Translations under genes and position numbers: made by a program
Notes under the pieces: model-generated
What the model was told of the DNA's origin: nothing
The model's database searches: none
Seen by the model: only the letters and a program-made list of their open reading frames with translations
In this document: in pieces, positions 1-64,000 of the stretch
Position numbering within the stretch: position 1 is the first letter of the stretch
Layout: every line of letters begins with the position of its first letter
NCBI RefSeq assembly: GCF_000317515.1
Contig: NC_019738.1
Span: 2,313,623-2,377,622 of the forward strand
Source of the DNA: Allocoleopsis franciscana PCC 7113
GTDB taxonomy: Bacteria; Cyanobacteriota; Cyanobacteriia; Cyanobacteriales; Coleofasciculaceae
DNA length: 64,000 nt
Direction: 5' to 3'

Positions 1-1029
1 CCTGTTGTAATTTGGCAACAAGCGATCGCCGTTTATCGGGATGAAACCGGTCAAATTCATGCCTTAGAGGATGCCTGTCCTCACAAAGGCATTGCCCTAC
101 ACAAGGGGAAAGTCCAAGGGTGTCATCTAACCTGTGCTTATCATGGTTGGGAGTTTAATGGTAACGGCGAATGTGTGGGCATTCCTTACCTCCCTGAAGG
201 ACAAAAACTGCCCCGCGCTCAAGCCCGCAGTTACCCAGTCCAGGAAAAATATAATCTGATTTGGCTTTTCCCTGGCGATCCGACCCTGGCTGCCAGCCAA
301 GAGCTGCCCCATGTGCCAGAGTTTGACCATCCTGACTACCTGATGATACCTTTAGCCGCCCACATGCAATCCCATTTTTCTATTTGTAATGAAAATGCGA
401 TGGATGTATTTCATGGGTTTTTGCACCAAAATCTTCAGGGGTGGTTCAATCCGGTACTCAAGAGTTTGCGCGAAACAGACGCTTCGGTATGTGCGGAATA
501 TGACGTATCCTATAAAGGCCGGATGGCGAAGTTTTTGGGGTTGAGCGACAAGGCCGACCAGGTTACGACCCGTAGAATCTCCATCAACTACAACTATCCC
601 CATTACGCCACAAGTCTGGAGGGGATTTCCTCGGTTTACCTGATGCGACTCCCCATCGGGTTGAGGGAAAGTCGCTCCTTTGCCTTTTTCTTCTTAAAAG
701 TTCGCTTACCCAAATGGCTCTTAAAGCGCCTCGAACCAATTCTGCAAAAAGTCCTGAGAGATTTCGTATTTATGAAGTTTCTCTCCCAAGATATCGAAAT
801 GATGGAGAGCGAACAGCAAACCTATTTGGCCAATCCAGAGCGGCGCTATGTCGAAATTAACCCGGCTATTATAGCTCTTGAGCGGCTGATTATCCGGCAA
901 TATGAACAATTTATGCAAAAATCGAGTCAGCTACGAAACAATCAGCAATCTTTGGTGTCTGGGACGTTATCGTCCGTTAATCTTCCCAGCCCGACTGAGT
1001 CAACCCCAAACAATTCACTTGTAGGATGA
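1..1029 (+). CDS. Rieske [2Fe-2S] ring-hydroxylating oxygenase, 5'-truncated by window edge
   Basis: Reading frame 1 is open from the first base, so the N-terminus lies outside the window; 342 residues are visible. A Rieske cluster site is clear: CPHKG near residue 26 and CAYHGW about 20 residues later, giving the two Cys and two His ligands. A mononuclear iron site follows around residues 130-145, with the pattern N-x-x-x-x-D-x-x-H-x-x-x-H. The two together define a Rieske non-heme iron oxygenase alpha subunit, which uses electrons from a ferredoxin/reductase to insert oxygen into a substrate. The C-terminal part resembles the cyanobacterial and plant group that includes pheophorbide-a-oxygenase-like proteins, but the substrate cannot be read from sequence. 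An internal GTG at 175 is not a real start because the Rieske motif lies upstream of it. Confidence 0.9.
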   Translation, partial: PVVIWQQAIAVYRDETGQIHALEDACPHKGIALHKGKVQGCHLTCAYHGWEFNGNGECVGIPYLPEGQKLPRAQARSYPVQEKYNLIWLFPGDPTLAASQELPHVPEFDHPDYLMIPLAAHMQSHFSICNENAMDVFHGFLHQNLQGWFNPVLKSLRETDASVCAEYDVSYKGRMAKFLGLSDKADQVTTRRISINYNYPHYATSLEGISSVYLMRLPIGLRESRSFAFFFLKVRLPKWLLKRLEPILQKVLRDFVFMKFLSQDIEMMESEQQTYLANPERRYVEINPAIIALERLIIRQYEQFMQKSSQLRNNQQSLVSGTLSSVNLPSPTESTPNNSLVG

Positions 1030-1275
1030 AGGCACCTTTAAAGGCAACGGTGGATTGGCTGTTCAGCTCCTTGCTTAACGGGACGCTGATACTGCCTCAG
1101 TACCCAACTTTCTTGAGAAGTTGGCTTCCTAGATGGGCCGAAATTTTCAGATCGACTCTCGTTAGGCATAGTAATCAGACTGGATAGCCGCTATCTTATC
1201 TAAAAATAAAGCAATTCTTTAGCTAGAGGCGATAGGCTAATAGGCTACCTAGGGAAAGGGTGAGAGGAGCAAGTT

Positions 1276-2556
1276 GTGCAAGTTGTCAAAGAATACGTTC
1301 AGCGTTGGTACGAGAGTGATTTAGATCCGGATGAATATATCTGTCATCATAAGCGGGGGAATTTAGTCGAAATTGAAGAGGCAACCACAGGGAAACGTCG
1401 AACAGTATTGACTTTCTGCACCAATGATGTATTAGGCTTGGTTCAGGAAGACGCGGTGAAGCAAGCCGCCATTGATGCCATCCTTCAGTATGGAACGTCA
1501 AATAGTTCCTGTTCAGTCTTGAGTGGTCGCATCGATTTACATCGGCAATTGGAACAGGAAATTTCTGAGTTTAAGCATCTGCCTCACACTCAGTTGTTCA
1601 TTAATGCGTGGATGGCGATGCAGGCTTTGATGGATGCCTTTTGTCACTTAGCCATTCCCGTGCCGGGATTTCAGAATACTCGCGAGACATTGATTCTCAC
1701 AGATGTTCTTAATCACGGCTGTATTGTCTCAGCGGTTGCCAATGCGGGTACCCGTTCGGGAAAATTGTTCGGTCATAGTCCCCGTGTGCGTGTGCGAGCA
1801 TATCGTCACTGTGATGTGGAGGATTTAGCTCGCAAGCTGCGCCGTTATGCCCGTCCTGACGAGCGGATTATGGTGATTTCCGATGCCGTGTTCTCGATGG
1901 ATGGCGATATTGCCCCCTTGCCCGACATGCTCGATGTGATGCAACATTACGACGGCAGTGTTCTGGTGATGGATGAGGCTCATGCCAGTGGTGCGATTGG
2001 TGCCACCGGTCGAGGGATTTACGAACATTTTGGGATTTTGCCACAAAACGCGATCGAGCGGGGGATTGTACCCCTGATTATGAGTACGTTCTCCAAGTTT
2101 GCGGCTTCTGCGGGTGCGGCAATTAGTAGCCATGTGGCGGAACTAATTCCCTTGTTGAATGTTTCTCCCACTTCCATTGGGACGATTTCTTTGTCACCCC
2201 CCCTCGCGGCGGCGGCGTTGGAGAGCATTCGCCAGGTTCGTCAGCATCCAGAACGGGTGAAGAATCTTCAGGAGAATACGCATTATTTGCGATCGAGCCT
2301 AATAGAACAGGGTTTTACTGCCATTGGCGAAACCAATGTGGTACCTGTGCTTCTCCCACCCGAACTCAATCCAAAAGTTTTTGGTCGGCTGATGCTTGAG
2401 AAGCACGGGATTTGGGTTTCACCCATCTGGTTCATTGCCAAACCCCGTCTTCGCATTACCGTTAATGCCCTCCATACCCAAGAGGAAATGGATCGATTGG
2501 TTGCGGCGATGGTGGCAACGCGGGACTTGTTGTATCAACCCATGATTAGTGCGTAA
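1276..2556 (+). CDS. Alpha-oxoamine synthase-like PLP aminotransferase (class II fold)
   Basis: The protein has 426 residues, the usual size for the 8-amino-7-oxononanoate synthase / 2-amino-3-ketobutyrate CoA ligase / serine palmitoyltransferase family (fold type I PLP enzymes joining an amino acid to an acyl thioester). Visible motifs: SDAVFSMDGD near residue 202, DEAHASGAIG near 233 (PLP-binding Asp and His), and STFSKF near 271 with the Schiff-base lysine. The start is GTG at 1276, preceded by GAGAGGAGC about 8 bases upstream; no ATG fits as well. The gene stands alone between the oxygenase and psbK. Whether it makes biotin precursors, sphingoid bases or another alpha-oxoamine is not determinable here; no other biotin genes lie nearby. 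Confidence 0.85.
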   Translation: MQVVKEYVQRWYESDLDPDEYICHHKRGNLVEIEEATTGKRRTVLTFCTNDVLGLVQEDAVKQAAIDAILQYGTSNSSCSVLSGRIDLHRQLEQEISEFKHLPHTQLFINAWMAMQALMDAFCHLAIPVPGFQNTRETLILTDVLNHGCIVSAVANAGTRSGKLFGHSPRVRVRAYRHCDVEDLARKLRRYARPDERIMVISDAVFSMDGDIAPLPDMLDVMQHYDGSVLVMDEAHASGAIGATGRGIYEHFGILPQNAIERGIVPLIMSTFSKFAASAGAAISSHVAELIPLLNVSPTSIGTISLSPPLAAAALESIRQVRQHPERVKNLQENTHYLRSSLIEQGFTAIGETNVVPVLLPPELNPKVFGRLMLEKHGIWVSPIWFIAKPRLRITVNALHTQEEMDRLVAAMVATRDLLYQPMISA

Positions 2557-2645
2557 ACAACGTTTGACACCTGCTCAGCCGTGACAGACTTCGTGTTAAG
2601 ATCCATTTCAATTCTGAAAACTGTGTTGGAAAGGAAAGTTTAAAC

Positions 2646-2783
2646 ATGGAAGCTGCAATGCTTTTAGCCAAGCTGCCAGAAGCTTACGCCATCTTTGACC
2701 CCATTGTAGATATTCTCCCGGTCATCCCTGTCTTCTTCCTGCTGCTGGCCTTTGTCTGGCAAGCGGCTGTGGGTTTCAGATAA
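2646..2783 (+). CDS. psbK: Photosystem II reaction centre protein K
   Basis: A 45-residue protein, too short for a standard ORF caller. The mature part (from about residue 9, [20 protein letters not shown]) matches the highly conserved PsbK core, followed by one membrane helix ([16 protein letters not shown]). The first eight residues are the short propeptide removed in PsbK. PsbK is a single-pass subunit at the periphery of photosystem II next to CP43. An AAAGGAAAG Shine-Dalgarno-like run lies 7 bases before the ATG. The gene is monocistronic, ending before a strong hairpin shared with the convergent glutathione S-transferase gene. Confidence 0.96.
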
Positions 2784-2805
2784 AACATCCAAAACTCCAA
2801 AGTTC

Positions 2806-2837
2806 AAGAGGGGCATCTGTTGGTAGATGCCCCTCTT
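2806..2837. terminator. Bidirectional hairpin terminator between psbK and the GST gene
   Basis: A perfect 13-bp stem (2806-2818 pairing with 2825-2837, core GAGGGGCATC) with a 6-base loop lies 22 bases after the psbK stop and 23 bases from the end of the convergent gene. The T-run on the plus strand is weak (AAAATTTCTT), so the function is inferred from position and stem strength. Confidence 0.75.
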
Positions 2838-2860
2838 GGTGAAAATTTCTTAAAAAATCT

Positions 2861-3418
2861 TTACTTTCGTCCGCCGATCGCCTTTTGAAAGGCAGGTCGC
2901 TCTGAGATACGTTGAATATAGTCCACAACGGCTGGATATTCGCTCAAATCGAGCTTCAACATCATCGGGATATAAGCCAAGATTGACCCAACCGCTACAT
3001 CGACTACGCTAAATTCATCCCCCAGCAAGAATGGTTGTTTCGCCAAGATTTGATTGAGCGGTGTCATCAACTTAGACATCTCCCGCTCTCGGCTTGCCTC
3101 GACAAAAATTCCTGGACCCAAGGTGGCATTGCCAAAAATAATCCACTGGTTAATTTTGGCTTGTTCTTCTAGAGAGGAAGGCAGATTACCGTACTTTTGA
3201 GCCAGATAGAACAGAATCGCGCCCGATTCCCAAAGCTGAAAGTCTCCATCGACAATCGCTGGCACTTTCCCGATGGGGTTAATCGCTAAATATTCCGGTT
3301 GCCGATGTTCCCCAGCTTGTAGATCGAGCAAGATAAATTCGTAGGGGATTCCTAGCTCTTCGAGGTACCATTGGACAATGGATGCCCGACTCCGAGCACC
3401 GCCATAAAGTTTCAGCAT
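2861..3418 (-). CDS. Glutathione S-transferase family protein
   Basis: The protein has 185 residues. The N-terminal thioredoxin-like domain (1-75) shows SRASIVQWYLEELG, the cis-proline motif GKVPAIV and the glutathione gamma-glutamyl-binding ESGAI. The C-terminal all-helical domain (about 85-185) includes the N-capping segment FSVVDVAVGSILAY. The serine near residue 10 is a candidate catalytic residue as in beta/theta-like GSTs. The length is slightly short for the family (about 200). Such enzymes conjugate or isomerise electrophiles with glutathione in the cytoplasm; the substrate is unknown. It is 12 bases downstream of, and probably co-transcribed with, the conserved unknown that ends at 3431. 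Confidence 0.88.
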   Translation of the reverse strand: MLKLYGGARSRASIVQWYLEELGIPYEFILLDLQAGEHRQPEYLAINPIGKVPAIVDGDFQLWESGAILFYLAQKYGNLPSSLEEQAKINQWIIFGNATLGPGIFVEASREREMSKLMTPLNQILAKQPFLLGDEFSVVDVAVGSILAYIPMMLKLDLSEYPAVVDYIQRISERPAFQKAIGGRK

Positions 3419-3430
3419 TACGGTAGTCGT

Positions 3431-3895
3431 TTAAAGGACTTTATGAGTATACTCGTGCTGTTTGACATCGTCTTCCTGGCGGACGACTCGCGTCTGATTC
3501 AGCACTCGTTTACGTTCTGTAGAGTAGTTGAAGTCATGACGTGTAGTACCTAAGGGAATGTGGGTTTGAGCCTCCTTCCGGCTCTGGTAAGTGCGTGCTG
3601 CCGCGATCGCTCGTTCAGCGAAATCATCACAAAACTGAGATGCGGGAGGAAACTCAGCAGGTTTCTGGAGAGAATTTTCCGTGAGCAACTCACCGAGGGT
3701 CGTTCCACAAGCTAATGAATAAGATGTCGCAATTCCCTTTAAAATAGCTTCTAGAGCTGCTGAGGGGATAGGCTCAATCACTTTGACTTCGTGAACTTCA
3801 CCATCCTCTTTGATAAAGCAGGTGGCTAAGCCCACAACCAGGTAGCTATCGGTTGAAACATCAGGGGCTTGATCCAAGGAAATTGCAGCTGCCAT
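3431..3895 (-). CDS. Conserved cyanobacterial protein of unknown function
   Basis: The protein has 154 residues with no recognised catalytic motif. The first 70 residues look like a small alpha/beta domain (SYLVVGLATCFIKEDGEVHEVKVIEPIPSA, quoted here only as a general description), followed by a helix-rich part and a basic, polar C-terminal tail with many Arg and Gln. It starts at ATG 3895 and is followed after only 12 bases by the glutathione S-transferase gene, so the two probably form an operon. I do not recognise a named family. It looks like a soluble cytoplasmic protein; there is no signal peptide or membrane helix. Confidence 0.7.
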   Translation of the reverse strand: MAAAISLDQAPDVSTDSYLVVGLATCFIKEDGEVHEVKVIEPIPSAALEAILKGIATSYSLACGTTLGELLTENSLQKPAEFPPASQFCDDFAERAIAAARTYQSRKEAQTHIPLGTTRHDFNYSTERKRVLNQTRVVRQEDDVKQHEYTHKVL

Positions 3896-4387
3896 AAGAC
3901 TCTTCTTTAGTTAATTTAGTTAACGAGGAAAAAACCGACCCATCAAGGGCTTCGGTTGCATTCTACCAGCATCTACATTTCCGTGGGAGAGGGCAACGAA
4001 ACCTGGAGTCAGCCGATGTGGGAAGTAAAGATTTGTTTCCCCTCCTAACTTTGAGTCGAAGAATTTCCCTCTTCCCAGTATTTTTTCCTTTCTTCTCTGC
4101 TTTATCTCCGACTTCAAGGCTTGTGCCAATTCCTAAAGGTTCACACACCGAGGCGGTTTTCCGAACGTAAGGAAGAGGGAATCGAGGGTGTCTTTACGTT
4201 AGGCTTCAGGAAATCAGCCCATCGGGCTTGTAGAGTTTTGGAGATACTCCAAAACTAGAAGGATAGTCTGGCTGCTTTTTGAAGAACATCAAGACGCCTA
4301 AGCAAGTGACACATTTAGACCAAACAGCAGGGTGCTGCCAGCCATAAGGTTGAGGATAGATAGGCCGCAGGTACAGTTGAGGACGAT
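3896..4387. other. Intergenic region between divergent genes
   Basis: 492 bases between the minus-strand operon (ending transcription leftward) and the plus-strand TPR gene. Several minus-strand open frames of 60-110 codons occur here, but their translations are low in hydrophobic pattern, lack ribosome-binding sites and overlap each other, so I treat them as chance. Promoters for both flanking transcripts should lie here; I see no convincing consensus box. Confidence 0.5.
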
Positions 4388-5089
4388 ATGAACGCTCATG
4401 CTTTTGTAAACCAGGAAGACCAAAATAGACAATGGCTCCCCATGCCTCGTCAAGAAAGGCGTTTGGTTTCAGTCCAACGGATATCGGGGAAAGGTTGTCA
4501 ACCCTCTGATCAAAGCTTACGCGCCTCTGCACATCGCAAAGCGAAACGGGGAGATTACATGGGTGCGATCGCCTTACTCACCCAGTTAATCACACGTCAC
4601 CCCAAACAGGCCATTGACTACAACAACCGGGGGTTAATTTACTTCCAAAGTGGTCAAGGAGAAAAAGCATTGGCTGATTATAACAAGGCTCTGCAACTAA
4701 ATCCCGAATTGGATAATGCTTACAACAATCGCGCTAATTACTATGCCTCGAATGGCAAACTAGCAGAAGCTCTCACCGATTATGAAACAGCCCTTGATTT
4801 GAATCCGGGCAATACTCGCACTTGGATTAATCAAGCGATCACGTTCCGCGAACTGGGGCTATATGACTTAGCTCTAGAAAACCTGGATATGGCTTTAATG
4901 CTGGGAGGTTTGGAAGAGAATATCTATGCCGAACGAGGACGCACTTACCATTTGCGCGGCGACTGGAATTGTGCTATTGCCGACTATCAGCGTGCCCTGT
5001 GTGCGATGACAGCATCTGGTTTTGTGGGTCGTTTGTATCGGAATGTGGAAAGCTGGATGAATGAGCTATTCAAACCGCTTAGTGCTTAA
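4388..5089 (+). CDS. Tetratricopeptide repeat (TPR) protein
   Basis: The protein has 233 residues. After a polar N-terminal stretch (about 1-48) come at least four TPR units of 34 residues (starting near 49, 83, 117 and 151), with the usual pattern A-x-x-x-G-x-x-x-x-A and NPELDNAYNNRA-like hinge motifs. TPRs are protein-interaction scaffolds. No signal peptide or membrane helix is seen, so it should be cytoplasmic. The partner is unknown. The first 48 residues are weakly structured, so a start further downstream (for example at residue 58, MGAIALLTQL) is possible but would cut the first repeat. Confidence 0.8.
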   Translation: MNAHAFVNQEDQNRQWLPMPRQERRLVSVQRISGKGCQPSDQSLRASAHRKAKRGDYMGAIALLTQLITRHPKQAIDYNNRGLIYFQSGQGEKALADYNKALQLNPELDNAYNNRANYYASNGKLAEALTDYETALDLNPGNTRTWINQAITFRELGLYDLALENLDMALMLGGLEENIYAERGRTYHLRGDWNCAIADYQRALCAMTASGFVGRLYRNVESWMNELFKPLSA

Positions 5090-5260
5090 GTTAAATATCG
5101 ATTGGGGTTATTCAGCAGCAATAGAAAACGATTGAATCTTATGGCGTCGCCCCATCTTGCCGACTTTGCTCAGCGTGAGTTAACCCCTGCTACCGCCTTC
5201 TCTGCTGCCCTATTAGAGCGTCAAGGTAGATTTGAGGGGTAATTTAATAAAACTTTTCTT

Positions 5261-5302
5261 TTGTTCTCCTTGTCCCCCTTCCCTTGTCTTCCTGGTTCCC
5301 TA
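5261..5302. repeat. Degenerate heptanucleotide tandem repeat (CCTTGTC-like)
   Basis: A run with 7-base periodicity on the plus strand (CCTTGTC, CCCCTTC, CCTTGTC, TTCCTGG) in the gap between two convergent genes. Short tandem heptamers are typical of filamentous cyanobacterial intergenic DNA. Other heptamer tracts in this window are listed separately. Confidence 0.6.
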
Positions 5303-5329
5303 CCAACCCTTCAATTCAAGGTTGACAGA

Positions 5330-5725
5330 CTAATAATTATCTTCCTTGGGGGTTTGATCTTGTAAGACAACCGGATGCTGATTTTCATCAACTCGATAAC
5401 TTTGTTCTTGCATGACGCTCTTGCTTTGTCTAGAGTCAAATGTGCGACCAAAGTCGGCACGTAAGCCCTTAACCCGTTCCTCTGTACGCTTCACTTCTGT
5501 TCGCACTTCTCGCAGCTTGGCTTGCTGTGACAGGTGAAAAGGCAACAGCTTTACCAATCCGGCGATGGCAGCGGTACATAGCACCAAATTAACAACCAAC
5601 CTAGCGGTCGTTTCACCGGCAACAGCTTGATGAGAGTGACGGCGCTGACGGCGTTGAGTCCGATGAGCCATCCGAGGGGTTTCTACAGGTTGCTGAGTGG
5701 GTGTAGGCGGTTGGAATGCGTTCAT
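5330..5725 (-). CDS. Small single-pass membrane protein with coiled coil, cyanobacterial unknown
   Basis: The protein has 131 residues: a polar, basic N-terminus (Pro/Gln/Arg/His-rich, about 1-40), one membrane helix near residues 42-62 (LVVNLVLCTAAIAGLVKLLP), then a heptad-rich helix (about 65-95, KLREVRTEVKRTEERVKGLR) and a short polar tail. This is the architecture of FtsB/FtsL-like bitopic proteins, and it is a common cyanobacterial conserved unknown, but no family signature lets me assign a division role. The positive-inside rule puts the N-terminus in the cytoplasm. It is transcribed alone, convergent with the TPR gene. Confidence 0.7.
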   Translation of the reverse strand: MNAFQPPTPTQQPVETPRMAHRTQRRQRRHSHQAVAGETTARLVVNLVLCTAAIAGLVKLLPFHLSQQAKLREVRTEVKRTEERVKGLRADFGRTFDSRQSKSVMQEQSYRVDENQHPVVLQDQTPKEDNY

Positions 5726-5840
5726 GATATGCGTGAATACCGTGCTGGCGAACTATCGCCGAAGACTCTAGGATAGCGTTTTGAGCATACACTCCTGTTG
5801 TGATACAGCGACTTTGTCTTACACGGTCAATTCAGAGCCA

Positions 5841-6058
5841 AGCGACAAAGAGCCTATCAAAGGCAGTGGCACGCCGATGTTATCAGATAATTTACAGCAC
5901 CTTGCTGCAATGATCAGGAAAACTTAAGGGCTTGCCCATAGCGCCAGAGCTTCGTCCGGGAGTTCAATTCTAAATTTTGAACTCTCGCTACGTGAAGAAA
6001 CTTCTATCTTAAGCCCTCAACAGCCGATCACTTGCCTGAAGATCAGCTCTTTGTCGCT
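5841..6058. repeat. Imperfect palindromic element (MITE-like) downstream of psaM
   Basis: The two ends are inverted copies: AGCGACAAAGAGC at 5841-5853 and its exact reverse complement at 6046-6058, followed inward by further matches (ATC, GGCA, GTG). Nearer the centre there is another inverted pair around AGGGCTT and AGTTCAA (5960-5967 with 5977-5984). The arms are partly diverged. The structure resembles a miniature inverted-repeat element or a large transcript hairpin; it has no coding capacity. Confidence 0.45.
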
Positions 6059-6072
6059 TCAGTGCGGCAACT

Positions 6073-6168
6073 CTACTTGTAGAGTTCCGTCGCCAACCGG
6101 AAGGCCAAGATTCCGGGGATCAAGGCTACAACAAGAGCCACGTAAACTTGGGTATCTGATAATGCCAT
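6073..6168 (-). CDS. psaM: Photosystem I reaction centre subunit XII
   Basis: A 31-residue single-helix membrane protein, missed by length filters. The sequence [19 protein letters not shown], continuing with a helix and ending in ATELYK, is the conserved PsaM pattern. PsaM is a small subunit that helps hold photosystem I monomers in the trimer. The start is ATG at 6168, with AGGAGATATT just upstream on the minus strand as the ribosome-binding site (spacing about 6). No other photosystem gene is adjacent; psbK lies 3.3 kb away on the other strand. Confidence 0.96.
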
Positions 6169-6479
6169 TTTGAATATCTCCTGATTTCAATGGTAATCAC
6201 CCATTAATTTGCGCCAAATCGACTCCCAGCGAAATATCTTGTTACAAGATGCAATATAAATCCGGAGTGATTCAACCGCTCCAGTTGAGCTGATAAGATT
6301 GACAAAGGACTCTCGTTGAGCCAAGCATCCCATGGAGCGAAACCCGTGAGAGGGTCAAGGTTCGGCAAGAATTACGACAAGAGGTTAAGCTGGGTTAAGG
6401 AAAGCCTTTTTTGGGCGCACTTTGAGCAGCGTGTGCCCCATAGAAAAAGTTGGTAATTCTCCGTTTTACATAACTTTTA
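6169..6479. other. Intergenic region upstream of psaM and the TerC gene (divergent promoters)
   Basis: 311 bases between divergently transcribed psaM and the TerC-family gene. TerC genes in many bacteria carry a manganese (yybP-ykoY) riboswitch, so I looked for its conserved GGGGAGUAG and GUCAAC-type segments; neither is present. There is a run GAAAGCCTTTTTTGGGC near 6400 that might form a weak hairpin. No other element is supported. Confidence 0.5.
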
Positions 6480-7238
6480 ATGCTAGACCAAATTTTTAAC
6501 TCCCCTTTCGATGTTGGACTAGAAGCTCCAGTGGTGCTGCTGATTTTAATTGCCCTAGAGGCAGTACTCAGCGCGGATAATGCGATCGCCTTAGCCGCGA
6601 TTGCCGCCGGGTTAGAAGATCCCAAGCTTCAGCGTAATGCCCTCAACTTGGGCTTAGTAGGAGCCTACATCCTACGAATTACCCTGATTCTCACAGCGAC
6701 TTGGGTCGTGCAATTCTGGCAGTTTGAAGTCCTGGGAGCCGCTTATCTACTCTGGTTGGTTTTCGAGCATTTCACCTCTGAGGAGGATGACGAACATCAC
6801 CATCATGGGCCTCGATTTACCTCGCTGTGGCAGACTATTCCAATTATTGCTGTAACCGATTTGGCATTTTCTCTGGATAGCGTCACCACGGCGATTGCCA
6901 TCTCAGATAAGACCTGGCTCGTAATTACCGGTGGCACGATTGGTGTGATTACCCTACGGTTCATGGCAGGGTTATTCATCCGTTGGCTCAAAGAATACGT
7001 CTATCTTGAGGATGCTGGTTACATTACCGTTGGGTTTGTCGGGTTGCGCCTTTTGGTCAGAGCGATTAAACCGGAATTGGTTCCCCCTGAATGGTTGATG
7101 GTTGCCGCGATCGCGTTGGTGTTTATGTGGGGATTTTCCAAGCGCACCGAGGTTGAGTTGCCCACAGAAGAGGAGAAGGTGGAATTACCAACCCAGAATG
7201 AGTTTAAGGAAGCTGAAGAGGTCACTGAGGTCAGGTAG
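6480..7238 (+). CDS. TerC family integral membrane protein
   Basis: The protein has 252 residues with about seven membrane helices. Two internally related segments carry the acidic family motifs: EAVLSADNAIALA near residue 27 and DLAFSLDSVTTAIA near 126, which are the metal-coordinating positions of the TerC/Alx group. A His cluster (HHHHG) near residue 102 sits in a loop, and the C-terminal tail is acidic. TerC/Alx proteins are linked to Mn2+ export or to metal loading of secreted enzymes; cyanobacterial and plant members act at the thylakoid or plasma membrane. Which role applies here cannot be decided. The gene is convergent with ndk. Confidence 0.88.
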   Translation: MLDQIFNSPFDVGLEAPVVLLILIALEAVLSADNAIALAAIAAGLEDPKLQRNALNLGLVGAYILRITLILTATWVVQFWQFEVLGAAYLLWLVFEHFTSEEDDEHHHHGPRFTSLWQTIPIIAVTDLAFSLDSVTTAIAISDKTWLVITGGTIGVITLRFMAGLFIRWLKEYVYLEDAGYITVGFVGLRLLVRAIKPELVPPEWLMVAAIALVFMWGFSKRTEVELPTEEEKVELPTQNEFKEAEEVTEVR

Positions 7239-7249
7239 TCAAACTTTAA

Positions 7250-7270
7250 GGGCACGACGATGTCGTGCCC
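7250..7270. terminator. Palindromic hairpin between terC-like gene and ndk
   Basis: A 9-bp stem GGGCACGAC / GTCGTGCCC with a 3-base loop lies between two convergent genes. The flanking GTAG/CTAC context matches the GGGGCACG-type palindrome often seen between cyanobacterial genes, so it is probably both a dispersed repeat and a bidirectional terminator. Confidence 0.6.
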
Positions 7271-7300
7271 CTACCCTGTTAAAGATCAAGCGAGACAGAA

Positions 7301-7750
7301 TTACTCGTACAACCAGGGTGTTAAGGTCGGTTGCCAGCTAGCGAGTTCCTCGTCCTTAAACCACAAGCCAATCTCTTGCTGTGCTGTCTCCGGAGCATCT
7401 GAACCATGAATGAGGTTACGACCGACTGTGACGCCATAATCGCCGCGAATCGTACCCGGTTCAGCATTGAGGGGATTGGTGGCACCAATGATCTTTCTCG
7501 CTGAGGCAATCACACCATCGCCTTCCCAAACCATTGCCACCACCGGCCCAGAGGTGATGAACTGGACGAGTCCGGGGAAAAAGGGTCGTTCTTTGTGAAC
7601 GTCATAGTGTTTTTCTGCAAGTTCCTTGCTCACACTCATCAGCTTTAACCCAACCAGAGTAAAGCCTTTTGCCTCAAAACGCCGGATGATTTCACCCACA
7701 AGGTTACGCTGTACGCCATCCGGCTTAATCATGAGAAATGTGCGTTCCAA
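7301..7750 (-). CDS. ndk: Nucleoside diphosphate kinase
   Basis: The protein has 149 residues, the normal length. It transfers the gamma phosphate from ATP to NDPs through a phospho-histidine. Motifs: [15 protein letters not shown] at the N-terminus, and the active-site stretch [12 protein letters not shown] near residue 115 with the catalytic His. The start is TTG at 7750 and not the ATG at 7777. The family begins exactly at (M)[11 protein letters not shown], and a strong GAGGAGAG Shine-Dalgarno (7754-7761) sits immediately before the TTG and inside the longer frame, which would make the ATG start improbable. The gene is 110 bases downstream of ddl on the same strand and may be co-transcribed with it. 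Confidence 0.96.
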
Positions 7751-7753
7751 GTT

Positions 7754-7761
7754 TCTCTCCT
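7754..7761 (-). promoter_or_regulatory. Ribosome-binding site that fixes the ndk TTG start
   Basis: GAGGAGAG on the minus strand, 3 bases before TTG 7750 (core GGAG to start about 6 bases). It decides the start in favour of TTG over the in-frame upstream ATG at 7777. Confidence 0.8.
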
Positions 7762-7860
7762 CAATTTTTTTCAACAAATCACCAAACCCAGATTAGACCA
7801 GAAAGCTACCAAGCACTCAATCCTTAATCATTGACTGGGGATAAATGTAGGGTGTTTGTT

Positions 7861-9006
7861 CTAAGGAGATTGATGTCGTTCCATTGCCAACTCAATTAAT
7901 TGGTTTACTAATTGGGGGAAAGGAATCCCTGTTGCTGCCCAGAGTTGAGGGTACATACTGGTAGCTGTGAAACCGGGCATGGTGTTAATTTCGTTAATTA
8001 AGACTTCTCCAGTCTCTTCGATGTAAAAGAAGTCCACCCGTGCTAACCCGGCAGCATCAACGGCAGCAAACGCCTGAAGTGCCATTTCTTGAATCTGGGT
8101 GGCAACACTATCGGGTAGGGAGGCTGGGATTAATAAGTCAGCTTGTCCTTCGGTGTATTTGGTTTCGTAGTCATAAAAATCACTGTTATAAGTAATTTCC
8201 CCAACCACAGAGGCTTTAGGCTGGTCGTTACCCAACACCGCACACTCGACTTCCCGCGCCACGACACCGGCTTCCACGATGATTCGTCGGTCGTAGCTAG
8301 CCGCATTATCCAAAGCCGCCTCTAATTCAGGACGCGATCGCACTTTAGCAATTCCGACCGATGACCCTAGGTTAGCCGGTTTGACAAAACAGGGATAGCC
8401 TAAGTTGGCCTCAATTTGGTCACAAACTTTAGGAAACACACAGGGATTCGACCAAATCTGGGAACGGTTCACCGCCATGTATTTGACTTGCGGCAACCCA
8501 GCTTGGGTAAATGCCATTTTCATGGCAATTTTATCCATTCCTAGGGCTGAACCCAGGACGCCAGAACCGACGAAGGGAACCTGCATTAACTTCAGTAAGC
8601 CTTGAATCGTACCATCTTCGCCATTCGGGCCGTGCAGGATAGGGAACCAAACATCAACTTCAGACCAGCCTATATTTTCACCGACACGACTCAATTTAGA
8701 AGCAGTAGCGGCAGAGGGTAAAATTTCACTGCTAGCTGAGGAAGACGGAGCATCAGCCGCCGAAGTGGGAAGATACGCCTCATTTGTGCCGGTTAACGGC
8801 AAAGCCTTACCCGATTCGAGGACGTGCTGAGCGAGTTCTCCTGATTGCCAAATGCCATCTTTTTGGATGTAAACTGGCAGCAGTTCGTAGTGATTGGCAT
8901 TTTGGTCAGAACTCAGGGCTTTTGCGATCGCCCGTGCTGAACTCATCGAAACTTCGTGTTCCCCGGAACACCCGCCAAACAGCAGACCAACCCGTATTTT
9001 TGCCAT
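7861..9006 (-). CDS. ddl: D-alanine--D-alanine ligase
   Basis: The protein has 381 residues, an ATP-grasp enzyme that joins two D-alanines for peptidoglycan. Visible: the N-terminal [14 protein letters not shown] loop, [15 protein letters not shown], the ATP-binding [16 protein letters not shown], and the metal-binding EINTMPGFT near the C-terminus. There is an insertion rich in Ala/Ser/Pro (about residues 75-108) relative to compact Ddl proteins, a surface loop that does not touch catalytic motifs. It precedes ndk on the same strand. ATG at 9006 follows an AGGTATGATT context, and the N-terminus matches the family closely. Confidence 0.94.
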
Positions 9007-9141
9007 TAATCATACCTCCAGCACTCCTCTTCGCAGATAGCCTATCACAGCAGGCAGGCTTCGAGGTTTGCCTTCTCCCATTACCGATTACCCGTCTTGA
9101 AAGTAGGCAAGCTTCAGAACAGCTTACCATCGGCTATCTCT

Positions 9142-9732
9142 TTATTCGGGTAGCTCATGCTGAGAACGATTCTGCTTGTGAGAACGACGCCCTTTTACAT
9201 ACCATTTATGCCATTGATTAGAGCTGCGAATCGCCAATAGCAATAACAGTAAAGCGATTACGCCTCCCGACTGAGGGGAATCAAAGGCAAAAATCACCAA
9301 AACAATGCACAAGACATCTTGAATAAAGACGACCCATAATGGCAAGCCTCGCAAACGGAAGAACCATCCCACTTGTACGAGCTGAAGTACAAACGCCAAT
9401 AAGCTGCCGACAATGCCAACTATCCAGATGAATGGCTCTGGAGCTGTGGCTAACTGAGCAACCGAAATGCCCATAATGGCTCCAACCATAGGGCTTAAGA
9501 GAAGCTGGACAATTTGTAACGTCCGCTGCCCCAGCAGTTTTTTGGAAGCAAATAGCTCAAATAAAGCCCAACTTGTTAGGATGCCCACCAAAACGGAGGG
9601 ATGAATCCGAGAAAGTAGAGGGATATGATACCAGAGGTTATCACTCTGCAATAAGCCAATCAGAAGAAGAGGCAGGGCAATTCTCATTCCTGCTGATGCC
9701 GAAGCCGAGAGTGCAGCTAGGAGTTCAATCAT
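9142..9732 (-). CDS. DUF4126-type membrane protein
   Basis: The protein has 196 residues with about six hydrophobic segments. The start MIELLAALSASASAGMRIALPLL (shown in part) with an early SAxxG-R pattern is typical of the DUF4126 family, widespread in cyanobacteria. The C-terminal tail is basic and polar (RRSHKQNRSQ). The function is unknown; the topology suggests a small transporter-like or channel-like protein, which is inference. It is 135 bases upstream of ddl on the same strand but separated by non-coding DNA. Confidence 0.75.
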   Translation of the reverse strand: MIELLAALSASASAGMRIALPLLLIGLLQSDNLWYHIPLLSRIHPSVLVGILTSWALFELFASKKLLGQRTLQIVQLLLSPMVGAIMGISVAQLATAPEPFIWIVGIVGSLLAFVLQLVQVGWFFRLRGLPLWVVFIQDVLCIVLVIFAFDSPQSGGVIALLLLLLAIRSSNQWHKWYVKGRRSHKQNRSQHELPE

Positions 9733-10629
9733 TGTTGCCTTGTGCCTGTGATAATTAAAACTGGGTGGGCTACTCTCAACGTTAACCTACCAATATTTGA
9801 ACGTCTGCTCTTATTGGCTTGGAAGGCAGTCGAGTCAGAAGCAAAAAACTATCTATCCTAGTGTAGTTGCTAATTTTATAATTGTGGTTTTTTTGTATAA
9901 ATTTAGAAGAGTGTTTTTTTCTTTTTAAAACAGAAATTGCCGGATAAAAGGTTTACATTCCGTTACATCTTTGGTTGAATCAACGTCTGCCTACTGAAAT
10001 TTGTGCGATCGCTTCCCGAACCGCTCCCTGACTCGATAACCCCCTGCCTCCTATTGGAATTCCGTCCCCGCGTCCCCCCTCTGTGCATCTTTGCGTCTCT
10101 TCTCGAACCCCAACTCCTGACCGGGATGAGCGCCTCATGCACAAGTCAATTTTTAAAAATGTAACAAAATATACAATTTACGTGCTTTCGACCAATTCTT
10201 TAGAAATAATGAAAGTAAGCACTGTTTCACCTGATAGTTTTCTCTCCTCACTTAGGAGAGCGTAGAAAAATTATTTGACCCTAATCAAAAGCGATTTATC
10301 GCGTCTTACAAGCATTGTGTAATACAAACAGCTCAATCACTTTATTCACAGGGTGGTTTGGTCTTCAACATCTTCGATTTTAAAGAGATGTTGATGTAAT
10401 ACGCACCTCGCTTGTCGTTTTCTCTGAAAACTCTTGAGTTAAAGTAGCCTATCAAAAATAACTTCATCCTCCGGCATAGTAAAACGTCGTTTCTCTAGAG
10501 AGTGTTGGAGGAATGTTGTTTGAGTTATTTTTTGCAAGCGACTCAGGCGAAGAGTTTGAGGCGGACTTACTTTCTCATTGGCACAAACAGCGCCGTACCA
10601 ACCAATTACGTAGCAGGAGAAAAATCAGA
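9733..10629. other. Long AT-rich intergenic region upstream of the dehydrogenase gene
   Basis: About 900 bases with only short, unsupported open frames. It includes long T-runs around 9890-9930. The open frame of the next gene extends upstream to 10513, but this extension has no family match. I looked for an NtcA box (GTA-N8-TAC) because the downstream gene may be nitrogen-related, and did not find a clean one. Confidence 0.5.
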
Positions 10630-11925
10630 ATGTCTGATTCATTGTTTTCTGATGCCAGCAAACGCTTAGAAAAAGCACTGAAATATGTATCACTTTCTGA
10701 GGATGTAACGGAATCCTTAAAGCACCCTAAATCGAGCTTAAGTGTTTCAATTCCAGTACGGATGGATAATGGGAGTTTAAAAGTTTTTCAAGGGTACCGG
10801 GTACGCTATGACGATACACGAGGACCAGCTAAAGGGGGTGTGCGGTATCATCCCAATGTTTCACTGGATGAAGTTCAATCCTTGGCATTTTGGATGACCT
10901 TTAAATGTGCCGTTCTCAATCTTCCCTTTGGCGGAGGTAAGGGTGGAATTACCGTCGATCCAAAGGCATTATCAAAGTTTGAATTAGAACGATTGACACG
11001 AGGTTACATTGATGCGATCGCAGATTTTATTGGCCCTAATGTAGATATTCCTGCACCTGATGTTTACACCAATGCCATGATTATGGGCTGGATGATGGAT
11101 CAATACAGCATCATTCGGCGTCAAATCACTCCGGCTGTGGTAACCGGTAAACCCCTAACAATGGGAGGTAGTGTGGGGCGTGATAGCGCTACTGCAACGG
11201 GTGCTTTCTTTGTGATTGAATCGATGTTGCCCAAATTTGAAAAAGTTCCTCAGGAAACAACAGTTGCAATTCAAGGATTTGGAAACGCCGGGGGCATATT
11301 AGCCGAACTCCTGTATAAAGCTGGGTATAAAGTTGTTGCCGTCAGCGATTCTCAAGGAGGAATTTATTCTAAACAAGGGCTAGATATTCCCCATATCCGA
11401 GAGCATAAAGCCTCCGGAAATGGTATTAAATCCGTCTACTGTAAGAGTAGTGTTTGTAATCTTGAAGACCATGAATTGCTAACCAATGAGGAACTTTTGG
11501 CTTTAGATGTAGACGTTCTTATTCCAGCCGCGTTGGAAAATCAAATTCATGAAGACAATGTCCATGATATCAAAGCTAAATTTATCTTTGAAGCAGCGAA
11601 TGGCCCCACCACATCTGCGGCTGATCAAGTTTTGGAAGATAAGGGAATTTATGTTTTCCCGGATATTTTAGTTAATGCTGGAGGTGTTACTGTTAGTTAT
11701 TTTGAATGGGTGCAAAACCGGAGTGGATTGTATTGGACACTCGATGAAGTGAATCAACGATTGAAACAAAAGATGATTGAAGAAACTCAAAAAATTTGGT
11801 CAATTTCTCAGGAATTCGGAATTTCGATGCGAACAGCAGCTTATGTTCATGCATTGAATCGACTTGGAGAAGCCCGGACGGCTAAGGGGACGAGAGATTA
11901 CTATATCAATGGGCGAAAATCTTAG
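10630..11925 (+). CDS. Glu/Leu/Phe/Val dehydrogenase (probable glutamate dehydrogenase)
   Basis: The protein has 431 residues from ATG 10630, matching the family length; AGGAG lies 10 bases upstream. The N-terminal dimerisation/catalytic domain contains FQGYRVRYDDTRGPAKGGVR, PFGGGKGGI with the catalytic lysine, and PAPDVYTN. The C-terminal Rossmann domain starts at VAIQGFGNAGG. Such enzymes interconvert an amino acid and its 2-oxoacid with NAD(P)H; the substrate pocket pattern fits glutamate dehydrogenase best, but leucine-type activity cannot be ruled out by eye. The open frame continues 39 codons upstream to ATG 10513, which lacks family similarity. It is monocistronic, followed by a hairpin terminator. 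Confidence 0.9.
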   Translation: MSDSLFSDASKRLEKALKYVSLSEDVTESLKHPKSSLSVSIPVRMDNGSLKVFQGYRVRYDDTRGPAKGGVRYHPNVSLDEVQSLAFWMTFKCAVLNLPFGGGKGGITVDPKALSKFELERLTRGYIDAIADFIGPNVDIPAPDVYTNAMIMGWMMDQYSIIRRQITPAVVTGKPLTMGGSVGRDSATATGAFFVIESMLPKFEKVPQETTVAIQGFGNAGGILAELLYKAGYKVVAVSDSQGGIYSKQGLDIPHIREHKASGNGIKSVYCKSSVCNLEDHELLTNEELLALDVDVLIPAALENQIHEDNVHDIKAKFIFEAANGPTTSAADQVLEDKGIYVFPDILVNAGGVTVSYFEWVQNRSGLYWTLDEVNQRLKQKMIEETQKIWSISQEFGISMRTAAYVHALNRLGEARTAKGTRDYYINGRKS

Positions 11926-11991
11926 TTTTTGGATTGGGTGATAGTTTGCATCAGTTCCATAACCCAGCAGGGATTTAAGTTCCTGGTTTAT

Positions 11992-12030
11992 AGAGCAAGT
12001 TCTCTGAAGAGGACTTGCTCTGTTTAATTT
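11992..12030 (+). terminator. Rho-independent terminator of the dehydrogenase gene
   Basis: A 13-bp stem (AGAGCAAGTTCTC with its complement, one G-U pair) closing a TGAA tetraloop at 11992-12021, followed by GTTTAATTTT. It sits 67 bases after the stop codon. Confidence 0.7.
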
Positions 12031-12051
12031 TAAGCGCAACTCAGTGACCTA

Positions 12052-12154
12052 ATACCAATTTCATAAAATAGCGCTACATATCGACCCCCCCAACCCCCCT
12101 TACTAAGGGGGGAGCCAGAACAGCATCTGTAATAAGCATTTAGGAATTTGGTAT
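12052..12154. repeat. Small inverted-repeat element (MITE-like)
   Basis: About 100 bases bounded by inverted copies of ATACCAATTTC (10 of 11 match: 12052-12062 and 12144-12154). It contains a second, perfect inverted repeat CCCCCCTT-act-AAGGGGGG at 12094-12112. No coding capacity. Elements with ATACCAATTT ends are common between cyanobacterial genes. The same CCCCCCTT/AAGGGGGG core occurs inside the hydrolase gene at 17481-17500. Confidence 0.55.
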
Positions 12155-12371
12155 AAGCCAGCACTGGGGAAAGGGAACGCAACTAGTGAGGACAATTGGG
12201 AATGCGATCAAGAAGGCTGCTATAAAAGTTCGGGAAGCACTTAAAAATAGAAAGTGGGAAGATGGGGAATCGTTTTTTCCAGCCCAAAGGTAACAGCAGC
12301 ATCTCTTGGTATCTTATCGGATGTCAGTGGAGATACAAACTCTAGTTGAGAGACGGTCTTTGAGTTTCGCT

Positions 12372-12708
12372 TCAATCATCAGTATCAGTGAAGAGGGCTG
12401 ACAAATCTCGGTAGCCGCTGACAACTCGAAAAATCTCTACGTCCTGTCCGATTACCATATAGAGGATGAGATAATTATCCATCGGGAGACTGCGTAGACC
12501 TGGTAAAACTTCATCTCGTTGTCGTCCAAGCTTTGGAAACTGAGCAATTTTGATAAACTTAGCGTCGAGTTTGTTCAAAAAGCGATCTGCGCTTCGCTTT
12601 ACTCGCTTCGCTATCGCCTTGCTCAAGTCCGGATTGACGAGCGATGTAGTCTGCAATTTTCTCAATGTCTTGAATTGCGGGTTCGGCGAGACGAAATCGT
12701 GCAGTCAT
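12372..12708 (-). pseudogene. parE: ParE-family toxin, frameshifted by a 28-base repeat insertion
   Basis: From ATG 12708 the first frame reads MTARFRLAEPAIQDIEKIAD and on to residue 32, a typical ParE/RelE N-terminus. At 12591-12618 a 28-base, GCTTCGC-rich repeat is inserted. After it the reading frame shifts by +1 and continues as ADRFLNKLDAKFIKIAQFPK, then PGLRSLPMDNYLILY and a VVSGYRDL ending, the classic ParE C-terminus. Removing exactly 28 bases restores one continuous frame of about 102 codons. ParE toxins inhibit DNA gyrase; this copy should be dead unless frameshifting occurs. It lies 2 bases after the antitoxin stop, the usual operon order. Confidence 0.8.
12591..12618. repeat. Short palindromic-type insertion inside parE
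   Basis: GCTTCGCTTTACTCGCTTCG plus CTATCGCC on the plus strand, 28 bases, not a multiple of 3. It is flanked by GCGATCT-type sequence. The GCTTCGC/GCGAAGC modules are typical of small dispersed cyanobacterial repeats associated with GCGATCGC sites. Its boundaries are defined by the restored ParE frame. Confidence 0.7.
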
Positions 12709-12710
12709 GA

Positions 12711-12999
12711 TCAAGGAGAACTGTAGCGCGATCGCATATTGGCGCGTATTTGTGCCATTGCCGTTGCACCATCAACAACTTCACCGCGTTGGGACGCTTC
12801 CAAGCCTTTCAGTGCGTCCTGTTGGAGTTCTTGTAATCGTCCTTGGTAGATATCTTGCTGTTGTTCAAGGAGTTTGACACCTGCAAGGATTACTTCGATC
12901 AGCTTCGCTGGTGCCGTAGGCAATCGCGCTATTGTATTTGCCACTGATAAGTTGGCGCTGCACAAGGGCTTCAACTTCAGGTGGTAGGACGATTTGCAT
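12711..12999 (-). pseudogene. parD: ParD-family antitoxin, frameshifted by a 25-base repeat insertion
   Basis: ATG 12999 begins MQIVLPPEVEALVQRQLISG, the ribbon-helix-helix DNA-binding half of ParD. At 12898-12922 a 25-base insertion breaks the frame (+1). Past it the frame continues EVILAGVKLLEQQQDIYQ and ends in SRYSSP, the toxin-neutralising tail. Removing the 25 bases joins SGKYNSAI directly to EVILAG, restoring a ParD of about 88 residues. The longer open frame reaching 13055 results from the shifted frame and is not the real N-terminus. Loss of both genes fits co-decay of the module. Confidence 0.8.
12898..12922. repeat. Short repeat insertion inside parD
   Basis: 25 bases, ATCAGCTTCGCTGGTGCCGT then AGGCA on the plus strand, flanked by ATC on both sides (a possible 3-4 base target duplication). 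The same repeat, with a few changes, lies inside the hemagglutinin gene at 31913-31948, showing that it is a dispersed family in this genome. Confidence 0.75.
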
Positions 13000-13124
13000 G
13001 GGATTGGCACTTCAGTAGCGTTGACTCTATTGTAGGCGATCGCCTCTCCCAGCACTTTGAAGTCTACGTTGGCACATTATTGAATTTCCAGTATTTGGTT
13101 CTGTTGTGCAGAAAGATTTTCATC

Positions 13125-13147
13125 TTGATATTGATATTGATATTGAT
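13125..13147. repeat. TTGATA hexanucleotide tandem repeat
   Basis: Three full copies of TTGATA and a partial fourth in the gap between parD and the pilin-like gene; a simple repeat that could vary in copy number between strains. Confidence 0.7.
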
Positions 13148-13232
13148 TCTTAGAAAAGACTCGATAACCTCCCTTCCGAGCTGATGGCAAATCCGAGCTG
13201 TTAAAATCCAGGGAGTGCTGGGTTCAATTGCT

Positions 13233-14195
13233 ATGAGTCATCTTGTTTCTCATCTAGTTACAGGTTCACGCCGCGTGCGCCCATTGCAACACTTCTGGGT
13301 TCCTCGTCCATTAATGGCTCAAGGACTGCTTGTCGTATTATTGGGGACACTGGGGATACCAGTCTGTGTTCAATCCCAAGTACCGCTTAGAGTTGCACAA
13401 ACTCAAGATGTTCCCAAAACCAATTCTGTTACCCAACAATTACGAGGGCAATGGCAAACGAAAGACCCCACAACCGGTAAACTTATCACCTTCGTTTTTG
13501 CGCCGGACGGGAATTTATTTACCGTATTACCCGAACCTAACGGGTCTTCTGTTGCGATTAAATTGGGTTACAAAATTAATCCGACCACTCAACCCATGCA
13601 ACTGGATATGATGGTCAGTCCTGAGCAAGTGGTGAAGACGATTTTTGAATTGACCCCTGAAGGTAAGCTGCATTTAGAGTTAGATGGTCTTAGTGCTGGA
13701 GAACCTAGACCGAATCAGTTTAGCTCGAAATCCACTCTATTTGAAAAGGTTTCGGATGTTGCGACTGTCCCTAAAGATGTGCAAGTGATTGCACTGGAAA
13801 CGGAGAAAACAAATGCCACTCAAAGTGTAGTCAAACAATTCCTGACCATCTTGAGCCAAGCACAGCAGGCTTACTATCTGAAAAATGGAAAGTTTGCCGC
13901 TGATGTGGAAGAACTTAAGATTGTGACGAACTTAGAAACTCAGAACTATCGCTATCAAATCGTACCTCAAAAGGATAATAAACAGAGTGTAATGATTACG
14001 GCGATCGCAAAACAGCCAGAACTTCCCAGCTACACTAGTGCTGTGTTTGCCACTAAAGTGGATGGGAAAATGAGAACCACATCCCAAATTTGCGAGACTG
14101 CAAAACCCTCCACTAAACCTCCTGCCATGCCAGTCCCTCCGACGAGTGGTTCTTTAAACGTTCAATGTCCCGCCGGTTCCCGTATTCTGCCCTAA
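13233..14195 (+). CDS. Secreted or membrane-anchored protein with type IV pilin-like (GspG/H) C-terminal domain
   Basis: About 320 residues. An N-terminal hydrophobic stretch (roughly residues 29-48, MAQGLLVVLLGTLGIPVCVQ) acts as signal or anchor. Residues 70-180 form a beta-rich domain of unknown type. The part from about 200 (VVKQFLTILSQAQQAYYLKN) resembles the pilin-like globular repeat used by cyanobacterial type IV pilin-like G/H proteins. It is probably a cell-surface or periplasmic protein. The start is uncertain: GTG 13215 has a purine run touching it, ATG 13233 is 18 bases downstream; neither has an ideal ribosome-binding site, and I prefer the ATG. Confidence 0.65.
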   Translation: MSHLVSHLVTGSRRVRPLQHFWVPRPLMAQGLLVVLLGTLGIPVCVQSQVPLRVAQTQDVPKTNSVTQQLRGQWQTKDPTTGKLITFVFAPDGNLFTVLPEPNGSSVAIKLGYKINPTTQPMQLDMMVSPEQVVKTIFELTPEGKLHLELDGLSAGEPRPNQFSSKSTLFEKVSDVATVPKDVQVIALETEKTNATQSVVKQFLTILSQAQQAYYLKNGKFAADVEELKIVTNLETQNYRYQIVPQKDNKQSVMITAIAKQPELPSYTSAVFATKVDGKMRTTSQICETAKPSTKPPAMPVPPTSGSLNVQCPAGSRILP

Positions 14196-14197
14196 GA

Positions 14198-14734
14198 TTA
14201 ACTCTCAAGCAATCGCTCGCTTGCCCTCAGCATTGCTCCTTGAGGGGTTGCTTGGACGGATGTTTTTCGCGCCACCTTAATGGTTTTAGTGAGTACTCCG
14301 GCTAGTCGCGCCACTAATTCGTCAGGAATTTTTGTCACTTCTTCAGCTCCGACCCACTGAGATAATTGGTTCAACATCAGGATACTGCGGTGGAGAGGTG
14401 CTTGTTCCCCGACAATATCCTGTAGCTGTTGACTATAAGCCATACGCTGCTGAAAGGCTTGTTGACGTTCTGAATAGGTGGCTGGAACACAAAACTCTAC
14501 TTTGCCGATCGCATAAACTGAGGTGCAATTCACGTCGAAACTACTGCCGACAGCCGCGCCAGAACCCACAAAATCAGCATAAAACGGTCTTTGTAAGATT
14601 AGCCCTCCCTGACAATTAGGCGTTAGGCATAAGAACTGTCCGCTTTTGAAGAACGAGAGGGGGAGTTGAGCCGAAGCAGAATTGGCTTGTCGGTTGAGTA
14701 ATTTGACTAGAGCTGTGTTAGTCGCGCTATCCAT
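14198..14734 (-). CDS. Conserved cyanobacterial unknown
   Basis: 178 residues from ATG 14734 (the open frame extends to 14758). No signal peptide and no membrane helix; the middle contains four cysteines (FLCLTPNCQGG, DVNCTSVY and FCVP) that might bind metal or form disulfides. The C-terminal 60 residues are helical and basic. I do not recognise a family. It is convergent with the pilin-like gene, with only 2 bases between the stops, and lies downstream of gcvH on the same strand. Confidence 0.6.
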   Translation of the reverse strand: MDSATNTALVKLLNRQANSASAQLPLSFFKSGQFLCLTPNCQGGLILQRPFYADFVGSGAAVGSSFDVNCTSVYAIGKVEFCVPATYSERQQAFQQRMAYSQQLQDIVGEQAPLHRSILMLNQLSQWVGAEEVTKIPDELVARLAGVLTKTIKVARKTSVQATPQGAMLRASERLLES

Positions 14735-14893
14735 ATCAGCACCTAATGAGTAGAGCAAGAATCACCTACTCTTCTATATTTCTGAGGGGGCTGAACTTAT
14801 GCAGTTTTAGGATACGTCGCGATGAACTCTACAGGTGGAGAGGAAGGCGGCTGACGGGGTGTAACGCCTTCCATAGAATAGAGCGTCCTACTC

Positions 14894-15286
14894 CTACGCT
14901 TCTCCTTCTACCTGTTCGCGATACTCATTCACTGACAACGAATCGATTAATTCATCCGCATCATTGATGCGTAGCTTGACTAACCAACCTTCACCATAAG
15001 GGTCTTCTGCAATCAGTTCCGGAGACTCAATCATTGCTTCGTTGCGCTCAATCACCGTTCCGGAGATTGGAGCATTCAAATCCTCCACCGCCTTCACTGA
15101 TTCAATACTGCCAAAGCTTTCTCCTTTTTCTAAGGCATCACCAATTTCTGGAAGTTCCAGAAACACGATATCCCCTAACTGGTCAACGGCAAAAGCACTG
15201 ATGCCAAGGGTGGCAATCTCCCCATCGAGCCTGACATACTCGTGAGTCTCCAAATATTTTAAATCTTCAGGATATTCCAATGTCAT
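14894..15286 (-). CDS. gcvH: Glycine cleavage system H protein
   Basis: The protein has 130 residues, the normal length. It carries the lipoyl group that shuttles the aminomethyl intermediate of glycine between the P, T and L proteins, important in cyanobacterial photorespiration. The lipoylation site is the lysine in ESVKAVEDL near residue 63; flanking motifs THEYVRL and [12 protein letters not shown]-like EDPYGEGW are present. ATG 15286 is preceded by AGGATGTGAA on the minus strand. No other gcv gene is nearby. I found no glycine riboswitch upstream. Confidence 0.96.
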
Positions 15287-15524
15287 TTCACATCCTCACT
15301 ACACAGCAGAACAGCAGAGCTAAGTTTACAACTTCTCACCCGTGGGAGTTCAAAACTAAGCTAACGGATTGTGACAAACCTAAGCCGTTATTTGCAATAC
15401 GCTAAAGCTTCCAGATTTTCCCCAATCCAATAAAGTAGTCCATCGAGAGGCAAGTACGCCAACGCCCTTGTTAAGCTTCCAGTTATACTGACCGCTTACT
15501 GGTGATCTATCGTCCTGTCTACCT

Positions 15525-16358
15525 ATGGATAAACAAACCCTCCAACGATTGCTATGGGGTGAATTTACCTTCAAACGACTGATACGCTCCCTCATATTTA
15601 TTTACACGTTTTTTTGTCTTTATGTCTTCTTCTTTGCCGACGGCAAGATCTTTTTACCTCAACCCTCCAGCTATGCCGACACCCGCGACATTCTCAAGGT
15701 GACGACTCACGATCAGATCCAGCTTTCAGCAGTTTATCTTCCGAATCCGGCATCTCAATACACCATTGTGTATATTCACGGGAATGCTGAAGACTTAGGA
15801 GATATCCAGCCTGTGTTGCAATCCCTGCAAAAAATAGGGTTTAGCGTCTTTGCTTACGATTATCGGGGGTATGGTACCAGCCAGGGCAAGCCCTCAGAAC
15901 GCCATGCCTATCAAGATATTGAAGTTGTCTACAATTATTTGGTTCGGCAACTGGGTGTACCCCCACGAAGGATAATTGCCTTTGGACGTTCCGTCGGAGG
16001 TGGATCGGCGGTTGATTTAGCCGCACGCCAACCGTTGGCGGGGTTAATTCTGGAAAGCAGCTTTATCTCAGCGTTTCGAGTGATACTCCCATTTCCCATC
16101 CTCCCTTTTGATAAATTCCCTAACCTCGACAAAATCAAAAAAGTGAAATGTCCGGTACTGATTATGCATGGGAAAGCCGATGAAGTCATTCCCTTCCAGC
16201 ATGGACAAAAATTGTTTGCGGCGGCGCATGAACCTAAACTCTCATTCTGGGTGGATGAAGCCAGTCACAATGATTTGATGTGGGTGGCGGGTGAGCAATA
16301 TGCAGCAAATTTGCGGAAATTTGCTCAGTTGGTTGGACAGTCGCATCCTCAGCCCTAA
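15525..16358 (+). CDS. Alpha/beta hydrolase, membrane-anchored (ABHD13/17-like)
   Basis: The protein has 277 residues. A hydrophobic segment at about 22-38 (LIFIYTFFCLYVFFF) gives a single N-terminal anchor. The hydrolase domain follows: oxyanion-hole region YIHGNAEDLG, nucleophile elbow FGRSVGGGSA (Ser near 148), acid HGKADEVIP, and catalytic His in EASHNDL near the C-terminus. The triad is complete. The group includes esterases/thioesterases with a bitopic anchor; the substrate is unknown. It is divergent from gcvH with a 238-base gap that should hold both promoters. Confidence 0.85.
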   Translation: MDKQTLQRLLWGEFTFKRLIRSLIFIYTFFCLYVFFFADGKIFLPQPSSYADTRDILKVTTHDQIQLSAVYLPNPASQYTIVYIHGNAEDLGDIQPVLQSLQKIGFSVFAYDYRGYGTSQGKPSERHAYQDIEVVYNYLVRQLGVPPRRIIAFGRSVGGGSAVDLAARQPLAGLILESSFISAFRVILPFPILPFDKFPNLDKIKKVKCPVLIMHGKADEVIPFQHGQKLFAAAHEPKLSFWVDEASHNDLMWVAGEQYAANLRKFAQLVGQSHPQP

Positions 16359-16455
16359 CCTCTGCTCACCCTAATATCGGCTGAGTTAAGCGATGATATC
16401 TAAAAGCTCATTGCCTCAACAGACAACGCGAAGCGATCGCAAACACCAATTCACG

Positions 16456-16902
16456 CTACAGCTTCCCGATATCCGGTTGAGTGAGAAGCATCAAATCTGA
16501 CCCATCGGTACAAGCACCATGAATCGATGCTGTGTGTGCCACAATTTCTTCAACCATCTTTCGGTCTTCCTGACTCCCCGTTCCATAGTATTCAGCAATT
16601 GTGATGAAATATCCGTAGATCACACCGACATGAGTAGCCAAAATCCGAGCATCCGTTTCACGAAGATGGTCGGCAAAATCGGCATAAGTCCAGCCACGAG
16701 GAATGTCAAACCAATCACAATAAATCTCAGGCATTGACTCTAAACAGTTTGACATTTCATTAAGTAAAGCCGTCATAGTTGCCTGTTCTTTCCACCGTTC
16801 GTGATCAGCCGTATCCCCAAAGTCTTCCCCCAAAATGGCGGCTAAGGTTTTAATGCAGCGCCCGAAAAGTTGTTGAGAATTGTAGTTGCTTGAGTCAGCC
16901 AC
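16456..16902 (-). CDS. Conserved unknown, helical
   Basis: The protein has 148 residues, mostly predicted helix and acidic. No motif, signal peptide or membrane helix is recognised. Two cysteines near the N-terminus (GRCIK and NCLES) are not spaced as a metal site. The end of the CocE-like gene lies about 30 bases upstream on the same strand, so these two are probably co-transcribed. I cannot assign a function. Confidence 0.6.
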   Translation of the reverse strand: MADSSNYNSQQLFGRCIKTLAAILGEDFGDTADHERWKEQATMTALLNEMSNCLESMPEIYCDWFDIPRGWTYADFADHLRETDARILATHVGVIYGYFITIAEYYGTGSQEDRKMVEEIVAHTASIHGACTDGSDLMLLTQPDIGKL

Positions 16903-16932
16903 TTGCCATCCCCTGAATCGATGTAACTGATT

Positions 16933-18633
16933 TTAGCCTCCAGAAGCTGAAACCACAGGTAGCCAAATTTGAGAAGGGCGATCGCTTCCAAAAAACACCG
17001 TCAAAGTAATAATCTGAGCATCCATCAAGCGATCGCTCCCCAAGGGTGAACCTGTACCCGGATTCATGGGATAGGCAGGAAAACAAGCCGCACTCAAACT
17101 CAGCCGCAATGCATGACCTTTAGAAATTTTCCAGCACGTTGCCTGAAGTTGAACTCGCAACGGTTCGTCCTGAAAACAATCAACTCGGAGATAACCCTGC
17201 GTCAAATTGTAGACACTGCCATCGGGTCGCACTTCCGAGAGAATGGCAGATAAGTCATGACTGGGTTTATCGGCATGACACCAAATCTCAACCGCTACAT
17301 CCCCCGCTAAATGCAAGTCTGCCCCTAGGGGTTCAGTGGTATAAGTCAAGACATCCGGACGGCAATCTAAATGCGATCGCTCAAATGGCCCCGAAGGTGC
17401 AGCGGCATGACCCCCCAACGCTGGGACGGGTCGCCAAGGGTCGTGAACCAATACATCGAAGCCACTTGGGATTTTTGATTCCCCCCTTTTTAAGGGGGGG
17501 TAGGAGGCGATCGAATCTGGAATTGATTCTGCTGCTTCTGCAACTAGAGTGCCTGAGTCTTCCCGCAGACTAGCAAGCCCAGTACTTGACAAAAAGTATT
17601 TTTTATGATTCTTTTCAGGCCAATGCTCAAAATGACGCCAGTGGTTACTGCCCATCTCAAACAAACGAACAGGCGGTTCATCCAATAACCCGGTATCGAT
17701 GCCTTTGAGAAACTGATCGAACCACCGCCGTTGCAATTCATCAATCGGATTCGCGGCTTCTGCACCAAAATCTACAGCCCCCACTTTGCGATTCCAAGGT
17801 AAGTGCGCCCACGGACCAACTAACAACTGTTGGCGATAAGTACTCCGGGCAGTAAAGTCTTTGTAACAATGGAGCGTTCCGCGTAAATAAAGATCAAACC
17901 ATCCCCCGATATGGAACATGGGCAAGTCAGCCTCTTGCAAGTAACCCTTGGGGGAAATTTTTGCCCAGTATTCATCGGGTTTGGCATGTTCTAACCACTC
18001 GTGATAAAAGGTATTGGGTGCGAATTTTCGCACGCACTCATCCAAGTTAGGAACAGACTCATACAAGGGTAGATTCTGGGCAGCCGTGTGGAGGGTTAAA
18101 TAGGCCGCCGGATCGCCTTGTAGCCGCGCCGTTTCTGCGGCAAGCTGAATCGCCCAGCCCAAATTGGCTTGTAAGCAGAAGGCACCCCCCTCATAAACCC
18201 AATCGGTATACAAGTCATAGCCAATCATCGCAGGGCAAAGGGTTTTAAGTGCCGATGGCTTGGCGGCGGCGGCATAAAGCTGAGTCATGCCTTGGTAAGA
18301 AAAGCCATACATGCCCACCTGTCCCGTACTACCGGGTAGCGCGGCTACCCAATTGACGGCATCCTCACCGTCCTCCGTCTCGTGGACAAAGAGTTGGAAC
18401 TCTCCTTGGGAGGTACCCCGTCCCCGCACATCTTGAATCACAACGATGTAGCCGTGAGCCGCGTACCAGGTAGGATGAGCATAAACGACGGTAGATGCGA
18501 TCGCACGTCCATAGGGTTGACGCATCAGCAGTACCGGAAACTCACCTTCAGCATCGGGACGGTAAATATCTGCATCTAACCGAACGCCATCTCGCGTCAG
18601 CATGGATGCGGTTTCTTTCTTAACGTTCAACAT
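16933..18633 (-). CDS. CocE/NonD family serine hydrolase (X-Pro dipeptidyl-peptidase-like)
   Basis: The protein has 566 residues, typical for the family. The N-terminal part is the alpha/beta hydrolase fold (S15-type) with QDVRGRGTSQGEF and nucleophile elbow GMYGFSYQGM (Ser near residue 117). A helical cap follows, then the C-terminal jelly-roll domain (about 400-566). The family cleaves acyl esters or X-Pro peptides; the substrate is unknown. Near residue 384 the frame contains YPPLKRGESK, encoded by a short palindromic repeat (17481-17500) inserted in frame. The insertion sits in the linker between the cap and the jelly roll, where it may be tolerated. Confidence 0.87.
   Translation of the reverse strand: MLNVKKETASMLTRDGVRLDADIYRPDAEGEFPVLLMRQPYGRAIASTVVYAHPTWYAAHGYIVVIQDVRGRGTSQGEFQLFVHETEDGEDAVNWVAALPGSTGQVGMYGFSYQGMTQLYAAAAKPSALKTLCPAMIGYDLYTDWVYEGGAFCLQANLGWAIQLAAETARLQGDPAAYLTLHTAAQNLPLYESVPNLDECVRKFAPNTFYHEWLEHAKPDEYWAKISPKGYLQEADLPMFHIGGWFDLYLRGTLHCYKDFTARSTYRQQLLVGPWAHLPWNRKVGAVDFGAEAANPIDELQRRWFDQFLKGIDTGLLDEPPVRLFEMGSNHWRHFEHWPEKNHKKYFLSSTGLASLREDSGTLVAEAAESIPDSIASYPPLKRGESKIPSGFDVLVHDPWRPVPALGGHAAAPSGPFERSHLDCRPDVLTYTTEPLGADLHLAGDVAVEIWCHADKPSHDLSAILSEVRPDGSVYNLTQGYLRVDCFQDEPLRVQLQATCWKISKGHALRLSLSAACFPAYPMNPGTGSPLGSDRLMDAQIITLTVFFGSDRPSQIWLPVVSASGG
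17481..17500. repeat. Palindromic repeat inserted in frame in the hydrolase gene
   Basis: CCCCCCTT-ttt-AAGGGGGG, translated on the minus strand as part of YPPLKRGESK. The same core occurs in the element at 12094-12112. PPLKRGE-type inserts are seen in many cyanobacterial proteins and mark a dispersed repeat. Confidence 0.65.
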
Positions 18634-18661
18634 GGAGTGATGGAGTGATGGCTTAAACGAA

Positions 18662-18703
18662 TCCCCCTTGAATTTTCCAACACATCCAGGAGATTAAGGG
18701 GGA
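18662..18703. repeat. Inverted repeat TCCCCCTT / AAGGGGGA
   Basis: 8-bp perfect arms with a 26-base loop in the gap between the cupin gene and the hydrolase start, both on the minus strand. Probably another copy of the CCCCCTT-type dispersed repeat; it could also act as a weak terminator for the cupin transcript. Confidence 0.45.
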
Positions 18704-18752
18704 ATCTAGCGATAGATATTGTTAGGGTTATGGGTTGCTTGGTGTCAATTCT

Positions 18753-19208
18753 TTAGCATGGCACCAAAGCGTTAGTTCGCTTGAGTACACTCAAATCCTC
18801 CTCATCCAATTCCACTGGAGTACCACTACGAATCAACTCAGCAAAATCTTCATTGGGCACCATAATACATAGTGCATATAAGCGACCCAAACCCGTATTC
18901 CTCAGTTCATGAATTCCCGTGGGTGGCACTAATAAACTATCTCCCGCCTGAATCGGAACGGTTTTTCCGTCACAGATGGCTAAGCCTTCTCCTTTGAGGA
19001 TAAAGAACATTTCAACGGCAAATTGATGGCGATTGGGCGGAGTTTTGCCCCCCTGATCAAAAATCTCCACACAAACCGTTAAAGAGGCATCTGCCGTTGC
19101 TGGCTCAAATACAATGGCTAAACGATTTGTATCCTGAGGACTGATGCGATAAGCCTGATAGTCTTTAGGCGACTTGATAACAGGAATCATACAACGAGAG
19201 GAGTTCAT
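18753..19208 (-). CDS. Cupin domain protein
   Basis: The protein has 151 residues and forms one beta-barrel cupin. Motif 1 is RHQFAVEMFFILKGEG (one His and one Glu ligand), and motif 2 is GDSLLVPPTGIHEL with a His near residue 107. Only some of the four classic ligands are present, so metal binding is likely but not certain. Family members range from dioxygenases to sugar-nucleotide epimerases and regulators; no function can be chosen. It is upstream of the CocE-like hydrolase and downstream of the isochorismatase-like gene on the same strand, which suggests a small-molecule degradation cluster. Confidence 0.8.
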   Translation of the reverse strand: MNSSRCMIPVIKSPKDYQAYRISPQDTNRLAIVFEPATADASLTVCVEIFDQGGKTPPNRHQFAVEMFFILKGEGLAICDGKTVPIQAGDSLLVPPTGIHELRNTGLGRLYALCIMVPNEDFAELIRSGTPVELDEEDLSVLKRTNALVPC

Positions 19209-19401
19209 AGGAATTTACTCCTGAAATTAGTGATGGGTGGTGGGTGATGGCGTTGAAAGCGGAAGGTTATAAGGTTGAATGTTAACTTATGTTTTATTAA
19301 TGAGAGAGTTTGTTAATTTGTCAACTTCAACCTTCTTAAGCTTGCCAAGCTTTAACCTGTGTTAACACTAAAAGAGCTAAACTGAAAAACTCACTTCTCC
19401 T

Positions 19402-20190
19402 TCAATTATGCTGTTGATCTCCTAATTTAATCGCTTCGAGAATTGATTCAGAATTTGTGACAAAGCCAAAGCACTGATTAACGTTATAAAGCGTTGCTTG
19501 TAGGCAATATTCAGGAGAGGTAGTCGCCGCACAGTCTTTGACGAGAATGCAGTCATAACCCAGAAAGTTAGCATCTTGTAGAGTTGCCATCACACACTGG
19601 TCAATGTTCACTCCGCCAAAGAACAGTGTAGTTTTGCCTAGGTTGCGTAGGATACTATCTAGGGGAGTATCCCAGAAGGCACTCATTCGGTACTTATCGA
19701 CAAAGATATCGTCTGGATTCTGTTCTAGTTCATCGATAATGGCAGCAGCCCAACTGCCCAGTGTTAGAACTTTAGCACCTCTGTTCGGTAGCGGATCGCC
19801 CAGTCCGACACCAACGCCTGTTGGGTTATAAACATGCCGCAATCCAGCACTAATATTGAGTAGGTCAGGACGGTTTCCCCAGTTAACCCAAATGACCGGA
19901 ACTTTGGCGGCTCGTAATTGGGGTAGTAAAGTATTTATTGGGTCGATGGGTTTCCGTGCGGGGGTGACATCAACGCCGATATGAGCCAACCAACCATCTG
20001 GATGACAGAAATCATTCTGCATATCAATGATTAAAATGGCAGCTTTTGCTACATCTATTCGCAGCGTTTTGGTTTCTGTGGTCAAATTAATGAGTAGAGG
20101 TGGAAGGGGTGGGCGGGTAATATCTGCGATCGCCTCATTCACGGCCCAAGCATTTGGCAGCACGCCCAAAGTACGGAGGGGTCGATTCAT
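19402..20190 (-). CDS. Isochorismatase-family cysteine hydrolase
   Basis: The protein has 262 residues. The triad of the family is visible: Asp in ILIIDMQNDFC (near residue 56), Lys in VDKYRMSAF (near 160) and the nucleophilic Cys in GGVNIDQCVMATL (near 197). This group includes nicotinamidases, biuret/ureidoacrylate amidohydrolases and true isochorismatases. The Cys nucleophile supports an amidohydrolase rather than an isochorismatase. The N-terminal 45-residue extension is common in biuret-hydrolase-like members, but that is a weak guide. Cytoplasmic; it heads the run of minus-strand genes 20190-16456. Confidence 0.85.
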   Translation of the reverse strand: MNRPLRTLGVLPNAWAVNEAIADITRPPLPPLLINLTTETKTLRIDVAKAAILIIDMQNDFCHPDGWLAHIGVDVTPARKPIDPINTLLPQLRAAKVPVIWVNWGNRPDLLNISAGLRHVYNPTGVGVGLGDPLPNRGAKVLTLGSWAAAIIDELEQNPDDIFVDKYRMSAFWDTPLDSILRNLGKTTLFFGGVNIDQCVMATLQDANFLGYDCILVKDCAATTSPEYCLQATLYNVNQCFGFVTNSESILEAIKLGDQQHN

Positions 20191-20812
20191 CTTGTTTTAT
20201 CGAAGGAAATTCAGCTTCTCATTCCACCGTTATTTTGCTGCCAAATGCATTTTATAGCCCAAACTTAAGCGTTATTTAAGTATTGATTTTTCTTAAAGAT
20301 ATATTGATTAAAAAGATAAATATTAAAGTGATATGCGAAGATTCATCCTTAAAAATTTATAACTCTCCCTCATGGAGAATATTTTCTGTTTAATAAATTG
20401 AGTCCACCGACTACGAGGGATTTGGTTTTTAGAGGCGCTGCTGTACGACTGACATCATTAGCCTTCAAAGTAAATGAAGGGTAGATGTACTCCCCCTTTC
20501 GTCTGAAAATTTTCTTCAATTGAGGAGAATAACAACCAAAGACAGATTAACCAATGAGAGAGGAAATAATCCAAGATTGTGGCAATAATTGAAACTTAAG
20601 GAACGCCTTTCTACCCAAGAAGCCTAGCTATTGTAGCTGGGCTTTGAAAACGGAGGGTACAGTGCCCTAAAGTTTTCACAAATTATTCACACTTAAGTAG
20701 TACTCTTTTGTCTTATTATTTAACTTTCCCTATTCTCTGGTTCGCTTAATCTCAAGACTGTAAGCAAGAAAACTAGAATTCTGTATAAACGACGTTAATC
20801 AAAGGAACACAA
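20191..20812. other. Intergenic region between divergent genes
   Basis: 622 AT-rich bases. One hairpin stands out at 20620-20644: AAGCCTAGCT / AGCTGGGCTT, 10 bp with one G-U pair and a 5-base loop, without a T-run. I see no coding frame with a ribosome-binding site other than the small gene starting at 20813. Confidence 0.5.
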
Positions 20813-21067
20813 ATGTCTTTATTGATATCTACTTTTTTGTCTTTTTTTCAAGTTGCTACTTTTGTCGCAGCGGTACTCCTCTTTTTAGCTTTCGCTTTGG
20901 GTCTACTTCTGATTCAGTCGCTCAATCAAATTCTTTCTGTTACTGATGAGTATGAAGTTACAGAAAACATAGACCCTGATAGTTTGATAACCTTATCTTT
21001 TCCAGCGTCTTTCTCAGCCACAAACGGTTCCGAAAGTACGATGCAAACAACATCCTATTTTCGGTAA
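20813..21067 (+). CDS. Small membrane protein of unknown function
   Basis: 84 residues. One long hydrophobic segment (about residues 8-38, VATFVAAVLLFLAFALGLLL) followed by an acidic, Ser/Thr-rich tail. A purine-rich AAAGGAACAC lies just before the ATG, with good spacing, and the frame is long for this AT-rich region. No family is recognised. The single anchor with a polar tail suggests a bitopic membrane protein. Confidence 0.55.
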   Translation: MSLLISTFLSFFQVATFVAAVLLFLAFALGLLLIQSLNQILSVTDEYEVTENIDPDSLITLSFPASFSATNGSESTMQTTSYFR

Positions 21068-21137
21068 AACTAGTTTTTGACCAATTTCCCTTAGAGGCGA
21101 TCGCTTGCGGATAAGGTGATTTCAGATGTGCCCAAAA

Positions 21138-21629
21138 TTATTGATTCGATAGCCCTTCTCTTAACTTTTCGAGTACGGCCTGAGCATGACCTTTCGTTTT
21201 CACCTTAGACCAAACATAAGTTAAATTTCCATCCGGATCAATTAAAAATGTTGACCGCACAACTCCCATATATTCCTTACCCATGAACTTCTTCAATCTC
21301 CATACCTTATAGGTTTCACACACCTGATGTTCTGGGTCACTTAAAAGCTGAATAGATAAATTATGCTTTTGAATGAATCGACAATGAGATTTTTCTGAAT
21401 CAGGACTCACGCCTAAAATATTGGCTCCCAATGCGCTGAACTCCTTCTCGTATGAGGTAAAATCTTTTGCTTCAACGGTACAGCCCGGAGTATCATCTTT
21501 TGGGTAAAAGTAGAGGACGAGCCAGTGAGATCGGAAGTCCGCAAGACTCACCCAATTACCGTCTTGATCGGGAACCTTGAAGTCCGGTGCTTTTTGTCCT
21601 AACTGAGGAATGTCTTGGGGCTTCGGCAT
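21138..21629 (-). CDS. Peroxiredoxin of the BCP/PrxQ group
   Basis: The protein has 163 residues. The thioredoxin-fold peroxiredoxin core is clear: APDFKVPDQDGNWVSL, LYFYPKDDTPGCTVEAKDF with the peroxidatic Cys near residue 50. In most BCP/PrxQ proteins the resolving Cys sits five residues later; here that position is Lys (GCTVEAK), so it is a variant that must use another Cys (SHCRF or HQVCET) or an external thiol. It reduces peroxides with thioredoxin or glutathione. Monocistronic, convergent with the small membrane gene. Confidence 0.9.
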   Translation of the reverse strand: MPKPQDIPQLGQKAPDFKVPDQDGNWVSLADFRSHWLVLYFYPKDDTPGCTVEAKDFTSYEKEFSALGANILGVSPDSEKSHCRFIQKHNLSIQLLSDPEHQVCETYKVWRLKKFMGKEYMGVVRSTFLIDPDGNLTYVWSKVKTKGHAQAVLEKLREGLSNQ

Positions 21630-22137
21630 GAGTTCTAAAAGTTCGGTTCAGACTGCATGGGTAATATACCTTAATACCATGGGAATGTGGCTCTCTCTCC
21701 CCATAAGAAGAGAAAAAGCCCTGACATAAAGTACATGGACGAAGCCGAGTGTCCTAAGCCAACATCACTGGCGACTCTTCACTTCACAAAAATTTCACAA
21801 AAAAAACGTATCTAATCATTATCTATGACGGATTTTGACTTTTAAAGCGACATAATATTACCAATTTAATGATTTATAAATAGTAATCTAAATCCCCTAA
21901 AAAAAGGGTGATTAAACAAAAAATAAGAAGTATTAATATTTTTGTACAGGCGTACTTTCATTCAAAACTTATCCTATTTGACTAAAAACCTGATAAAAAC
22001 AAGCTTTCCCGGCTTCCTGAGGAATTAGAAGTTCTCGATTATCTCTGATTTAGAGCTAATTTTCAGTCATTTAATAGCGATCCCAAAGAAAATCTAAAGT
22101 TAAACTAGAAGTAGTAGTCGGAGAAAAGAAAAGAGTT
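21630..22137. other. AT-rich intergenic region upstream of ppsA
   Basis: 508 bases between the divergent peroxiredoxin and ppsA genes. A/T tracts dominate (21780-21960). No coding frame or clear structured element is seen. Promoters of both genes are expected here. Confidence 0.5.
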
Positions 22138-24576
22138 ATGCTGACATCCACCCGCGTGACATCTACCCAAACAACCCAAGAGCAATCTCTGATTCTGTGG
22201 TTTGACGAAATAGGGCTTAAGGATATTCCCTTGGTAGGCGGAAAAAATGCCTCCTTGGGTGAACTCATTCGACAACTCCAGCCCAAAGGTGTTAATGTTC
22301 CCAATGGGTTTGCCATCACCGCTTATGCCTACCGTTACTTTATTGAAAAAGCGGGTTTATCAGCCCAGTTGCGCGAACTATTTGCTGACCTAGATGTAGA
22401 TGATGTCAGAAATCTTCAACAGCATGGCAACAAAGCGCGGAGATTAATCCTCAGTGTCAACTTTCCTCCAGAACTGGAAGCGGCAATTGGTGCAGCTTAT
22501 CAAAAGTTATGCAACCGTTACGGCGAAGACACAGAAGTCGCTGTTCGCTCGTCTGCAACCGCTGAAGACCTTCCCGATGCTAGCTTTGCGGGTCAGCAAG
22601 AAACTTATTTAAACGTCCAAAGTCTCACCAGAGTTTTGGAATATTGCCACCGATGTTTTGCCTCTCTATTTACTGACCGTGCCATCTCCTATCGTCAACG
22701 CAATGGCTTTGATCAGTTAGAGGTTGCCCTCTCTGTGGGTGTGCAGAAAATGGTGCGTTCCGATTTAGCCGCTTCGGGCGTTATGTTTTCTATTGATACC
22801 GAAAGTGGCTTCAAGAATGCGGCCTTAATTACAGCGGCTTACGGTTTAGGAGAAAACATCGTCCAAGGTGCCGTGAACCCAGATGAATATTTAGTCTTCA
22901 AACCGACCTTAAAAGATGGATTTCGTCCCATTTTGGACAAACGACTAGGCAACAAGCGGATCAAAATGGTCTATGACATGGGTAGTTCTAGATTAACGAA
23001 AAATGTCTGGGTACCGGAATCTGAACAGGATAAATATTGCCTAACCGATGACGAAATTCTCCAATTAGCACGTTGGGCGGTGCAGATTGAAGAACATTAT
23101 TCTCAAGTTCGGGGCGTCTACACCCCCATGGATATTGAGTGGGCAAAAGATGGGTTGACCAATGAACTTTTTGTTGTTCAGGCGCGTCCCGAAACGGTGC
23201 AATCTCAGAAGTCTAGCAACGTCCTCAAAACTTACCACCTTAAACAACATAGTGAAGTTTTAGTTAAGGGTCGTAGCGTCGGCGCGACCATTGGTCAGGG
23301 TATAGCCCGTGTAATTTTAGATGTCAGCCAAATTCATCTGTTCCAACCCGGTGAAGTCTTAGTGACTAACAAGACAGACCCCGATTGGGAACCGATTATG
23401 AAGAAAGCCAGTGCAATTGTGACCAATCAGGGAGGGCGAACTTGCCACGCGGCAATTATTGCCAGGGAATTGGGTATCCCGGCGATTGTGGGTTGCACGG
23501 ATGCAACGGATGTATTGAAGACCGGTCAAGAGGTGACCATTTCCTGCGCGGAAGGGGACGAAGGATTGGTTTACAAGGGTTTGTTGCCCTTTGAGGTGAA
23601 AGAGACGAGATTGGAAAACTTACCTCGGACTCGGACTCAAATCTTGATGAATGTGGGCAACCCAGAACAAGCTTTTAGCTTAGCTTCTATCCCTTGCGAT
23701 GGTGTGGGTTTAGCTCGGTTAGAATTTATCATTGCCAACCACATTCAAACGCACCCGTTGGCGTTGCTTCACTTCGATGAGTTGGAAGATGAAGTGGTTA
23801 AAGCCCAAATTGCCGAACTGACAAAACTTTATGACCACAAGCCTGAATTCTTTGTGGATAAGTTGGCTTGTGGCATCGGGATGATTGCAGCCGCCTTTTA
23901 TCCCAAGCCTGTGATTGTGCGGCTGTCCGACCTCAAGACAAATGAGTATGCCAACCTCTTGGGTGGTAAGCCGTTTGAGCCGAAGGAAGAGAACCCGATG
24001 CTGGGATGGCGTGGCGCGTCTCGTTATTACGATGAGAAATATCGCGATGCCTTTGCTTTGGAATGTCAGGCACTCAAGCGAGTGCGGGAGGAGATGGGTT
24101 TAACCAATGTGATTCCCATGATTCCCTTCTGTCGTACACCGGATGAGGGTCGTCAAGTGTTAGCAGAAATGGCTAAAAACGGTTTAGAACGGGGCGTCAA
24201 CGGCTTACATGTTTATGTGATGTGTGAGTTGCCGAGTAATGTGATTTTAGCGGATGAGTTTAGTAAGGTGTTTGACGGCTTCTCGATTGGTTCTAATGAC
24301 CTGACACAGCTAACTTTGGGTTTAGACCGGGATTCCGCCTTAGTGGCTCCTATCTTTGATGAACGCAATAAAGGCGTGAAGCGGATGGTGAAAATGGCGA
24401 TCGCAGATGCGAAGGAGCATGGTTGTAAAATTGGGATTTGTGGTCAGGCTCCCAGCGACTATCCTGAGTTTGCTCAATTCTTGGTCGAACAGGGAATTGA
24501 CTCGATTAGCCTCAACCCTGATTCTGTTCTCAAGACCATCTTGATGGTTGCCCAAGTGGAGGGAGTTGAACACTAG
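22138..24576 (+). CDS. ppsA: Phosphoenolpyruvate synthase
   Basis: The protein has 812 residues, the expected size. Domain order: N-terminal ATP-grasp nucleotide-binding domain (LVGGKNASLGEL, VAVRSSATAEDLPDASFAGQ), central phosphohistidine domain with GGRTCHAAIIARE (catalytic His near 437), and C-terminal TIM barrel PEP/pyruvate domain (GLARLEF, ENPMLGWRGASRY, VMCELPSN with the catalytic Cys near 695). It converts pyruvate, ATP and water to PEP, AMP and Pi, for gluconeogenesis. The PPDK insert is absent, which separates it from pyruvate phosphate dikinase. Start ATG 22138 is preceded by GGAGAAAAGAAAAG. Confidence 0.96.
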   Translation: MLTSTRVTSTQTTQEQSLILWFDEIGLKDIPLVGGKNASLGELIRQLQPKGVNVPNGFAITAYAYRYFIEKAGLSAQLRELFADLDVDDVRNLQQHGNKARRLILSVNFPPELEAAIGAAYQKLCNRYGEDTEVAVRSSATAEDLPDASFAGQQETYLNVQSLTRVLEYCHRCFASLFTDRAISYRQRNGFDQLEVALSVGVQKMVRSDLAASGVMFSIDTESGFKNAALITAAYGLGENIVQGAVNPDEYLVFKPTLKDGFRPILDKRLGNKRIKMVYDMGSSRLTKNVWVPESEQDKYCLTDDEILQLARWAVQIEEHYSQVRGVYTPMDIEWAKDGLTNELFVVQARPETVQSQKSSNVLKTYHLKQHSEVLVKGRSVGATIGQGIARVILDVSQIHLFQPGEVLVTNKTDPDWEPIMKKASAIVTNQGGRTCHAAIIARELGIPAIVGCTDATDVLKTGQEVTISCAEGDEGLVYKGLLPFEVKETRLENLPRTRTQILMNVGNPEQAFSLASIPCDGVGLARLEFIIANHIQTHPLALLHFDELEDEVVKAQIAELTKLYDHKPEFFVDKLACGIGMIAAAFYPKPVIVRLSDLKTNEYANLLGGKPFEPKEENPMLGWRGASRYYDEKYRDAFALECQALKRVREEMGLTNVIPMIPFCRTPDEGRQVLAEMAKNGLERGVNGLHVYVMCELPSNVILADEFSKVFDGFSIGSNDLTQLTLGLDRDSALVAPIFDERNKGVKRMVKMAIADAKEHGCKIGICGQAPSDYPEFAQFLVEQGIDSISLNPDSVLKTILMVAQVEGVEH

Positions 24577-24584
24577 CACCCTGG

Positions 24585-24629
24585 GGGAGCGGGGGTGCCG
24601 GGGTGCAGAGGTGCGGGGGAGTGGGGGAA
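24585..24629. repeat. G-rich heptamer-like tract (GGGGTGC units)
   Basis: Runs of GGGGTGC, GGGGGAG and GGGGTGC-like units in the short gap between ppsA and the convergent gene. A second tract of the same type is at 38727-38760 and a complementary one at 43484-43513. Confidence 0.55.
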
Positions 24630-24636
24630 ACTTTCC

Positions 24637-26307
24637 TTACTCAAACTGCGGCATCAACTGAAGCATCCCTAATCCCAACTCTTTGGCAGAGAGCGATCGC
24701 GCCTCAAAAAATGCCAGCATATCACTAGGCTGAGGATTGCCGCGTGCTGCTCCCGTCAGACCCTTGGCAATGATTAAGCCGCAATGTCCTTTAATTTTCT
24801 TGCAGCGCTGATCCCACTTTTTACGAGCAGACGTATGGGTGGGGTCGGCTTCGGGGAACTCGCCAAACAGGTATAGATTACTATTTTCCGTCTGAAGAAT
24901 GCCCAAGTCATAACGCTCACCCACAAAGGGGTCTTCTCCTGGATTAAAGCAAATCCCTTTTAAACCCCCAGCCGTTTGAATCTGCTCAATCAGCACTTTT
25001 GCCTTGGGACGAGTGGTTTGAATCAAAATAACCGGCATCCCTTCACCGGCTTCCTGAACTTCCTTAGACTGGTAGCAATCGACACCAGTCCGTAACATTT
25101 CCACACTTTCCCACGGAATCATGCCCAGGCTGAGGAATGCATCTTTGGGGACTAAGTCATCCCGTAGCGGTACCGCCATTTCCGCTTCGTCCAAGTCATC
25201 ATCAAAGTCATCATCAAAGTCGTCTTCAAAGTCATCTTCGCCAGCGAACTGAGCCATCTCCAACAACTCGGTTGCCACATCTGGGAGCGTGGAAACTTTA
25301 ACCGAAAGCGTTGATTTTGATTCAACTTCTAAGGGAATGGGGATGCGGTAACGCTTGGAGATTGCAGGGAAATCATCTGCCGCTAACTGCCGAGATGTCG
25401 CTTTGAAAAACCGATGCAGTGCTTCCAGGGCAATGTAAAGTGCGATCGCTTCTTCGTCATACAGAAAGGGTCGCATACCTTCCAACGGATGCACCGTCCC
25501 GAAATTCGGCACAATATCCGACACCGGCAAGTCCGCTAAATCAAAGTCCTCCTCTTCATCCCCTTCATCTTCTTCATCGTCATCTCGTCCAAAGGTGAGA
25601 AACAAGCAATCTTGCCCTAAAAAGGCTTTTTCCATCGCCTCGAACGACTCCTCGGCTAAAACCGAAGCCCGAAACCGTTTTAGGGAATCCAATGAGCGAT
25701 ATAGCAGGACGCCATACTCCATCCCCAGCATTCCCATGACGGAGGCGTAAAACGTCTCCACATCCCACCGATTGATTTCAATCGAGAGAATATTGTGGTC
25801 AGCTAGCAGTTCCCAAGGGGCATCCTGCCAAAGTTCATGGGATTTTTCCAGCAGAAGGTCGGCATATTGAGGAGGGAGCTCAGGGCGTCGATTGCTGGCG
25901 ACTTCCGCAAACCCCCGAAAGACCTCATCAATTAAAGGTAAATTTGGAACGTAATCAATCGTAATATCCAAATCTTGCAGGACACCGCGCAAGTAAAACT
26001 GAATTTCCCGGTCTCGAACTACAATCTTTGAGGGACGAGCCGGTTGAGCCGGGTTTTGGGGATGCTCCATTGCTCGCAGCAAGGCACGCACAACGGCTTC
26101 TGGACCCATTTCTGGCGACACCACATCCATCGCCCGCACAATGCCTTCGGAACCATCAACCCAGAGAATACATTCGCTGTTCCCTTCACTCTCCGATTCC
26201 ATAGTATCTGAAAAAGCTGACAGCGAACGGCGATCACCTTCCCACACACTAGGAATTTGTTGTAATTTTTTAAGCCGACGACAAGTAGTGGGATTCAGGG
26301 CAGACAT
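24637..26307 (-). CDS. Large acidic cyanobacterial unknown
   Basis: The protein has 556 residues with no signal peptide or membrane helix. Two regions are extremely acidic: about residues 240-255 (DDDEEDEGDEEEDFD) and about 360-378 (EDDFEDDFDDDFDDDLDE), the second made of imperfect repeats at DNA level. Between and after these are well-ordered alpha/beta-looking segments. It resembles cyanobacterial plant-like conserved unknowns that carry DUF6930-type domains, but I am not sure of that name. The N-terminal 30 residues are basic. It is monocistronic and divergent from the Fe-S carrier gene. Confidence 0.65.
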   Translation of the reverse strand: MSALNPTTCRRLKKLQQIPSVWEGDRRSLSAFSDTMESESEGNSECILWVDGSEGIVRAMDVVSPEMGPEAVVRALLRAMEHPQNPAQPARPSKIVVRDREIQFYLRGVLQDLDITIDYVPNLPLIDEVFRGFAEVASNRRPELPPQYADLLLEKSHELWQDAPWELLADHNILSIEINRWDVETFYASVMGMLGMEYGVLLYRSLDSLKRFRASVLAEESFEAMEKAFLGQDCLFLTFGRDDDEEDEGDEEEDFDLADLPVSDIVPNFGTVHPLEGMRPFLYDEEAIALYIALEALHRFFKATSRQLAADDFPAISKRYRIPIPLEVESKSTLSVKVSTLPDVATELLEMAQFAGEDDFEDDFDDDFDDDLDEAEMAVPLRDDLVPKDAFLSLGMIPWESVEMLRTGVDCYQSKEVQEAGEGMPVILIQTTRPKAKVLIEQIQTAGGLKGICFNPGEDPFVGERYDLGILQTENSNLYLFGEFPEADPTHTSARKKWDQRCKKIKGHCGLIIAKGLTGAARGNPQPSDMLAFFEARSLSAKELGLGMLQLMPQFE

Positions 26308-26618
26308 AGAATAGCGATGGCGTTAATTGCAAAAAGAATAGCGAGTCGAGAACCAGTATAAGAGGAGATATTCCTATTAAACCGCAATAATTTCCGGGCT
26401 GTTGTTTTCTGGATCTGGCGCTGGATTTCTACTCTGTTCTACTAGGGCATTTTGAAGTCGCCACGCATGGATTCAAGTGGGATTCGTTACAATAACAGAT
26501 AAAAAGCTAAGCTCAGCAAGTTTACTCTTTTGTCAGTTTTCTTAATCTACTTGATCCAAGGGACTGACAAAATAAACTATTCCCTATATAAAGAGCCAAT
26601 AGGAGTCGCAAGGTATTC
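26308..26618. other. Divergent promoter region of the acidic unknown and the Fe-S carrier gene
   Basis: 311 bases. A 10-bp inverted repeat TTTTGTCAGT (26528-26537) and ACTGACAAAA (26563-26572) lies 47 bases before the Fe-S gene start. It may be an operator or a 5' UTR hairpin. Confidence 0.45.
26528..26572. promoter_or_regulatory. 10-bp inverted repeat upstream of the IscA-like gene
   Basis: Perfect arms TTTTGTCAGT / ACTGACAAAA separated by 25 bases, ending 46 bases before ATG 26619. Position fits an operator or leader hairpin; no known regulator consensus is recognised. Confidence 0.4.
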
Positions 26619-26975
26619 ATGACACAAGCAACTCAGCCCCAACAAAGAGGTATCCAACTGACAGAGGCCGCCCTCAAGCATGTTTTAGCCTTGCGCCAGA
26701 GACAAGGAAAAGACCTCTACTTGCGTGTGGGTGTCCGCCAGGGAGGCTGTTCGGGGATGTCTTACATGATGGATTTTGAAGACCCTAGTAAAGTTCAGGA
26801 GAAGGATGAAGTCTTTGACTATGAAGGCTTCAAAATTGTCTGTGATCCCAAAAGTATGCTTTATCTCTATGGCTTAGTCCTCGATTACAGCGATGCCATG
26901 ATTGGTGGTGGATTCCAATTCACCAACCCCAACGCTAGTCAAAGCTGTGGTTGTGGTAAATCCTTTGGTGTTTAA
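26619..26975 (+). CDS. IscA/SufA/ErpA-family iron-sulfur carrier
   Basis: The protein has 118 residues, the normal size. Conserved cysteines: CSGMSY near residue 44 and CGCGKSF near the C-terminus, the three Cys ligands of A-type Fe-S carriers. It accepts Fe-S clusters from the SUF scaffold and passes them to apo-proteins; cyanobacterial homologues are also linked to iron and redox sensing. AGGAGTCGC is an appropriate ribosome-binding site 8 bases before ATG. It ends before a strong terminator and so is probably transcribed alone. Confidence 0.92.
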
Positions 26976-27050
26976 GTCCGTCATGCCTGAAGGTTGATTG
27001 GGCAAGCTAGGACAACTCCCGTTGTGACCGTTATTGTCGGTCTTAAGCCA

Positions 27051-27089
27051 ACCAGATCCACTCTTTGAGCTGGGTCTGGTATCTTTTTT
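27051..27089 (+). terminator. Rho-independent terminator after the Fe-S carrier gene
   Basis: 10-bp stem ACCAGATCCA / TGGGTCTGGT (one G-U pair) with a 10-base loop followed by ATCTTTTTT. Confidence 0.8.
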
Positions 27090-27188
27090 AGGGTAGGTAG
27101 AATCCTAGCCGCGAAATATGTATTAAAGGTTATGTCAATATAGCAAAACGAGATTGATCACCCAGAAAAACCGTAACCACGACTACTT

Positions 27189-27611
27189 ATGACTGAATCC
27201 ATTACCTCCATGTTCGATATTGGTCTGGAACGTTACAACGCGGGTGAAGGCCCAGATACACTGCTTCCAGTTTTCAAGGAAATTTGCGATCGCTCCCCCA
27301 AAACGGCTGCCGCTTGGAGTTGTCTCGCATGGCTTTATTTGCTGGATAACAAACCGGAACAAGCCTATAAAACGGCTCTCAAGGGCGTTAAGTTAGACCA
27401 GAGTGCCCCCCAAGCCAGAGTTAACCTCGCCATCGCCATGTTGGAAATCGGTCAAACCGGGGTGCGGAAACACATTGATGTCGCGAGGCAGCTAATGGCG
27501 ATGGATTCCCAAGTCCGGCACGACTTGATGGAAAGTCTGGAAGACGGACTGAACAGAAAACCTGATTGGCAAAGTTTAAAGCGCGTCCAAAGCTGGTTAT
27601 CTGAGTCTTGA
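27189..27611 (+). CDS. Small TPR protein, cyanobacterial
   Basis: The protein has 140 residues with about two TPR motifs (residues 36-69, AWSCLAWLYLLDNKPEQAYK, and 70-103) and a third degenerate one. Acidic N-terminus, Trp near the C-terminus. Similar short TPR proteins are conserved in cyanobacteria as neighbours of Fe-S genes, but the function is unknown. No membrane segment. It is separated from the upstream Fe-S carrier by a terminator, so it has its own promoter. Confidence 0.75.
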   Translation: MTESITSMFDIGLERYNAGEGPDTLLPVFKEICDRSPKTAAAWSCLAWLYLLDNKPEQAYKTALKGVKLDQSAPQARVNLAIAMLEIGQTGVRKHIDVARQLMAMDSQVRHDLMESLEDGLNRKPDWQSLKRVQSWLSES

Positions 27612-27762
27612 GTGTTTCTACACTCAGTAGGTAGGCATTAATATTTGTCGTTGAGGCAAGGCAAAGGGCAGTTCGCACAGCGTTCTGGGCAGGAGTAGGC
27701 GAAGGGAAGAAGATGTTAGTCTCTTAAGATTTGTTGATATAGCTTCGTCTATTTGTGCCTAC

Positions 27763-30700
27763 CTACTGATCAAACGCCGCCTCGTTCTCCTCACAAGGTG
27801 GTAATTCTAATTGAGGACGATTGGGTGTAACGGTTGGTGCTTGTGCTGTAAGAACAACCTGCCCTTTTTCATTGATTATCCACCCTTGAGCTTCTACAAG
27901 TGATTTTGGGTTAGAAGAAGTGGAATGGGTTTCAGTAGCCGCAGCATTGCCGTTTTCTTCCCTTTCTTCAAGGCTAATCCAATCCACCCAAACTTCGTCA
28001 TTCATCAGGGGGTCGCTGGGACTGGGGGGCAAGCCACCGCGTCCCGTAATGGTAAAACTGCTCTTGCGTGCGTCGTTATTAGGAGTACATCGGCGATCGA
28101 TTAATCCTTCTGCATCGACCAAGTTAGAGGGTAAGGCAGGCACACCTCGTATCTGCTCAATATCGGGATAGGTAACGGTACCACTTTGACCTGCTTTTGA
28201 GTCAGCAGAAATATCGACGCGATCGTTATTGCGAAACCGAGCAAAATCACCGGGATTGCGTCCAACGGGTTCAGCTAAACGACGGGAGAAAATGTCAGCG
28301 AGAAATGCTTCAGAGTTAATGAAAATATCGCCTCCTCGTCCATCAGCCGCATTGGCGAGAATGTCGCTGTCTTCGATGGCGAGGAAGACGGTTGAGTTAA
28401 TCGTGATATTGCCGCCACCGCCTGTACTTTCCTTCACACTGGTACTAATCAAGCTGTTCCCATCCAGGCGAATATCATCTGCTGCAATGTTAATATTGCC
28501 GCCCCCTAATTGAGTGGATGTTGCAGAAATCGTGCCACCACTTGAACGCAAATTCCCTGTTACATTAACATTAATATTCCCTGCATTACTCACTCCATCA
28601 CTGCGACTGGTAATTCTCCCGCCATTGGTTAGAGAGAGGGAATTCGCTTGCACTTGAATGTCTCCAGCATTTCCAGTCTGAGATGCTCCCTCAACAGCAG
28701 TTGTCACCTCTGCTCCATCTCGGATAATTAATTGGTTAGTTGTTAGGTTTACGCCTCCGCTATTGGCATTGCCTTGCCACAAATTAGCGTCGAAATCGAG
28801 CGGTGGGCGACTATAGGCAGATACGCCACTGGCAAACGTTCCATCTGCTGAAGTGCCGATAAGTTCAATAGATTCCAAAGCATTAATTCTAACCGTGCCT
28901 CCTAAACCATTACCAAATGTACCAGCTTCTATTCGCCCTCCATCTTGAATCGTCAATCGTCCGGTTTCAACGGATAAGTCTCCACCTTGTCCATAACCAA
29001 ATGTCGCAGTAAATAAACCACCTATCGGGGTTCCCGGTTCTCCACCAATGTCTACAGATTCCAATGCTTTTATCGTTAAATTTCCACTACGACCATTACT
29101 TTGAGAAAAAATTAAAAAATCTCCATCGGTGGTAATTCTTGTACCAGCACCGGATGAAATCTCTCCATTCCTGAGACTTAATCGTCGAGTTTCCACCGTT
29201 AAATCTGCCGCATTGCCACTCCCACTTGTCTGGGACGTAATTCGACTTCCACTGTTCACTTCTACTGAATCATTAGCGCGTATCGTCAAATCTCCAGCAT
29301 CTCCATCACCAACGGTAGCACTAATAATAAATGACTGATTTTGAACGCTGAGATTGCCCGTTTCAATCAACAGAGTACCTGCATTCCCCGTACCGAATGT
29401 TGATGTGGACATTGAAGCCAAGTTGGTTAACCTCACCGAACCGGTTTGGGTGATGGACAGAGTACCTGCATTTCCTGTATTAAAGGCTCCTGTAAAGAGT
29501 TCTCCCTGATCGATATTTACCTCTCGCGGCCCGATGATGGAGATATTGCCAGCGTTGCCGGTGGACTCAACGGGAATATTTAGGAATGTGGGAAGTACAC
29601 CGAGTCCATAGCCTGTAAATACTCCACTAACATTGCCTTGATTGATGACAACACCTGACCCAAATTCAATCAATCGGCTTTGAAACGTCGGGTCATAACC
29701 GGAAATAGTGAGGCGATCGCTAACATTAAGGGTAACATTTCCTCCATTTCCTTGAGCGTAAGGTAGCGCGAGAATTTGTCCGCCACCAGTTAGTTCTACA
29801 ATGTTGGCATTAACAGTAATCTCACCTCCATTACTGGAATTGTAGGTTGAAGCGCTTAAATAGGCACCATCAGCTACACGCAGCTTATCGGTATTAATAG
29901 TAATCCGTCCTGCTTGCCCGCTTGCTCCTGCATATGTGCCTACAGACATTCCACTAGGGTATCCAGAGATAGCATTAAATCCAGCAACAGTGATAGTGTC
30001 GCGAACATTTAGAATGATATTGCCTGCTTGACTCTGTCCTTGTGAGGAAACACCTCCATCAACTGAGAAAGCACCTGCATCAAGAAAACCATAATCGGTT
30101 AAGGTAAGCGTCCCTGCTTCAATCTCGATATTGCCACCATTACCTGTAGCCCCCTCCCCTATAGAAGTGTAGATGGAACTATTATATTCTCCACTAGAAT
30201 CTGCTCCGGAGATGAGAACATCATCGCGGACATTAATGATTACATTCCCTGCGTTTCCCTGCCCACCAATTGCTTGCAGTTGAGCGCCATCAATTAAGGA
30301 AAGTGAACCCGCTTGGATATTAATATCACCCGCATTTGCTCCAGTGTCAGATCCTACATTGGTATAGATAACCGTGCCAATTCCTGAGTTGATTACAGCA
30401 TCACCAACCTTGATCGTTACATTCCCTGAATTCCCCTGCCCGAACGTAACAGCCTGTATTTGAGAGCCAGGATTCATGAAGAACGAGCCGTTAGCAAATA
30501 GGGTGACGTTTCCAGCATTACCCGTTCCGGAATTGGTTTGAATCCTGCCATCTTCAGGAAGTGTAATATTACCGCGAGAGTCGATAACAACATCACTGCC
30601 TTTACCGATAAAACTACCATTACTATCATCAGCAAAAATTCCCGTTACTTGTATATTTCCCGCTAGTGCTGAATTAGGCTGGTACTGATTGGTTAAAAAC

Positions 30701-32064
30701 ACCAGGCCATCGGGTCTATTGATAACAATTTCGTTAATAGTTATATCAGCCGTTAACGGTGTATTGAGAAAAGTAAGGCTCGTTGGTTGGAACAAGGGGC
30801 AACCTACGCATACGTTTACAGGATTACCGACTGCCAAAGTTCCAGCACGAATATCTAGAGTAGGTCGAGTACTTCCATTAACTGAGAGTTCAGTTGTTTG
30901 ATCTGAAAGAGTAACCGTTTCATTAATAAAATTAGTCGCATCTATACCCGTAATCGTGACACGACCAGTAATATTAACTGAACCCCCAGCAAAAATATGC
31001 AGTGATGCTCCGGTATAATTAGTAAAACTAACATTACCAGTAGCACGAATTACAGGGTCACCAGGACTCCATAAATTCCCCAAACTGCCATCAAGCCGTT
31101 CAATCCGAAAATTCCCCCCAGTAGTATAGTGAGCATCACCCATTACCGAATTAGGCGACCTTAACACCATGTCGCCACTGGAAAAGAAGCCACTATTGGC
31201 ATGATTCAAGGCAAAAATATCAACCGTTTCATTCCCTTGAACCAGCAATTGATTTCCAGCCGCAGCAATAAACGGATTAATGGCACTATCTCGAATCTTA
31301 ACTGTATCTTGGGCTTGTAGCGTTAAATCCTTTCCTGCCTGCACTAAACCTTGTAAATCTAAATTTCCAGCATTTAGAGTGAAGTTTTGCCCTACGGCTA
31401 ATATTCCACTATTAGTGATCGTTGCTCGTGGTTGATTCGACCCATACTGCACGCCCAGAGGAACACTTACAGTTAGTAATGGCGGTGCTTCTGGGTTTGT
31501 CGCACTGAATTGATAGCCATTATTAAACACCACACTATTGGCAGTACTCGCCAAAAACGAACCTGAAATATCGAGTTTTGCACCTGCGCCAAAAATAATG
31601 CCATTAGGATTGAGCAAAAATAGATTTGCTCCTCCATCCACTCCCAACGTTCCCAGGATATTCGAGAGGTTATTACCCGTTATTCGACTGAGGATATTCT
31701 CAATTCCCGTTGGATTAGCAAAATAAACTCGCTGTCCTTCTCCAACATTGAATTCTTGGAAACTGTGAAATAAGTTAGCTCCTCGAACTGCCCCGCCATC
31801 AATGCGATCGCCCGGAAGTCCTCTAATATTAATGTTAGGTGTAACCACAGACGATTCCGTCCCTAACATTGTATCGGGTGTAATCTGGGCTAAAGCTGGA
31901 TTGCCGGCAAATGCGATTGCCCAAGGGGCACCAGCGAAGCTGATCGCGCAGCATCCCCTTAAGGTTATCACTCCCCCGACTTTTAACACTCTGATTAACC
32001 CTAATCCAAAATCCCCAGGGAAATAGGTCACCATCCAGAGCATCCCCGAAATTAATGCGACCAT
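27763..32064 (-). CDS. Two-partner-secretion hemagglutinin-like exoprotein (TpsA)
   Basis: The protein has 1433 residues. A long signal region (about 1-58) ends at PALAQ. The TPS domain follows (about 60-290) with the diagnostic ANLFLLNPNGIIFG near residue 150 and NPNGI plus FNNGYQFSA. Residues 300-1330 are repeats of beta-helix turns rich in Gly, Asn, Thr and Ser (patterns like GNAGNVTI and SLTNGGRI). The C-terminus ends in a Cys-containing LPPCEENEAAFDQ tail, common in cyanobacterial members. Such proteins are exported by a TpsB outer-membrane pore; no TpsB is in this window. A dispersed repeat (31913-31948) encodes part of the signal region. Confidence 0.9.
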   Translation of the reverse strand: MVALISGMLWMVTYFPGDFGLGLIRVLKVGGVITLRGCCAISFAGAPWAIAFAGNPALAQITPDTMLGTESSVVTPNINIRGLPGDRIDGGAVRGANLFHSFQEFNVGEGQRVYFANPTGIENILSRITGNNLSNILGTLGVDGGANLFLLNPNGIIFGAGAKLDISGSFLASTANSVVFNNGYQFSATNPEAPPLLTVSVPLGVQYGSNQPRATITNSGILAVGQNFTLNAGNLDLQGLVQAGKDLTLQAQDTVKIRDSAINPFIAAAGNQLLVQGNETVDIFALNHANSGFFSSGDMVLRSPNSVMGDAHYTTGGNFRIERLDGSLGNLWSPGDPVIRATGNVSFTNYTGASLHIFAGGSVNITGRVTITGIDATNFINETVTLSDQTTELSVNGSTRPTLDIRAGTLAVGNPVNVCVGCPLFQPTSLTFLNTPLTADITINEIVINRPDGLVFLTNQYQPNSALAGNIQVTGIFADDSNGSFIGKGSDVVIDSRGNITLPEDGRIQTNSGTGNAGNVTLFANGSFFMNPGSQIQAVTFGQGNSGNVTIKVGDAVINSGIGTVIYTNVGSDTGANAGDINIQAGSLSLIDGAQLQAIGGQGNAGNVIINVRDDVLISGADSSGEYNSSIYTSIGEGATGNGGNIEIEAGTLTLTDYGFLDAGAFSVDGGVSSQGQSQAGNIILNVRDTITVAGFNAISGYPSGMSVGTYAGASGQAGRITINTDKLRVADGAYLSASTYNSSNGGEITVNANIVELTGGGQILALPYAQGNGGNVTLNVSDRLTISGYDPTFQSRLIEFGSGVVINQGNVSGVFTGYGLGVLPTFLNIPVESTGNAGNISIIGPREVNIDQGELFTGAFNTGNAGTLSITQTGSVRLTNLASMSTSTFGTGNAGTLLIETGNLSVQNQSFIISATVGDGDAGDLTIRANDSVEVNSGSRITSQTSGSGNAADLTVETRRLSLRNGEISSGAGTRITTDGDFLIFSQSNGRSGNLTIKALESVDIGGEPGTPIGGLFTATFGYGQGGDLSVETGRLTIQDGGRIEAGTFGNGLGGTVRINALESIELIGTSADGTFASGVSAYSRPPLDFDANLWQGNANSGGVNLTTNQLIIRDGAEVTTAVEGASQTGNAGDIQVQANSLSLTNGGRITSRSDGVSNAGNINVNVTGNLRSSGGTISATSTQLGGGNINIAADDIRLDGNSLISTSVKESTGGGGNITINSTVFLAIEDSDILANAADGRGGDIFINSEAFLADIFSRRLAEPVGRNPGDFARFRNNDRVDISADSKAGQSGTVTYPDIEQIRGVPALPSNLVDAEGLIDRRCTPNNDARKSSFTITGRGGLPPSPSDPLMNDEVWVDWISLEEREENGNAAATETHSTSSNPKSLVEAQGWIINEKGQVVLTAQAPTVTPNRPQLELPPCEENEAAFDQ
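31913..31948. repeat. Dispersed repeat copy inside the hemagglutinin signal-peptide region
   Basis: GCGATTGCCCAAGGGGCACC then AGCGAAGCTGATCGCG, the same family as the parD insertion (12898-12922) in the opposite orientation. It is read through in frame, coding for the AISFAGAPWAIA segment of the signal region. Confidence 0.7.
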
Positions 32065-32190
32065 AATCTCATACTTCCAGAGGATGAGTTTGGTTGCAAT
32101 GAAAGTTAACGGTTACTCACCCTCCAAGAATCCGCCCATAGTCGTCATGAGTGCGATCGCACACAACTAAGGAATGAAAATTCTTATCCC

Positions 32191-32211
32191 TTCTGCCGTC
32201 TGCCTTCTGCC
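32191..32211. repeat. TTCTGCC heptamer tandem repeat
   Basis: Three units (TTCTGCC, GTCTGCC, TTCTGCC) in the 286-base gap between the divergent hemagglutinin and M48 peptidase genes; a related piece is at 33720-33733. Typical cyanobacterial short tandem heptamer. Confidence 0.65.
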
Positions 32212-32350
32212 TTATGTTCAGAATAGACTTGGGCAGCAATCCTATCTCAAACATGACATCATTAAGATTAGTCACTACACCAAGCTGATCGCAGAAAATC
32301 GCTTGACAAAAGCATCATTCAATACACTTACAGAATTTATCGTAGTCTAA

Positions 32351-33226
32351 ATGGGAATTTCAAAAACACTTCTCGTTGGCCTCAAGGCAGACGATTTTCG
32401 TCATCCCCTTGATTTTGAGGCAACCCAATCCCTCAAGCAGGTGCCAGGACTGGACTTGATGGTGCGGAATTTACTTGGACCCTTGGCAGAGCAGTTTTTT
32501 TATCTCAACAATATCGCTGCTAGTGTCTTGGTGGGAGAAAATCAACTGCCACACCTTCATGAGCTCCTCTTGGATGCCTGCAAAACTCTAGATTTAGATC
32601 CACCCCAACTTTACGTCCATCAGCATCCGGCACCTAATGCTTATACCTTCGCTATGCGGGGTAAGCAGCCTTTTATTGTGTTACACACATCCTTAATTGA
32701 TATGCTCACCCCCGAAGAAATTCAGGCGGTGATTGCTCATGAACTGGGGCATCTTAAATGTGAACACAGCGTCTACCTGACGCCCCTCAATATCATTATC
32801 CTAGCCGCTAGCTTAATCCCGACTTGGGGTTCAGTGATTGCTCAGAGCGTACAGGCACAGCTATTGGAATGGGTACGGTGTGCAGAATTTACATGCGATC
32901 GCGCCGCACTCCTCGCCACTCAAAACCCCAGAGTCGTGATGTCAGTTTTGATGAAACTCGCCGGCGGTTCCCCCACTCTCGCCCCCCAACTCAACCTCGA
33001 TGCCTTCATCGATCAAGCGAGAGCTTACGACGCCATCAGCAGTACCGAACTCGGTGAAATGCTCAAATCAGCACAAACCGCTCAGCTCACTCACCCCGTA
33101 CCCGTACTCCGAGCTAGAGAGATTGATCGTTGGGCCAGCTCACAAATTTATCAATCTTTGTTGCAGCGGCAAAAAACCGGGTATAATGAGAAAGTTGTCC
33201 CCCAGGGCGGGTGGCGAAATTGGTAG
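32351..33226 (+). CDS. M48-family zinc metallopeptidase (HtpX-like core)
   Basis: The protein has 291 residues. The zinc motif HELGH occurs in VIAHELGHLKCEHS near residue 130, with the third ligand Glu/Asp expected in AEFTCDRAALLA near 178. A hydrophobic stretch (about 143-163, LNIIILAASLIPTWGSVIAQS) follows the active site. The membrane-spanning hairpin of HtpX at the N-terminus is missing, as in the shorter cyanobacterial members. It should degrade or process damaged proteins. The stop codon overlaps the 5' half of the tRNA-Leu gene, which is unusual. Confidence 0.87.
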   Translation: MGISKTLLVGLKADDFRHPLDFEATQSLKQVPGLDLMVRNLLGPLAEQFFYLNNIAASVLVGENQLPHLHELLLDACKTLDLDPPQLYVHQHPAPNAYTFAMRGKQPFIVLHTSLIDMLTPEEIQAVIAHELGHLKCEHSVYLTPLNIIILAASLIPTWGSVIAQSVQAQLLEWVRCAEFTCDRAALLATQNPRVVMSVLMKLAGGSPTLAPQLNLDAFIDQARAYDAISSTELGEMLKSAQTAQLTHPVPVLRAREIDRWASSQIYQSLLQRQKTGYNEKVVPQGGWRNW

Positions 33227-33287
33227 ACGCACCACACTCAAAATGTGGCGGCCTTTGGTCATGAGAGTTCGAGTCTCTCCCCGCCCA
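33205..33287 (+). tRNA. tRNA-Leu(CAA), canonical class II
   Basis: Acceptor GGGCGGG pairs perfectly with CCCGCCC, discriminator A at 33287. Anticodon loop CTCAAAA (anticodon CAA, codon UUG). T-arm GAGAG-TTCGAGT-CTCTC. A long variable arm of normal leucine type is present. No encoded CCA. Its 5' end overlaps the last 22 bases of the M48 peptidase gene. This is the normal chromosomal leucine tRNA to compare with the short-armed ones in the array. Confidence 0.95.
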
Positions 33288-33309
33288 CTGTTTTCAAGAG
33301 GCAACACTC

Positions 33310-33564
33310 ATGACACAACGACTCAAGCGATGGGAATCTCCCCGCCGCAAGGGAAGAAACGACAAGGGTAAAGGTGGTTCTGCCAGGGCGAGACAACTCA
33401 AAAAGCAACAGCAGATGCTGAGGAAGAAGCTTAAAGAGGGTCAAAACGCAGACGACCAGAATAATCAACAAAATAATCCCCAGGGAAGAAGAATTCGTTC
33501 TCTTCCCTTCTTTTTTGGTTTAAGCTCTCTAAAACAGGACTTACACACTGTACAAATCAGATGA
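33310..33564 (+). CDS. Possible small basic protein, doubtful 3' end
   Basis: 84 codons following the tRNA by 22 bases. The first 45 residues are highly basic (MTQRLKRWESPRRKGRNDKG, then Lys/Gln-rich), as in small nucleic-acid-binding proteins. AGAGG lies 9 bases upstream. However, a strong terminator with TTCG loop (33483-33518) lies inside the frame with no stop before it, so a transcript ending there would lack a stop codon. Either the frame is chance or the true stop was lost by mutation. I keep it as a low-confidence call. Confidence 0.35.
   Translation: MTQRLKRWESPRRKGRNDKGKGGSARARQLKKQQQMLRKKLKEGQNADDQNNQQNNPQGRRIRSLPFFFGLSSLKQDLHTVQIR
33483..33518 (+). terminator. Terminator with UUCG tetraloop after tRNA-Leu
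   Basis: Stem GGGAAGAAGAA / TTCTCTTCCC (one bulge) capped by TTCG and followed by TTCTTTTTT. It probably ends the tRNA-Leu transcript. Confidence 0.8.
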
Positions 33565-33767
33565 GTATGACGCGACGCTGTTGGCGGCAAATCATACTTT
33601 AACGATTCGGTCAATGCGTAAGTATAGTTGTTGCCATCAAGGTTAGGACAGATTTAATGGCTGAAATGACCACGCACCAGTAAGAAACAGAAGAGTCTCC
33701 TCACGCGAGAGATCCGGTGCCTTCTGCCTTTGCTATAACTTTCAGAAAATTCAATCCTACCCATCAA

Positions 33768-34952
33768 TCAACCCACAGGTATAGATTGACGACTCCTGGA
33801 ATTTCCTACAAACTTTTGCGAGTATTTCGTAGTTTTAGCCGCTTTTTGGTCAAAGTCAGAAAAAAGTTCCTGAAGCCTTTGAGTATAAGGGAATAACAGA
33901 GATGTCTGAGTGGGTTCCAAGCGAGCCATGATTTCGTTGACAAGAAAGCGTGACATTTGCTTCACCAACTCACCTGTCACGCCGATGTTAGGAAAAACCA
34001 TGGCACACAAAGGCAGTAATTCCTGTTCTATCGGTGCCATATCCTTCTGTAGAAAACATAGCCAGAGGTAGAGTTGAAACATCTCCAAGTCTCGGATAGC
34101 CGAACTCATAACTCCTGGTTCGTTTAAATTGCCCCGGCGAGTGCGATGATCACAGTAAACTTGAGCCATTCGAGCATAGACAAGATGAGCAATTTCTTGA
34201 GTAACAGGTAAGAGTTGCTCAACAACTTTAATGATGGGTAAATTAGGAGAATACTGAGCCGCCGTATTGCAGACTCGTTGCCAGGGAATACACACTTGCT
34301 CTTCCACGAACTTGAAGTAGGGAGTCAGCAACACTTGTTCGCAGGGGGTAAGCTTCTCTAGCAATAAGTTAGTGCTGAAGTGAAAGTGCGTACTCATGAA
34401 GCCAATGGTACGCGGATCGGAAGTTTGGTTTAATCGCTCGCGCAGATGCCATAATACAGGTTCCAGTCCCGTGGCTAGCTGTTCTAGCATCGGCTCTGCC
34501 CACTCTTTATAGAGAGCGATTGAACAATTCACTGTCCCAATCGAGGACGTTGCCGTTATGGCTGTTGGTCTTGCTAGCAACGAGGATAGGGAAGGCGATT
34601 GCTGTAAGTAAATGGATAGGGCTTTCTTATAAATGTGTGCAACATAGGGTGATAGTTGCCTTGCTTCCGCCAAATTTACTATGTTTGGAATGTAAGTAGA
34701 CAGAGCGTTGGTTCGCAGAGATGCCGACTCGAAGTTGTTAGTGAGAAAACGCTCTAGCTTAGCAACTGTTTTTGCTCTCCCTGAAGGGGAAGCCACTTCA
34801 GCTAGCTCAGAGATAGCGGACGGATTTGACTCTAAACGTAGTATGGACAAGTTCGGTACGTAGCGCTTTGCCCACAATTGCACTAAGCGATCGCCCGATG
34901 GAGATGACGATTGTTCGAGAACCGATACATGAGAACTGAATGGGTATTTCAT
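33768..34952 (-). CDS. Conserved cyanobacterial unknown, helical
   Basis: 394 residues from ATG 34952; the open frame runs back to 35063, but that extra 37-residue part has unlikely composition. The protein is almost entirely helical, soluble, and has several Trp and Cys. No catalytic motif or repeat is recognised. It looks like a scaffolding or regulatory protein, which is only an inference from composition. No good ribosome-binding site was found for either start. Monocistronic, with long gaps on both sides. Confidence 0.6.
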   Translation of the reverse strand: MKYPFSSHVSVLEQSSSPSGDRLVQLWAKRYVPNLSILRLESNPSAISELAEVASPSGRAKTVAKLERFLTNNFESASLRTNALSTYIPNIVNLAEARQLSPYVAHIYKKALSIYLQQSPSLSSLLARPTAITATSSIGTVNCSIALYKEWAEPMLEQLATGLEPVLWHLRERLNQTSDPRTIGFMSTHFHFSTNLLLEKLTPCEQVLLTPYFKFVEEQVCIPWQRVCNTAAQYSPNLPIIKVVEQLLPVTQEIAHLVYARMAQVYCDHRTRRGNLNEPGVMSSAIRDLEMFQLYLWLCFLQKDMAPIEQELLPLCAMVFPNIGVTGELVKQMSRFLVNEIMARLEPTQTSLLFPYTQRLQELFSDFDQKAAKTTKYSQKFVGNSRSRQSIPVG

Positions 34953-35546
34953 TAAAGGAAAAAATTGAAGGTGAAATATGGGTAGGCGTAGAGTATTCCA
35001 GTTGTTGCATACTTTGCCATAGGGATTCCCTGCCTGAACTCGCACACTGAAAAGCGCAGGCATCCGTATTGGCAGTCAAAAAAAGTCTTGGTAAATCTAA
35101 AGTCAAATCAGCACCTTAGCCAACGGCTTGACCCTAGGGAAGCTAAAAATCACCCTGGTAAAAAAAGTTGCATTGGTTTGGTCAGTAACCGATAGGTTGC
35201 ATAATCTGTGTAGAGACCTAAGAAGCTAGCCCTGACCTTGTTCAAGCTAACGCTATTGAATGGGTAAAGCGACTTAAGCTGGAAGATGCGCTGGTAGCAT
35301 TTGATATCTTTACTATATAGTAACCACTCAATAAAAGCAAATTTTTGTTAATTATATCAACTTTTTCTATCGAAATATTATTTTTTGACTGTTACTCTTA
35401 GTCTTCAGACTATGACTGACCGAACATGTCTTGGCATGGATGAATCAGCCTTCAATCCTGGTAAAATCAGCCTCCATGGGTTGATTTAGGAAAGGTTAAG
35501 CAAATCTTTAAGTCCCTAATCCTGGAAAATATGTAGGAGAGATCAT
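34953..35546. other. Intergenic region upstream of the polysaccharide deacetylase
   Basis: 594 bases between divergent genes. AT-rich from 35330 to 35400. No supported coding frame; promoters for both neighbours are expected. Confidence 0.45.
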
Positions 35547-36614
35547 TTGGCTAAGCTGAATTCCTTTCGGTTGCGGAGGTTAATGTTCATCACGTTGGTT
35601 GCTGTGACTTTTGGCTCTGTTATTGGCTTAAGCTGGCATTTCCATAAATCCTCTCAAGGAACATTTGGAGCTAAGGATTCAACGTTACCACCTGCGTCTG
35701 TTGTATCACCCCACCAAGAGAGGGCTTCAAATTCAGGAGGTAAAAGCTTACCAACGCAGAACCCTGTCCCAGCCGGGACTTCCCTCTTCCCTACTAGTCC
35801 CAAGCCCAAGGCAATTGCTGAGCCGCATTTTTCTCCAAACCTGCCACAAGAGAGTACCACTTCATCGGGTGACGCAGCCAGCCCAGAAAGCCCATCAGCA
35901 GAGCAACCCACAATCAGTTTTGGGGTTCCCCCAGAGTTTCAGGCCAAAATCATTACAAAGATCACACCGTTAGATCAGCAGAAGGTGATCGCGCTCACCT
36001 TTGATGACGGGCCTTGGCCTAGCAATACATTAAAAATACTGGAAATCCTCAAGAAAAATAACATCAAAGCTACATTCTTTTGGGTAGGACAAGCCCTGAA
36101 AGATCATCCACAAATTGCTAAGCAGGTAGTAGCAGAAGGTCATGCCATTGGTAACCACACCTGGCACCACTGGTACCGTCAGCTAGATGCCTCAACGGCT
36201 GCCCGCGAACTTGATGACACGGCACAACTGATCTATAAAACGACAGGGGTAAAAACCTCCCTATTTCGACCGCCCGGTGCTGTCATGACTAATGGGGTTG
36301 CTGACTACGCCATCCAGCAAAAAAATGCGATCGTGATGTGGTCGAATGACCCTATGGACTATCGCCCACTCTCTGCCCATCAGTTAGTCAATAATGTCAT
36401 CCGCAAGGCGCATCCCGGAGCGATTGTACTGATGCATGATGGGGGCGGCAACCACCCGGCAACCGTGCAAGCTGTCCCGCAAATTATTGCTAAACTGACC
36501 AAGCAGGGATACAAATTTGTCACGATCCCCCAACTGCTGGAAATGACAGACCTCCAGAAGTCGGCAGTAATCGCGAAAAAAGATTGGTCTTCGAGTTTTC
36601 TAACCCAACCCTAG
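35547..36614 (+). CDS. Polysaccharide deacetylase (NodB domain), secreted or anchored
   Basis: The protein has 355 residues. TTG start at 35547 with AGGAGAG 6 bases upstream; the ATG at 35583 is 12 codons inside and would lack a ribosome-binding site. A basic N-terminus plus hydrophobic helix (about 11-28) forms a signal/anchor. A Pro/Ser-rich linker (about 35-130) follows, then the NodB domain: TFDDGPWPSN (motif 1), GHAIGNHTWHH with the two His ligands (motif 2), FRPPGAV (motif 3), NDPMDYR (motif 4) and VLMHDGGGN (motif 5). All five motifs are intact, so it should deacetylate N-acetylglucosamine in peptidoglycan or exopolysaccharide. Confidence 0.93.
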   Translation: MAKLNSFRLRRLMFITLVAVTFGSVIGLSWHFHKSSQGTFGAKDSTLPPASVVSPHQERASNSGGKSLPTQNPVPAGTSLFPTSPKPKAIAEPHFSPNLPQESTTSSGDAASPESPSAEQPTISFGVPPEFQAKIITKITPLDQQKVIALTFDDGPWPSNTLKILEILKKNNIKATFFWVGQALKDHPQIAKQVVAEGHAIGNHTWHHWYRQLDASTAARELDDTAQLIYKTTGVKTSLFRPPGAVMTNGVADYAIQQKNAIVMWSNDPMDYRPLSAHQLVNNVIRKAHPGAIVLMHDGGGNHPATVQAVPQIIAKLTKQGYKFVTIPQLLEMTDLQKSAVIAKKDWSSSFLTQP

Positions 36615-36902
36615 TTTATCGCTAAAAATGCACTCAACTAGATTAGTACTCTGAGGCAATCGTAAGAGCCAAAAGACATAAGATTGGGTAGTCTGCGATA
36701 CTTATTATTTATGCAATATTTCTCATTATTGTTAATAGTGACGCTGCGATTGATGGTGAGCTAAGATACTGAAAATTGAGCCTAATTCCTGAATTTATCA
36801 GCTAAAAATTTACTTCGGCTGAAAAATTTTTGATTTAATCAACAGGAACAATTAAGAGAAGTAAACCTCGATTTACATACTTTGGCGTTTGGTGTGGGAT
36901 TA

Positions 36903-38258
36903 ATGAATTTGAGTCTTATTGCATCACAGCGTGGACTGATTTTAGCAGTGGTGGGAATTGTCTTAGCCGAGATGACTACAGGTATTTCGGCTTCTGTGGC
37001 TGCCCCAACCAATGCCTCGTCGATGAAGCTTCCTGGTCAAGAAGAAAGCGTTGAGTTAGCACAACAGTTATCTGTTAGCCAACAAATGACGAAAGATAAG
37101 GAGGAGAAAACTGATAAAGATGACGACGATGACAAGGAGGAGAAAACCGATAAAGATGACGACGATGACAATGACAACGATGATGACAATGAGTCGATGG
37201 CACAAGAATGCAGTTGCAAAGATGCCGTCTTCAAAGATGTTTCTCAAAAGACTGGGGTTGAATCATCGAAACTCCGAATTGTCAAAGTAGAAAAAGAAAC
37301 CTGGTCGGATGGCTGTTTGGGTCTGGGTGACGCCAACAGCATGTGTACTCAATCGATGGTTCCAGGTTGGCGGGTCATTGTCGCTAGCGGCTCCCAAAGC
37401 TGGGTTTATCGCACCAATTTAGCGGGTACTGTCGCGAAGTGGGACGAAGTGGCAACCCAAACTCTTGCCAGTAGCCAGACAACAACGCAAACAACCAGCC
37501 GACGAGAGGTGATTACCCGTACCAGTGAGACGATACAATCCGTCACGGGTGGCACCAACCAAAGCTCTCAAGCCGAGGGTAGCAGCCAAATCATCGAAGG
37601 TGTCAACACCGGAATCCAGCAGCAGACAAGGATGGCTCGCCGTAGCTCTCAAGTCAGCTTTAGCGATATATCCGAAAGTTACTGGGCGAGAGGTTTCATT
37701 ATGGAACTGGCTCAGCGAGGCATTCTGACTGGGTTTCCAGATGGTAAATTTTATCCAGATAAGCCCGTAACTCGCGCCGAGTTTGCCGCGCTGCTTGCCT
37801 CCGTTTTTAAGCAGACTAAAGTTCGCGATGCAATGAGTTTTCGGGATGTCTCCGCTAACTACTGGGCTTACGATGGTATCCGGGAGGCTTATGAGATGGG
37901 CTTTTTAGGGGCGGCTTCTGGCAGTCAATTCAAACCCTACCAAAGCCTGACTCGCCTGCAAATTTTAACAGCGTTGGCAAAGGGACTAAACTACACCTCA
38001 TCGAGTCGTTCCATCGAGCAAATTTTGTCGGTTTATCGTGATGCTGGCGCGATTCCTGCTGAGGCTCGCAGCTTAGTGGCGGCAGCAACAGAGCGAGGGA
38101 TTGTGGTGAACTATCCTAATAGCAACACTTGCAGTCCTAACAAAGTGGCAACCCGAGCCGAAGTCGCAGCCTTTCTCTACCAGGCGATGGTTAATAAGGG
38201 TGAAGCCACAAAAATTTCCTCGCCTTATATCGTCGGAGAAAAAGCCAAGTTTAGGTAA
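36903..38258 (+). CDS. SLH-domain cell-envelope protein with Asp-rich repeat
   Basis: About 451 residues from ATG 36903 (a TTG at 36882 in the same frame is less likely). N-terminal signal (LILAVVGIVLAEM). Residues about 60-105 form a Lys/Glu/Asp low-complexity region with two 12-residue repeats containing DDDDDK, coded by a 36-base tandem duplication (37101-37172). A domain with conserved Cys (ECSCKDAVF, DGCLGL, SMCTQS; about 106-180) follows. Three SLH motifs (from about 258, FSDISESYWARGFI; TGFPDGKFYPDKPVTRAEF) anchor it to peptidoglycan-linked polymers. Confidence 0.87.
   Translation: MNLSLIASQRGLILAVVGIVLAEMTTGISASVAAPTNASSMKLPGQEESVELAQQLSVSQQMTKDKEEKTDKDDDDDKEEKTDKDDDDDNDNDDDNESMAQECSCKDAVFKDVSQKTGVESSKLRIVKVEKETWSDGCLGLGDANSMCTQSMVPGWRVIVASGSQSWVYRTNLAGTVAKWDEVATQTLASSQTTTQTTSRREVITRTSETIQSVTGGTNQSSQAEGSSQIIEGVNTGIQQQTRMARRSSQVSFSDISESYWARGFIMELAQRGILTGFPDGKFYPDKPVTRAEFAALLASVFKQTKVRDAMSFRDVSANYWAYDGIREAYEMGFLGAASGSQFKPYQSLTRLQILTALAKGLNYTSSSRSIEQILSVYRDAGAIPAEARSLVAAATERGIVVNYPNSNTCSPNKVATRAEVAAFLYQAMVNKGEATKISSPYIVGEKAKFR
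37101..37172 (+). repeat. 36-base in-frame tandem duplication in the SLH gene
   Basis: Two adjacent 36-base units (37101-37136 and 37137-37172) differing at two positions, coding the KEEKTDKDDDDD-type repeat. An in-frame expansion, consistent with recent slippage. Confidence 0.75.
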
Positions 38259-38267
38259 GCCGGTGAA

Positions 38268-38426
38268 ATGAGAGAAGTGGGTGAAGGCGATCGCGAAAAA
38301 CCCCGCCGTCAAAACTGCAACCAAGGTATTGGCAACGGAGCAGAAGGCTGTGATCTTGGTAACTCAAGTCCTCGCGGGGGTAGTAATGATGAAGGTGGAC
38401 GGACGCCGGGAAATCGCCCAAGATAA
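38268..38426 (+). CDS. Small Gly/Asn-rich cyanobacterial protein (52 aa)
   Basis: Found by direct translation; below usual length cut-offs. The core NCNQGIGNGAEGCDLGNSSP followed by RGGSNDEGGRTPGNR has the GNG-EGCDxGxS and GSNDE pattern that recurs in small, uncharacterised cyanobacterial proteins. It begins 9 bases after the SLH gene stop, so it may be co-transcribed. GGTGAA gives only a weak ribosome-binding site. The two Cys and the Asp/Asn-rich core could bind Ca2+; this is inference. It ends 83 bases before a strong terminator. Confidence 0.5.
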   Translation: MREVGEGDREKPRRQNCNQGIGNGAEGCDLGNSSPRGGSNDEGGRTPGNRPR

Positions 38427-38509
38427 TTAGTCTCTCTTGTTCCTCTAGATAGGTGCATAAAAGTCGATACTTCAGCCGATAAGTCAATAATTGAGTATCC
38501 TTTGATTGC

Positions 38510-38545
38510 AACCCCACTGACTAGCGCAGCTCAGTGGGGTTTTTT
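38510..38545 (+). terminator. Strong rho-independent terminator after the SLH gene unit
   Basis: 11-bp perfect stem AACCCCACTGA / TCAGTGGGGTT with a 10-base loop and a T-run (TTTTTT). Confidence 0.85.
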
Positions 38546-38598
38546 ATCTGTTTTTAGAGAGTTTTGCCCTATGAAGTAGAGAAGCATGGACAAGAAAA

Positions 38599-38620
38599 GC
38601 CCAGCAGCTCACTGCTGGGC
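38599..38620. terminator. Hairpin GCCCAGCAG / CTGCTGGGC
   Basis: 9-bp perfect stem with CTCA loop, between the SLH transcript terminator and the convergent transporter gene. It may terminate the minus-strand transcript. Confidence 0.45.
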
Positions 38621-38726
38621 ATCATGGCTTGTAGCAAATGCACCAACGAACTTAATACCGTGTTATCGGCTGTAGCTGACTGAGGGGAGGTTCACTCCCC
38701 CTGATGACGATGACCTGCCGCATGGT

Positions 38727-38760
38727 GGAGTGGGGGTGCTGGGGTGCTGGGGAGCAGGGG
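38727..38760. repeat. GGGGTGCT heptamer/octamer-like tract
   Basis: GGGGGTGCTGGGGTGCTGGG-type units; same class as the tract at 24585-24629. Confidence 0.55.
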
Positions 38761-38835
38761 AAAAAGTCTGCTATCTTTGACTGCGACTGCAACTGGGTAT
38801 AACCATCACTTCTACCACAGATAAATGGATTGTAA

Positions 38836-39813
38836 TCATGAATTACTTCTACCCGTCGGGTCATTCTTACCGTTCACTTCTGTAACTGAAGGAGATTGGT
38901 TAAAGTTAGCGCTTCCTGCAATGTCATCTACGATAAAAAAAGTGACGTGTACAGGGCCATAACGCTCTTGAATGAAGGTTTCAATGCGTTCAGCAATTAA
39001 AGGCGTGAGGTTTGCCAGATCGGGGTGTACGATTAAGTGCATCTGAACATAAACCAAGCGTCCCACAAGACCTCGTGAACGGATGTGGTAACAATGTGTA
39101 ACGCCCCCAACTTGGCGGGCAATTTGAGCCAGAACTTCAGGCGCGATCGCAGTCTGCTCAACCATCAACGGGAACTGCCAACTGACCACTTGCCAACAAC
39201 TTCCGGCGGCTAGCAGCACCAACACAATTGCCAAGAAGACATCGAGCCAGCGAATACCCACCCACACGCCGACTAGTCCCCCGATAACCAATAGGGTCAG
39301 TAACACATCTTTGAACAGTTGACCTGCATTAAAGCGCAGGGCAGGATGACTGAGAACTCTCCCTTGGTAAAGACCCAAGATAGCCATGCCTAGGCTAGCC
39401 ACCACCAAAACGCCTAACACCTGCATTAAAGGCCAACTAACGCGAACCGGAAAGCTTTGGGTGCCTCCTGAAATCACACCGATTAGCTGCTGAGCGGACA
39501 ACCCAATTAAATTTAAACCCGCAAAGCCTAAAATGGCGATTAGCACAAACGTGATGACGACTTCACGTTTACCCTGACCATAAATCGGATAACCGTTGGG
39601 GCGGTAGGCTTTTAGTGTTAGCAAACTCAGGAAGGTGCTGACGCTGGTGAGAAGTGTATGCAATGACTCTGCCATGAGACTGAGCGATCGCACACGCCAA
39701 CCCACTGAAACTTTGACTGATAAAATGAGCAACATCAGCCAGAAAGAGGTGAATAAAATCTGACGAACTCCCTGAGCGCGGTTTTGTCCTTCAGTCATGG
39801 CCTGATGCTGCAT
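38836..39813 (-). CDS. Cation diffusion facilitator-like membrane protein with altered metal site
   Basis: The protein has 325 residues, the usual size, with about six membrane helices and a C-terminal cytoplasmic domain (about 220-315). Helix 2 has MAESLHTLLTS where active transporters have D-x-x-H-x-x-x-D: the first Asp is Glu and the last Asp is Thr. Helix 5 has FKDVLLT, keeping one Asp but missing the His. The C-terminal domain keeps VQMHLIVHPD-type His residues that bind Zn in the family. So it may transport a different ion or act as a sensor-like homologue. Start uncertain between MQHQAM and MTEGQN. Confidence 0.8.
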   Translation of the reverse strand: MQHQAMTEGQNRAQGVRQILFTSFWLMLLILSVKVSVGWRVRSLSLMAESLHTLLTSVSTFLSLLTLKAYRPNGYPIYGQGKREVVITFVLIAILGFAGLNLIGLSAQQLIGVISGGTQSFPVRVSWPLMQVLGVLVVASLGMAILGLYQGRVLSHPALRFNAGQLFKDVLLTLLVIGGLVGVWVGIRWLDVFLAIVLVLLAAGSCWQVVSWQFPLMVEQTAIAPEVLAQIARQVGGVTHCYHIRSRGLVGRLVYVQMHLIVHPDLANLTPLIAERIETFIQERYGPVHVTFFIVDDIAGSANFNQSPSVTEVNGKNDPTGRSNS

Positions 39814-39937
39814 TTATCCCAACATTATCCGTCATCACTTAGCTTGACTGTGTCCTTGAGCGATAGTGATGCCTTGCCCAAGACGCAATGCTGATGCTGC
39901 CTTTGTTCATTCTTTGTTTTCTACCTGCTCAAAGCTT

Positions 39938-40813
39938 ATGCCAGAATCTTCTACAGCTCATCAGTCGGCGTCATTGGATGCGATTGACCTAGATGGTCTT
40001 GATATTAAACTCTTGGTACTGGATATTGATGGAACCATTGCTGGTCACTCTAACCAAATCAACGAACAGGTATTAAAAGCCATCCGTTCGGCTCAGGCCA
40101 AGGGAATTCAGGTTGCGATCGCCACGGGTCGAATGTATTGTTCTGCCTTGCGCTTTCATCAAGCCGTTAATTCCACCCTACCCTTGCTCGCTTATCAAGG
40201 TGCCTGGATTCAAGACCCTGCAACCGACAAGATTTATCAACATCTACCCGTCTCGCGCAGTACGGCAGAACAATTGTTGGATTACTTCGAGAGTGAAGCG
40301 TTGCGCTCTCTGCTCTCCGTTCATTTCTATATCAACGACCAGTTATATGTTCGGGAAATCACCTCAGAAACAAAAATCTATGCCCAACGCTCCGGTATTC
40401 AACCCCAGCCTGTAGGGGACTTGCGTAATACTTTAAACGATGAACCGACAAAAATTCTAGCCTTGAGCGATGACACAGCCATTATTGACCAACTGTGGGG
40501 GAGTTTGCGTAAACAATATACTCCAGCAGAGCTATATTTGACCAAGTCTGTGGCAACCTTCTTTGAAGCCACTCATCCTGCTGTGAATAAAGGGGCGGCT
40601 GTACGCTACCTAGCCGAAGACCTTCTGGGACTTCAAGCCCACAATGTGATGGCTATAGGCGATAATTTTAATGATGTTGAAATGCTCGAATACGCAGGTT
40701 TAGGCGTTGCGATGGGCAATGCACCACCTGAGGTTCAAGCTCTAGCTCAGTGGGTTGCCCCGACGGTTGAGCAAGATGGTGCAGCGGCTGCCATCGAAAC
40801 CTTTATGTTGTAA
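39938..40813 (+). CDS. HAD-superfamily hydrolase, Cof type
   Basis: 291 residues from ATG 39938; an in-frame ATG at 39866 would add 24 unlikely residues. Motif I LLVLDIDGTIAG (nucleophile Asp), motif II AIATGRM, Lys in NKGAAVRYL (motif III) and motif IV GDNFNDVEML are complete, with the Cof-type cap between. Such proteins dephosphorylate sugar phosphates or flavin/pyridoxal phosphates; the exact substrate is not readable. No ribosome-binding site is obvious, and the gene is divergent from the CDF-like gene. Confidence 0.87.
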   Translation: MPESSTAHQSASLDAIDLDGLDIKLLVLDIDGTIAGHSNQINEQVLKAIRSAQAKGIQVAIATGRMYCSALRFHQAVNSTLPLLAYQGAWIQDPATDKIYQHLPVSRSTAEQLLDYFESEALRSLLSVHFYINDQLYVREITSETKIYAQRSGIQPQPVGDLRNTLNDEPTKILALSDDTAIIDQLWGSLRKQYTPAELYLTKSVATFFEATHPAVNKGAAVRYLAEDLLGLQAHNVMAIGDNFNDVEMLEYAGLGVAMGNAPPEVQALAQWVAPTVEQDGAAAAIETFML

Positions 40814-40984
40814 CCCACCAACTGAAAAAAGTTGTAAAAATCAGAAAGGGAACCGACGACTGGCCGTGTTTCGTCTCGGTTCCCTTGCTGGTTCGCTCCT
40901 CACACAACCAAAATGATACCTGAAACTTGTTGATTTTGTCACTACCTGTGGCAAAAATTTTTTTGTCGTTATGTAAAATTATCT

Positions 40985-42100
40985 TCACAGCTCGATCGGA
41001 GCGATTACATTCAGTTGGTCTTGTAAGAGCGATCGCAACAACTTTTGAGTAATCGCCACTAACCCTAATCTCGCCTGAGCAAGCTGAGGAGTCTCGGTTT
41101 TGACTTCTCCCCAAATGCGACAAGCGCTGTAGAATTTTTCAAACCCATGACTTAAAGCATTCGCCAGTTCTAGCGCACGGATTGGAGTAAGCCGCGTCAG
41201 TTGCTCAGTTCCATCTAAAACAAGAGCGATTAACCCTCGTTCTGCCGGATGCTCTAACCGCAAGCGTATGGGGGAGCACTCCATCTCTGGGTTGCCATAC
41301 AGCCAGGGTATGGGGTTAGGCTCAAGCCATTCCCAGTGAGGAGTGATGCCGTCTAAGTCACTCAGGTTAATTAAGCTTTGTCGGTGTGCCAAGCGCAGGA
41401 GTGAGCAGCAGCGAGCATGAGCATATTGAACTCTAAACAGAGAATGAGCCTGGTTTACTGGTTCAGTTTCAGTTCGCTGATTTTGCTCAGGAATCTTAGC
41501 GTCTGGTGAGTATGGACGTTCATACCCAGTTGGAGTCAAAGATCGCAAACTTTTTCCCCGGCTCCCCAGCTCCCCATGTGATAGAACAGGAGGTATTTCA
41601 ATCAACTGTTGTAACCAGGTAGCTAAACCACGATCGCTCAGGCGAAACTGAATCCAGCCTGGAGAGAATACTTGAAGGCTAAAGTCTAAGCCGACTTGGC
41701 TAGGGATTGGAGATTGCGCCTTGAAATTTTGGCTGGAGATAGATTGCTGCTCCCAGTTCCCAGTTTCTGCATCCGCCGTATTTTGCTCACCGATTGCCAT
41801 ACACTCAGCCAGTTGATATGCGATGTCGAGGGGTGGCAACTGCCAGAGGGGTGCAAGCTTAAGTGCGATCGCAGATCGATAAATAACACCTCTATCATCG
41901 GACAAACGATGCACAGGAATCCTTTCAACCGTTATTTTCAACTTGTCTGGTAGCTCATTTGTGACAAGACTCCTACCCAATAAAGCGATCGAAGCTAAGA
42001 TTTGTTGCTGTAAAACTGGCTTAATAGCGACAGAATTCCCGAACAAACTTATACTAAATGACCAACAGTTGGAAGTATTTTTTGTTACTTTTGACTCCAT
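40985..42100 (-). CDS. Stand-alone DALR anticodon-binding domain protein (ArgS-like C-terminus)
   Basis: The protein has 371 residues. The C-terminal third (about 250-371) reads like the DALR domain of arginyl/cysteinyl-tRNA synthetases: LELANALSHGFEKFYSACRIWG and an ending RSLLQDQLNVIAPIEL. The N-terminal 60 residues contain a LPDKLKITVERIPVHRL-like segment resembling the synthetase linker, but there is no HIGH or KMSKS catalytic core. So it is an orphan tRNA-binding module. It may regulate or chaperone tRNA or be a remnant domain fixed in cyanobacteria. Divergent from the Crp-type regulator. Confidence 0.75.
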   Translation of the reverse strand: MESKVTKNTSNCWSFSISLFGNSVAIKPVLQQQILASIALLGRSLVTNELPDKLKITVERIPVHRLSDDRGVIYRSAIALKLAPLWQLPPLDIAYQLAECMAIGEQNTADAETGNWEQQSISSQNFKAQSPIPSQVGLDFSLQVFSPGWIQFRLSDRGLATWLQQLIEIPPVLSHGELGSRGKSLRSLTPTGYERPYSPDAKIPEQNQRTETEPVNQAHSLFRVQYAHARCCSLLRLAHRQSLINLSDLDGITPHWEWLEPNPIPWLYGNPEMECSPIRLRLEHPAERGLIALVLDGTEQLTRLTPIRALELANALSHGFEKFYSACRIWGEVKTETPQLAQARLGLVAITQKLLRSLLQDQLNVIAPIEL

Positions 42101-42142
42101 GTAAGATCTAAAGAAACTGGCGTTTTGCTCACGCTATCGTAT

Positions 42143-42859
42143 ATGAATTCATCATCCTCCGCATCAGAGGCATCTCGACCATTTTTAACTTGGCAACGGA
42201 TTATAGACTGGGCGCAGGAACATTACCGTTATCGAACTTTCAGTAAAGATGAGCGAATTCCCGCTCGTACTGGATTGTTGTATCTAGTACAGCGGGGGGC
42301 AATCCGGTTAGTGGGTACAGCGCAAGTGAGTGCTAGTAACGACAAGTCAGCGTCTAAATTATTGAATCAGACAGCAGATGAAACGTTTTTAGGCTTTGTG
42401 GGAGCGGGTCAACCCTTTGAAATTGTGGCGCAATCACCCTTTACGCTTCAAGCTTATTCTCACATCGACCAGACTTCGGTGGTGTGGATGTACTGGCATG
42501 ACTTAGACAATTGGCCTCACTTTCGTCGGGAAGTGTTAGATGCATTTCGGTATCAGCATCAGCGTAAATTATTGTGGCTGAGTACCTTAGGACAGCGAAG
42601 AACGATTGATCGACTATTGGGATTTCTTACGTTATTAATCGAAGAATTTGGTGAACCTTGTAGCAATGGATACTGTTTACCGTTCCCTTTAACCCATGCA
42701 CAAATTGGTAGTGCGATTGGTTCCACTCGCGTGACGGTGACTCGTTTGATGGGCAAACTTCGACAACGTGAATTGATTTGTACCAAAGGAGATAATTTGA
42801 TTTGCTTACCGTCTCAAGCCATAGAAATTCTTCATCATTCAACGATTGTGGAACGATAG
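42143..42859 (+). CDS. Crp/Fnr-family transcription regulator
   Basis: About 238 residues from ATG 42143 (TTG 42125 in frame upstream is less likely). The N-terminal cyclic-nucleotide-binding-like barrel (about 35-120) lacks the conserved PRAAT-type cAMP pocket residues, so cAMP binding is doubtful. A long dimer helix is followed by a winged helix-turn-helix: LTHAQIGSAIGSTRVTVTRL near 194-213, where the recognition helix is typical of the family. It is divergent from the DALR protein gene; the targets are unknown. Confidence 0.85.
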   Translation: MNSSSSASEASRPFLTWQRIIDWAQEHYRYRTFSKDERIPARTGLLYLVQRGAIRLVGTAQVSASNDKSASKLLNQTADETFLGFVGAGQPFEIVAQSPFTLQAYSHIDQTSVVWMYWHDLDNWPHFRREVLDAFRYQHQRKLLWLSTLGQRRTIDRLLGFLTLLIEEFGEPCSNGYCLPFPLTHAQIGSAIGSTRVTVTRLMGKLRQRELICTKGDNLICLPSQAIEILHHSTIVER

Positions 42860-42973
42860 AACAATTCAATGGAGGTTCGTTTGATATAGGAGTAGGTTCG
42901 AGAGCTGACGTTATTGGTACTCAAATTGCATAATTCATTTACGGAGAGCTGAGCGACTGAGTAATGAGTATTT

Positions 42974-43411
42974 TCACTCACCACTAATTTGAACCAATAC
43001 ACTTCTTTTCCGAGGGCCATCCAAGTCAAAAAATAAGATTGATTGCCAGGTACCGAGAGCCAATTTACCATCCACCACAGGAATGATTTCACTGCTACTC
43101 AACATCATTGCCATCAGGTGAGAGTGAGCATTTATGGGTTCATCAGGAGGGACATCTCTTAAATGAAGGTCATTATGGAGATAGCGCTCTGATTCAGGAG
43201 CCAACTTTCTAAAATGTATCTTCGTATCTTCGAGTAATCTTTCTTCATATTCATTAATGGCTAAGGCTGTGGTTGTATGGCGTGAAAAGACGATGACTTG
43301 ACCGTTGTTGATGCCTGTTGTTTCCAGGATTTTCTCAATCTCAGGTGTGATGTTATAAATCCCAATTCCCTTGTCTGTCTCTACTTCAAGGAGTTCATTC
43401 GTGATGTGCAT
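42974..43411 (-). CDS. YjbQ/UPF0047 family protein
   Basis: The protein has 145 residues, the usual size. Conserved residues include SRHTTTALAINEYE near 47 and NAHSHLMAMMLS near 96, the two His-rich motifs that bind metal, and the end DLDGPRKRSVLVQI. Family members have weak thiamine-phosphate synthase activity in some bacteria, but the physiological role is not established. Cytoplasmic, monocistronic. Confidence 0.9.
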   Translation of the reverse strand: MHITNELLEVETDKGIGIYNITPEIEKILETTGINNGQVIVFSRHTTTALAINEYEERLLEDTKIHFRKLAPESERYLHNDLHLRDVPPDEPINAHSHLMAMMLSSSEIIPVVDGKLALGTWQSILFFDLDGPRKRSVLVQISGE

Positions 43412-43483
43412 CGGGTCACCTACTGTGGAAACGGCGTATTCGTAGAACTTTTTAAGCTGTTACGCATTTAATTTGTATACCTT

Positions 43484-43513
43484 CACACCCCACACCCTAC
43501 ACCCCACACCCCT
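43484..43513. repeat. CACACCC heptamer tandem repeat
   Basis: Units of the form CACACCC/CACACCCTA in the 352-base gap between the divergent YjbQ gene and the next gene. The rest of that gap (43412-43763) shows no coding frame; the 43620-43680 part holds a GTATAGTTT-like -10 sequence. Confidence 0.6.
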
Positions 43514-43763
43514 TTCAAAAATTTTCATATCCAATTTAGATGCGCCGCAGCTTAGGCGAAAATCACTGTTGCTATCCTCTCATGCCTCGTTAACGACATG
43601 ACCATCCTTTTTGCAGAGGAGGCATAAATGTACGCGGCGTAAAATTTGGTATAGTTTCTTACTCAGGGAAAGGTTGTTCTGTTAGCCTGTTTAAAAGGTA
43701 GATAGCCTAACTGAAATAAAGACAAAAATTGCTGACTTAAATTTAAACAAATTTTAACATTTT

Positions 43764-44087
43764 ATGATGATCAAACATTTTTCAGAAGACTGGATTAATG
43801 AATGGTGCCAACTCAATGGTTGGACAGATTTATATATTGAGCGCTGTCACTACTGGGCTTTTCCACCGGGAGCCGTCATGCCTGAGCCAATTCCTACAGA
43901 GGCGCTCAAAGGGATCAAAGCGGAAAAGGGATTATGTGGTGAGGAGCGATTGTGGTCAATGGCAGCGGTGGTGGTGAGTTTAATGGCTGCTCTTTTGAGC
44001 TATTGCCTGAAGTCTCCCATGCCAATCGTTGTGGCTTTTGCTTTTGGAGCTATTACAGTGGGTCTTCTGGAAGTTGAGCTGACCTAG
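43764..44087 (+). CDS. Small membrane protein, cyanobacterial unknown
   Basis: 107 residues. N-terminal soluble half (1-65) with several Trp and Cys (DWINEWCQLNGWTDLYIE), then two hydrophobic stretches (about 66-84 and 88-105, AAVVVSLMAALLSYC and PIVVAFAFGAITVGLL). It resembles short cyanobacterial conserved proteins with a C-terminal hairpin in the membrane. Function unknown. It lies 96 bases upstream of the signalling operon on the same strand. Confidence 0.65.
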   Translation: MMIKHFSEDWINEWCQLNGWTDLYIERCHYWAFPPGAVMPEPIPTEALKGIKAEKGLCGEERLWSMAAVVVSLMAALLSYCLKSPMPIVVAFAFGAITVGLLEVELT

Positions 44088-44183
44088 GTTAGCATGGCTA
44101 AGCTGTGACGGACTACCCATAATTTGCCAAAAGAATTAAGCTGAGTGCTAGATAAAGATTTAAACTCAGGTTAACTAGCTGCT

Positions 44184-46130
44184 GTGAAAATTCTGCTAGT
44201 GGAAGATGATGAACTTGTTGCCGAAGTTCTCAAGAAAGCTCTTATAGCTCAGCATTATTTAGTCGATTTGGCGGCTGATGGTCAGGAGGGTTGGGAACTA
44301 GCAGAAGCGTTTGAATATGATCTGATCCTGCTGGACTTGATGTTGCCGAAGCTAGACGGTCTTAGCTTTTGCAAACAGAGAAGAGCCATAGGCGATCGCA
44401 CCCCAATTGTGATCTTGACAGGTCAGGATACCAGCACCAGCAAAGTCATCAGCTTAGATACAGGTGCGGATGATTATATCATAAAACCTTTCGATGTGCA
44501 AGAACTACTGGCTCGGATTCGAGCCTTGCTACGTCGTGGCAGTTCAAACGTGACGCCCGTGCTGGAGTGGGATGCCCTGCGTTTAGACCCCAGTAACTGC
44601 CACGTCACCTATAATGAGCAACTGTTGCATCTCACCGCCAAGGAGTACGGTCTCCTAGAGCTGTTCTTACGGAACACGCAGCGAATATTCAGCCAAAGTG
44701 CGCTGCTCGATCATCTTTGGTCGTTTGAAGAACCCCCTTCAGAAAATACGGTGAGGGCGCACATCAAAAGTTTACGACAAAAGCTGAAAAAAGCTGGAGC
44801 CGCCTCGGACTTGCTAGAAACGGTTTACGGGTTAGGGTATCGATTGAAACCCAGAGAAGGCAAGGTATCGCAGCCCTCAGCTCAATCACAAGTTGCGCGG
44901 GATGTATCTCGACAGGCACCGCAGAAAGCGGAAATAGTGGGTACCACACGTCTCGATTCCAAGTCAGCTACAACCTCACAAATTTCACCAGAACTGATTG
45001 TCCTTTGGGAACGGAGTAAGGACAAATATCGCGATCGCATCAATATCTTAGACCAAGCTGTGACCGCTCTGGTCACAGATACTCTCAGTGAAGAATTACG
45101 ACAACAAGCTCAGATGCAGGCACATACCCTATTAGGGTCACTGGGTAGTTTTGGCTTAATGGATGCCTCTCGTCTATCCCGTAAAATTGAACAGGCGTTT
45201 CAAACCCCAAATACCCTAAATCAAACGGAAAAAGAGCAGTTGTCTAAACAGGTTTTAGCCTTGCGTCAAGTACTGGAGCAACCCATGACTCCGGTGGAAT
45301 CGGTTGAGACGGTGCCAGAAACTAAGCTCCATCAACCCATGACAATAGAGCCAAAACCTCGACTGTTAGTGGTTGACGACGATGTTGCATTGGCGCTGGC
45401 TTTAGTTTCAGAAGCTTCATCCTGGGGAATACAGGCAGACATTGCCAGCAATTTATCTAAAGCTAGAGAGACTCTGGCTCACCTTCGACCCGATGTGGTA
45501 CTCCTAGATTTATGCTTTCCAGAGTCAGCAGAGAACGGTTTCGATCTGTTAACGGAACTAACATTAGAGCAGCCGTCTGTACCTGTTGTTGTATTTACGG
45601 CACAGGAAAGTTTTACTCAACGGGTGAAAGTCGCTCGTTTAGGCGGACGGGGGTTTCTGCAAAAGCCTGTAACTCCGGCTCAAGCCATGGAAGCGATCGC
45701 CCAAGTTCTGCAACAATCCAGTCAAACAGAAGCCAAATTGCTACTCGTAGACGATGATCCTCAGCTTTTGGATGTTGTTCGCACCCTACTAGAGCCTTGG
45801 GGATTCAATCTGACACTGCTAGACAACCCCCAGGAGTTCTGGGATACCTTAGAGAAGACAGCTCCCGATTTGCTGATTCTGGATGTTGAAATGCCCGAAT
45901 TGAGCGGTATTGATCTTTGCCAAGTGGTTCGTAATGACCCACGCTGGAGTGAGCTGCCGGTGCTGTTTCTCTCGGCTCGTACTGATATAGAGACCATCCA
46001 ATCAGTGTTTACAGTCGGTGCTGATGACTATGTAAGTAAGCCAATTGTCGGGCCAGAGTTAGTCGCTCGTATCCTAAATCGGCTGGAACGAACCAAAATC
46101 CTACGTAAACTCCGAAAATTTATCGGTTAA
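44184..46130 (+). CDS. Hybrid response regulator REC-wHTH-Hpt-REC-REC
   Basis: 648 residues, start GTG 44184. Domains: receiver 1 (1-120, phosphoacceptor Asp in LILLDLMLPKLDG near 51); OmpR/PhoB winged helix (about 130-225, VRAHIKSLRQKL); Hpt domain with AHTLLGSLGSFG (phospho-His near 313); receiver 2 (about 393-510, VVLLDLCFPES, Asp near 441); receiver 3 (about 520-645, LILDVEMPELSG, Asp near 564). So one protein holds a complete phosphorelay branch plus a DNA-binding output. It is the first gene of a three-gene operon with the kinase (98 bases on) and the final regulator. Confidence 0.92.
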   Translation: MKILLVEDDELVAEVLKKALIAQHYLVDLAADGQEGWELAEAFEYDLILLDLMLPKLDGLSFCKQRRAIGDRTPIVILTGQDTSTSKVISLDTGADDYIIKPFDVQELLARIRALLRRGSSNVTPVLEWDALRLDPSNCHVTYNEQLLHLTAKEYGLLELFLRNTQRIFSQSALLDHLWSFEEPPSENTVRAHIKSLRQKLKKAGAASDLLETVYGLGYRLKPREGKVSQPSAQSQVARDVSRQAPQKAEIVGTTRLDSKSATTSQISPELIVLWERSKDKYRDRINILDQAVTALVTDTLSEELRQQAQMQAHTLLGSLGSFGLMDASRLSRKIEQAFQTPNTLNQTEKEQLSKQVLALRQVLEQPMTPVESVETVPETKLHQPMTIEPKPRLLVVDDDVALALALVSEASSWGIQADIASNLSKARETLAHLRPDVVLLDLCFPESAENGFDLLTELTLEQPSVPVVVFTAQESFTQRVKVARLGGRGFLQKPVTPAQAMEAIAQVLQQSSQTEAKLLLVDDDPQLLDVVRTLLEPWGFNLTLLDNPQEFWDTLEKTAPDLLILDVEMPELSGIDLCQVVRNDPRWSELPVLFLSARTDIETIQSVFTVGADDYVSKPIVGPELVARILNRLERTKILRKLRKFIG

Positions 46131-46227
46131 TTCCCAGTTTTTCAACTGTATTGATAGGGGTAGTTATTAAACGTTGAAGATACATTTTATTTACAATTAA
46201 TTTGGCTCTTGGGAAAGAAAAGGAAAA

Positions 46228-49200
46228 ATGATGACAAGCGAACTGGGTCTGAGCTTGCTGATTCTCCTAGCTTTTGCCACATCGGCAACACAGTCCAGTG
46301 TAATAGGGCTATTGGGTTTCAGCCTGATGTTGGGGATTGTTTGGATCTTTTATTTCTTAAATCGCCAAATCCACAAGCGCCAACAAACGGAAGCTGACTT
46401 TCAACTCCTCTACAATCATGCTCCTTGTGGGTATTACTCTGTAAATCAAGACGGTGTGTTGATTGCAATTAATGATACCCAATTACGCTGGTTAGGTTAC
46501 AGCCGAGAGGAAGTGATAGGCTCACTCCAACTCACGGATTTCATGGTTTCTGAGGATGCGGAATCCTGGGCAAAAATATTTGCCCGTATCCAGTCCCAGG
46601 GTGAAGTAAAAAACGTAGAAATTCAGATGATTCGTAAAGATGGGACAAGCCTCCCCGTACTTTTGAGTGCTACGGCAATCAGAAATGCGGTGGGTCAATT
46701 TGTTGGGGCTTGTGGCACTATCTTGGATATCACCCAGCACAAACAGACGCAAGATGCGCTCCGCAAAAGTGAAGAACGCTTCCGGTTAGCGATCGATCAT
46801 ATTCCTGATGGCTTCGTCATCTATGACCAACAGCGACGGTTACAGTTTGTTAATGCTGAAGGGCTAAGACGGAGTGGACATTCCCAGGAAGAACTGCTAG
46901 GACACACCGATGAAGAAATCTATCCGCCCGAAATTACCTCTCAATATCTACCAACCTTACTGCGGGCTGTAGAAACGCGCAGGATACAGACCTCAGAATG
47001 TACGCTCACGTTGCCCACAGTCGGTACTTTTACCGTGGTAGTAACCTACGTCCCACTGCTCAATGAACAAGGGGAAATCTCGTCCATTCTCGGTATCACT
47101 CACGACCTGAGCGATCGCAAACGGGAAGAAGAAGCTTTACGGGAGAGTGAAGCGCGAGTCCGTTTAGCCTTAGAAGCGACTCAAATCGGCACCTGGGACT
47201 GGGATATTTTAACCAACCAGATGACTTGGTCGAGTGGTGATCAACGGGTGTTTGGTTTGACGAACGGTACCTTTGAGGCAACCTATGAAGCCTTTGAAAC
47301 CTGTCTTCCTCCTGAAGAACGGGACTCCCTGCTTGGCGCGGTGAATCGTTCCCGTCGCACACGGCGTGAATTCCATCACGAATTCCGGCTGATGTGGCCC
47401 GATGGTAGCCTGCATTGGGTGGAAGGAAAGGGCAAGTTTTTCTACAACCAGGAAGGACAGGCTATCCGCATGGTCGGCACCCTCGTGGATATTAGTGAGC
47501 GCAAGCAAGTTGAGGCTCAGTTACAACAGAGTGAAGAGAAGTTCCGCCAGTTAACCGAAAACATCAATAAAGTGTTTTGGATGACAACAGCGGATTTCAG
47601 TGAAATGCTCTATGTCAGTCCGGCTTATGAGCAAATCTGGGGACGCAGTTGTGAAAGCTTGTACGCCAATCCTAAATCCTTTGCGGAGGCGATGCACCCC
47701 GAAGATCGACAACAAGCGCTCGCGAGATTTGAGGATAATACGACCCAAGAATTGGACATTGAATATCGGATTGTCCAACCAGACGGCTCCTGGCGCTGGA
47801 TTAGAGACCGTTGTTTTCCCATCCGGAACCATGCAGGAGAAGTTTACCGCCGCGCCGGGATTGCCCAAGACATTACCGACCAAAAACAAGCTGAAACCAG
47901 CCTGCGACAGACGAACGAAGACTTAGAACGTCGAGTTACCTTAAGAACCACAGAATTACAAAAAGCCAATCAGCTATTGCAACGCGAACTGCTGGAACGG
48001 GAGCAAATGGAACAAGCCCTGCTCCTAGCCTATCAACACTTACAGTTCCATGTGGAAAATACCCCTTTAGCAGTGATTGAGTGGGACTGTGAGTATCGCC
48101 TGATTAATTGGTCAAAACAGGCGGAGAGAATTTTTGGTTGGACCAGCGAAGAAGTCATCGGTAAGCATCCCCAGGAATGGAAGTTTATCCATGAACAGGA
48201 CAGCGAACGAGTCAATAAGGTGATGGAGCAGTTAGCTACCGGCTCTCAACCGCGCAACCTGAGTGATAATCGCAACTACACCAAAGATGGCAGAGTCATC
48301 GACTGCGACTGGTACAACTCAGCTTTGTGTGATGCCTCTGGAAAGCTAGTCTCAATTTTGTCTCTTGTTCAGGATGTCACGGAGCGTAAACAAGCGGAAG
48401 CCGCATTACGCGAAGCTTATGACCAGTTAGAAATTCGGGTTCAAGAACGAACACGAGAACTGTTCAAGGCGAATAAAGAGTTAAAGAGTGAAAATAGCGA
48501 ACGTAAGCGGGTAGAAGCAGAACTCAATACCCGTGCCAGACAGCAAGCCGCTGTTGCTGAACTGGGTCAACAGGCACTGGCAGGTAAGCCACTCGACCCC
48601 CTGATTCACCAAGCCGTTGCTCTGGTTGCTCAAATTTTAGAGGTAGAGTACTGCAAGGTTCTAGAACTTCTTCCCGATGGAAAAGCCGTGCTGTTACGTG
48701 CGGGTGTGGGTTGGCAAGAAGGACTGGTCGGAGAAGCTACGGTCAGTATTGATCTTGATTCTCAGGCTGGCTATACCTTACTTTCGAGAGAACCAGTAAT
48801 TGTAGAAGATTTGGGGAAAGAAGTACGGTTTAGCGGACCCTGTCTCCTGCATCAGCATGGAATCAAAAGTGGTATCAGTGTGATTATTCCCGGTCAAAAC
48901 CGTCCCTATGGGGTATTAGGAGCGCATACCACTCAATACCGGAAGTTTACTAAAGATGATATTCACTTTCTCCAAGCGACTGCCAATGTGCTGGCGACCG
49001 CCATCAACCGCCAGCATGTAGAAGAGGCACTCCGTCAGGCTCATAATGAATTAGAAATTCGCGTTCAGGAACGAACGACAGACCTGGAAAAAGCCAATGC
49101 CGAACTTCAGCAGAAAATTCTTGAGCTACAGCAGGCACAAGAAGAACGAGCTACACTAATTGCCATTTTGGAAGCGACTCCTGATATCGTTGCCACCGCC

Positions 49201-50883
49201 AGCGTGGATGAACAAATATACTACCTCAACAGTGCCGCTCGGAAGGTATTTGGAATTGGGGAACAAGAGGATTTTGCCAATTTCACCCTTACCGATGCTC
49301 ATCCGGATTGGGCTTATGAACTGATTCGTCATGAAGGAATTCCAGGGGCAATTCGTGACGGAGCCTGGGTGGGTGAAACGGCTTTTTTAAGTCACTCTAG
49401 GGTAGGAGGAAGCAGTCCCGACGGTTCGAGTAAGGACTCTCACGACCAAGGGATTGAAATTCCGGTCAGCCAAGTGATCATTGCCCACAAATCTCCCGAT
49501 GGATATGTAAAGATGCTTTCGATGGTTGCCCGCGATATTACGCAACAAAAGAAAATCGCTGCAACCCTGTGTGAAGCGGAGCGACGTTGGCGCAGCCTAC
49601 TGGAAAATGTACGTCTAGTGGTAGTGGGATTGGATAATCAGGGAAAAGTGGAGTATGCCAATCCCTGTTTCCTAGAATTGGTCGAGTACAGCAAAGCAGA
49701 GGTTATTGGCAGCGATTGGTTTGAGACATTCCTGCCGCAGCACCAGAAAAAGCGGCAGCAGAACAATTTTGTCGAATTTTTAGAACAGGAATTCTACACT
49801 CATAATCAGACCATCGTCCTGACCAAGTCGGGTGAAGAGCGAGTTATTGCCTGGAATACGACGCTACTCCAAGATTTACAGGGTTATGTGGTTGGTACTC
49901 TGAGCATCGGTGAAGATATCACCGAACGTCAGGTGATTGAACGGATGAAAGATGAGTTTATCTCGGTGGTGAGCCATGAACTCCGCACTCCGTTGACTTC
50001 AATTCACGGTGCGCTGAACCTGTTATCCAGTGGCTTGGTGGATACTCACTCCGAGAAGGGGCGTCGCGTCATTGATATTGCAGCCCAAAGCGCCGAACGC
50101 CTCGTGCGGCTCGTCAACGATATCCTAGAGTTGGAGCGCTTGGAGTCTGGCAAAATTAGCTTGCTCAAACAAACCTGCGATGTCGCTGAGCTGATGATCA
50201 AAGCCACAGAGATGATTCAGGTGATGGCGAATCGAGCTGGAGTAACTTTGTCTGTGTCTGCCAACACGATTTCCCCAGAAGCATCAGCAAAGGCGCTCGC
50301 ACTCTATGCCGACCCGGATCGGATTATTCAGGTATTGACAAATTTACTAGGTAATGCTATAAAATTCTCGCCTAGAGGTTCTACCGTCTGGTTGACAGTG
50401 GAGCTGCAAGAGCCAGAGGAACGGGAAAACAACTCAATGCTTTTAGACCCAGCGTTGCAGTTATCCCATCAAGTCACTCAAACCCCAACTCTGGTCAATG
50501 GGAGAACCAAGCTTCGCCAACCCTCGCCAGTCGGGGAAAATTCTTTGTTTATCCTAGGCCAAACCGACCCATCCCTCGCCGACTTACCACCCCACCGCCT
50601 CACGTCCACCGTCTTGTTTAAGGTTAAAGACCAAGGGCGAGGCATCCCTGCCGATAAATTGGAAACTATCTTTGAGCGCTTTCACCAAGTTGATGCCTCG
50701 GATTCCCGCAAAAAAGGAGGTACGGGTTTAGGCTTGGCCATTTGCCGGAGTATTGTGCAGCAGCACGGTGGAAAGATTTGGGTTGAGAGTACCCTAGGTG
50801 AGGGCAGTACTTTTTACTTCACGCTGCCCGAACGCAATACTGAGGAAGGCAAGGATGACCACAAAGAAAATCTTAGTGATTGA
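46228..50883 (+). CDS. Multi-PAS/GAF sensor histidine kinase (1551 aa)
   Basis: Two N-terminal hydrophobic segments (about 5-20 and 27-45) place the sensor at the membrane. About six PAS domains follow, each ending with a DITQHK/DISERK-type PAC motif; a GAF domain lies near 770-930 and coiled-coil linkers (RRVTLRTTELQKAN, RVQERTRELFKAN) join them. The kinase core is at the C-terminus: HisKA VVSHELRTPLTS (His near 1250), N-box NLLGNAIKFSP near 1371, G-boxes KDQGRGIP and GTGLGLAICRS. No receiver is fused. The last 29 bases overlap the next regulator gene, implying translational coupling. Confidence 0.93.
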   Translation: MMTSELGLSLLILLAFATSATQSSVIGLLGFSLMLGIVWIFYFLNRQIHKRQQTEADFQLLYNHAPCGYYSVNQDGVLIAINDTQLRWLGYSREEVIGSLQLTDFMVSEDAESWAKIFARIQSQGEVKNVEIQMIRKDGTSLPVLLSATAIRNAVGQFVGACGTILDITQHKQTQDALRKSEERFRLAIDHIPDGFVIYDQQRRLQFVNAEGLRRSGHSQEELLGHTDEEIYPPEITSQYLPTLLRAVETRRIQTSECTLTLPTVGTFTVVVTYVPLLNEQGEISSILGITHDLSDRKREEEALRESEARVRLALEATQIGTWDWDILTNQMTWSSGDQRVFGLTNGTFEATYEAFETCLPPEERDSLLGAVNRSRRTRREFHHEFRLMWPDGSLHWVEGKGKFFYNQEGQAIRMVGTLVDISERKQVEAQLQQSEEKFRQLTENINKVFWMTTADFSEMLYVSPAYEQIWGRSCESLYANPKSFAEAMHPEDRQQALARFEDNTTQELDIEYRIVQPDGSWRWIRDRCFPIRNHAGEVYRRAGIAQDITDQKQAETSLRQTNEDLERRVTLRTTELQKANQLLQRELLEREQMEQALLLAYQHLQFHVENTPLAVIEWDCEYRLINWSKQAERIFGWTSEEVIGKHPQEWKFIHEQDSERVNKVMEQLATGSQPRNLSDNRNYTKDGRVIDCDWYNSALCDASGKLVSILSLVQDVTERKQAEAALREAYDQLEIRVQERTRELFKANKELKSENSERKRVEAELNTRARQQAAVAELGQQALAGKPLDPLIHQAVALVAQILEVEYCKVLELLPDGKAVLLRAGVGWQEGLVGEATVSIDLDSQAGYTLLSREPVIVEDLGKEVRFSGPCLLHQHGIKSGISVIIPGQNRPYGVLGAHTTQYRKFTKDDIHFLQATANVLATAINRQHVEEALRQAHNELEIRVQERTTDLEKANAELQQKILELQQAQEERATLIAILEATPDIVATASVDEQIYYLNSAARKVFGIGEQEDFANFTLTDAHPDWAYELIRHEGIPGAIRDGAWVGETAFLSHSRVGGSSPDGSSKDSHDQGIEIPVSQVIIAHKSPDGYVKMLSMVARDITQQKKIAATLCEAERRWRSLLENVRLVVVGLDNQGKVEYANPCFLELVEYSKAEVIGSDWFETFLPQHQKKRQQNNFVEFLEQEFYTHNQTIVLTKSGEERVIAWNTTLLQDLQGYVVGTLSIGEDITERQVIERMKDEFISVVSHELRTPLTSIHGALNLLSSGLVDTHSEKGRRVIDIAAQSAERLVRLVNDILELERLESGKISLLKQTCDVAELMIKATEMIQVMANRAGVTLSVSANTISPEASAKALALYADPDRIIQVLTNLLGNAIKFSPRGSTVWLTVELQEPEERENNSMLLDPALQLSHQVTQTPTLVNGRTKLRQPSPVGENSLFILGQTDPSLADLPPHRLTSTVLFKVKDQGRGIPADKLETIFERFHQVDASDSRKKGGTGLGLAICRSIVQQHGGKIWVESTLGEGSTFYFTLPERNTEEGKDDHKENLSD

Positions 50884-51235
50884 CGATGAAGATGGTATTC
50901 GAGAAATTATCCAAATTTGCCTGGAGGCAGCAGCCGGATGGGATGTGTTCACAGCGGCTTCAGGTAGCGAGGGCTTAGCCACAGCTCAGGCTGAACAGCC
51001 GGATGCCATTTTGCTCGATGTCATGATGCCTGATATGGATGGACCGACGACGTTTCGGCAGTTACAAGCTCATGCTGCAACCAAGCACATCCCAACGATT
51101 CTACTCACCGCAAAGGCCAAAATTAGCGAACAACAGCAATTTATTGATTTGGGTGTCACAGGAGTAATTACAAAACCTTTCAAAGCTCAGGATTTAGTCA
51201 ATCAGATCTGTGGGATTTTGAACTGGAAAAAATGA
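50855..51235 (+). CDS. Single-domain response regulator
   Basis: 126 residues from ATG 50855; the longer frame from 50798 is not used, because the family starts at MTTKKILVIDDEDG and AGGAAGG lies upstream. Receiver residues: the acidic pair DDED, phosphoacceptor Asp in AILLDVMMPDMDG near 55, Thr in ILLTAKAK and Lys in TKPFKAQD. No output domain, so it relays phosphate or binds a partner. It overlaps the kinase gene by 29 bases. Confidence 0.92.
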   Translation: MTTKKILVIDDEDGIREIIQICLEAAAGWDVFTAASGSEGLATAQAEQPDAILLDVMMPDMDGPTTFRQLQAHAATKHIPTILLTAKAKISEQQQFIDLGVTGVITKPFKAQDLVNQICGILNWKK

Positions 51236-51283
51236 GGAAAAAATATCAATGTATCAAGTATCAAAACGGGCAAATTGTATGCT

Positions 51284-51436
51284 TCATACTTTATCCCTCA
51301 GCCTTCTGTGACGGTAGTTTCGTCTGTTAGTTCTGAGATTATTATCAGAGGGTGATTGACCTTCGATCAGGGTTTCGATGATGGAAGAAACTAGAAAAAA
51401 AGCGCCAACAGCCATAAAGCTTAAAATTACTGGCAT
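51284..51436 (-). CDS. Possible small single-pass membrane protein (50 aa)
   Basis: Found by direct translation. MPVILSFMAVGAFFLVSSII forms one membrane helix, followed by a polar, very basic tail (RTNRRNYRHRRLR). GGAG lies 9 bases before the ATG. The hydrophobic-then-basic layout is like that of many small cyanobacterial membrane proteins, but no homologue is recognised; the frame could be chance. Confidence 0.35.
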   Translation of the reverse strand: MPVILSFMAVGAFFLVSSIIETLIEGQSPSDNNLRTNRRNYRHRRLRDKV

Positions 51437-51557
51437 TGTTTTCGACTCCACTATTGATATTTCAACAGTAGAAGGCTTTCCTTTGCTAGAGCTATTCCCT
51501 TATGCAACTCATTTAATCGACTATCTACTTTAGATAAAACGAGGGCAAATTTTAAGA

Positions 51558-51740
51558 ATGAGCCAGATCTCGGAGTGGACAGTTTTGCAACTGGTACAGA
51601 TGAGTTTGGCTTTTGTGGCGTGTCTAGGAATACTAACGATGGACAACATAACATACACCAGGCCAGAGCTAGGTGGGGAACTTCTGCTGATGGTTCTGGC
51701 TTTTCTTTTTATCGCAAGTTTCAGGTCAGCATCTCTGTAA
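51558..51740 (+). CDS. Possible small two-helix membrane protein (60 aa)
   Basis: ATG 51558. Two hydrophobic stretches (LVQMSLAFVACLGILTM and GGELLLMVLAFLFIASF) with a short polar link. The ribosome-binding site is weak (TAAGA). Similar open frames exist on the other strand here. Kept as a low-confidence candidate in a 580-base stretch that otherwise holds only the small minus-strand frame ending at 51284. Confidence 0.3.
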   Translation: MSQISEWTVLQLVQMSLAFVACLGILTMDNITYTRPELGGELLLMVLAFLFIASFRSASL

Positions 51741-51822
51741 ATAGGCAGACTTCTCCTGATTGATTTTGTTGGACTATTAACAGGATTTCCCACTTGTAGG
51801 AGAACTTACCATGGGAGTGTCA

Positions 51823-52002
51823 CTACTCCCTAGCCGCTTCTCGCAGCCGCTCCACATCACGTATCGGTGGTGCACCAAAGAGCCGCTTGTACTCCCGGTT
51901 GAAGTGCGAGGCATCATCATACCCCACACGGTAGGCAGCACTAGTAGCGTCAAGGTTTTGCCCCAACATCAGACGGCGAGCCTTCAGGGGGTGACAATCG
52001 GC
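51823..52002 (-). pseudogene. AraC-family regulator, C-terminal fragment
   Basis: Minus-strand translation gives [39 protein letters not shown], and [15 protein letters not shown] before a stop at 51823. This is the second helix-turn-helix of an AraC regulator (recognition [17 protein letters not shown]). An in-frame stop at 52003-52005 cuts off the rest, and no N-terminal domain is found upstream. It is divergent from a hydrolase remnant, the usual AraC/hydrolase pair. Confidence 0.75.
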
Positions 52003-52039
52003 TCAAAAGACTGTTAGAGCTTGATTTTCATCCACTTGA

Positions 52040-52480
52040 GTCCTCAATAAACCTGTCAATAAGCTAAGATTTATTTATGCTGAAGATTTCAGTGCTGCGG
52101 TCGATTTTCTGGGCACCCAGTCCCTCGTTGACAGAGATCGAATTGGCGTTCTTGGAATTTGCGGCAGCGGCAGCTTCGTCATCAGCGCCGCTAAGATCGA
52201 CCCACGCATGAAGGCGATCGCAACGGTCAGTATGTATGACATGGGTGCAGCCAACCGTAACGGGCTGAGACGTTCTACCACCCTCGAACAGAGGAAGCAA
52301 GCGATCGCAGAGGCGGCACAGCAACGCTATGTGGAGTTCACGGGCGGCCAGACCCAACTCATGATGACTGGTTGCAAGCAGATTGCACAGGTCAGTGACG
52401 CTCAATACGGCGCGCTAGTTCAGGCGCAAAGCTCGACCCCTGCCGCTCCTACTCCCAAGGTTCCCAGCAACGCCGGGTAG
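52040..52480 (+). pseudogene. Alpha/beta hydrolase fragment (both ends lost)
   Basis: The frame open from 52040 reads EDFSAAVDFLGTQSLVDRDR, then IGVLGICGSGSFVISAAKID with the GxCGSGS nucleophile elbow, then ATVSMYDMGAANRNG. This is the middle part of a YcjY/DUF1100-like hydrolase. The N-terminal third is missing and the C-terminal part after about residue 106 diverges into unrelated low-complexity residues, with no acid/His motif. ATG 52208 would make only a 90-residue piece. A decayed gene next to the AraC fragment. Confidence 0.7.
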
Positions 52481-52499
52481 CCATTTCCCTAACATCTCC

Positions 52500-53279
52500 C
52501 TAAGTGGCTAAGGCTCGTGGTTGAAGTTTTAGTTCAAAGCGATCGCCTGGTTTAGGCTCAATGACTTGGGTAGAGAGATTGTTTTGAGCCAGCTTCGACC
52601 GAAATTCCTCAAGACTCCCCACCGACCGCAGCGCATACACCAGCATTCCTGCATATTCGACTTCACCCGGTTCTGCTGAGGGCAGCATCACTTGGGGTTG
52701 CAGCCATTGTGCAACTTCTAAGCCGCTCTTGCTTCCTCTAATAATTGGCCCAATCAGCGGTAGCGCTAAATCTATGAGTGGGGTAATCACCACATCAACA
52801 GGTGCAGCGTCCTTCAAGGATGGGGAATGATAGCCATGGGGTTCGTAGTAGATGGTTAAATCCGTGCCTAACTCTTTGAGGAGATAGCCATTTTCTACCA
52901 GAGTCGGCCCAATGGGGCTACCGGGAGTTGCTTTGATTTCAACTTGATGATCTAGGGTGAAAGTTTCTCCATGCTTGAGGGCTGTCACTTCGGTATAACC
53001 CAACTCCCGCACCACCTTGGCGGCATTGGGAGAACCAACCACAGGAATTGTGTGATTTAGTTGCTTCAAAGTAGGCGGATGTGCATGGTCTTCCAACCCT
53101 TGGGAGAGCAAGATTAAATCGATGTTGTCTGGAATTGCGCGATCGCTGTGTCGTGAACCTTTAAACAGCCAGTCGAGCTTACCAAAGACTAACGAATCCA
53201 CTAACCAGGGGTCAATCAGGATTCGTTTTCCTCCAAGTTCAATTAGCCAGGAGTTGCTGTCGAACCAAGTCAGGTGCAT
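52500..53279 (-). CDS. Metallo-beta-lactamase-fold hydrolase (UlaG-like)
   Basis: 259 residues from ATG 53279, where the family core begins (MHLTWFDSNSWLIELGGKR); the frame back to 53318 is not family-like. MBL-fold features: LIDPWL strand, and LSQGLEDHAHPPTL in the place of the H-x-H-x-D-H zinc motif. The first His of that motif is Gln here, so at most a modified metal site is present; later, EPHGYH and the loop IIRGSK are seen. It may bind metal weakly or act on a non-lactam substrate. The cyanobacterial conserved group of these proteins is uncharacterised. Convergent with the hydrolase remnant. Confidence 0.75.
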   Translation of the reverse strand: MHLTWFDSNSWLIELGGKRILIDPWLVDSLVFGKLDWLFKGSRHSDRAIPDNIDLILLSQGLEDHAHPPTLKQLNHTIPVVGSPNAAKVVRELGYTEVTALKHGETFTLDHQVEIKATPGSPIGPTLVENGYLLKELGTDLTIYYEPHGYHSPSLKDAAPVDVVITPLIDLALPLIGPIIRGSKSGLEVAQWLQPQVMLPSAEPGEVEYAGMLVYALRSVGSLEEFRSKLAQNNLSTQVIEPKPGDRFELKLQPRALAT

Positions 53280-53500
53280 AGTCGTTGCGAAGATGACGGC
53301 TGTTCTTATTTTAGGCAATTGTTACGTAATATTAACGGCAGCTTCAAAAAAAGGTAAAGAATTGGATATACAAAGCCATGTTATTGCGGCTCTTCTTTAC
53401 TCTCTGTTTCTGACTTCACAAAATTTTCACGATTCTTTTTTAAATTACAGAATGTGATCTACCAATTAATTTTGATACTCATAAGTTAAGGAAATTAACG

Positions 53501-53836
53501 ATGAACAGGTATCAAATAAGTCAATTAGAAGCTGCTGGCGAATTCCTAAATTTACTCGGTATTCCCGGCCCTTATACTTTCCAAGAAAAAGTCAGAACAA
53601 TTGAAGTTTCCCAAGAAGCGATAGAGGGTAGACTTAGAGGCTCTCTTGAAAGCTGCTATATTTCCATTCGAGAAGTAGCAACTAAGATTTGTAAAGATAT
53701 CTATGCTGAGCGCCTCAAGCGGCAAAAGAAGTTTCCTCGAAAACTTTACTTTGTTGATTGGCGGGATGATTTAGAATTATCTTCCTCAATAGTCAGTCCT
53801 AACGGGTGGCTCCCAAGCCGATTAGGTTCCAAATAA
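53501..53836 (+). CDS. Conserved unknown, 111 aa
   Basis: ATG 53501 with TAAGGAAAT as ribosome-binding site 8 bases upstream. A helical N-terminus (about 1-40), then a central stretch with Cys (ESCYISIREVATKICKD) and a basic helix (AERLKRQKKFPRK). No signal peptide or membrane helix. No family recognised. The terminator at 53958-53988 lies 122 bases downstream. Confidence 0.6.
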   Translation: MNRYQISQLEAAGEFLNLLGIPGPYTFQEKVRTIEVSQEAIEGRLRGSLESCYISIREVATKICKDIYAERLKRQKKFPRKLYFVDWRDDLELSSSIVSPNGWLPSRLGSK

Positions 53837-53957
53837 TATCAAGCTTCTTCGTTGCATACAAGCTCTTCTTGACCATTTCACCCAATCGGGTGAACGCATC
53901 AGGTGAAGCCTAATGAATTGCATCGAGCCTACAATCCAGAAATGTAACCACTGAGTC

Positions 53958-53988
53958 ACCCCACCCTTTCACTCTGGTGGGGTTTTTT
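53958..53988 (+). terminator. Rho-independent terminator
   Basis: 8-bp stem ACCCCACC / GGTGGGGT with a 10-base loop and T-run. Ends the transcript of the 111-residue unknown. Confidence 0.8.
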
Positions 53989-54016
53989 GTGGAAATATCG
54001 GCGATTTCAGTGATTT

Positions 54017-54433
54017 TTATCGATAAAATCGCGAACAATCTCTTTTAGAGACTCTCCCCTCTGGCAGAGTAGTATTGCACAAAAGAACAACGGAAAGTGT
54101 TGCCTTACTCAAGGTTGCATCCCTCAGGTTAGCATCGCTTAAATCCGCATCCATGAGGTTGGCATCGCTTAAATCAGCACCACTGAGGTTGGCATCGCTT
54201 AAATCAGCACCACTGAGATTGGTACGCCTTAAATCAGCACCACTGAGATTGGCATTACTCAAACTGGCACCCTCTAAGTTGGAACCATAAAGGTTGGCTC
54301 CATTCAACTTACATTTTTCACACTTCTTAGTGGTTTGTAATTGCCGAATCAGCTCAGGGGTTTGAGCTTGGGTTGGAGTTACTAATGCAACAAGAACCAG
54401 CAGTACAAGAGAAGTCAGAAGCTTAAGTTGCAT
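54017..54433 (-). CDS. Secreted pentapeptide-repeat protein
   Basis: 138 residues. Signal peptide (LLTSLVLLVLVALVTPTQAQ, cleavage near 23). A short Cys motif KKCEKCKL (36-42) is followed by about 11 pentapeptide units of A(D/N)LSx type (residues 43-115), e.g. NLSGADLSDANL, forming a quadrilateral beta-helix of about two and a half turns. The DNA is highly repetitive (LSGADLSDAN units, 54130-54250). Periplasmic or thylakoid-lumen location is likely. Pentapeptide proteins in cyanobacteria have varied roles; none can be chosen. The last 20 residues hold two more Cys. Confidence 0.85.
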   Translation of the reverse strand: MQLKLLTSLVLLVLVALVTPTQAQTPELIRQLQTTKKCEKCKLNGANLYGSNLEGASLSNANLSGADLRRTNLSGADLSDANLSGADLSDANLMDADLSDANLRDATLSKATLSVVLLCNTTLPEGRVSKRDCSRFYR

Positions 54434-54513
54434 AAATTGATGATCTATCTATATACAATCCATGTAGGGGTAAAGCCTTCGAGGGCACCCGGACAAGAGT
54501 GCCCTCAAGAGTG

Positions 54514-54855
54514 TTAACTGTGCGACAAACTCTCTAAACTTAAGGGAACCATATCTCCACTTGTTGTCAGCCCCAATAACATCCGCTCGTCCGGTCGAAT
54601 AAACTTGCCCGTGAGTACACAGCGTTCTTCTTGTTGGGCGACAGCCTCTATACTGGCTCGGATATCAGACAAGGAAAATTCGGGGCGATAATCACCGGAT
54701 TTCTGTTGCACATAGTTCCAGAGTACGTCTCGTATCAGAGCTTGATATCCCTGGTTGCCTGAGAGTTCTTTGAGCTTCTCTTTGAGTTCTCTCTCTAAAC
54801 GGATGCTAGTAACTTCCATGTCAGTGGTTGCTGTTCTGGTGAGTGTACGCATCAT
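54514..54855 (-). CDS. Ribbon-helix-helix-type DNA-binding protein
   Basis: 113 residues; the family-like part probably begins at the second Met (MEVTSIRLERELKEKLKELS, residue 13), with a CopG/Arc-type strand and two helices at 13-50. The C-terminal part (60-110) is of unknown type, with one Cys. It is conserved in cyanobacteria as a probable transcription factor. Whether it uses ATG 54855 or a later Met is unclear. No toxin gene is adjacent, so I do not call it an antitoxin. Confidence 0.65.
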   Translation of the reverse strand: MMRTLTRTATTDMEVTSIRLERELKEKLKELSGNQGYQALIRDVLWNYVQQKSGDYRPEFSLSDIRASIEAVAQQEERCVLTGKFIRPDERMLLGLTTSGDMVPLSLESLSHS

Positions 54856-55294
54856 CTTTTTTTCTCCAAAATATCTGGACAGGTTTGTAATACCAGTGTA
54901 GTATGTAAAAGTCAGCTTTCAAATCGATCTTTACCAATTCACCTTCTGTGAGCCTTCATATATCTCTTTCCACCCTATGCCCTGATGCTGCCGCCCTTCG
55001 AGGTTGGCACTCAGTGACATCACGGGTGGATTTTTGGTATGAGGGCAGGTATAGCTTGAGAGAAGAACATAAAGCAGAGATTGGCAATCAATTTAATAAA
55101 GACGCCGGGAATTTCCTGGGTGTCAATAGCGAAGCGGGACGCAATAGCGTCTTTCCACAACGAGATACCAGCCGGGGGAGGTACAGGCGAAGAAGCGCCG
55201 TACCAACATAGGACAGGAAGACTGTAAACGTTTTCACCTAACCCCCGCTCCTAAACCAAAAGAAGCGGGGGTTTTAACTATGAGGAGGCAAACC
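54856..55294. other. Intergenic region upstream of the HNH nuclease
   Basis: 439 bases. The plus-strand frame of 87 codons at 54948 has no family match and no clear ribosome-binding site, and ends before a hairpin, so I reject it. A hairpin AACCCCCGCT / AGCGGGGGTT (55240-55249 with 55264-55273) followed by TTTTAAC precedes the nuclease start. Confidence 0.45.
55240..55275 (+). terminator. Hairpin just upstream of the HNH gene
   Basis: 10-bp perfect stem with a 14-base loop and TTTT tail, 19 bases before the GTG start at 55295. Possible terminator or attenuator controlling the nuclease gene. Confidence 0.6.
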
Positions 55295-55834
55295 GTGACG
55301 AGCGCAACTGAAGTGTTAAGGCAATCTGTGGTGGTGTTCTCGAAGAACTATCTGCCAGTCAGTCGAGTCAACATTAAGCGAGCGATCGCTCTCCTCGTGA
55401 CGGGGAAAGCTGAACCTCTAGATTTTACGATGGGCAAAGGAGGCAAAGGCATTGCCGTGCATTCACCCAGTGTGGTGCTATTGGTACCCGAACACATTCG
55501 CTTGACGATTACAGATCGAGAGCGGGTTTGGAAGGTGCCTCCTGTGAATCGACGGGAAGTTTTAAGACGAGATAAGCACACCTGTCAATACTGTGGCAGC
55601 ACCAAGAAGTTAACGCTCGATCACGTAATTCCCCGCTCAAAAGGCGGAAAACACACTTGGGACAACGTAGTTATAGCTTGCGAACGGTGTAATAGCCGAA
55701 AAGGCGATCGCACTCCCCTGCAAGCGGGAATGACGCTACGCACCCAGCCGAAAGCGCCAATGCACCCAACTGTTGCCTTCTCGGAGCAGTTCTGGCGTGA
55801 ACAGCAAGTAAACCTGGAGAGGCAGGAGATATAG
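55295..55834 (+). CDS. HNH endonuclease
   Basis: 179 residues. The start is GTG 55295: a perfect AGGAGG lies 7 bases upstream, inside the alternative frame from ATG 55280. N-terminal region (1-75) is beta-rich, with PVNRREVLRRDKHTCQYCGS as the start of the HNH zinc site. The motif is C-x2-C then LTLDHVIPRSKGG then W-x-N-x3-C-x2-C-N, with the His/Asn/His positions intact. This form is widespread in cyanobacteria and may be a house protein or a free-standing homing-type nuclease. Followed after 3 bases by the alr0857-type gene. Confidence 0.88.
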   Translation: MTSATEVLRQSVVVFSKNYLPVSRVNIKRAIALLVTGKAEPLDFTMGKGGKGIAVHSPSVVLLVPEHIRLTITDRERVWKVPPVNRREVLRRDKHTCQYCGSTKKLTLDHVIPRSKGGKHTWDNVVIACERCNSRKGDRTPLQAGMTLRTQPKAPMHPTVAFSEQFWREQQVNLERQEI

Positions 55835-55837
55835 CTG

Positions 55838-56218
55838 ATGCTGAAACTCACTTATACCGACAACGGCTTTTATTTAGAGCGTCTGGCTCAACCCCTTGAG
55901 GAATGGGTCACGGCACGAGTGATTCTGGCGCTGAGAGCGGGTACCAATCTCTGCGTCGAACCTAGCACGGCATCGTTTCTGCTCCCAGCGGACATGCCAC
56001 AGCTGCGTCATCTGGAACGGCATCAGGAAGGAGAAGATGCGATCGCTATCTCTAGGTGCGATGCTGAATACATCGAAGTCAGCCTCAAAGGAACTTGGAT
56101 GACTTCAGACATCGATGGTGCTGAAGGCGTGTTTGTAACATCCCTGAATTACGCAGTTGAATTCTTCCTGATCAAGCTGTGGGAAGAGTCTCAAATCCGG
56201 ACTAGCTGTCTGCCATAA
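55838..56218 (+). CDS. Conserved cyanobacterial protein, alr0857-like
   Basis: 126 residues, probably translated with the upstream HNH gene (3-base gap). The beginning MLKLTYTDNGFYLERLAQPL and the WVTARVILALRAG stretch resemble a small cyanobacterial family that I recall as alr0857-like. Mostly beta, soluble. Function unknown; the pairing with an HNH nuclease suggests a functional link, but that is inference. Confidence 0.65.
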   Translation: MLKLTYTDNGFYLERLAQPLEEWVTARVILALRAGTNLCVEPSTASFLLPADMPQLRHLERHQEGEDAIAISRCDAEYIEVSLKGTWMTSDIDGAEGVFVTSLNYAVEFFLIKLWEESQIRTSCLP

Positions 56219-56434
56219 CTCGCGCAGCAACCCTAATCAGCAGTCAATTGAATCGTGTGAGGTAGCACGGCGATGCTACTTCCTCTTTCCTGCGACTGTA
56301 TGAGATGGAGTCTTACTACAGGACTAAGGGGAAAAGATTTGCACTATATATATCGACTCTTCCTTAAGTTTGTCTCGCTCAATCCTAATAGCTGCAAGGC
56401 ATTGACAGCATCAAAAAAAACTTTCCTCAAACCC

Positions 56435-56464
56435 TTGACACTTTATGTAGTATTTATGTAGTAT
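56435..56464 (+). promoter_or_regulatory. Candidate promoter of the tRNA array
   Basis: Consensus -35 TTGACA at 56435-56440 and a TAGTAT -10 candidate at 56459-56464, 18 bases apart. The -10 lies inside a triple TATTTATGTAG repeat, so alternative -10 positions exist. It is about 500 bases before the first tRNA. Confidence 0.45.
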
Positions 56465-56472
56465 TTATGTAG
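56442..56472. repeat. 11-base tandem repeat TATTTATGTAG
   Basis: Two complete units and most of a third, overlapping the candidate -10 region of the array promoter. Confidence 0.65.
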
Positions 56473-56735
56473 TGAAGCAAAGAGCGGAGCTAAAAACTCC
56501 AACAACAAATCACTATGTTGCTACTACTGATTCGACTCTCCGGTCAACGCAGACCACGAAAAGAGTCAAACAAAAGACCGAATCAGCCTCCTTTCCAAAA
56601 ACCTGAAAGAGAGCAAGAACAACGGTCATCCGAACACATCAACCAAATACAAACCAACGTTCGCTATCACAAGATCAGACAGATATATCAACTAGAACGT
56701 CGGTTCTTTCTCTAAATCATCTAAGTCTTTTTACT

Positions 56736-56754
56736 GAACCTTGAAAACTGAATA
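56736..56754 (+). promoter_or_regulatory. rRNA-type boxA-like antitermination sequence
   Basis: GAACCTTGAAAACTGAATA. The same string (GAACCTTGAAAACTGCATA) is the conserved element of cyanobacterial 16S-23S spacer and rRNA leader, regarded as the boxA-type antitermination signal. Here it sits upstream of a tRNA array, about 215 bases before the first tRNA, where a long untranslated transcript would need protection from Rho and Nus-independent stops. Confidence 0.55.
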
Positions 56755-56967
56755 AGAAAGCACCCATTTAATTCATCAATCTGTGCTGATAGTCATAGGC
56801 ACAGATGTCTTGAAGGGAAGCGTAGCTCAACTGTAATTTGTACAGAATGCTCTCAAGCCTGTTCTAAAAACCGTTGATTTCCTCTTACAAAAAGAGGTTA
56901 GGGTTAACACCTGCTACGTTCCCAAAAATCAAGACCTATAAATAGTGGGAATTGCTGATTGAGTCTT

Positions 56968-57040
56968 GGGACTGTAGCTCAGTGGTTAGAGCGTTCCCCT
57001 GTCGAGGGAAGGGTCGCCAGTTCAAATCTGGTCAGTCTCG
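56968..57040 (+). tRNA. tRNA-Asp(GTC)
   Basis: Acceptor GGGACTG / CAGTCTC (one G-U). Anticodon loop CTGTCGA. T-arm GCCAG-TTCAAAT-CTGGT. Discriminator G, no CCA. First array member; a different body from the second Asp tRNA at 57360. Confidence 0.9.
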
Positions 57041-57085
57041 CTCAACAGCAATTATGGAAGTTTCAATCTTCCTTTTCCCACACAT

Positions 57086-57158
57086 GGCCCCATCGTCTAG
57101 CGGTCAAGGATTTCTGAATTTCGATCAGAAGACACGGGTTCGAGTCCCGTTGGGGCTA
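57086..57158 (+). tRNA. tRNA-Glu(TTC)
   Basis: Acceptor GGCCCCA / TGGGGCT. Anticodon loop ATTTCGA (TTC). Glu-type D-arm (TCGTCTAGCGG). T-arm CGGG-TTCGAGT-CCCG. Discriminator A, no CCA. Confidence 0.88.
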
Positions 57159-57174
57159 TCAGATTGATGAACGA

Positions 57175-57248
57175 GGTCGAGTAGCCAAGTGGTTGAAGGC
57201 GTCAGTCTGCAAAACTGATACTCGTGGGTTCAAATCCCACCTCGACCT
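57175..57248 (+). tRNA. tRNA-Cys(GCA)
   Basis: Acceptor GGTCGAG / CTCGACC. Anticodon loop CTGCAAA, stem TCAGT/ACTGA. T-loop TTCAAAT. Discriminator T, as required for Cys identity. No CCA. Confidence 0.92.
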
Positions 57249-57274
57249 CTCAATCTGCACATCATCTGGTGCAT

Positions 57275-57347
57275 GGGAGTATAGCTCAACTGGCAGAGCA
57301 GACGGCTCTTAACCGTATGGTTGCAGGTTCGATCCCTGCTACTCCCA
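57275..57347 (+). tRNA. tRNA-Lys(CTT)
   Basis: Acceptor GGGAGTA / TACTCCC. Anticodon loop CTCTTAA; stem GACGG/CCGTA with one mismatch. T-arm GCAGG-TTCGATC-CCTGC. Discriminator A, no CCA. Body very similar to 57438. Confidence 0.88.
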
Positions 57348-57359
57348 CTCAGTACACAA

Positions 57360-57431
57360 GGCTCCATCGTCTAGTGGTTAGGACGCTGCTCTGTCGAAGC
57401 GGAGACAGGGGTTCAAATCCCCTTGGGGTCG
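57360..57431 (+). tRNA. tRNA-Asp(GTC) on a Glu-like body
   Basis: Acceptor GGCTCCA / TGGGGTC with G-U pairs. Anticodon loop CTGTCGA (GTC). The D-arm TCGTCTAGTGGTTAGGAC and the T-region match tRNA-Glu(CTC) at 57521 closely, so the aspartate anticodon sits on a glutamate-type scaffold. Discriminator G. Confidence 0.85.
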
Positions 57432-57437
57432 TTGTTT

Positions 57438-57509
57438 GGGAGTATAGCTCAGAGGTAGAGCAGTCCTCTCATAAGGGACTAGTCGCAGGTTCAAGTCCTG
57501 TTACTCCTA
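57438..57509 (+). tRNA. tRNA with CAT anticodon (Met elongator or Ile2)
   Basis: Acceptor GGGAGTA / TACTCCT (one G-U). Anticodon loop CTCATAA. Shares the D-arm and acceptor with the array tRNA-Lys(CTT). Discriminator A, no CCA. By sequence it could be methionine or, after lysidine modification, isoleucine; the body does not decide. Confidence 0.85.
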
Positions 57510-57520
57510 CTGACAAACAT

Positions 57521-57592
57521 AGCCTCATCGTCTAGTGGTTAGGACGCTGCCCCCTCAAGGCAGAGACAGGAGTTCAAATCTCCTTGGGGCTA
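57521..57592 (+). tRNA. tRNA-Glu(CTC), C33
   Basis: Acceptor AGCCTCA / TGGGGCT. Anticodon loop CCCTCAA, anticodon CTC. Position 33, nearly always U, is C here. Stem CTGCC/GGCAG. Discriminator A. Bacteria normally read GAG with tRNA-Glu(TTC) alone, so this is an extra isoacceptor. Confidence 0.8.
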
Positions 57593-57595
57593 TCT

Positions 57596-57681
57596 GGAGA
57601 GGTGGCTGAATTGGCTGAAAGCACTTCCCTGCTAAGGAAGCATGGGGTAACCCATTGCAGGTTCGACTCCTGTCCTCTCCG
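57596..57681 (+). tRNA. tRNA-Ser(GCT)
   Basis: Class II, 86 bases. Acceptor GGAGAGG / CCTCTCC. Anticodon loop CTGCTAA. Long variable arm with ATGGGGTAACCCAT stem. T-loop TTCGACT. Discriminator G. Confidence 0.94.
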
Positions 57682-57692
57682 CCTTTTTACTT

Positions 57693-57780
57693 GGGTCGGC
57701 CCGCCTATTAGCGTAGGCAACGGTCTGTAAAATCGCCGCGTCCGAAAGGCGCATTGCAGGTGCGACTCCTGCCCGACCCA
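57693..57780 (+). tRNA. tRNA-Tyr(GTA), degenerate
   Basis: Class II, 88 bases. Acceptor GGGTCGG / CCGACCC. Anticodon loop CTGTAAA. Long variable arm GCGTCCGAAAGGCGC. Position 8 is C and the T-loop is TGCGACT instead of TTCGACT, so it departs from consensus at conserved positions. Discriminator A. Confidence 0.82.
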
Positions 57781-57825
57781 TTGAATTTTGGATTTTAGAT
57801 TTTGGATTCAAAGTTCAAATCGGAT

Positions 57826-57900
57826 GTGGGGATAGTGTAACTGGCAACATCTCGATCTCCAAAATCGATGATCTGAGTTCAAATCTCAGTCCCCGCGCCA
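57826..57900 (+). tRNA. tRNA-Trp(CCA)
   Basis: Acceptor GTGGGGA / TCCCCGC (one G-U). Anticodon loop CTCCAAA. T-arm TGAG-TTCAAAT-CTCA. Discriminator G followed by encoded CCA (57898-57900). The 45-base spacer before it contains a GGATTTTAGATTTTGG-type repeat. Confidence 0.88.
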
Positions 57901-57906
57901 TTCAAT

Positions 57907-57981
57907 GAGAGCGTAGTTTAACTGGATAAAATATCGGTCTACGAAACCGAAGAGGTGGGGGTTCAAGTCCCTCCGCTCTCG
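57907..57981 (+). tRNA. tRNA-Arg(ACG)
   Basis: Acceptor GAGAGCG / CGCTCTC. Anticodon loop CTACGAA; A34 would need deamination to inosine. D-arm TAGTTTAACTGGATAAAAT is unusual in lacking the common GG pattern form. Discriminator G, no CCA. Confidence 0.88.
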
Positions 57982-57988
57982 TCAACTT

Positions 57989-58074
57989 GGAGAGGTGGCC
58001 GAGTGGCTTAAGGCGCAGACTTGGAAAGTCTGATTAGGTAAAACCTAACGCAGGTTCAAATCCTGTCCTCTCCG
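57989..58074 (+). tRNA. tRNA-Ser(GGA)
   Basis: Class II, 86 bases; same acceptor GGAGAGG / CCTCTCC as tRNA-Ser(GCT). Anticodon loop TTGGAAA. Long variable arm TTAGGTAAAACCTAA. Discriminator G. Confidence 0.93.
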
Positions 58075-58083
58075 TTGAAACTT

Positions 58084-58158
58084 CCCCCGGTAGCTCAGTT
58101 TGGTAAGAGCGCTTGACTGAAAATCAAGAGGTCGTCAGTTCGATACTGACCTGGGGGG
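58084..58158 (+). tRNA. tRNA-Phe(GAA)
   Basis: Acceptor CCCCCGG / CTGGGGG. Anticodon loop CTGAAAA, stem CTTGA/TCAAG. T-arm GTCAG-TTCGATA-CTGAC. Discriminator G, where bacterial Phe tRNAs normally have A; identity could be weak. Confidence 0.88.
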
Positions 58159-58165
58159 CTGTCGT

Positions 58166-58240
58166 TGCCTCATAGCTCAATGGTAGAGCCACGCGCTGTT
58201 AACGCGGGGGTTGTAGGTTCGAGTCCTACTGGGGCAGCCA
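58166..58240 (+). tRNA. tRNA-Asn(GTT)
   Basis: Acceptor TGCCTCA / TGGGGCA. Anticodon loop CTGTTAA. T-arm GTAGG-TTCGAGT-CCTAC. Discriminator G followed by encoded CCA. Confidence 0.92.
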
Positions 58241-58245
58241 TTTAT

Positions 58246-58320
58246 TGCTGGGTAGATGAATTGGTAAATCGAAGTGTAGCCAGCCAATTATAATAATAGG
58301 TTGAGTCCTGTACTTTGTTC
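58246..58320 (+). pseudogene. tRNA relic before the HNH gene
   Basis: GCTGGGTAGATGAATTGGTA resembles a tRNA 5' half, and ATAGG-TTGAGT-CCTGT is a T-arm with one base lost from the loop. The acceptor does not close, so it is a decayed tRNA, cut or displaced by the nuclease gene that starts at 58323. Confidence 0.5.
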
Positions 58321-58322
58321 CA

Positions 58323-59024
58323 ATGAAATACAGCAAAGAAGTTTTGGAAAAAGCTGTTAAACAGTCCTTCTCTGTAAGTGGGGTTTTAAGGAAACTTGGT
58401 ATCGCAGGTGGAGGAAGTCATGGTCACATAACTAGGCGTATTAAAGACTTGGGTATTGATACCTCTCACTTTAAAAAACAGGGCGAAAACTTGAAAGGGT
58501 TCAACCCCAAAAAGCCTTGGCAAGAAGTTTTGGTATTAAATTTGAGTAACAGAAGAAGGCCTGGCGTTCAACTGAGACAAGCCTTGTTAGAGATGGGGAA
58601 GGAGTATAAATGCGAAAATCCCCAATGTTCGATTCAAAGTGAGTGGTTAGGACGCAAGTTAGTTTTAGACGTTGACCACATAAATGGGAATTGGCAAGAT
58701 AACCGCCCAGAGAATCTAAGATTTCTCTGTCCTAACTGTCACAGACAAACTGCAACCTATGGGAATAAGCGCCAACAACTAGAAACAAAGAAGTACAGTT
58801 CGCACCCAAATAAAAAAGTTCCCCATCTGAAAGCCAGAAAAGTTGAGCGTCCTTCTAAGGATGAACTGGCGAAAATGATATGGGAAAAACCAACTACTCA
58901 TATAGCCAAGGATTTTGGTGTAAGTGGTAAGGCAATAGAAAAGTGGTGTAAAGCTTATGGCATCGAGAAACCTTCTAGAGGTTATTGGGCTAAAAAAAAT
59001 CAGTCTAAAACTTCTATGTTGTAG
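58323..59024 (+). CDS. HNH homing-type endonuclease inside the tRNA array
   Basis: 233 residues. A central zinc HNH site (CENPQC, VLDVDHINGNWQDNRPENLR, CPNCHRQ; residues about 98-145) carries the His-Asn-His catalytic set in the DHINGN...NL...CH pattern of phage and intron-type HNH enzymes. The N-terminal 50 residues and the C-terminal part (AKDFGVSGKAIEKWCKAYGI) look like two helix-turn-helix DNA-binding segments. It starts 3 bases after a tRNA relic and ends 16 bases before tRNA-Gln. Likely a free-standing nuclease that moves itself, and perhaps neighbouring tRNAs, between arrays. Confidence 0.88.
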   Translation: MKYSKEVLEKAVKQSFSVSGVLRKLGIAGGGSHGHITRRIKDLGIDTSHFKKQGENLKGFNPKKPWQEVLVLNLSNRRRPGVQLRQALLEMGKEYKCENPQCSIQSEWLGRKLVLDVDHINGNWQDNRPENLRFLCPNCHRQTATYGNKRQQLETKKYSSHPNKKVPHLKARKVERPSKDELAKMIWEKPTTHIAKDFGVSGKAIEKWCKAYGIEKPSRGYWAKKNQSKTSML

Positions 59025-59040
59025 GCTTAGCAAATTTCAT

Positions 59041-59115
59041 TGGGGAGTAGGCGACGTTGGCAAAGCCACCTGATTTTGGCTCAGGAAATCGCGGGTTCGA
59101 TTCCTGCCTCCCCAG
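59041..59115 (+). tRNA. tRNA-Gln(TTG)
   Basis: Acceptor TGGGGAG / CTCCCCA. Anticodon loop TTTTGGC. T-arm GCGGG-TTCGATT-CCTGC. Discriminator G. Confidence 0.9.
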
Positions 59116-59151
59116 TTCTGCTCTCTCGCTTTGATAGAGCAGCTAAGTAAT

Positions 59152-59225
59152 GCTCCTGTAGCCCAATCGGAAGAGGCAGCAAGCTTAAACCTTGCGCGTT
59201 GCTGGTTCAAGCCCAGCCAGGAGTA
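59152..59225 (+). tRNA. tRNA-Leu(TAA), short variable arm
   Basis: Acceptor GCTCCTG / CAGGAGT. Anticodon loop CTTAAAC (TAA). Only 74 bases: the variable region is five bases (GCGTT), so this leucine tRNA is class I and lacks the long arm of normal leucine tRNAs. T-arm GCTGG-TTCAAGC-CCAGC. Discriminator A, as for Leu. Confidence 0.85.
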
Positions 59226-59229
59226 CTAA

Positions 59230-59302
59230 CGGGATGTAATTCAGCGGCTAGAAGCCATGCTTTGGGAGCATGGAGTCGCAGGTTCAAATCCTGCCATCCC
59301 GA
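59230..59302 (+). tRNA. tRNA-Pro(TGG)
   Basis: Acceptor CGGGATG / CATCCCG (C1-G72 pair, typical of Pro). Anticodon loop TTTGGGA. T-loop TTCAAAT. Discriminator A. Confidence 0.93.
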
Positions 59303-59305
59303 TAT

Positions 59306-59379
59306 GCCCCTGTAGCCCAATCGGAAGAGGTGCCGCACTTAGAATGCGGAGGTTACTGGTTCAAGCCCAGTCAGGGGTA
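59306..59379 (+). tRNA. tRNA-Leu(TAG), short variable arm
   Basis: Acceptor GCCCCTG / CAGGGGT. Anticodon loop CTTAGAA (TAG). 74 bases with a 5-base variable region, same body as the array tRNA-Leu(TAA). Discriminator A. Non-canonical for leucine. Confidence 0.85.
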
Positions 59380-59388
59380 TTGGTGCGA

Positions 59389-59467
59389 TGCGGGTGAAGT
59401 AGCCACGGTAGGCTTGGAGGTCTCATAAGCCTCTTATCAGCAGGTTCGACTCCTGCCCCCGCCACCA
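59389..59467 (+). tRNA. tRNA-Met(CAT), possibly initiator-like
   Basis: Anticodon loop CTCATAA (CAT). Acceptor 1-7 TGCGGGT with CCCCGCC leaves 1-72 unpaired (T-C), a hallmark of initiator tRNA, although 7-66 is also mismatched. The three G-C pairs of the initiator anticodon stem are not complete (GAGGT/GCCTC). Encoded ACCA end. T-loop TTCGACT. Confidence 0.7.
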
Positions 59468-59471
59468 AAAT

Positions 59472-59543
59472 GCAGGCGTGGTGCAATGGCTAGCATAGGA
59501 GCGTCGTAACCTTCTGATGCGAGTTCAACTCTCGCCGCCTGCT
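59472..59543 (+). tRNA. tRNA-Thr(CGT)
   Basis: Acceptor GCAGGCG / CGCCTGC. Anticodon in GTCGTAA (CGT); stem AGGAG/CTTCT leaves a wide loop. T-arm GCGAG-TTCAACT-CTCGC. Discriminator T (usual Thr A), which questions charging. Confidence 0.8.
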
Positions 59544-59547
59544 TCGA

Positions 59548-59619
59548 GCAGATGTGGTGTAAGTGGCAACACAAGGGCATGGTAAGTCCTCGATGTGGGT
59601 TCGACCCCCGCCGCCTGCT
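59548..59619 (+). tRNA. tRNA-Thr(GGT)
   Basis: Acceptor GCAGATG / CGCCTGC with one mismatch. Anticodon loop ATGGTAA. T-loop TTCGACC. Discriminator T. Second of three adjacent Thr tRNAs with related bodies. Confidence 0.8.
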
Positions 59620-59630
59620 CCTTCAACCGT

Positions 59631-59701
59631 GCAGGTGTGATGTAACGGCAACATGAGGCTCTTGTAAAGCCTTCTTGCGAGTTCAAGTCTCGCCATCTGC
59701 T
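59631..59701 (+). tRNA. tRNA-Thr(TGT)
   Basis: Acceptor GCAGGTG / CATCTGC. Anticodon loop CTTGTAA, stem AGGCT/AGCCT. T-arm GCGAG-TTCAAGT-CTCGC. Discriminator T. Confidence 0.88.
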
Positions 59702-59747
59702 TGTGGCGATGCTAGAGGTCTTTTTTGGTAGTGGAGAGGAGGAAAAT

Positions 59748-60377
59748 ATGACAACCATGACGGTTACGGATGCTCTAGCAGAGTTGACGCTGTTGGAAAA
59801 GCGTATTGATTCAGCAAGAGTAGCTTTGGATAATAACACCTTAATTGCTGTTGTTGAAGTCGGCAAAGTGCCAACAGGCTTCAAATCTAGAGATGATCAT
59901 GCAGCACAAGCAAGAGCATCTTTGCAAAGGGTGGATGCTCTGATTGATCGCAGACGAGTCATCAAGAGAGCAATCGTTCTTTCTAATGCTTCGACGATGG
60001 TTTCTGTTGCAGGACAAGAGATGACAGTCGCAGAAGCCATTGAAATGAAGAGCTTCATCTCGTACTACAAAGAAGTTCTTGCCACGATTACCTCAGCTTA
60101 CTCTCGCACCTGCCAGGAGTACAAAGTTGCCCAAGCGCGAGTGAAGGAACGACTGGATAAACTGGCGATGGAAGTGTTAGGTAAGAATGCTTCTTCCGAG
60201 AAGTACGAGTCATTAGCCGATAGCTTCCTGGCACGCGAGGGAGTTGAGCTACTCGATCCAACTAACTTAGCAGAAGAAATTGCCAGACGAGTGACGTTTG
60301 TCGAACAGTTCGAGTCAACTTGCGATCGCGTTCTTTCAATTAGTAATGCGCGGACAATGATTGAAATTCCAGACTAA
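59748..60377 (+). CDS. Unrecognised helical protein inside the tRNA array
   Basis: 209 residues from ATG 59748; GGAGAGGAGG lies 6 bases upstream, so the frame back to 59703 is not used. Nearly all helix with long heptad-like stretches (LAELTLLEKRIDSARVAL, KRAIVLSNA, YKVAQARVKERLDKLAMEV), so probably a coiled-coil or bundle. No catalytic motif. The layout resembles small helical phage or DIP1984-like proteins, but I am not sure. Its place between two tRNAs suggests it was carried in with the array. Confidence 0.6.
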   Translation: MTTMTVTDALAELTLLEKRIDSARVALDNNTLIAVVEVGKVPTGFKSRDDHAAQARASLQRVDALIDRRRVIKRAIVLSNASTMVSVAGQEMTVAEAIEMKSFISYYKEVLATITSAYSRTCQEYKVAQARVKERLDKLAMEVLGKNASSEKYESLADSFLAREGVELLDPTNLAEEIARRVTFVEQFESTCDRVLSISNARTMIEIPD

Positions 60378-60421
60378 AATGGGCTTGCTGGTCACTCGAA
60401 AACCTCTAAATTTATGGTATT

Positions 60422-60497
60422 TGGTGGATAGCTCAATGGGTAGAGCGCATGACTTCCAATCATGAAGTTGTTGGTTCGAGTCCAACTCCATCAGCCA
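60422..60497 (+). tRNA. tRNA-Gly(TCC), first copy
   Basis: Acceptor TGGTGGA / TCCATCA (one G-U). Anticodon loop CTTCCAA, stem CATGA/TCATG. T-arm GTTGG-TTCGAGT-CCAAC. Discriminator G then encoded CCA. Gly tRNAs normally have T at 73. Confidence 0.88.
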
Positions 60498-60680
60498 TGA
60501 ATGTTAAAGCTTAAAGCTCAACGCTTAACGCTCAAACTTCAATCGTTAAAGATTAGACAGTTAACATTCAAACCATAAAGGTTAAAGCTCGATAAAATCC
60601 AGAGGTTCTGGTTGTAGGTTCCATAAAACCTTGAGGTTTCCACCTGGCTGAGTGGTCAGCATTCCACTTCTTTTAATCAA
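60498..60680. other. Repetitive spacer inside the array
   Basis: 183 bases of GTTAAAGCTC-like degenerate repeats, bounded at one end by an inverted pair TGAATGTTAA (60498-60507) and TTAACATTCA (60561-60570). Near 60641-60680, GGCTGAGTGGTCAGC and TTCTTTTAATC resemble the 5' half of a decayed tRNA. No coding frame. Confidence 0.45.
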
Positions 60681-60751
60681 GCGGATATGGTGTAACGCTA
60701 GCATCTGAGCCTTCCAAGCTTTAGGTACGAGTTCAAATCTCGTTGTCCGCT
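60681..60751 (+). tRNA. tRNA-Gly(TCC), second copy
   Basis: Acceptor GCGGATA / TGTCCGC. Anticodon loop CTTCCAA; anticodon stem GAGC/GCTT weakly paired. T-arm ACGAG-TTCAAAT-CTCGT. Discriminator T, as typical of Gly. Confidence 0.82.
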
Positions 60752-60761
60752 TTTGAAACTT

Positions 60762-60833
60762 GCGGGTGTGATGTAGTGGCTAGCATCTGAGTCTGCCAGT
60801 CTCAGCGCATGGGTTCAAGTCCCATCATCCGCT
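60762..60833 (+). tRNA. tRNA-Gly(GCC)
   Basis: Acceptor GCGGGTG / CATCCGC. Anticodon in CTGCCAG (GCC) with stem CTGAG/CTCAG. T-arm ATGGG-TTCAAGT-CCCAT. Discriminator T. Its body GCGGGTGTGATGTAG is close to the Thr(TGT) body GCAGGTGTGATGTAA. Confidence 0.85.
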
Positions 60834-60838
60834 TCCGT

Positions 60839-60914
60839 AGTCCTGTAGCTCAGTCGGGAGAGCGCCTCTCTTACAAAGAGGATGTCACAGGTTCAAACCC
60901 TGTCAGGACTACCA
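60839..60914 (+). tRNA. tRNA-Val(TAC)
   Basis: Acceptor AGTCCTG / CAGGACT. Anticodon loop CTTACAA, stem CCTCT/AGAGG. T-arm ACAGG-TTCAAAC-CCTGT. Discriminator A with encoded CCA. Confidence 0.94.
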
Positions 60915-60919
60915 ATCAT

Positions 60920-60993
60920 GGGAGTGTAACTCAACTGGATAGAGTACCAATCTTCTAAATTGGCTGCTGTAGGTTCAAGTCCTACCACTCCTG
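60920..60993 (+). tRNA. tRNA-Arg(TCT)
   Basis: Acceptor GGGAGTG / CACTCCT. Anticodon loop CTTCTAA, stem CCAAT/ATTGG. T-arm GTAGG-TTCAAGT-CCTAC. Discriminator G. Confidence 0.93.
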
Positions 60994-61091
60994 TTAAACA
61001 TAAAATAAAAGGAGGTTGCCTTCTTCTGATATTAATTGAACAGGATAGTGCGATCGTACCTTATTCTCCACCTAATTGATAGGTAAATAGT

Positions 61092-61547
61092 ATGACAATT
61101 TACTTTTACAGCACTCGCGAAAAACCCTACGGCTGTTTTTCCAACTTTTCACAGCATGGTTTTGAGCTTGATGGAGCTTGGTGGGCGACTAGCGAGCATT
61201 ACTTTCAAGCACAGAAATTTATCGATACTGATCGCCCTTGGTTCGACAAAATCCGGGAGGTAAAAACGCCGAAAGAAGCAGCAAAGATGGGACGCGATCG
61301 CTCTCACCCCCTGCGTGGTGATTGGGAACAGGTCAAAGATGAAATTATGCAGCAAGCCGTGTTGCAGAAATTTAAAACTCATGCTGATATTCGCGAGATA
61401 CTTCTTGCTACAGGCGATGAAGTAATTGTTGAAAATTCTCCCATTGATTACTACTGGGGGTGCGGTAAAGATGGTAGCGGAAAAAATAGACTGGGAGAGA
61501 TTTTAATGGCAGTGCGAGAAATCCTGCGTCAACAACAAAATCGCTAA
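61092..61547 (+). CDS. NADAR-domain protein (YbiA family)
   Basis: 151 residues, the whole length is the NADAR domain: YSTREKPYGCFSNFSQHGF, TSEHYFQAQKF, GRDRSHPLRGDW, and the C-terminal YYWGCGKDGSGKNRLGEILM. Family members hydrolyse N-glycosidic bonds of riboflavin intermediates, and some remove ADP-ribose from guanine bases as antidotes to ADP-ribosylating toxins. Here it sits alone between two tRNA genes of the array with its own gap on each side (98 and 33 bases). A link to nucleic-acid modification or defence is an inference from location. Confidence 0.9.
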   Translation: MTIYFYSTREKPYGCFSNFSQHGFELDGAWWATSEHYFQAQKFIDTDRPWFDKIREVKTPKEAAKMGRDRSHPLRGDWEQVKDEIMQQAVLQKFKTHADIREILLATGDEVIVENSPIDYYWGCGKDGSGKNRLGEILMAVREILRQQQNR

Positions 61548-61580
61548 AGATTTCGATTCAACTGTTATTCACTAAAACAT

Positions 61581-61653
61581 GGGTCTGTAGTTCCAATGGG
61601 AGAACGCTTCTCTTGCAAAGAAGAGGTTGTGGGTTCGACCCCCACCAGATCCA
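61581..61653 (+). tRNA. tRNA-Ala(TGC)
   Basis: Acceptor GGGTCTG / CAGATCC. Anticodon loop CTTGCAA, stem CTTCT/AGAAG. T-arm GTGGG-TTCGACC-CCCAC. Discriminator A. The usual Ala identity pair G3-U70 is present (G3 opposite T70). Confidence 0.92.
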
Positions 61654-61658
61654 CTTAC

Positions 61659-61734
61659 GGTGTCTGAAGCCAAAGCGGTCGCGGCGCTGGTTTGTGGAAC
61701 CAGTCATTAGCGGGTTCGAGGCCCGTCAGACACC
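61659..61734 (+). tRNA. tRNA-His(GTG)
   Basis: Eight-bp acceptor GGTGTCTG / CAGACACC, that is, an encoded G-1 opposite C73, the histidine identity element. Anticodon loop TTGTGGA, stem CTGGT/ACCAG. T-arm CGGG-TTCGAGG-CCCG. Confidence 0.93.
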
Positions 61735-61739
61735 CTCAA

Positions 61740-61826
61740 GGAAGGTGCCGCCGAGTGGACGGCAAGCAGTCTTGAAAACTGTGGTACGGCAGCGATGTCG
61801 TAAGGGTTCGAGTCCTTCATCTTCCT
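61740..61826 (+). tRNA. tRNA-Ser(TGA)
   Basis: Class II, 87 bases. Acceptor GGAAGGT / ATCTTCC. Anticodon loop CTTGAAA. Long variable arm. T-stem one mismatch. It is followed directly by a run of eight T, which may end the transcript. Confidence 0.88.
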
Positions 61827-61834
61827 TTTTTTTA
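61826..61834 (+). terminator. T-run after tRNA-Ser(TGA)
   Basis: Eight to nine T immediately after the Ser acceptor stem. The acceptor hairpin plus T-run could act as a terminator; the opposite-strand LAGLIDADG gene ends here as well. Confidence 0.4.
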
Positions 61835-62251
61835 CATTTTGACTTTCGTAGAGTTTTTGAAAAATTCAATTTCAACTTGACGTATCTTTTCCAAAATCTC
61901 TGGAGTGTAATAACCATTTTTTGGCAATAGATTTGGATAGTTTTCTATAATTAGACGCGCTCTTCTTGCTTTTTCTTTTTCTTTCAAATAGGGTGCCAGT
62001 AATTTAAGCACTTTTAACGCACCTTGGCGACCAATCTTCCAATGATAAGCTTCGCTGTGTTTTTCTTTGGCTTTCTGAGCTATACAAACCGAGCCGCCAA
62101 AGTGATCTTTCATAAACATGACAAGTTCAATAGATGTGCTACTCATGGTTAGATATGGTGCCCTTTGTCCGCCTTTATTAGTACGAATGAGGCAAATACT
62201 TCCTTCCCCATCCATTAATCCGGCTGCATAAGCCAGTATGGTTTTGTCCAT
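61832..62251 (-). CDS. LAGLIDADG-type homing endonuclease, opposite strand in the array
   Basis: 139 residues, one LAGLIDADG motif: YAAGLMDGEGSICLIR at about 8-23, the last Glu/Gly giving the catalytic acid. A single-motif protein acts as a homodimer. The middle part (SVCIAQKAKEKHSEAYHWKIG) fits the DNA-binding saddle. It is the only array-internal gene on the minus strand, lying between tRNA-Ser and tRNA-Ile. No intron or intein context is present, so it is free-standing. Likely a selfish element or an agent for the spread of the array. Confidence 0.9.
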   Translation of the reverse strand: MDKTILAYAAGLMDGEGSICLIRTNKGGQRAPYLTMSSTSIELVMFMKDHFGGSVCIAQKAKEKHSEAYHWKIGRQGALKVLKLLAPYLKEKEKARRARLIIENYPNLLPKNGYYTPEILEKIRQVEIEFFKNSTKVKM

Positions 62252-62288
62252 GAAAATACTTGGAAGTAGTAAAGATTAACTGTTATGA

Positions 62289-62360
62289 CCACTGGAGGCT
62301 GAAAAGTGAAGCACCGTGCTGATAACGCGGCGATAGAAGGGGCAGTACCTTCCCAGTGGA
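62289..62360 (+). tRNA. tRNA-Ile(GAT), aberrant T-loop
   Basis: Acceptor CCACTGG / CCAGTGG, perfect. Anticodon loop CTGATAA, stem CCGTG/CGCGG. T-stem GAAGG/CCTTC closes GGCAGTA instead of the normal TTCRANY loop. D-arm short. Discriminator A. Shape is preserved but the T-loop is degenerate. Confidence 0.72.
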
Positions 62361-62363
62361 TTT

Positions 62364-62433
62364 CCCTTACCTGCCGGATGCAGACCTGTTTTTCCTAAAG
62401 ACGGTGTGCCAGGTTCAACTCCTGGGTAAGGGG
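62364..62433 (+). tRNA. tRNA-Arg(CCT)
   Basis: Acceptor CCCTTAC / GTAAGGG. Anticodon loop TTCCTAA with T-A/G-C/T-G pairs. T-arm CCAGG-TTCAACT-CCTGG. Discriminator G. 70 bases. Confidence 0.82.
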
Positions 62434-62436
62434 TCA

Positions 62437-62510
62437 TTCCTCGATCGCACAATCGCAGAACACTCATTTATTAACCGCAGGGTTCCTGTATCAAATCCAG
62501 GTCGAGGAGT
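62437..62510 (+). pseudogene. tRNA relic (Asn-like)
   Basis: Acceptor TTCCTCG / CGAGGAG pairs well and a T-loop ATCAAAT is seen, but the anticodon stem does not pair and the D-arm is eroded. The loop region TTATTAA would give anticodon ATT. Probably a decayed tRNA. Confidence 0.5.
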
Positions 62511-62520
62511 TCATATAAAT

Positions 62521-62592
62521 GGGGATGTAGCTCGATGGCAGAGCAATCGGCTTTTAACCGATTGGGTGTGGGTTCGAGTCCCACCATCCCCA
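62521..62592 (+). tRNA. tRNA-Lys(TTT)
   Basis: Acceptor GGGGATG / CATCCCC. Anticodon loop CTTTTAA, stem ATCGG/CCGAT. T-arm GTGGG-TTCGAGT-CCCAC. Discriminator A. Last array member. Confidence 0.95.
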
Positions 62593-62611
62593 CTAATTCA
62601 CCCATTCCTTG

Positions 62612-62842
62612 TCAGTCACTTGTGGGGTTAGCGTCAGGGTCATAATTGCCCGTGGGCTGGAGTTTGGTCATCATCTGTCTGAGGAGGAAAGCATTGCTAT
62701 TCCACGCGGTGTATTGATTTGAGCCTCGCCCTCTCTGCCTCAGATAGAGTTCAGCTTTATCCCGGCAGCAAGTCGCCAGTAAGCTGATGACCGATACTAG
62801 ACCAAGTTCATCAATCAGTTCCATCAGGTCATCTTGAGCCAT
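62612..62842 (-). CDS. Small unknown protein downstream of the array
   Basis: 76 residues; a strong GGAGG lies 8 bases before ATG 62842 on the minus strand. Helical N-terminus with a Cys pair (LLATCCRDKAELYL), then a polar C-terminus. No family recognised. The palindrome at 62887-62903 lies in its upstream region and may be its operator. Confidence 0.6.
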   Translation of the reverse strand: MAQDDLMELIDELGLVSVISLLATCCRDKAELYLRQRGRGSNQYTAWNSNAFLLRQMMTKLQPTGNYDPDANPTSD

Positions 62843-62886
62843 TGGTAAACCTCCAGGGTTGTTTATTTCCTGAAGAATACCATAAG

Positions 62887-62903
62887 GTACCCTTGAAGGG
62901 TAC
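62887..62903. promoter_or_regulatory. Perfect palindrome GTACCCTT-G-AAGGGTAC
   Basis: 8-bp arms around one central base, between the ribbon-helix-helix gene (62921-63085) and the small gene starting at 62842, both on the minus strand. Typical shape for an autoregulatory operator. Confidence 0.5.
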
Positions 62904-62920
62904 TTACTGTATACTGATGG

Positions 62921-63085
62921 TTACTTGCTTTCTTGTTCGTCTACGAGATTGTATTCCTTTACGGCTGCCATAACTAGCAGAGTGGACATGGGGATTCCAG
63001 TCTGTTGGGAGATATTTTTCAATTTTTCCTGCAAACGTTTAGGAACTGTGACTTTAATCACAGCAGTCTCTTCTTTTTCAGCCAT
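62921..63085 (-). CDS. Ribbon-helix-helix DNA-binding protein (54 aa)
   Basis: Found by direct translation; too short for usual callers. AVIKVTVPKRLQEKLKNISQ forms the RHH strand and first helix, and TGIPMSTLLVMAAVKEYNL the second helix. Acidic C-terminal tail. It is like the free RHH repressors or antitoxins of plasmids and phages. The palindrome just downstream may be its operator. No toxin partner is recognised nearby. Confidence 0.65.
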   Translation of the reverse strand: MAEKEETAVIKVTVPKRLQEKLKNISQQTGIPMSTLLVMAAVKEYNLVDEQESK

Positions 63086-63204
63086 TTCAAACAGTCATGT
63101 TTAGATGAAATCAGCTTATCCCCTTTCTGACTACCGATAAAGGGTCGCTATAGCCCTCATAAGTATCGTTTTAGTGGTCGGAGCAGGGTAAAAGTACAAC
63201 AGCA

Positions 63205-63230
63205 ATACCCCATAACTCTAGTTAGGGTAT
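63205..63230. promoter_or_regulatory. Inverted repeat ATACCC / GGGTAT in the divergent promoter region
   Basis: Arms at 63205-63210 and 63225-63230, between the two divergent RHH genes, ending 9 bases before ATG 63240. It shares the ACCCT/AGGGT core with the palindrome at 62887-62903. Confidence 0.45.
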
Positions 63231-63239
63231 CCTTTTGGG

Positions 63240-63458
63240 ATGGCAACCAAGATGACGCTCAGCATCAAGCTAGACCCTGAAGTAAAGAGGCAACTAGAGG
63301 AGATAGCTAAACAGCAAAACACCAGTCTCAATAGGCTGGTGCTGAAGTACATATCACAAGGTATTCAAGCTGATATTGGGGAACCAGATAGGCTAGCGGC
63401 TATTGAGGCGAGGTTGGATGCGATCGAGCGTCGGTTGAATGAGGTGTATGGACAATAA
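63240..63458 (+). CDS. Ribbon-helix-helix protein with coiled-coil tail
   Basis: 72 residues. MTLSIKLDPEVKRQLEEIAK gives the strand and helix, NTSLNRLVLKYISQGI the second helix, and the C-terminal 25 residues are a heptad helix (AAIEARLDAIERRLNEV). Arc/CopG-like repressor or antitoxin-type. It may start at ATG 63240 or at ATG 63252. Divergent from the other RHH gene. Confidence 0.75.
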   Translation: MATKMTLSIKLDPEVKRQLEEIAKQQNTSLNRLVLKYISQGIQADIGEPDRLAAIEARLDAIERRLNEVYGQ

Positions 63459-63577
63459 TTTTGATCAGCCAATTACTACAAAATAGCAGGATAACATCAT
63501 AGATCAGTATTTTAGACCGCTAAGTGCGGTTGAACAAAGACTTAGCTAACCGTGTGATTTAATCATTTGTTCTTAAA

Positions 63578-64000
63578 ATGTTTGATAAAATTCGGCGAGA
63601 TGATTTTCTGAAGTCGCACCTTGATATTCACGAAATTTTTTCTCTAAAACTGCAAAACAATCTGTGTGATGGCGCGAAAAAGCATCTACATCGTGGTCTG
63701 ATAATGCGTTTAATGATGATGGAGGAATCAATTTTCAGCCTTGACGAAGAAATTGGTAAATCCGAAGAGCCGCTTGATCATTATCTCGCAACTAGGCTTA
63801 CTCTACTGTTGAATGCCTATTATCTCAACCTGGCAGGTTCGCTAGATAATCTGGCTTGGGCATTGACGTATCAATATAGTTTGGTTGAGGAGGTTGACGA
63901 AAATAATGGGAAACATCGGACGTTTGTTCAACTTCTTAGCACAAATTTCCTTGATCAACTGCGTAAGAGTAAATTAGAACAGCTAGACAAAGAATTACAA
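63578..64000 (+). CDS. Unknown protein, 3'-truncated by the window edge
   Basis: ATG 63578 opens a frame of 141 codons to the right edge with no stop. MFDKIRRDDFLKSHLDIHEI begins it; the visible part is helical with many acidic residues (LDEEIGKSEEPLDHYLATRL) and a segment LAGSLDNLAWALTYQYSLVE. No family recognised. No good ribosome-binding site is seen. It is the first gene after the RHH pair. Confidence 0.6.
   Translation, partial: MFDKIRRDDFLKSHLDIHEIFSLKLQNNLCDGAKKHLHRGLIMRLMMMEESIFSLDEEIGKSEEPLDHYLATRLTLLLNAYYLNLAGSLDNLAWALTYQYSLVEEVDENNGKHRTFVQLLSTNFLDQLRKSKLEQLDKELQ

Follow-up and report, generated by a model that had tools for sequence, protein, structure and literature searches.

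The locus of Allocoleopsis franciscana PCC 7113 described here raises the question of what use a cyanobacterium has for a second set of tRNA genes, packed into one array on its chromosome contig. We analyzed a stretch of 64,000 nucleotides (the window), and the features of the locus are listed in Table 1. Long tRNA arrays were reportedly the subject of a study by Santamaria-Gomez et al. in 2021 (NAR). ARAGORN identified 31 tRNA genes in 5.6 kb, all on the plus strand as the first-pass annotation had claimed, which is more than the 20 close-packed, one-strand genes that delimit a long array. Most of them also pass covariance scoring; 27 of the 31 are at or above the gathering score of the Rfam tRNA model, and a small-window search gave 28, the extra one being His (39.3 bits). 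Two others, Ser-TGA and the second of the CAT tRNAs, matched the tRNA-Sec model only, under its gathering score (37.4 and 28.6 bits), and Arg-CCT matched none of the models searched. Tyr-GTA was not called in the window by ARAGORN or the Rfam model, but it can be recognized by eye, and ARAGORN calls it at the corresponding array position of a sister genome (G001). An Ile-GAT candidate obtained no ARAGORN or Rfam score. Its T loop reads GGCAGUA, while the usual tRNA sequence is UUCRANY. This gene and Arg-CCT are degenerate members of the array, and a tRNA-like relic is present in the leader. The array therefore contains 31–33 tRNA genes, and the 33 counted at first pass are a slight overstatement, because 31 are called, Tyr can be added and Ile is degenerate. 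Of the 20 amino acids claimed, 19 are securely covered, 18 of them through genes called by the programs and Tyr through inspection. The supply of Ile may come from the degenerate gene or from one of the two CAT tRNAs, if this is of the lysidine type.

Table 1. Features of the tRNA array and its upstream region (window coordinates)
Feature	Position	Strand	Basis
trcR, RHH transcriptional repressor, 112 aa from ATG at 54852	54514..54855	-	Leu44, promoter motif, neighbourhood
Predicted trcR autoregulatory operator, ATACTACACTGGTATTAC	54887..54904	-	Matches the published motif ATACTACACTTGTATTAC at 17 of 18 bases
HNH endonuclease, alr0856-like	55280..55834	+	Pfam HNH, 60.9 bits
alr0857-family protein	55838..56218	+	NCBIfam NF045647, 171.9 bits (cut-off 75)
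Promoter, TTGACA with tandem TrcR-type operators TGTAGTAT	56435..56464	+	Sequence; operators at 56446-56453 and 56457-56464
Conserved leader ORF, 66 aa, ending IRQIYQLERRFFL	56515..56715	+	Comparison with relatives
tRNA array	56968..62593	+	ARAGORN (31 genes) and Rfam tRNA model
tRNA-Tyr (GTA), long-armed	about 57692..57780	+	Inspection and fold; called at corresponding site in G001
HNH endonuclease, homing type by context	58323..59024	+	Pfam HNH_3; phrog_10822, E 1e-50
orf224, DIP1984-like coiled protein, phrog_1491	59748..60377	+	Recurs within the tRNA arrays of both relatives and phages
NADAR protein, ADP-ribose-guanine hydrolase family	61092..61547	+	Pfam NADAR, 151.3 bits (cut-off 35.1)
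Homing-endonuclease-like ORF, weak LAGLIDADG	61832..62251	-	phrog_5046, E 4e-20; Pfam LAGLIDADG_1 below cut-off
Degenerate tRNA-Ile (GAT)	about 62289..62359	+	Cloverleaf fold, z -2.4

The array is a second tRNA set beside a dispersed housekeeping set, because at least 39 further tRNAs occur elsewhere in the genome and 24 of the 28 array anticodons recur there. These numbers come from a genome-wide scan in which 150 of 442 candidates were scored by a method blind to intron-split genes. The array genes share only 49–80% identity with their housekeeping counterparts of the same anticodon. The initial description as an accessory second set is therefore upheld. The 39 other tRNAs rule out the array as the main set of the genome, and the low identity rules out a recent duplication of host tRNA genes.

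A putative regulator is encoded 2 kb upstream. This gene matches all0854/trcR of Anabaena in the Leu44 position, promoter motif and gene neighbourhood, and these sequence features indicate that it is likely the array's repressor. An RHH gene downstream, at 63240, was dropped as a candidate since motif and neighbourhood favour the upstream gene as TrcR. Homologues of trcR were found in 47 of 57 relatives. Among the 28 array-bearing relatives, 8 have the gene no more than 6 kb from the array, arrays are located within 10 kb of 25 of the 80 named trcR loci, and trcR adjoins tRNA arrays in many cyanobacteria. Plasmid tRNA arrays resemble the window locus without trcR; they are directly preceded by orthologues of the alr0856-like HNH gene, which is 69% identical to those on four plasmids. 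A profile search did not find trcR in four draft genomes with operator-bearing arrays (G010, G011, G012 and G016). These arrays may have another repressor or none, or trcR may be missing from the drafts. A tblastn search with trcR gave no phage match and one weak plasmid match; two phage TrcR homologues have been reported (PMC10272220).

Ahead of 47 of 54 array loci, a promoter and operators are arranged as they are here. Tandem TGTAGTAT occurs at eight places in the genome and at none in the reversed control. When wide gaps were allowed, a lone operator following TTGAC gave nine matches in the genome and nine in the control; therefore, tandem sites alone were used. The eight places include sites ahead of the array, of rtcB, of an ARPP-1/VWA-like pair, of an Eis-like GNAT gene, and of a bL12 paralogue, which encodes an additional L7/L12 ribosomal protein and is accompanied by a DIP1984-family gene. 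RtcB is an RNA ligase that repairs cut tRNA and rRNA. The 456-aa protein beside ARPP-1 was considered as a Ro/TROVE protein and rejected; Pfam gave only a weak VWA_CoxE match (E 0.042) and there was no solved relative, so it is termed no more than VWA-like.

Two proteins of the locus are possibly new parts of the trn operon. The first is the leader ORF, which is positioned 3' of the operators and has a length of 58–73 aa. It was found at 29 further places in relatives, 20 of them with an operator within 200 nt upstream. The second is orf224, whose homologues are embedded in the arrays of relatives as well as in many tRNA clusters of phages. Its best Foldseek match is DIP1984 (PDB 3kdq, E 0.017). 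VIA-align placed all 153 residues on this structure at 3.6 Å with a Z of 10.8 (next best 8.0), a value below 13 that may reflect an arrangement common in long-helix proteins. We term orf224 DIP1984-like and not a member of that family, because it scores under the curated cut-offs (NCBIfam DIP1984, 12.3 bits against 70; Pfam DUF6847, 10.9 against 27). A literature search on DIP1984 yielded nothing on its function. Databases label orf224 as "tail fiber", and no support for this label was seen here.

Compared with known systems, the locus is a chromosomal variant, with new parts, of the trn operon of Anabaena sp. PCC 7120 (PMC10272220). That operon has about 26–31 supernumerary tRNAs on one strand, TGTAGTAT over the promoter, a TrcR-type RHH repressor, an HNH gene and an alr0857-family gene as neighbours of trcR, and rtcB behind the same kind of operator. 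However, the Anabaena array is on plasmid delta and its trcR is chromosomal, whereas both lie close together on the chromosome contig here. The window locus also differs by its tandem operators and leader ORF, by the orf224, NADAR and endonuclease genes inside the array, and by the bL12 paralogue and ARPP-1/VWA-like genes that share the operator. Array units of Mycobacterium (PMC5966550; M. avium linear plasmids, PMC12803027) similarly comprise 26–27 redundant, divergent tRNAs with an embedded HNH gene, but they come from Actinobacteria, where a plasmid, a phage or the chromosome carries them. Phage tRNA clusters (T5-like, Seunavirus, Thalassavirus) are also dense and one-stranded with an orf224 homologue inside; unlike the window array, they belong to viral genomes and are devoid of TrcR operators. 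The enterobacterial rtcBA operon provides stress-induced RtcB in response to RNA damage and has an RtcR activator (PMC7790460), in contrast to the RHH repressor of the window system.

At first pass the role of such arrays was called unresolved, a view since overtaken by work on Anabaena. There, TrcR silences the counterpart operon during normal growth and translation-blocking antibiotics induce it (PMC10272220), and the present locus has trcR and operators. Building on the observed genes and operators, and on the conservation and sharing of the latter, we consider it probable (about 0.7) that the locus is a chromosomal, self-regulated trn operon supplying spare tRNAs during translation block or RNA damage. 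By analogy with Anabaena, the array would most likely be an emergency translation kit, switched on by blocked protein synthesis or RNA damage. TrcR would bind the tandem operators over the promoter and keep the array silent. On translation block or RNA damage, TrcR would fall, and a single transcript, which would also carry NADAR and orf224, would be made and cut into spare tRNAs. The other operators would simultaneously release rtcB, the bL12 paralogue and DIP1984-family gene, the ARPP-1/VWA-like pair, and the Eis-like acetyltransferase, and the spare tRNAs would sustain protein synthesis during the repair of damaged RNAs. That TrcR represses the array and that translation inhibitors induce it is carried over from Anabaena to this strain. 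The array tRNAs are presumably processed, charged and used, and the natural trigger may be an antibiotic, a toxin or a phage. A survival benefit of the array in Anabaena is reported in PMC10272220, citing Luque and colleagues. However, the trn deletion left the kasugamycin and BMAA resistance of the Anabaena trcR mutant unchanged; therefore, the benefit is not general. The degenerate array genes, and the four drafts with operator-bearing arrays in which trcR was not found, also speak against this reading. A wider translation-damage core is possible but tentative. In this extension, one array-adjacent repressor would release spare tRNAs, bL12, RNA ligase, ADP-ribose-removing enzymes and acetyltransferases, a leader peptide sensing stalled ribosomes would serve as a second control, and the phage-shared orf224 protein would act directly on the array tRNAs or on the ribosome.

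The first-pass annotation suggested insurance against anticodon nucleases. Such enzymes could be host toxins, colicin-like effectors or RNases directed at phages, and the array tRNAs would resist cleavage and replace the cut ones. The tandem operator common to the array and rtcB, which rejoins cut RNA, agrees with this proposal, as does the presence of orf224 in tRNA-rich phages. There is also a phage precedent, since phage tRNA clusters are proposed to counter host tRNA nucleases (PMC10264068, PMC11555353) and an anticodon-loop mutation pattern was reported in phage tRNAs (PMC10264068). However, a comparison of array and housekeeping anticodon arms by sequence identity showed no such escape signature and no enrichment of loop changes; non-anticodon loop positions are 81% identical, versus 40% for the anticodon stems. 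The near-complete amino-acid coverage exceeds the demand of any one nuclease, and the known inducers are ribosome inhibitors (PMC10272220). We regard this specific role as unlikely.

Less probable still is a decaying mobile passenger, that is, a phage or plasmid array that homing endonucleases have spread and that does little for its host. Two homing-type endonuclease genes and degenerate tRNAs inside the array, phage relatives of orf224 and NADAR, and the presence of tRNA arrays on plasmids would fit such an origin. However, the tRNA stems are maintained via double changes (of 270 pairs, 265 are intact and 119 differ at both bases), and the leader ORF is under purifying selection (pN/pS about 0.43). 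The single promoter/operator design maintained across families, the recurring linkage to a chromosomal host repressor, and the benefit reported for Anabaena also argue against it. Codon supplementation by a partly essential set is very improbable: Glu-CTC, Lys-CTT, Leu-TAG and Arg-CCT were not found outside the array, and a pattern search of the genome, to which intron-split genes are undetectable, found no housekeeping Ile-GAT or Leu-TAG, but with 150 of the 442 candidates scored the four may simply have been missed, most array anticodons are redundant, the operator-controlled promoter is ill-suited to routine use, and the Anabaena operon is silent during normal growth.

The self-regulated trn operon remains the preferred reading. 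The kind of silent operon that was initially examined on a plasmid of Anabaena is met again here as a module of the chromosome, linked to the gene for its likely repressor, and one type of tandem operator marks the array, RNA repair and a spare ribosomal protein. Two unstudied proteins emerge, the leader ORF and orf224, the latter being common to tRNA arrays of bacteria and of phages. The purpose of tRNA arrays, a long-standing question, is now directly testable in laboratory Nostoc strains.

ARAGORN placed 31 tRNA genes, all on the plus strand, between positions 56968 and 62593, and the Rfam tRNA model scored 27 of them above its gathering threshold (28 in a smaller search). A Tyr-GTA gene is visible in the sequence at about 57692-57780; in the sister genome (G001), ARAGORN calls Tyr-GTA at the matching position of the array. 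The Ile-GAT gene listed in the first-pass annotation folds as a cloverleaf but has no normal T loop. The array is broken by four protein genes (see table). Several other cyanobacterial arrays (loci L089, L090, L093 and L097) contain a tRNA with the anticodon CTA, labelled Pyl by ARAGORN, which may be an amber suppressor or a mutated gene. Just 3' of the array, a 76-aa ORF (62612-62842, minus strand) and an RHH-like ORF (63240-63458, plus strand) have conserved counterparts after the arrays of several relatives, suggesting a common chromosomal site.

The array had been proposed to be a second tRNA set, and the rest of the genome (7.97 Mb in 9 contigs; the window lies on the 7.47-Mb contig) bears this out: it holds at least 39 further tRNAs, which repeat 24 of the array's 28 anticodons. 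The array genes share 49-80% identity with same-anticodon housekeeping genes and are often no closer to them than to other tRNAs; therefore, they are not recent copies of the housekeeping genes. Set against their housekeeping counterparts, the array genes keep 265 of 270 anticodon- and T-stem pairs, with both sides altered in 119 of these, a count that overstates constraint because ARAGORN favours paired genes. Identity is 81% at non-anticodon loop positions versus 40% in anticodon stems. In this genome and its relatives, most Leu tRNAs of the arrays have short arms and span 72-79 positions, against 80-84 for the longer Leu tRNAs of the housekeeping set.

Features within the array, and tandem operator sites of the genome with the genes downstream (L115 and L116, extracted loci; C1, contig of this genome)
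Feature	Coordinates	Remark
HNH endonuclease	58323-59024	inside array
Short-armed type I Leu tRNAs	59152-59226 and 59305-59380	array; housekeeping Leu long-armed
orf224	59748-60377	inside array
NADAR protein	61092-61547	inside array
Homing-endonuclease-like ORF	61832-62251	inside array; opposite strand to tRNAs
Tandem operator site		upstream of tRNA array
Tandem operator site		upstream of rtcB
Tandem operator site	L115:6233-8559, gene pair	upstream of VWA-like/ARPP-1 pair; VWA-like protein 456 aa
Tandem operator site	L116:8888-9274 (C1:7091888-7092274), bL12 gene	upstream of second ribosomal protein L7/L12 (bL12), then DIP1984-family gene
Tandem operator site		upstream of Eis-like GNAT

The ORF at 54514-54855 on the minus strand is likely trcR. 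It matches the RHH family weakly, is conserved in 47 of 57 relatives, and encodes Leu at residue 44, the mutation of which inactivates TrcR (PMC10272220). Its promoter shares 17 of 18 bases with the published TrcR autoregulatory motif, and its divergent neighbours, an HNH gene and an alr0857-family gene, are also those of Anabaena all0854. The assignment is based on this motif, Leu44 and the neighbourhood. Next after the HNH and alr0857-family genes, positions 56435-56464 read TTGACA-N5-TGTAGTAT-TTA-TGTAGTAT. In Anabaena, TrcR silences the trn operon at TGTAGTAT over the -10 box (PMC10272220). A structured tRNA-like relic lies in the leader at 56815-56926. It is closed by an 11-bp stem, and its Val-like anticodon arm carries an extra inserted stretch; it folds far better than shuffled sequences (z = -4.0) and is kept in the sister genome.

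This arrangement recurs. Array loci gathered from relatives and from named trcR loci number 54. In 47 of them, TGTAGTAT stands on the same strand no more than 800 nt before the first tRNA; at the window's composition, chance would account for well under one overall. The operators of these 47 are mostly tandem, 10-12 nt apart, behind CCCTTGACA. Arrays of at least 5 tRNAs were found in 28 of 57 genomes, with trcR within 6 kb in 8 of these, spanning 5 families. Of 80 named trcR loci, collected without regard to arrays, 25 have an array of this size within 10 kb; many are Nostoc contigs, and one is the nearly complete genome of Cylindrospermum NIES-4074. Because the genomes are related, these counts are not independent. 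In four Nostocales plasmid arrays, the operators and an orthologue of the HNH gene, about 69% identical to it, lie directly upstream; these arrays carry neither trcR nor alr0857. The simplest reading is that the plasmid arrays derived from the trcR-linked locus.

The pattern TGTAGTAN{3,5}TGTAGTA occurs 8 times in this genome versus 0 for the reversed pattern, and a clear target was not found for 3 of the 8 sites. The second bL12 has a Pro-rich linker; the other bL12 gene lies at 1612429. At the trcR loci of Mastigocoleus and Calothrix (L132, L135, L138 and L139), what comes after the operator beside trcR is not tRNAs but a macrodomain-like gene (recognized by eye) and NADAR, joined in Mastigocoleus by a GNAT gene. 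The genes repressed by TrcR in Anabaena include rtcB, rsgA, rimK, and HNH and GNAT genes (PMC10272220).

A leader ORF of 58-73 aa, with a hydrophobic start and the conserved end YxLERRxF, lies 3' of the operators in arrays, mostly trcR-linked ones, and in some array-less operator operons; it is absent from arrays with short leaders. Searching 117 genomes with a profile yielded 29 more places, some overlapping the loci that built the profile, and TGTAGTA lies within 200 nt upstream in 20 of the 29. Most have tRNAs downstream, and in two relatives (G085 and G102) a bL12 paralogue is downstream too. Nostoc copies show a pN/pS of about 0.43. The ORF may serve in translation sensing or encode a small protein with a separate function.

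orf224 belongs to phrog_1491. No Pfam family fits it, and the best match to its predicted model (pLDDT 78) is DIP1984 of Corynebacterium diphtheriae (3kdq). We saw no support for the 'tail fiber' label that databases give it. Homologues occur in about 695 phage records and on plasmids of Bacillus, Priestia, Deinococcus and others. A tRNA lies within 3 kb of the homologue in 36 of 40 IMG/VR contigs; among the 25 non-redundant contigs that have tRNAs, the median distance is 281 bp, and random placement would give 2.9 kb. In Vibrio phage Cody, Cronobacter phage GAP31, Lactococcus phage AM11 and T5-like Gostya9, the homologue sits within or next to tRNA clusters; this does not hold for Pseudomonas phages phiPsa381 and XD2 or the Deinococcus plasmid. 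In the viral contigs L244-L247, a predicted suppressor tRNA (Stop-TTA) shares a cluster with the orf224 homologue, hinting at stop-codon recoding.

In Anabaena, it is proven that TrcR represses, that it is lost when elongation is blocked, and that trn is induced (PMC10272220). The kasugamycin and BMAA resistance of the trcR mutant persists after trn deletion (PMC10272220); therefore, any benefit of trn is conditional. This kind of system is already known. Within the open-access literature searched, the recurrent placement beside trcR, the leader ORF, the association with orf224 and the tandem operators before a spare bL12 appear to be new.

Follow-up and report, generated by a model that had tools for sequence, protein, structure and literature searches.

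The window (the whole stretch of DNA analysed here, 64,000 nucleotides) lies on a 7.47 Mb contig in an 8.0 Mb genome, and it holds a long tRNA array with HNH, NADAR and other ORFs lying between the tRNA genes (Table 1). Its tRNA sequences, relatives, and promoter motifs mark the genome as probably cyanobacterial. Of the 32 tRNA genes that ARAGORN calls in the window, 31 belong to the array, and Rfam reports 28 tRNAs above threshold. A genome-wide search returned 66 tRNA matches, and those read outside the array form a housekeeping set, including one tRNA-Asp (L021) and one tRNA-Glu (L037). Here, we will distinguish between the first tRNA-Asp(GUC) of the array (Asp1) and a second one (Asp2), which is our main subject. 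Asp1, Asp2, and the array tRNA-Glu(CTC) are each called as tRNAs by both ARAGORN and Rfam, the latter scoring Asp2 at 60.4 bits.

Table 1. Features of the tRNA array, its upstream region, and related loci in other genomes
Feature	Position	Strand	Remarks
113-aa ORF, probable orthologue of trcR	54514..54855	-	Promoter motif, gene order, Leu at 45 (44 from second Met)
17/18 match to TrcR autoregulatory motif ATACTACACTTGTATTAC	54887..54904	-	Upstream of the 113-aa ORF; holds a third TGTAGTAT copy (54897)
Promoter-like site ahead of the array, TTGACA-18-TAGTAT	56435..56464	+	Layout recurs upstream of relatives' arrays
TGTAGTAT, two copies	56446-56453, 56457-56464	+	Sequence reported as TrcR site of the Anabaena trn promoter
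tRNA array of 31 ARAGORN genes, interspersed with HNH, NADAR, and other ORFs	56968..62593	+	
Asp1, ordinary-bodied tRNA-Asp(GUC)	56968..57040	+	G73, G2-U71, loop CUGUCGA
tRNA-Glu(UUC) of the array	57086..57158	+	A73
tRNA-Lys(CUU) of the array	57275-57348		
Asp2, tRNA-Asp(GUC) on a tRNA-Glu-derived body	57360..57431	+	G73, G1-C72, G2-U71, loop CUGUCGA, variable region AGAC
tRNA-Met(CAU) of the array	57438-57510		
tRNA-Glu(CUC), Glu(CTC) in the text, closest paralogue of Asp2	57521..57592	+	A73, A1-U72, C at position 33
tRNA-Tyr-like gene (GTA)	57690-57782		Between Ser(GCU) and Trp
ORFs inside the array: HNH-type protein and NADAR-domain protein	58323-59024, 61092-61547		
Insert-bearing loci	L072 (G171), L172 (G388), L173 (G397), L174 (G395), L175 (G404), L177 (G389); L257 (G701), L258 (G599)		
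tRNA-Asp(GUC), Rheinheimera lutimaris	L075:6557-6962		Four tandem genes
tRNA-Asp(GUC), Legionella MAG	L104:1280-1355		One gene

A sequence-only reading of this stretch had described Asp2 as sharing its D-arm and T-region with Glu(CTC) and not with Asp1, and both the description and the coordinates proved correct. The D arm, GTCTAGTGGTTAGGAC, is identical in Asp2 and Glu(CTC) (16/16), as opposed to GCTCAGTGGTTAGAGC in Asp1, and the variable region is AGAC (4 bases) in both versus GGGTC (5 bases) in Asp1. The T arms of Asp2 and Glu(CTC) differ at 2/17 bases, which make up one compensated pair, and Asp1 has a different T stem. Compared position by position, Asp2 is nearer to Glu(CTC), with 58/72 positions identical versus 42/72 for Asp1. 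Using the ARAGORN gene ends, the identity of Asp2 and Glu(CTC) is 0.79, the highest among the 477 cross-isotype pairs in the window (mean 0.55, sd 0.05); chance resemblance between tRNAs is therefore ruled out as an explanation.

The bases at which Asp2 departs from Glu(CTC) are as informative as those it shares. Nine of the 14 differences fall at sites where Asp1 and Glu(CTC) also differ, and at eight of these nine (positions 1, 5, 33, 34, 37, 71, 72, and 73) Asp2 has the Asp1 state (binomial P of 0.001 if the chance of a match is 1/3, and 0.02 if it is 1/2). Five of the remaining six differences are located in stems, where 31-39 and 52-62 are compensated and position 42 forms a U-G pair with 28; position 4 of Asp2 has a third base, again making a U-G pair. 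In a class-wide sample, tRNA-Glu has A73, G1-U72, and a four-base variable region with A46 in 28/28 cases, and tRNA-Asp has G73, G1-C72, and a five-base variable region in 29/29. The anticodon loop, CUGUCGA, is the same in Asp2 and Asp1 here, and it is CUGUCAC in the Asp2 of the relative G388. Asp2 thus has Asp-type ends on a Glu core: Glu-like sequence runs from the 5' positions of the acceptor through the D arm and anticodon stem to the variable region and T arm, and only the loop and acceptor end are Asp-like. A plain one-base switch of the anticodon is ruled out by these co-changed sites.

In the arrays of G388 (same genus) and G171 (same family), Asp2 has orthologues at the matching position, flanked by Lys(CTT) and Met(CAT), and the gene is present in 3/20 family genomes, the source genome included. 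It is absent from the readable Lys-to-Met stretch in four other family arrays (G397, G395, G404, and G389); in G405 the slot is a run of N, and in G396 Lys is followed by Arg. A pattern running from the D arm to the anticodon, applied to 388 genomes of the order, found Asp2 in the same three genomes, along with two matches that are not tRNAs (G500 and G604), and no tRNA-Asp from another slot fitted it. This pattern together with a D-arm scan revealed no Glu-bodied Asp gene in other array slots. The scan requires U33, and hence does not list Glu(CTC) with its C33; four spurious matches with a GTTTCCA loop (G388, G404, G391, and G401) were dropped. A stricter pattern applied to 388 genomes of the class matched Asp2 in the source genome only, among genomes that do not include G388 and with a D loop in G171 that does not fit. 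The three orthologues differ by compensated pairs at 49-65 and 52-62, and all keep GUC, U33, G10, G1-C72, and G73. All stems pair in the two copies without an insert (this genome and G388); the G171 copy has an insert in its T loop and may be dead.

Outside of arrays, the best Asp2 matches across the 388 genomes of the class fall on housekeeping tRNA-Glu(TTC) genes, at 28/28 such loci examined. A maximum likelihood tree of 19 tRNAs groups the Asp2 rows beside Glu(CTC) (support 87/86) and gives the six ordinary Asp rows a group of their own (97/98). A tree that keeps every Asp row on the same side of a branch is not rejected by an AU test (p 0.35), and therefore 72 bases alone do not prove descent, which the maximum likelihood tree nonetheless supports. 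The anticodon switching within the array that had been proposed from the sequence stands insofar as Asp2 clusters with Glu(CTC) tRNAs of the array, and falls short in that more than the anticodon has changed. Pairwise ranking, class-genome matches, and tree agree that the closest relatives of Asp2 are not ordinary tRNA-Asp genes, and Asp2 appears to have descended from a glutamate tRNA. Distant searches among plasmids and phages yielded only short matches, mostly of tRNA length.

GluRS is a class I synthetase and AspRS a class II synthetase; a change from glutamate to aspartate therefore crosses the synthetase classes. The AspRS identity set printed in PMC6523644 for Escherichia coli comprises GUC, G73, G2:C71, C38, and G10. 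Asp2 has G34 U35 C36, G73, and G10, and like Asp1 it has G2-U71 and A38 in place of C71 and C38, though these are E. coli rules and may not be those of this AspRS; the G388 orthologue has the whole list, including G2-C71 and C38. For GluRS, the set as printed in PMC9976931 and PMC6523644 is U34, U35, C36, A37, U11-A24, U13-G22:A46, and the lack of base 47, with G1-C72 a weak element; the former, a review, lists U34 and A37 among the strong Glu determinants. Asp2 retains the core of this set (U11-A24, U13-G22:A46, and no base 47) and lacks U34 (or the C34 of the CUC isoacceptor) and A37, having G34 and G37; the G388 orthologue has G34 but A37. The genome has one GluRS-family match and one AspRS above the cut-off, with no second GluRS-family match that might represent GluQ-RS as another route to Glu; the single match, without a second GlnRS-like one, suggests a non-discriminating GluRS. 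Since G73, G1-C72, and positions 33, 34, and 37 are in the Asp1 state, aspartylation is the best reading of Asp2 and the most likely one given that the main AspRS determinants are in place, and some weak recognition by GluRS is possible given the retained core. PMC6523644 reports that Glu-tRNA-Glu is formed in vitro by four bacterial AspRSs, with neither Asp-tRNA-Glu nor Glu-tRNA-Asp among the products, a sign that the Asp and Glu systems lie close together and that predicting charging from rules is uncertain.

The sequence upstream of the array resembles that of the trn operon of Anabaena PCC 7120, which is repressed by TrcR and induced by translation-inhibitor stress, and in which TGTAGTAT overlaps the -10 and is protected by TrcR, as described in PMC10272220. 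In both genomes there is a long tRNA array with TGTAGTAT over a TAGTAT -10, and by this likeness a predicted TrcR site would lie over the -10 of the array here. Three copies of TGTAGTAT are found in the window versus 1.06 expected by chance, and therefore the octamer alone is weak support; it is its recurrence in the same TTGAC context in relatives that counts. When 16 array loci were scanned, TTGAC followed by TGTAGTAT was seen in the source array and in nine others (G397, G395, G405, G391, G396, G399, G398, G400, and G401). The upstream sequence of G171 also has TTGAC-TGTAGTAT, and G388 has the octamer pair at a nearly equal distance from Asp1. There was no match at G404, G389, or G392 (the latter two on short contigs), and at G390 the context is different.

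The 113-aa ORF has no Pfam match, and so we infer its trcR label from the features listed in Table 1, which make it a probable trcR. HNH and hypothetical ORFs come after it divergently, in the order of Anabaena all0854 / asr0855 / alr0856 / alr0857 as named in a table of PMC10272220, and the divergent trcR / HNH / hypothetical gene order is thus common to both genomes. The array and the trcR-like gene are neighbours on the 7.47 Mb contig here, whereas the Anabaena PCC 7120 array is on a plasmid according to the same source, which also places the RNA ligase gene rtcB in the TrcR regulon.

The observed similarity, synteny, co-changed sites, and conservation lead us to a reading to which we give a probability of roughly three in four: Asp2 would be an alloacceptor-remolded tRNA, most likely aspartylated, that serves as the second tRNA-Asp of a trn operon kept silent by a TrcR-type repressor until stress induces it. 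In a common ancestor of the source genus and the genus of G171, duplication of an array tRNA-Glu gene, most like Glu(CUC), would have placed a copy between Lys(CUU) and Met(CAU). Point changes, or else conversion from Asp1, would then have given this copy the anticodon loop of a tRNA-Asp, which it would have gained along with G73 and G1-C72. The product would be aspartylated by the single AspRS of the genome and would read GAU/GAC as aspartate, its normally silent operon and the stress induction being those expected of a TrcR-type system. The closest relative of Asp2 outside its orthologues is of another isotype (the array Glu(CTC)) and the anticodon is GUC in 3/3 orthologues, as expected of remolding; G73, G1-C72, and the compensated pairs lend indirect support to its being functional as a tRNA-Asp. 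Counting against this reading are the retained GluRS core, the lack of C71 and C38 here, A37 in G388, the AU result, the interrupted G171 copy, and the predicted fold of the unmodified RNA described below.

An unlikely alternative, though the one among several to be taken most seriously, is that Asp2 is decaying or non-functional, either a redundant array tRNA becoming a pseudogene or one useful only when uncharged, for example as a decoy for an anticodon nuclease. The T-loop insert in the G171 orthologue would fit this, as would the array tRNAs of relatives, several of which are interrupted likewise. The predicted fold of unmodified Asp2 also lacks a standard anticodon arm, having instead a shifted hairpin in which the anticodon is paired (-28.0 vs -22.1 kcal/mol for the standard cloverleaf), although part of this energy gap lies in the D stem and is found likewise in Glu(CTC). 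Against decay, the gene is intact in both genomes of the genus, the stem changes are compensated, and the anticodon and G73 are unchanged. The least probable of the readings considered here takes Asp2 for an ordinary tRNA-Asp that came to resemble the Glu gene in its D arm and variable region, either by convergence or through conversion by that gene. The AU result leaves room for it and gene conversion within arrays is plausible, but the Glu-like part spans nearly the whole body, with just the loop and acceptor end Asp-like, and the pattern and D-arm searches brought up no Glu-bodied Asp gene in other array slots.

The sequence-only reading had also raised the prospect that a body still seen by GluRS would leave Asp2 wholly or partly glutamylated and give Glu at Asp codons, perhaps as stress-induced mistranslation, and this we regard as improbable. 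Every printed core GluRS determinant is retained, U35 and C36 are common to the Glu and Asp anticodons, and a non-discriminating GluRS, if that is what the lone family match represents, would be in keeping with it. Against it are the strong determinants at 34 and (here) 37, both of which are gone, position 34 being G rather than U or C, the Asp-type loop, and the discriminator and end pair, which are in the Asp state in 3/3 orthologues. A variant that we consider slightly more doubtful again has Asp2, with its complete GluRS core and AspRS ends, charged by both synthetases; the cell would then induce the array during translational stress as a regulated form of mistranslation, with some Glu put at Asp codons on purpose.

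Anticodon shifts are already a known kind of change, and Asp2 would be a further case of alloacceptor remolding. As in the examples set out in PMC4783518 and PMC3923123, a duplicated gene would have taken the anticodon of another isotype and has stayed nearest to its old family; some of the known shifts also carry matching changes at identity positions, as Asp2 does. Remolding is described mainly in mitochondria and eukaryote nuclei, PMC3923123 reports only four shifts in 61 Enterobacteriaceae, and Asp2 is in a cyanobacterial array. It further differs from known remolding in that the change takes a class I tRNA over to a synthetase of class II and in that the parental Glu gene is kept. No printed case of Glu to Asp remolding in a cyanobacterial array was found in the open-licence literature searched. 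Asp2 would be a bacterial tRNA whose amino-acid identity has changed in the course of descent, with the gene from which it probably started still next to it and orthologues in relatives, and it offers a natural experiment on which bases turn a glutamate tRNA (class I synthetase) into an aspartate tRNA (class II). Redundancy in a silent stress operon is a possible reason why such tRNA changes survive.

A wide pattern matched 46 + 21 stretches, and ARAGORN read all 67, giving 68 tRNAs, 34 of which have a four-base variable region. Among these 67 stretches, a neighbouring tRNA-Glu with at least 97% identity was present at two loci only, in Rheinheimera lutimaris (L075) and a Legionella MAG (L104), and most of the remaining matches seem to come from lineages or phages in which the tRNA-Asp has a similar D arm and nothing more. 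In R. lutimaris, four tRNA-Asp(GUC) genes of identical sequence stand in tandem, each with a tRNA-Glu body that is almost unchanged, and the single Legionella gene differs only at base 34 from the neighbouring tRNA-Glu(UUC); ordinary tRNA-Asp genes are found elsewhere in both genomes. Like Asp2, these genes combine a GUC anticodon with a tRNA-Glu sequence and lie near true tRNA-Glu genes, but their bodies are nearly unchanged (1-2 differences) and the Glu genes already have G73, whereas in Asp2 the discriminator has co-changed and the copies have diverged. L075 and L104 are better test cases than Asp2 for mischarging by GluRS.

Twelve array tRNAs in six relatives contain a double-hairpin insert of 23-26 bases (A-CCC-TTC-GGG-AAC-GC..GC-GAA), always at the same site in the T loop, between T54 and C56 and with base 55 replaced; two more raw matches (G388 and G398) were set aside because they do not match a T arm. 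By the same scan, the source array has no T-loop insert. The commonest form occurs as 17 exact copies in nine family genomes in a whole-genome search, eight of them in these T loops, and several of the copies outside tRNAs sit in hairpin loops. With T-stem flanks, the insert was found nine times in 376 genomes of the order, twice outside the family and 9/9 times in tRNAs of long arrays, a confinement that holds among T arms, which the flanked pattern favours, and does not speak to absence elsewhere. We take these inserts to resemble the small dispersed repeats of cyanobacteria, and either a mobile element or an insert that is excised would fit them.

Three tRNA genes of the array deserve further mention. 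The tRNA-Met(CAU) is close to the tRNA-Lys(CUU), the two being second among the 477 cross-isotype pairs, and it is possibly a second case of remolding or a tRNA-Ile(CAU). Position 33 of Glu(CUC) is C in place of the near-universal U, and it is also C in G388, G171, G395, and G397, and U in G404. The tRNA-Tyr-like gene has an odd D arm and is not called by ARAGORN; the Ser(GCU)-Trp slot in which it is located holds Tyr in several relatives.
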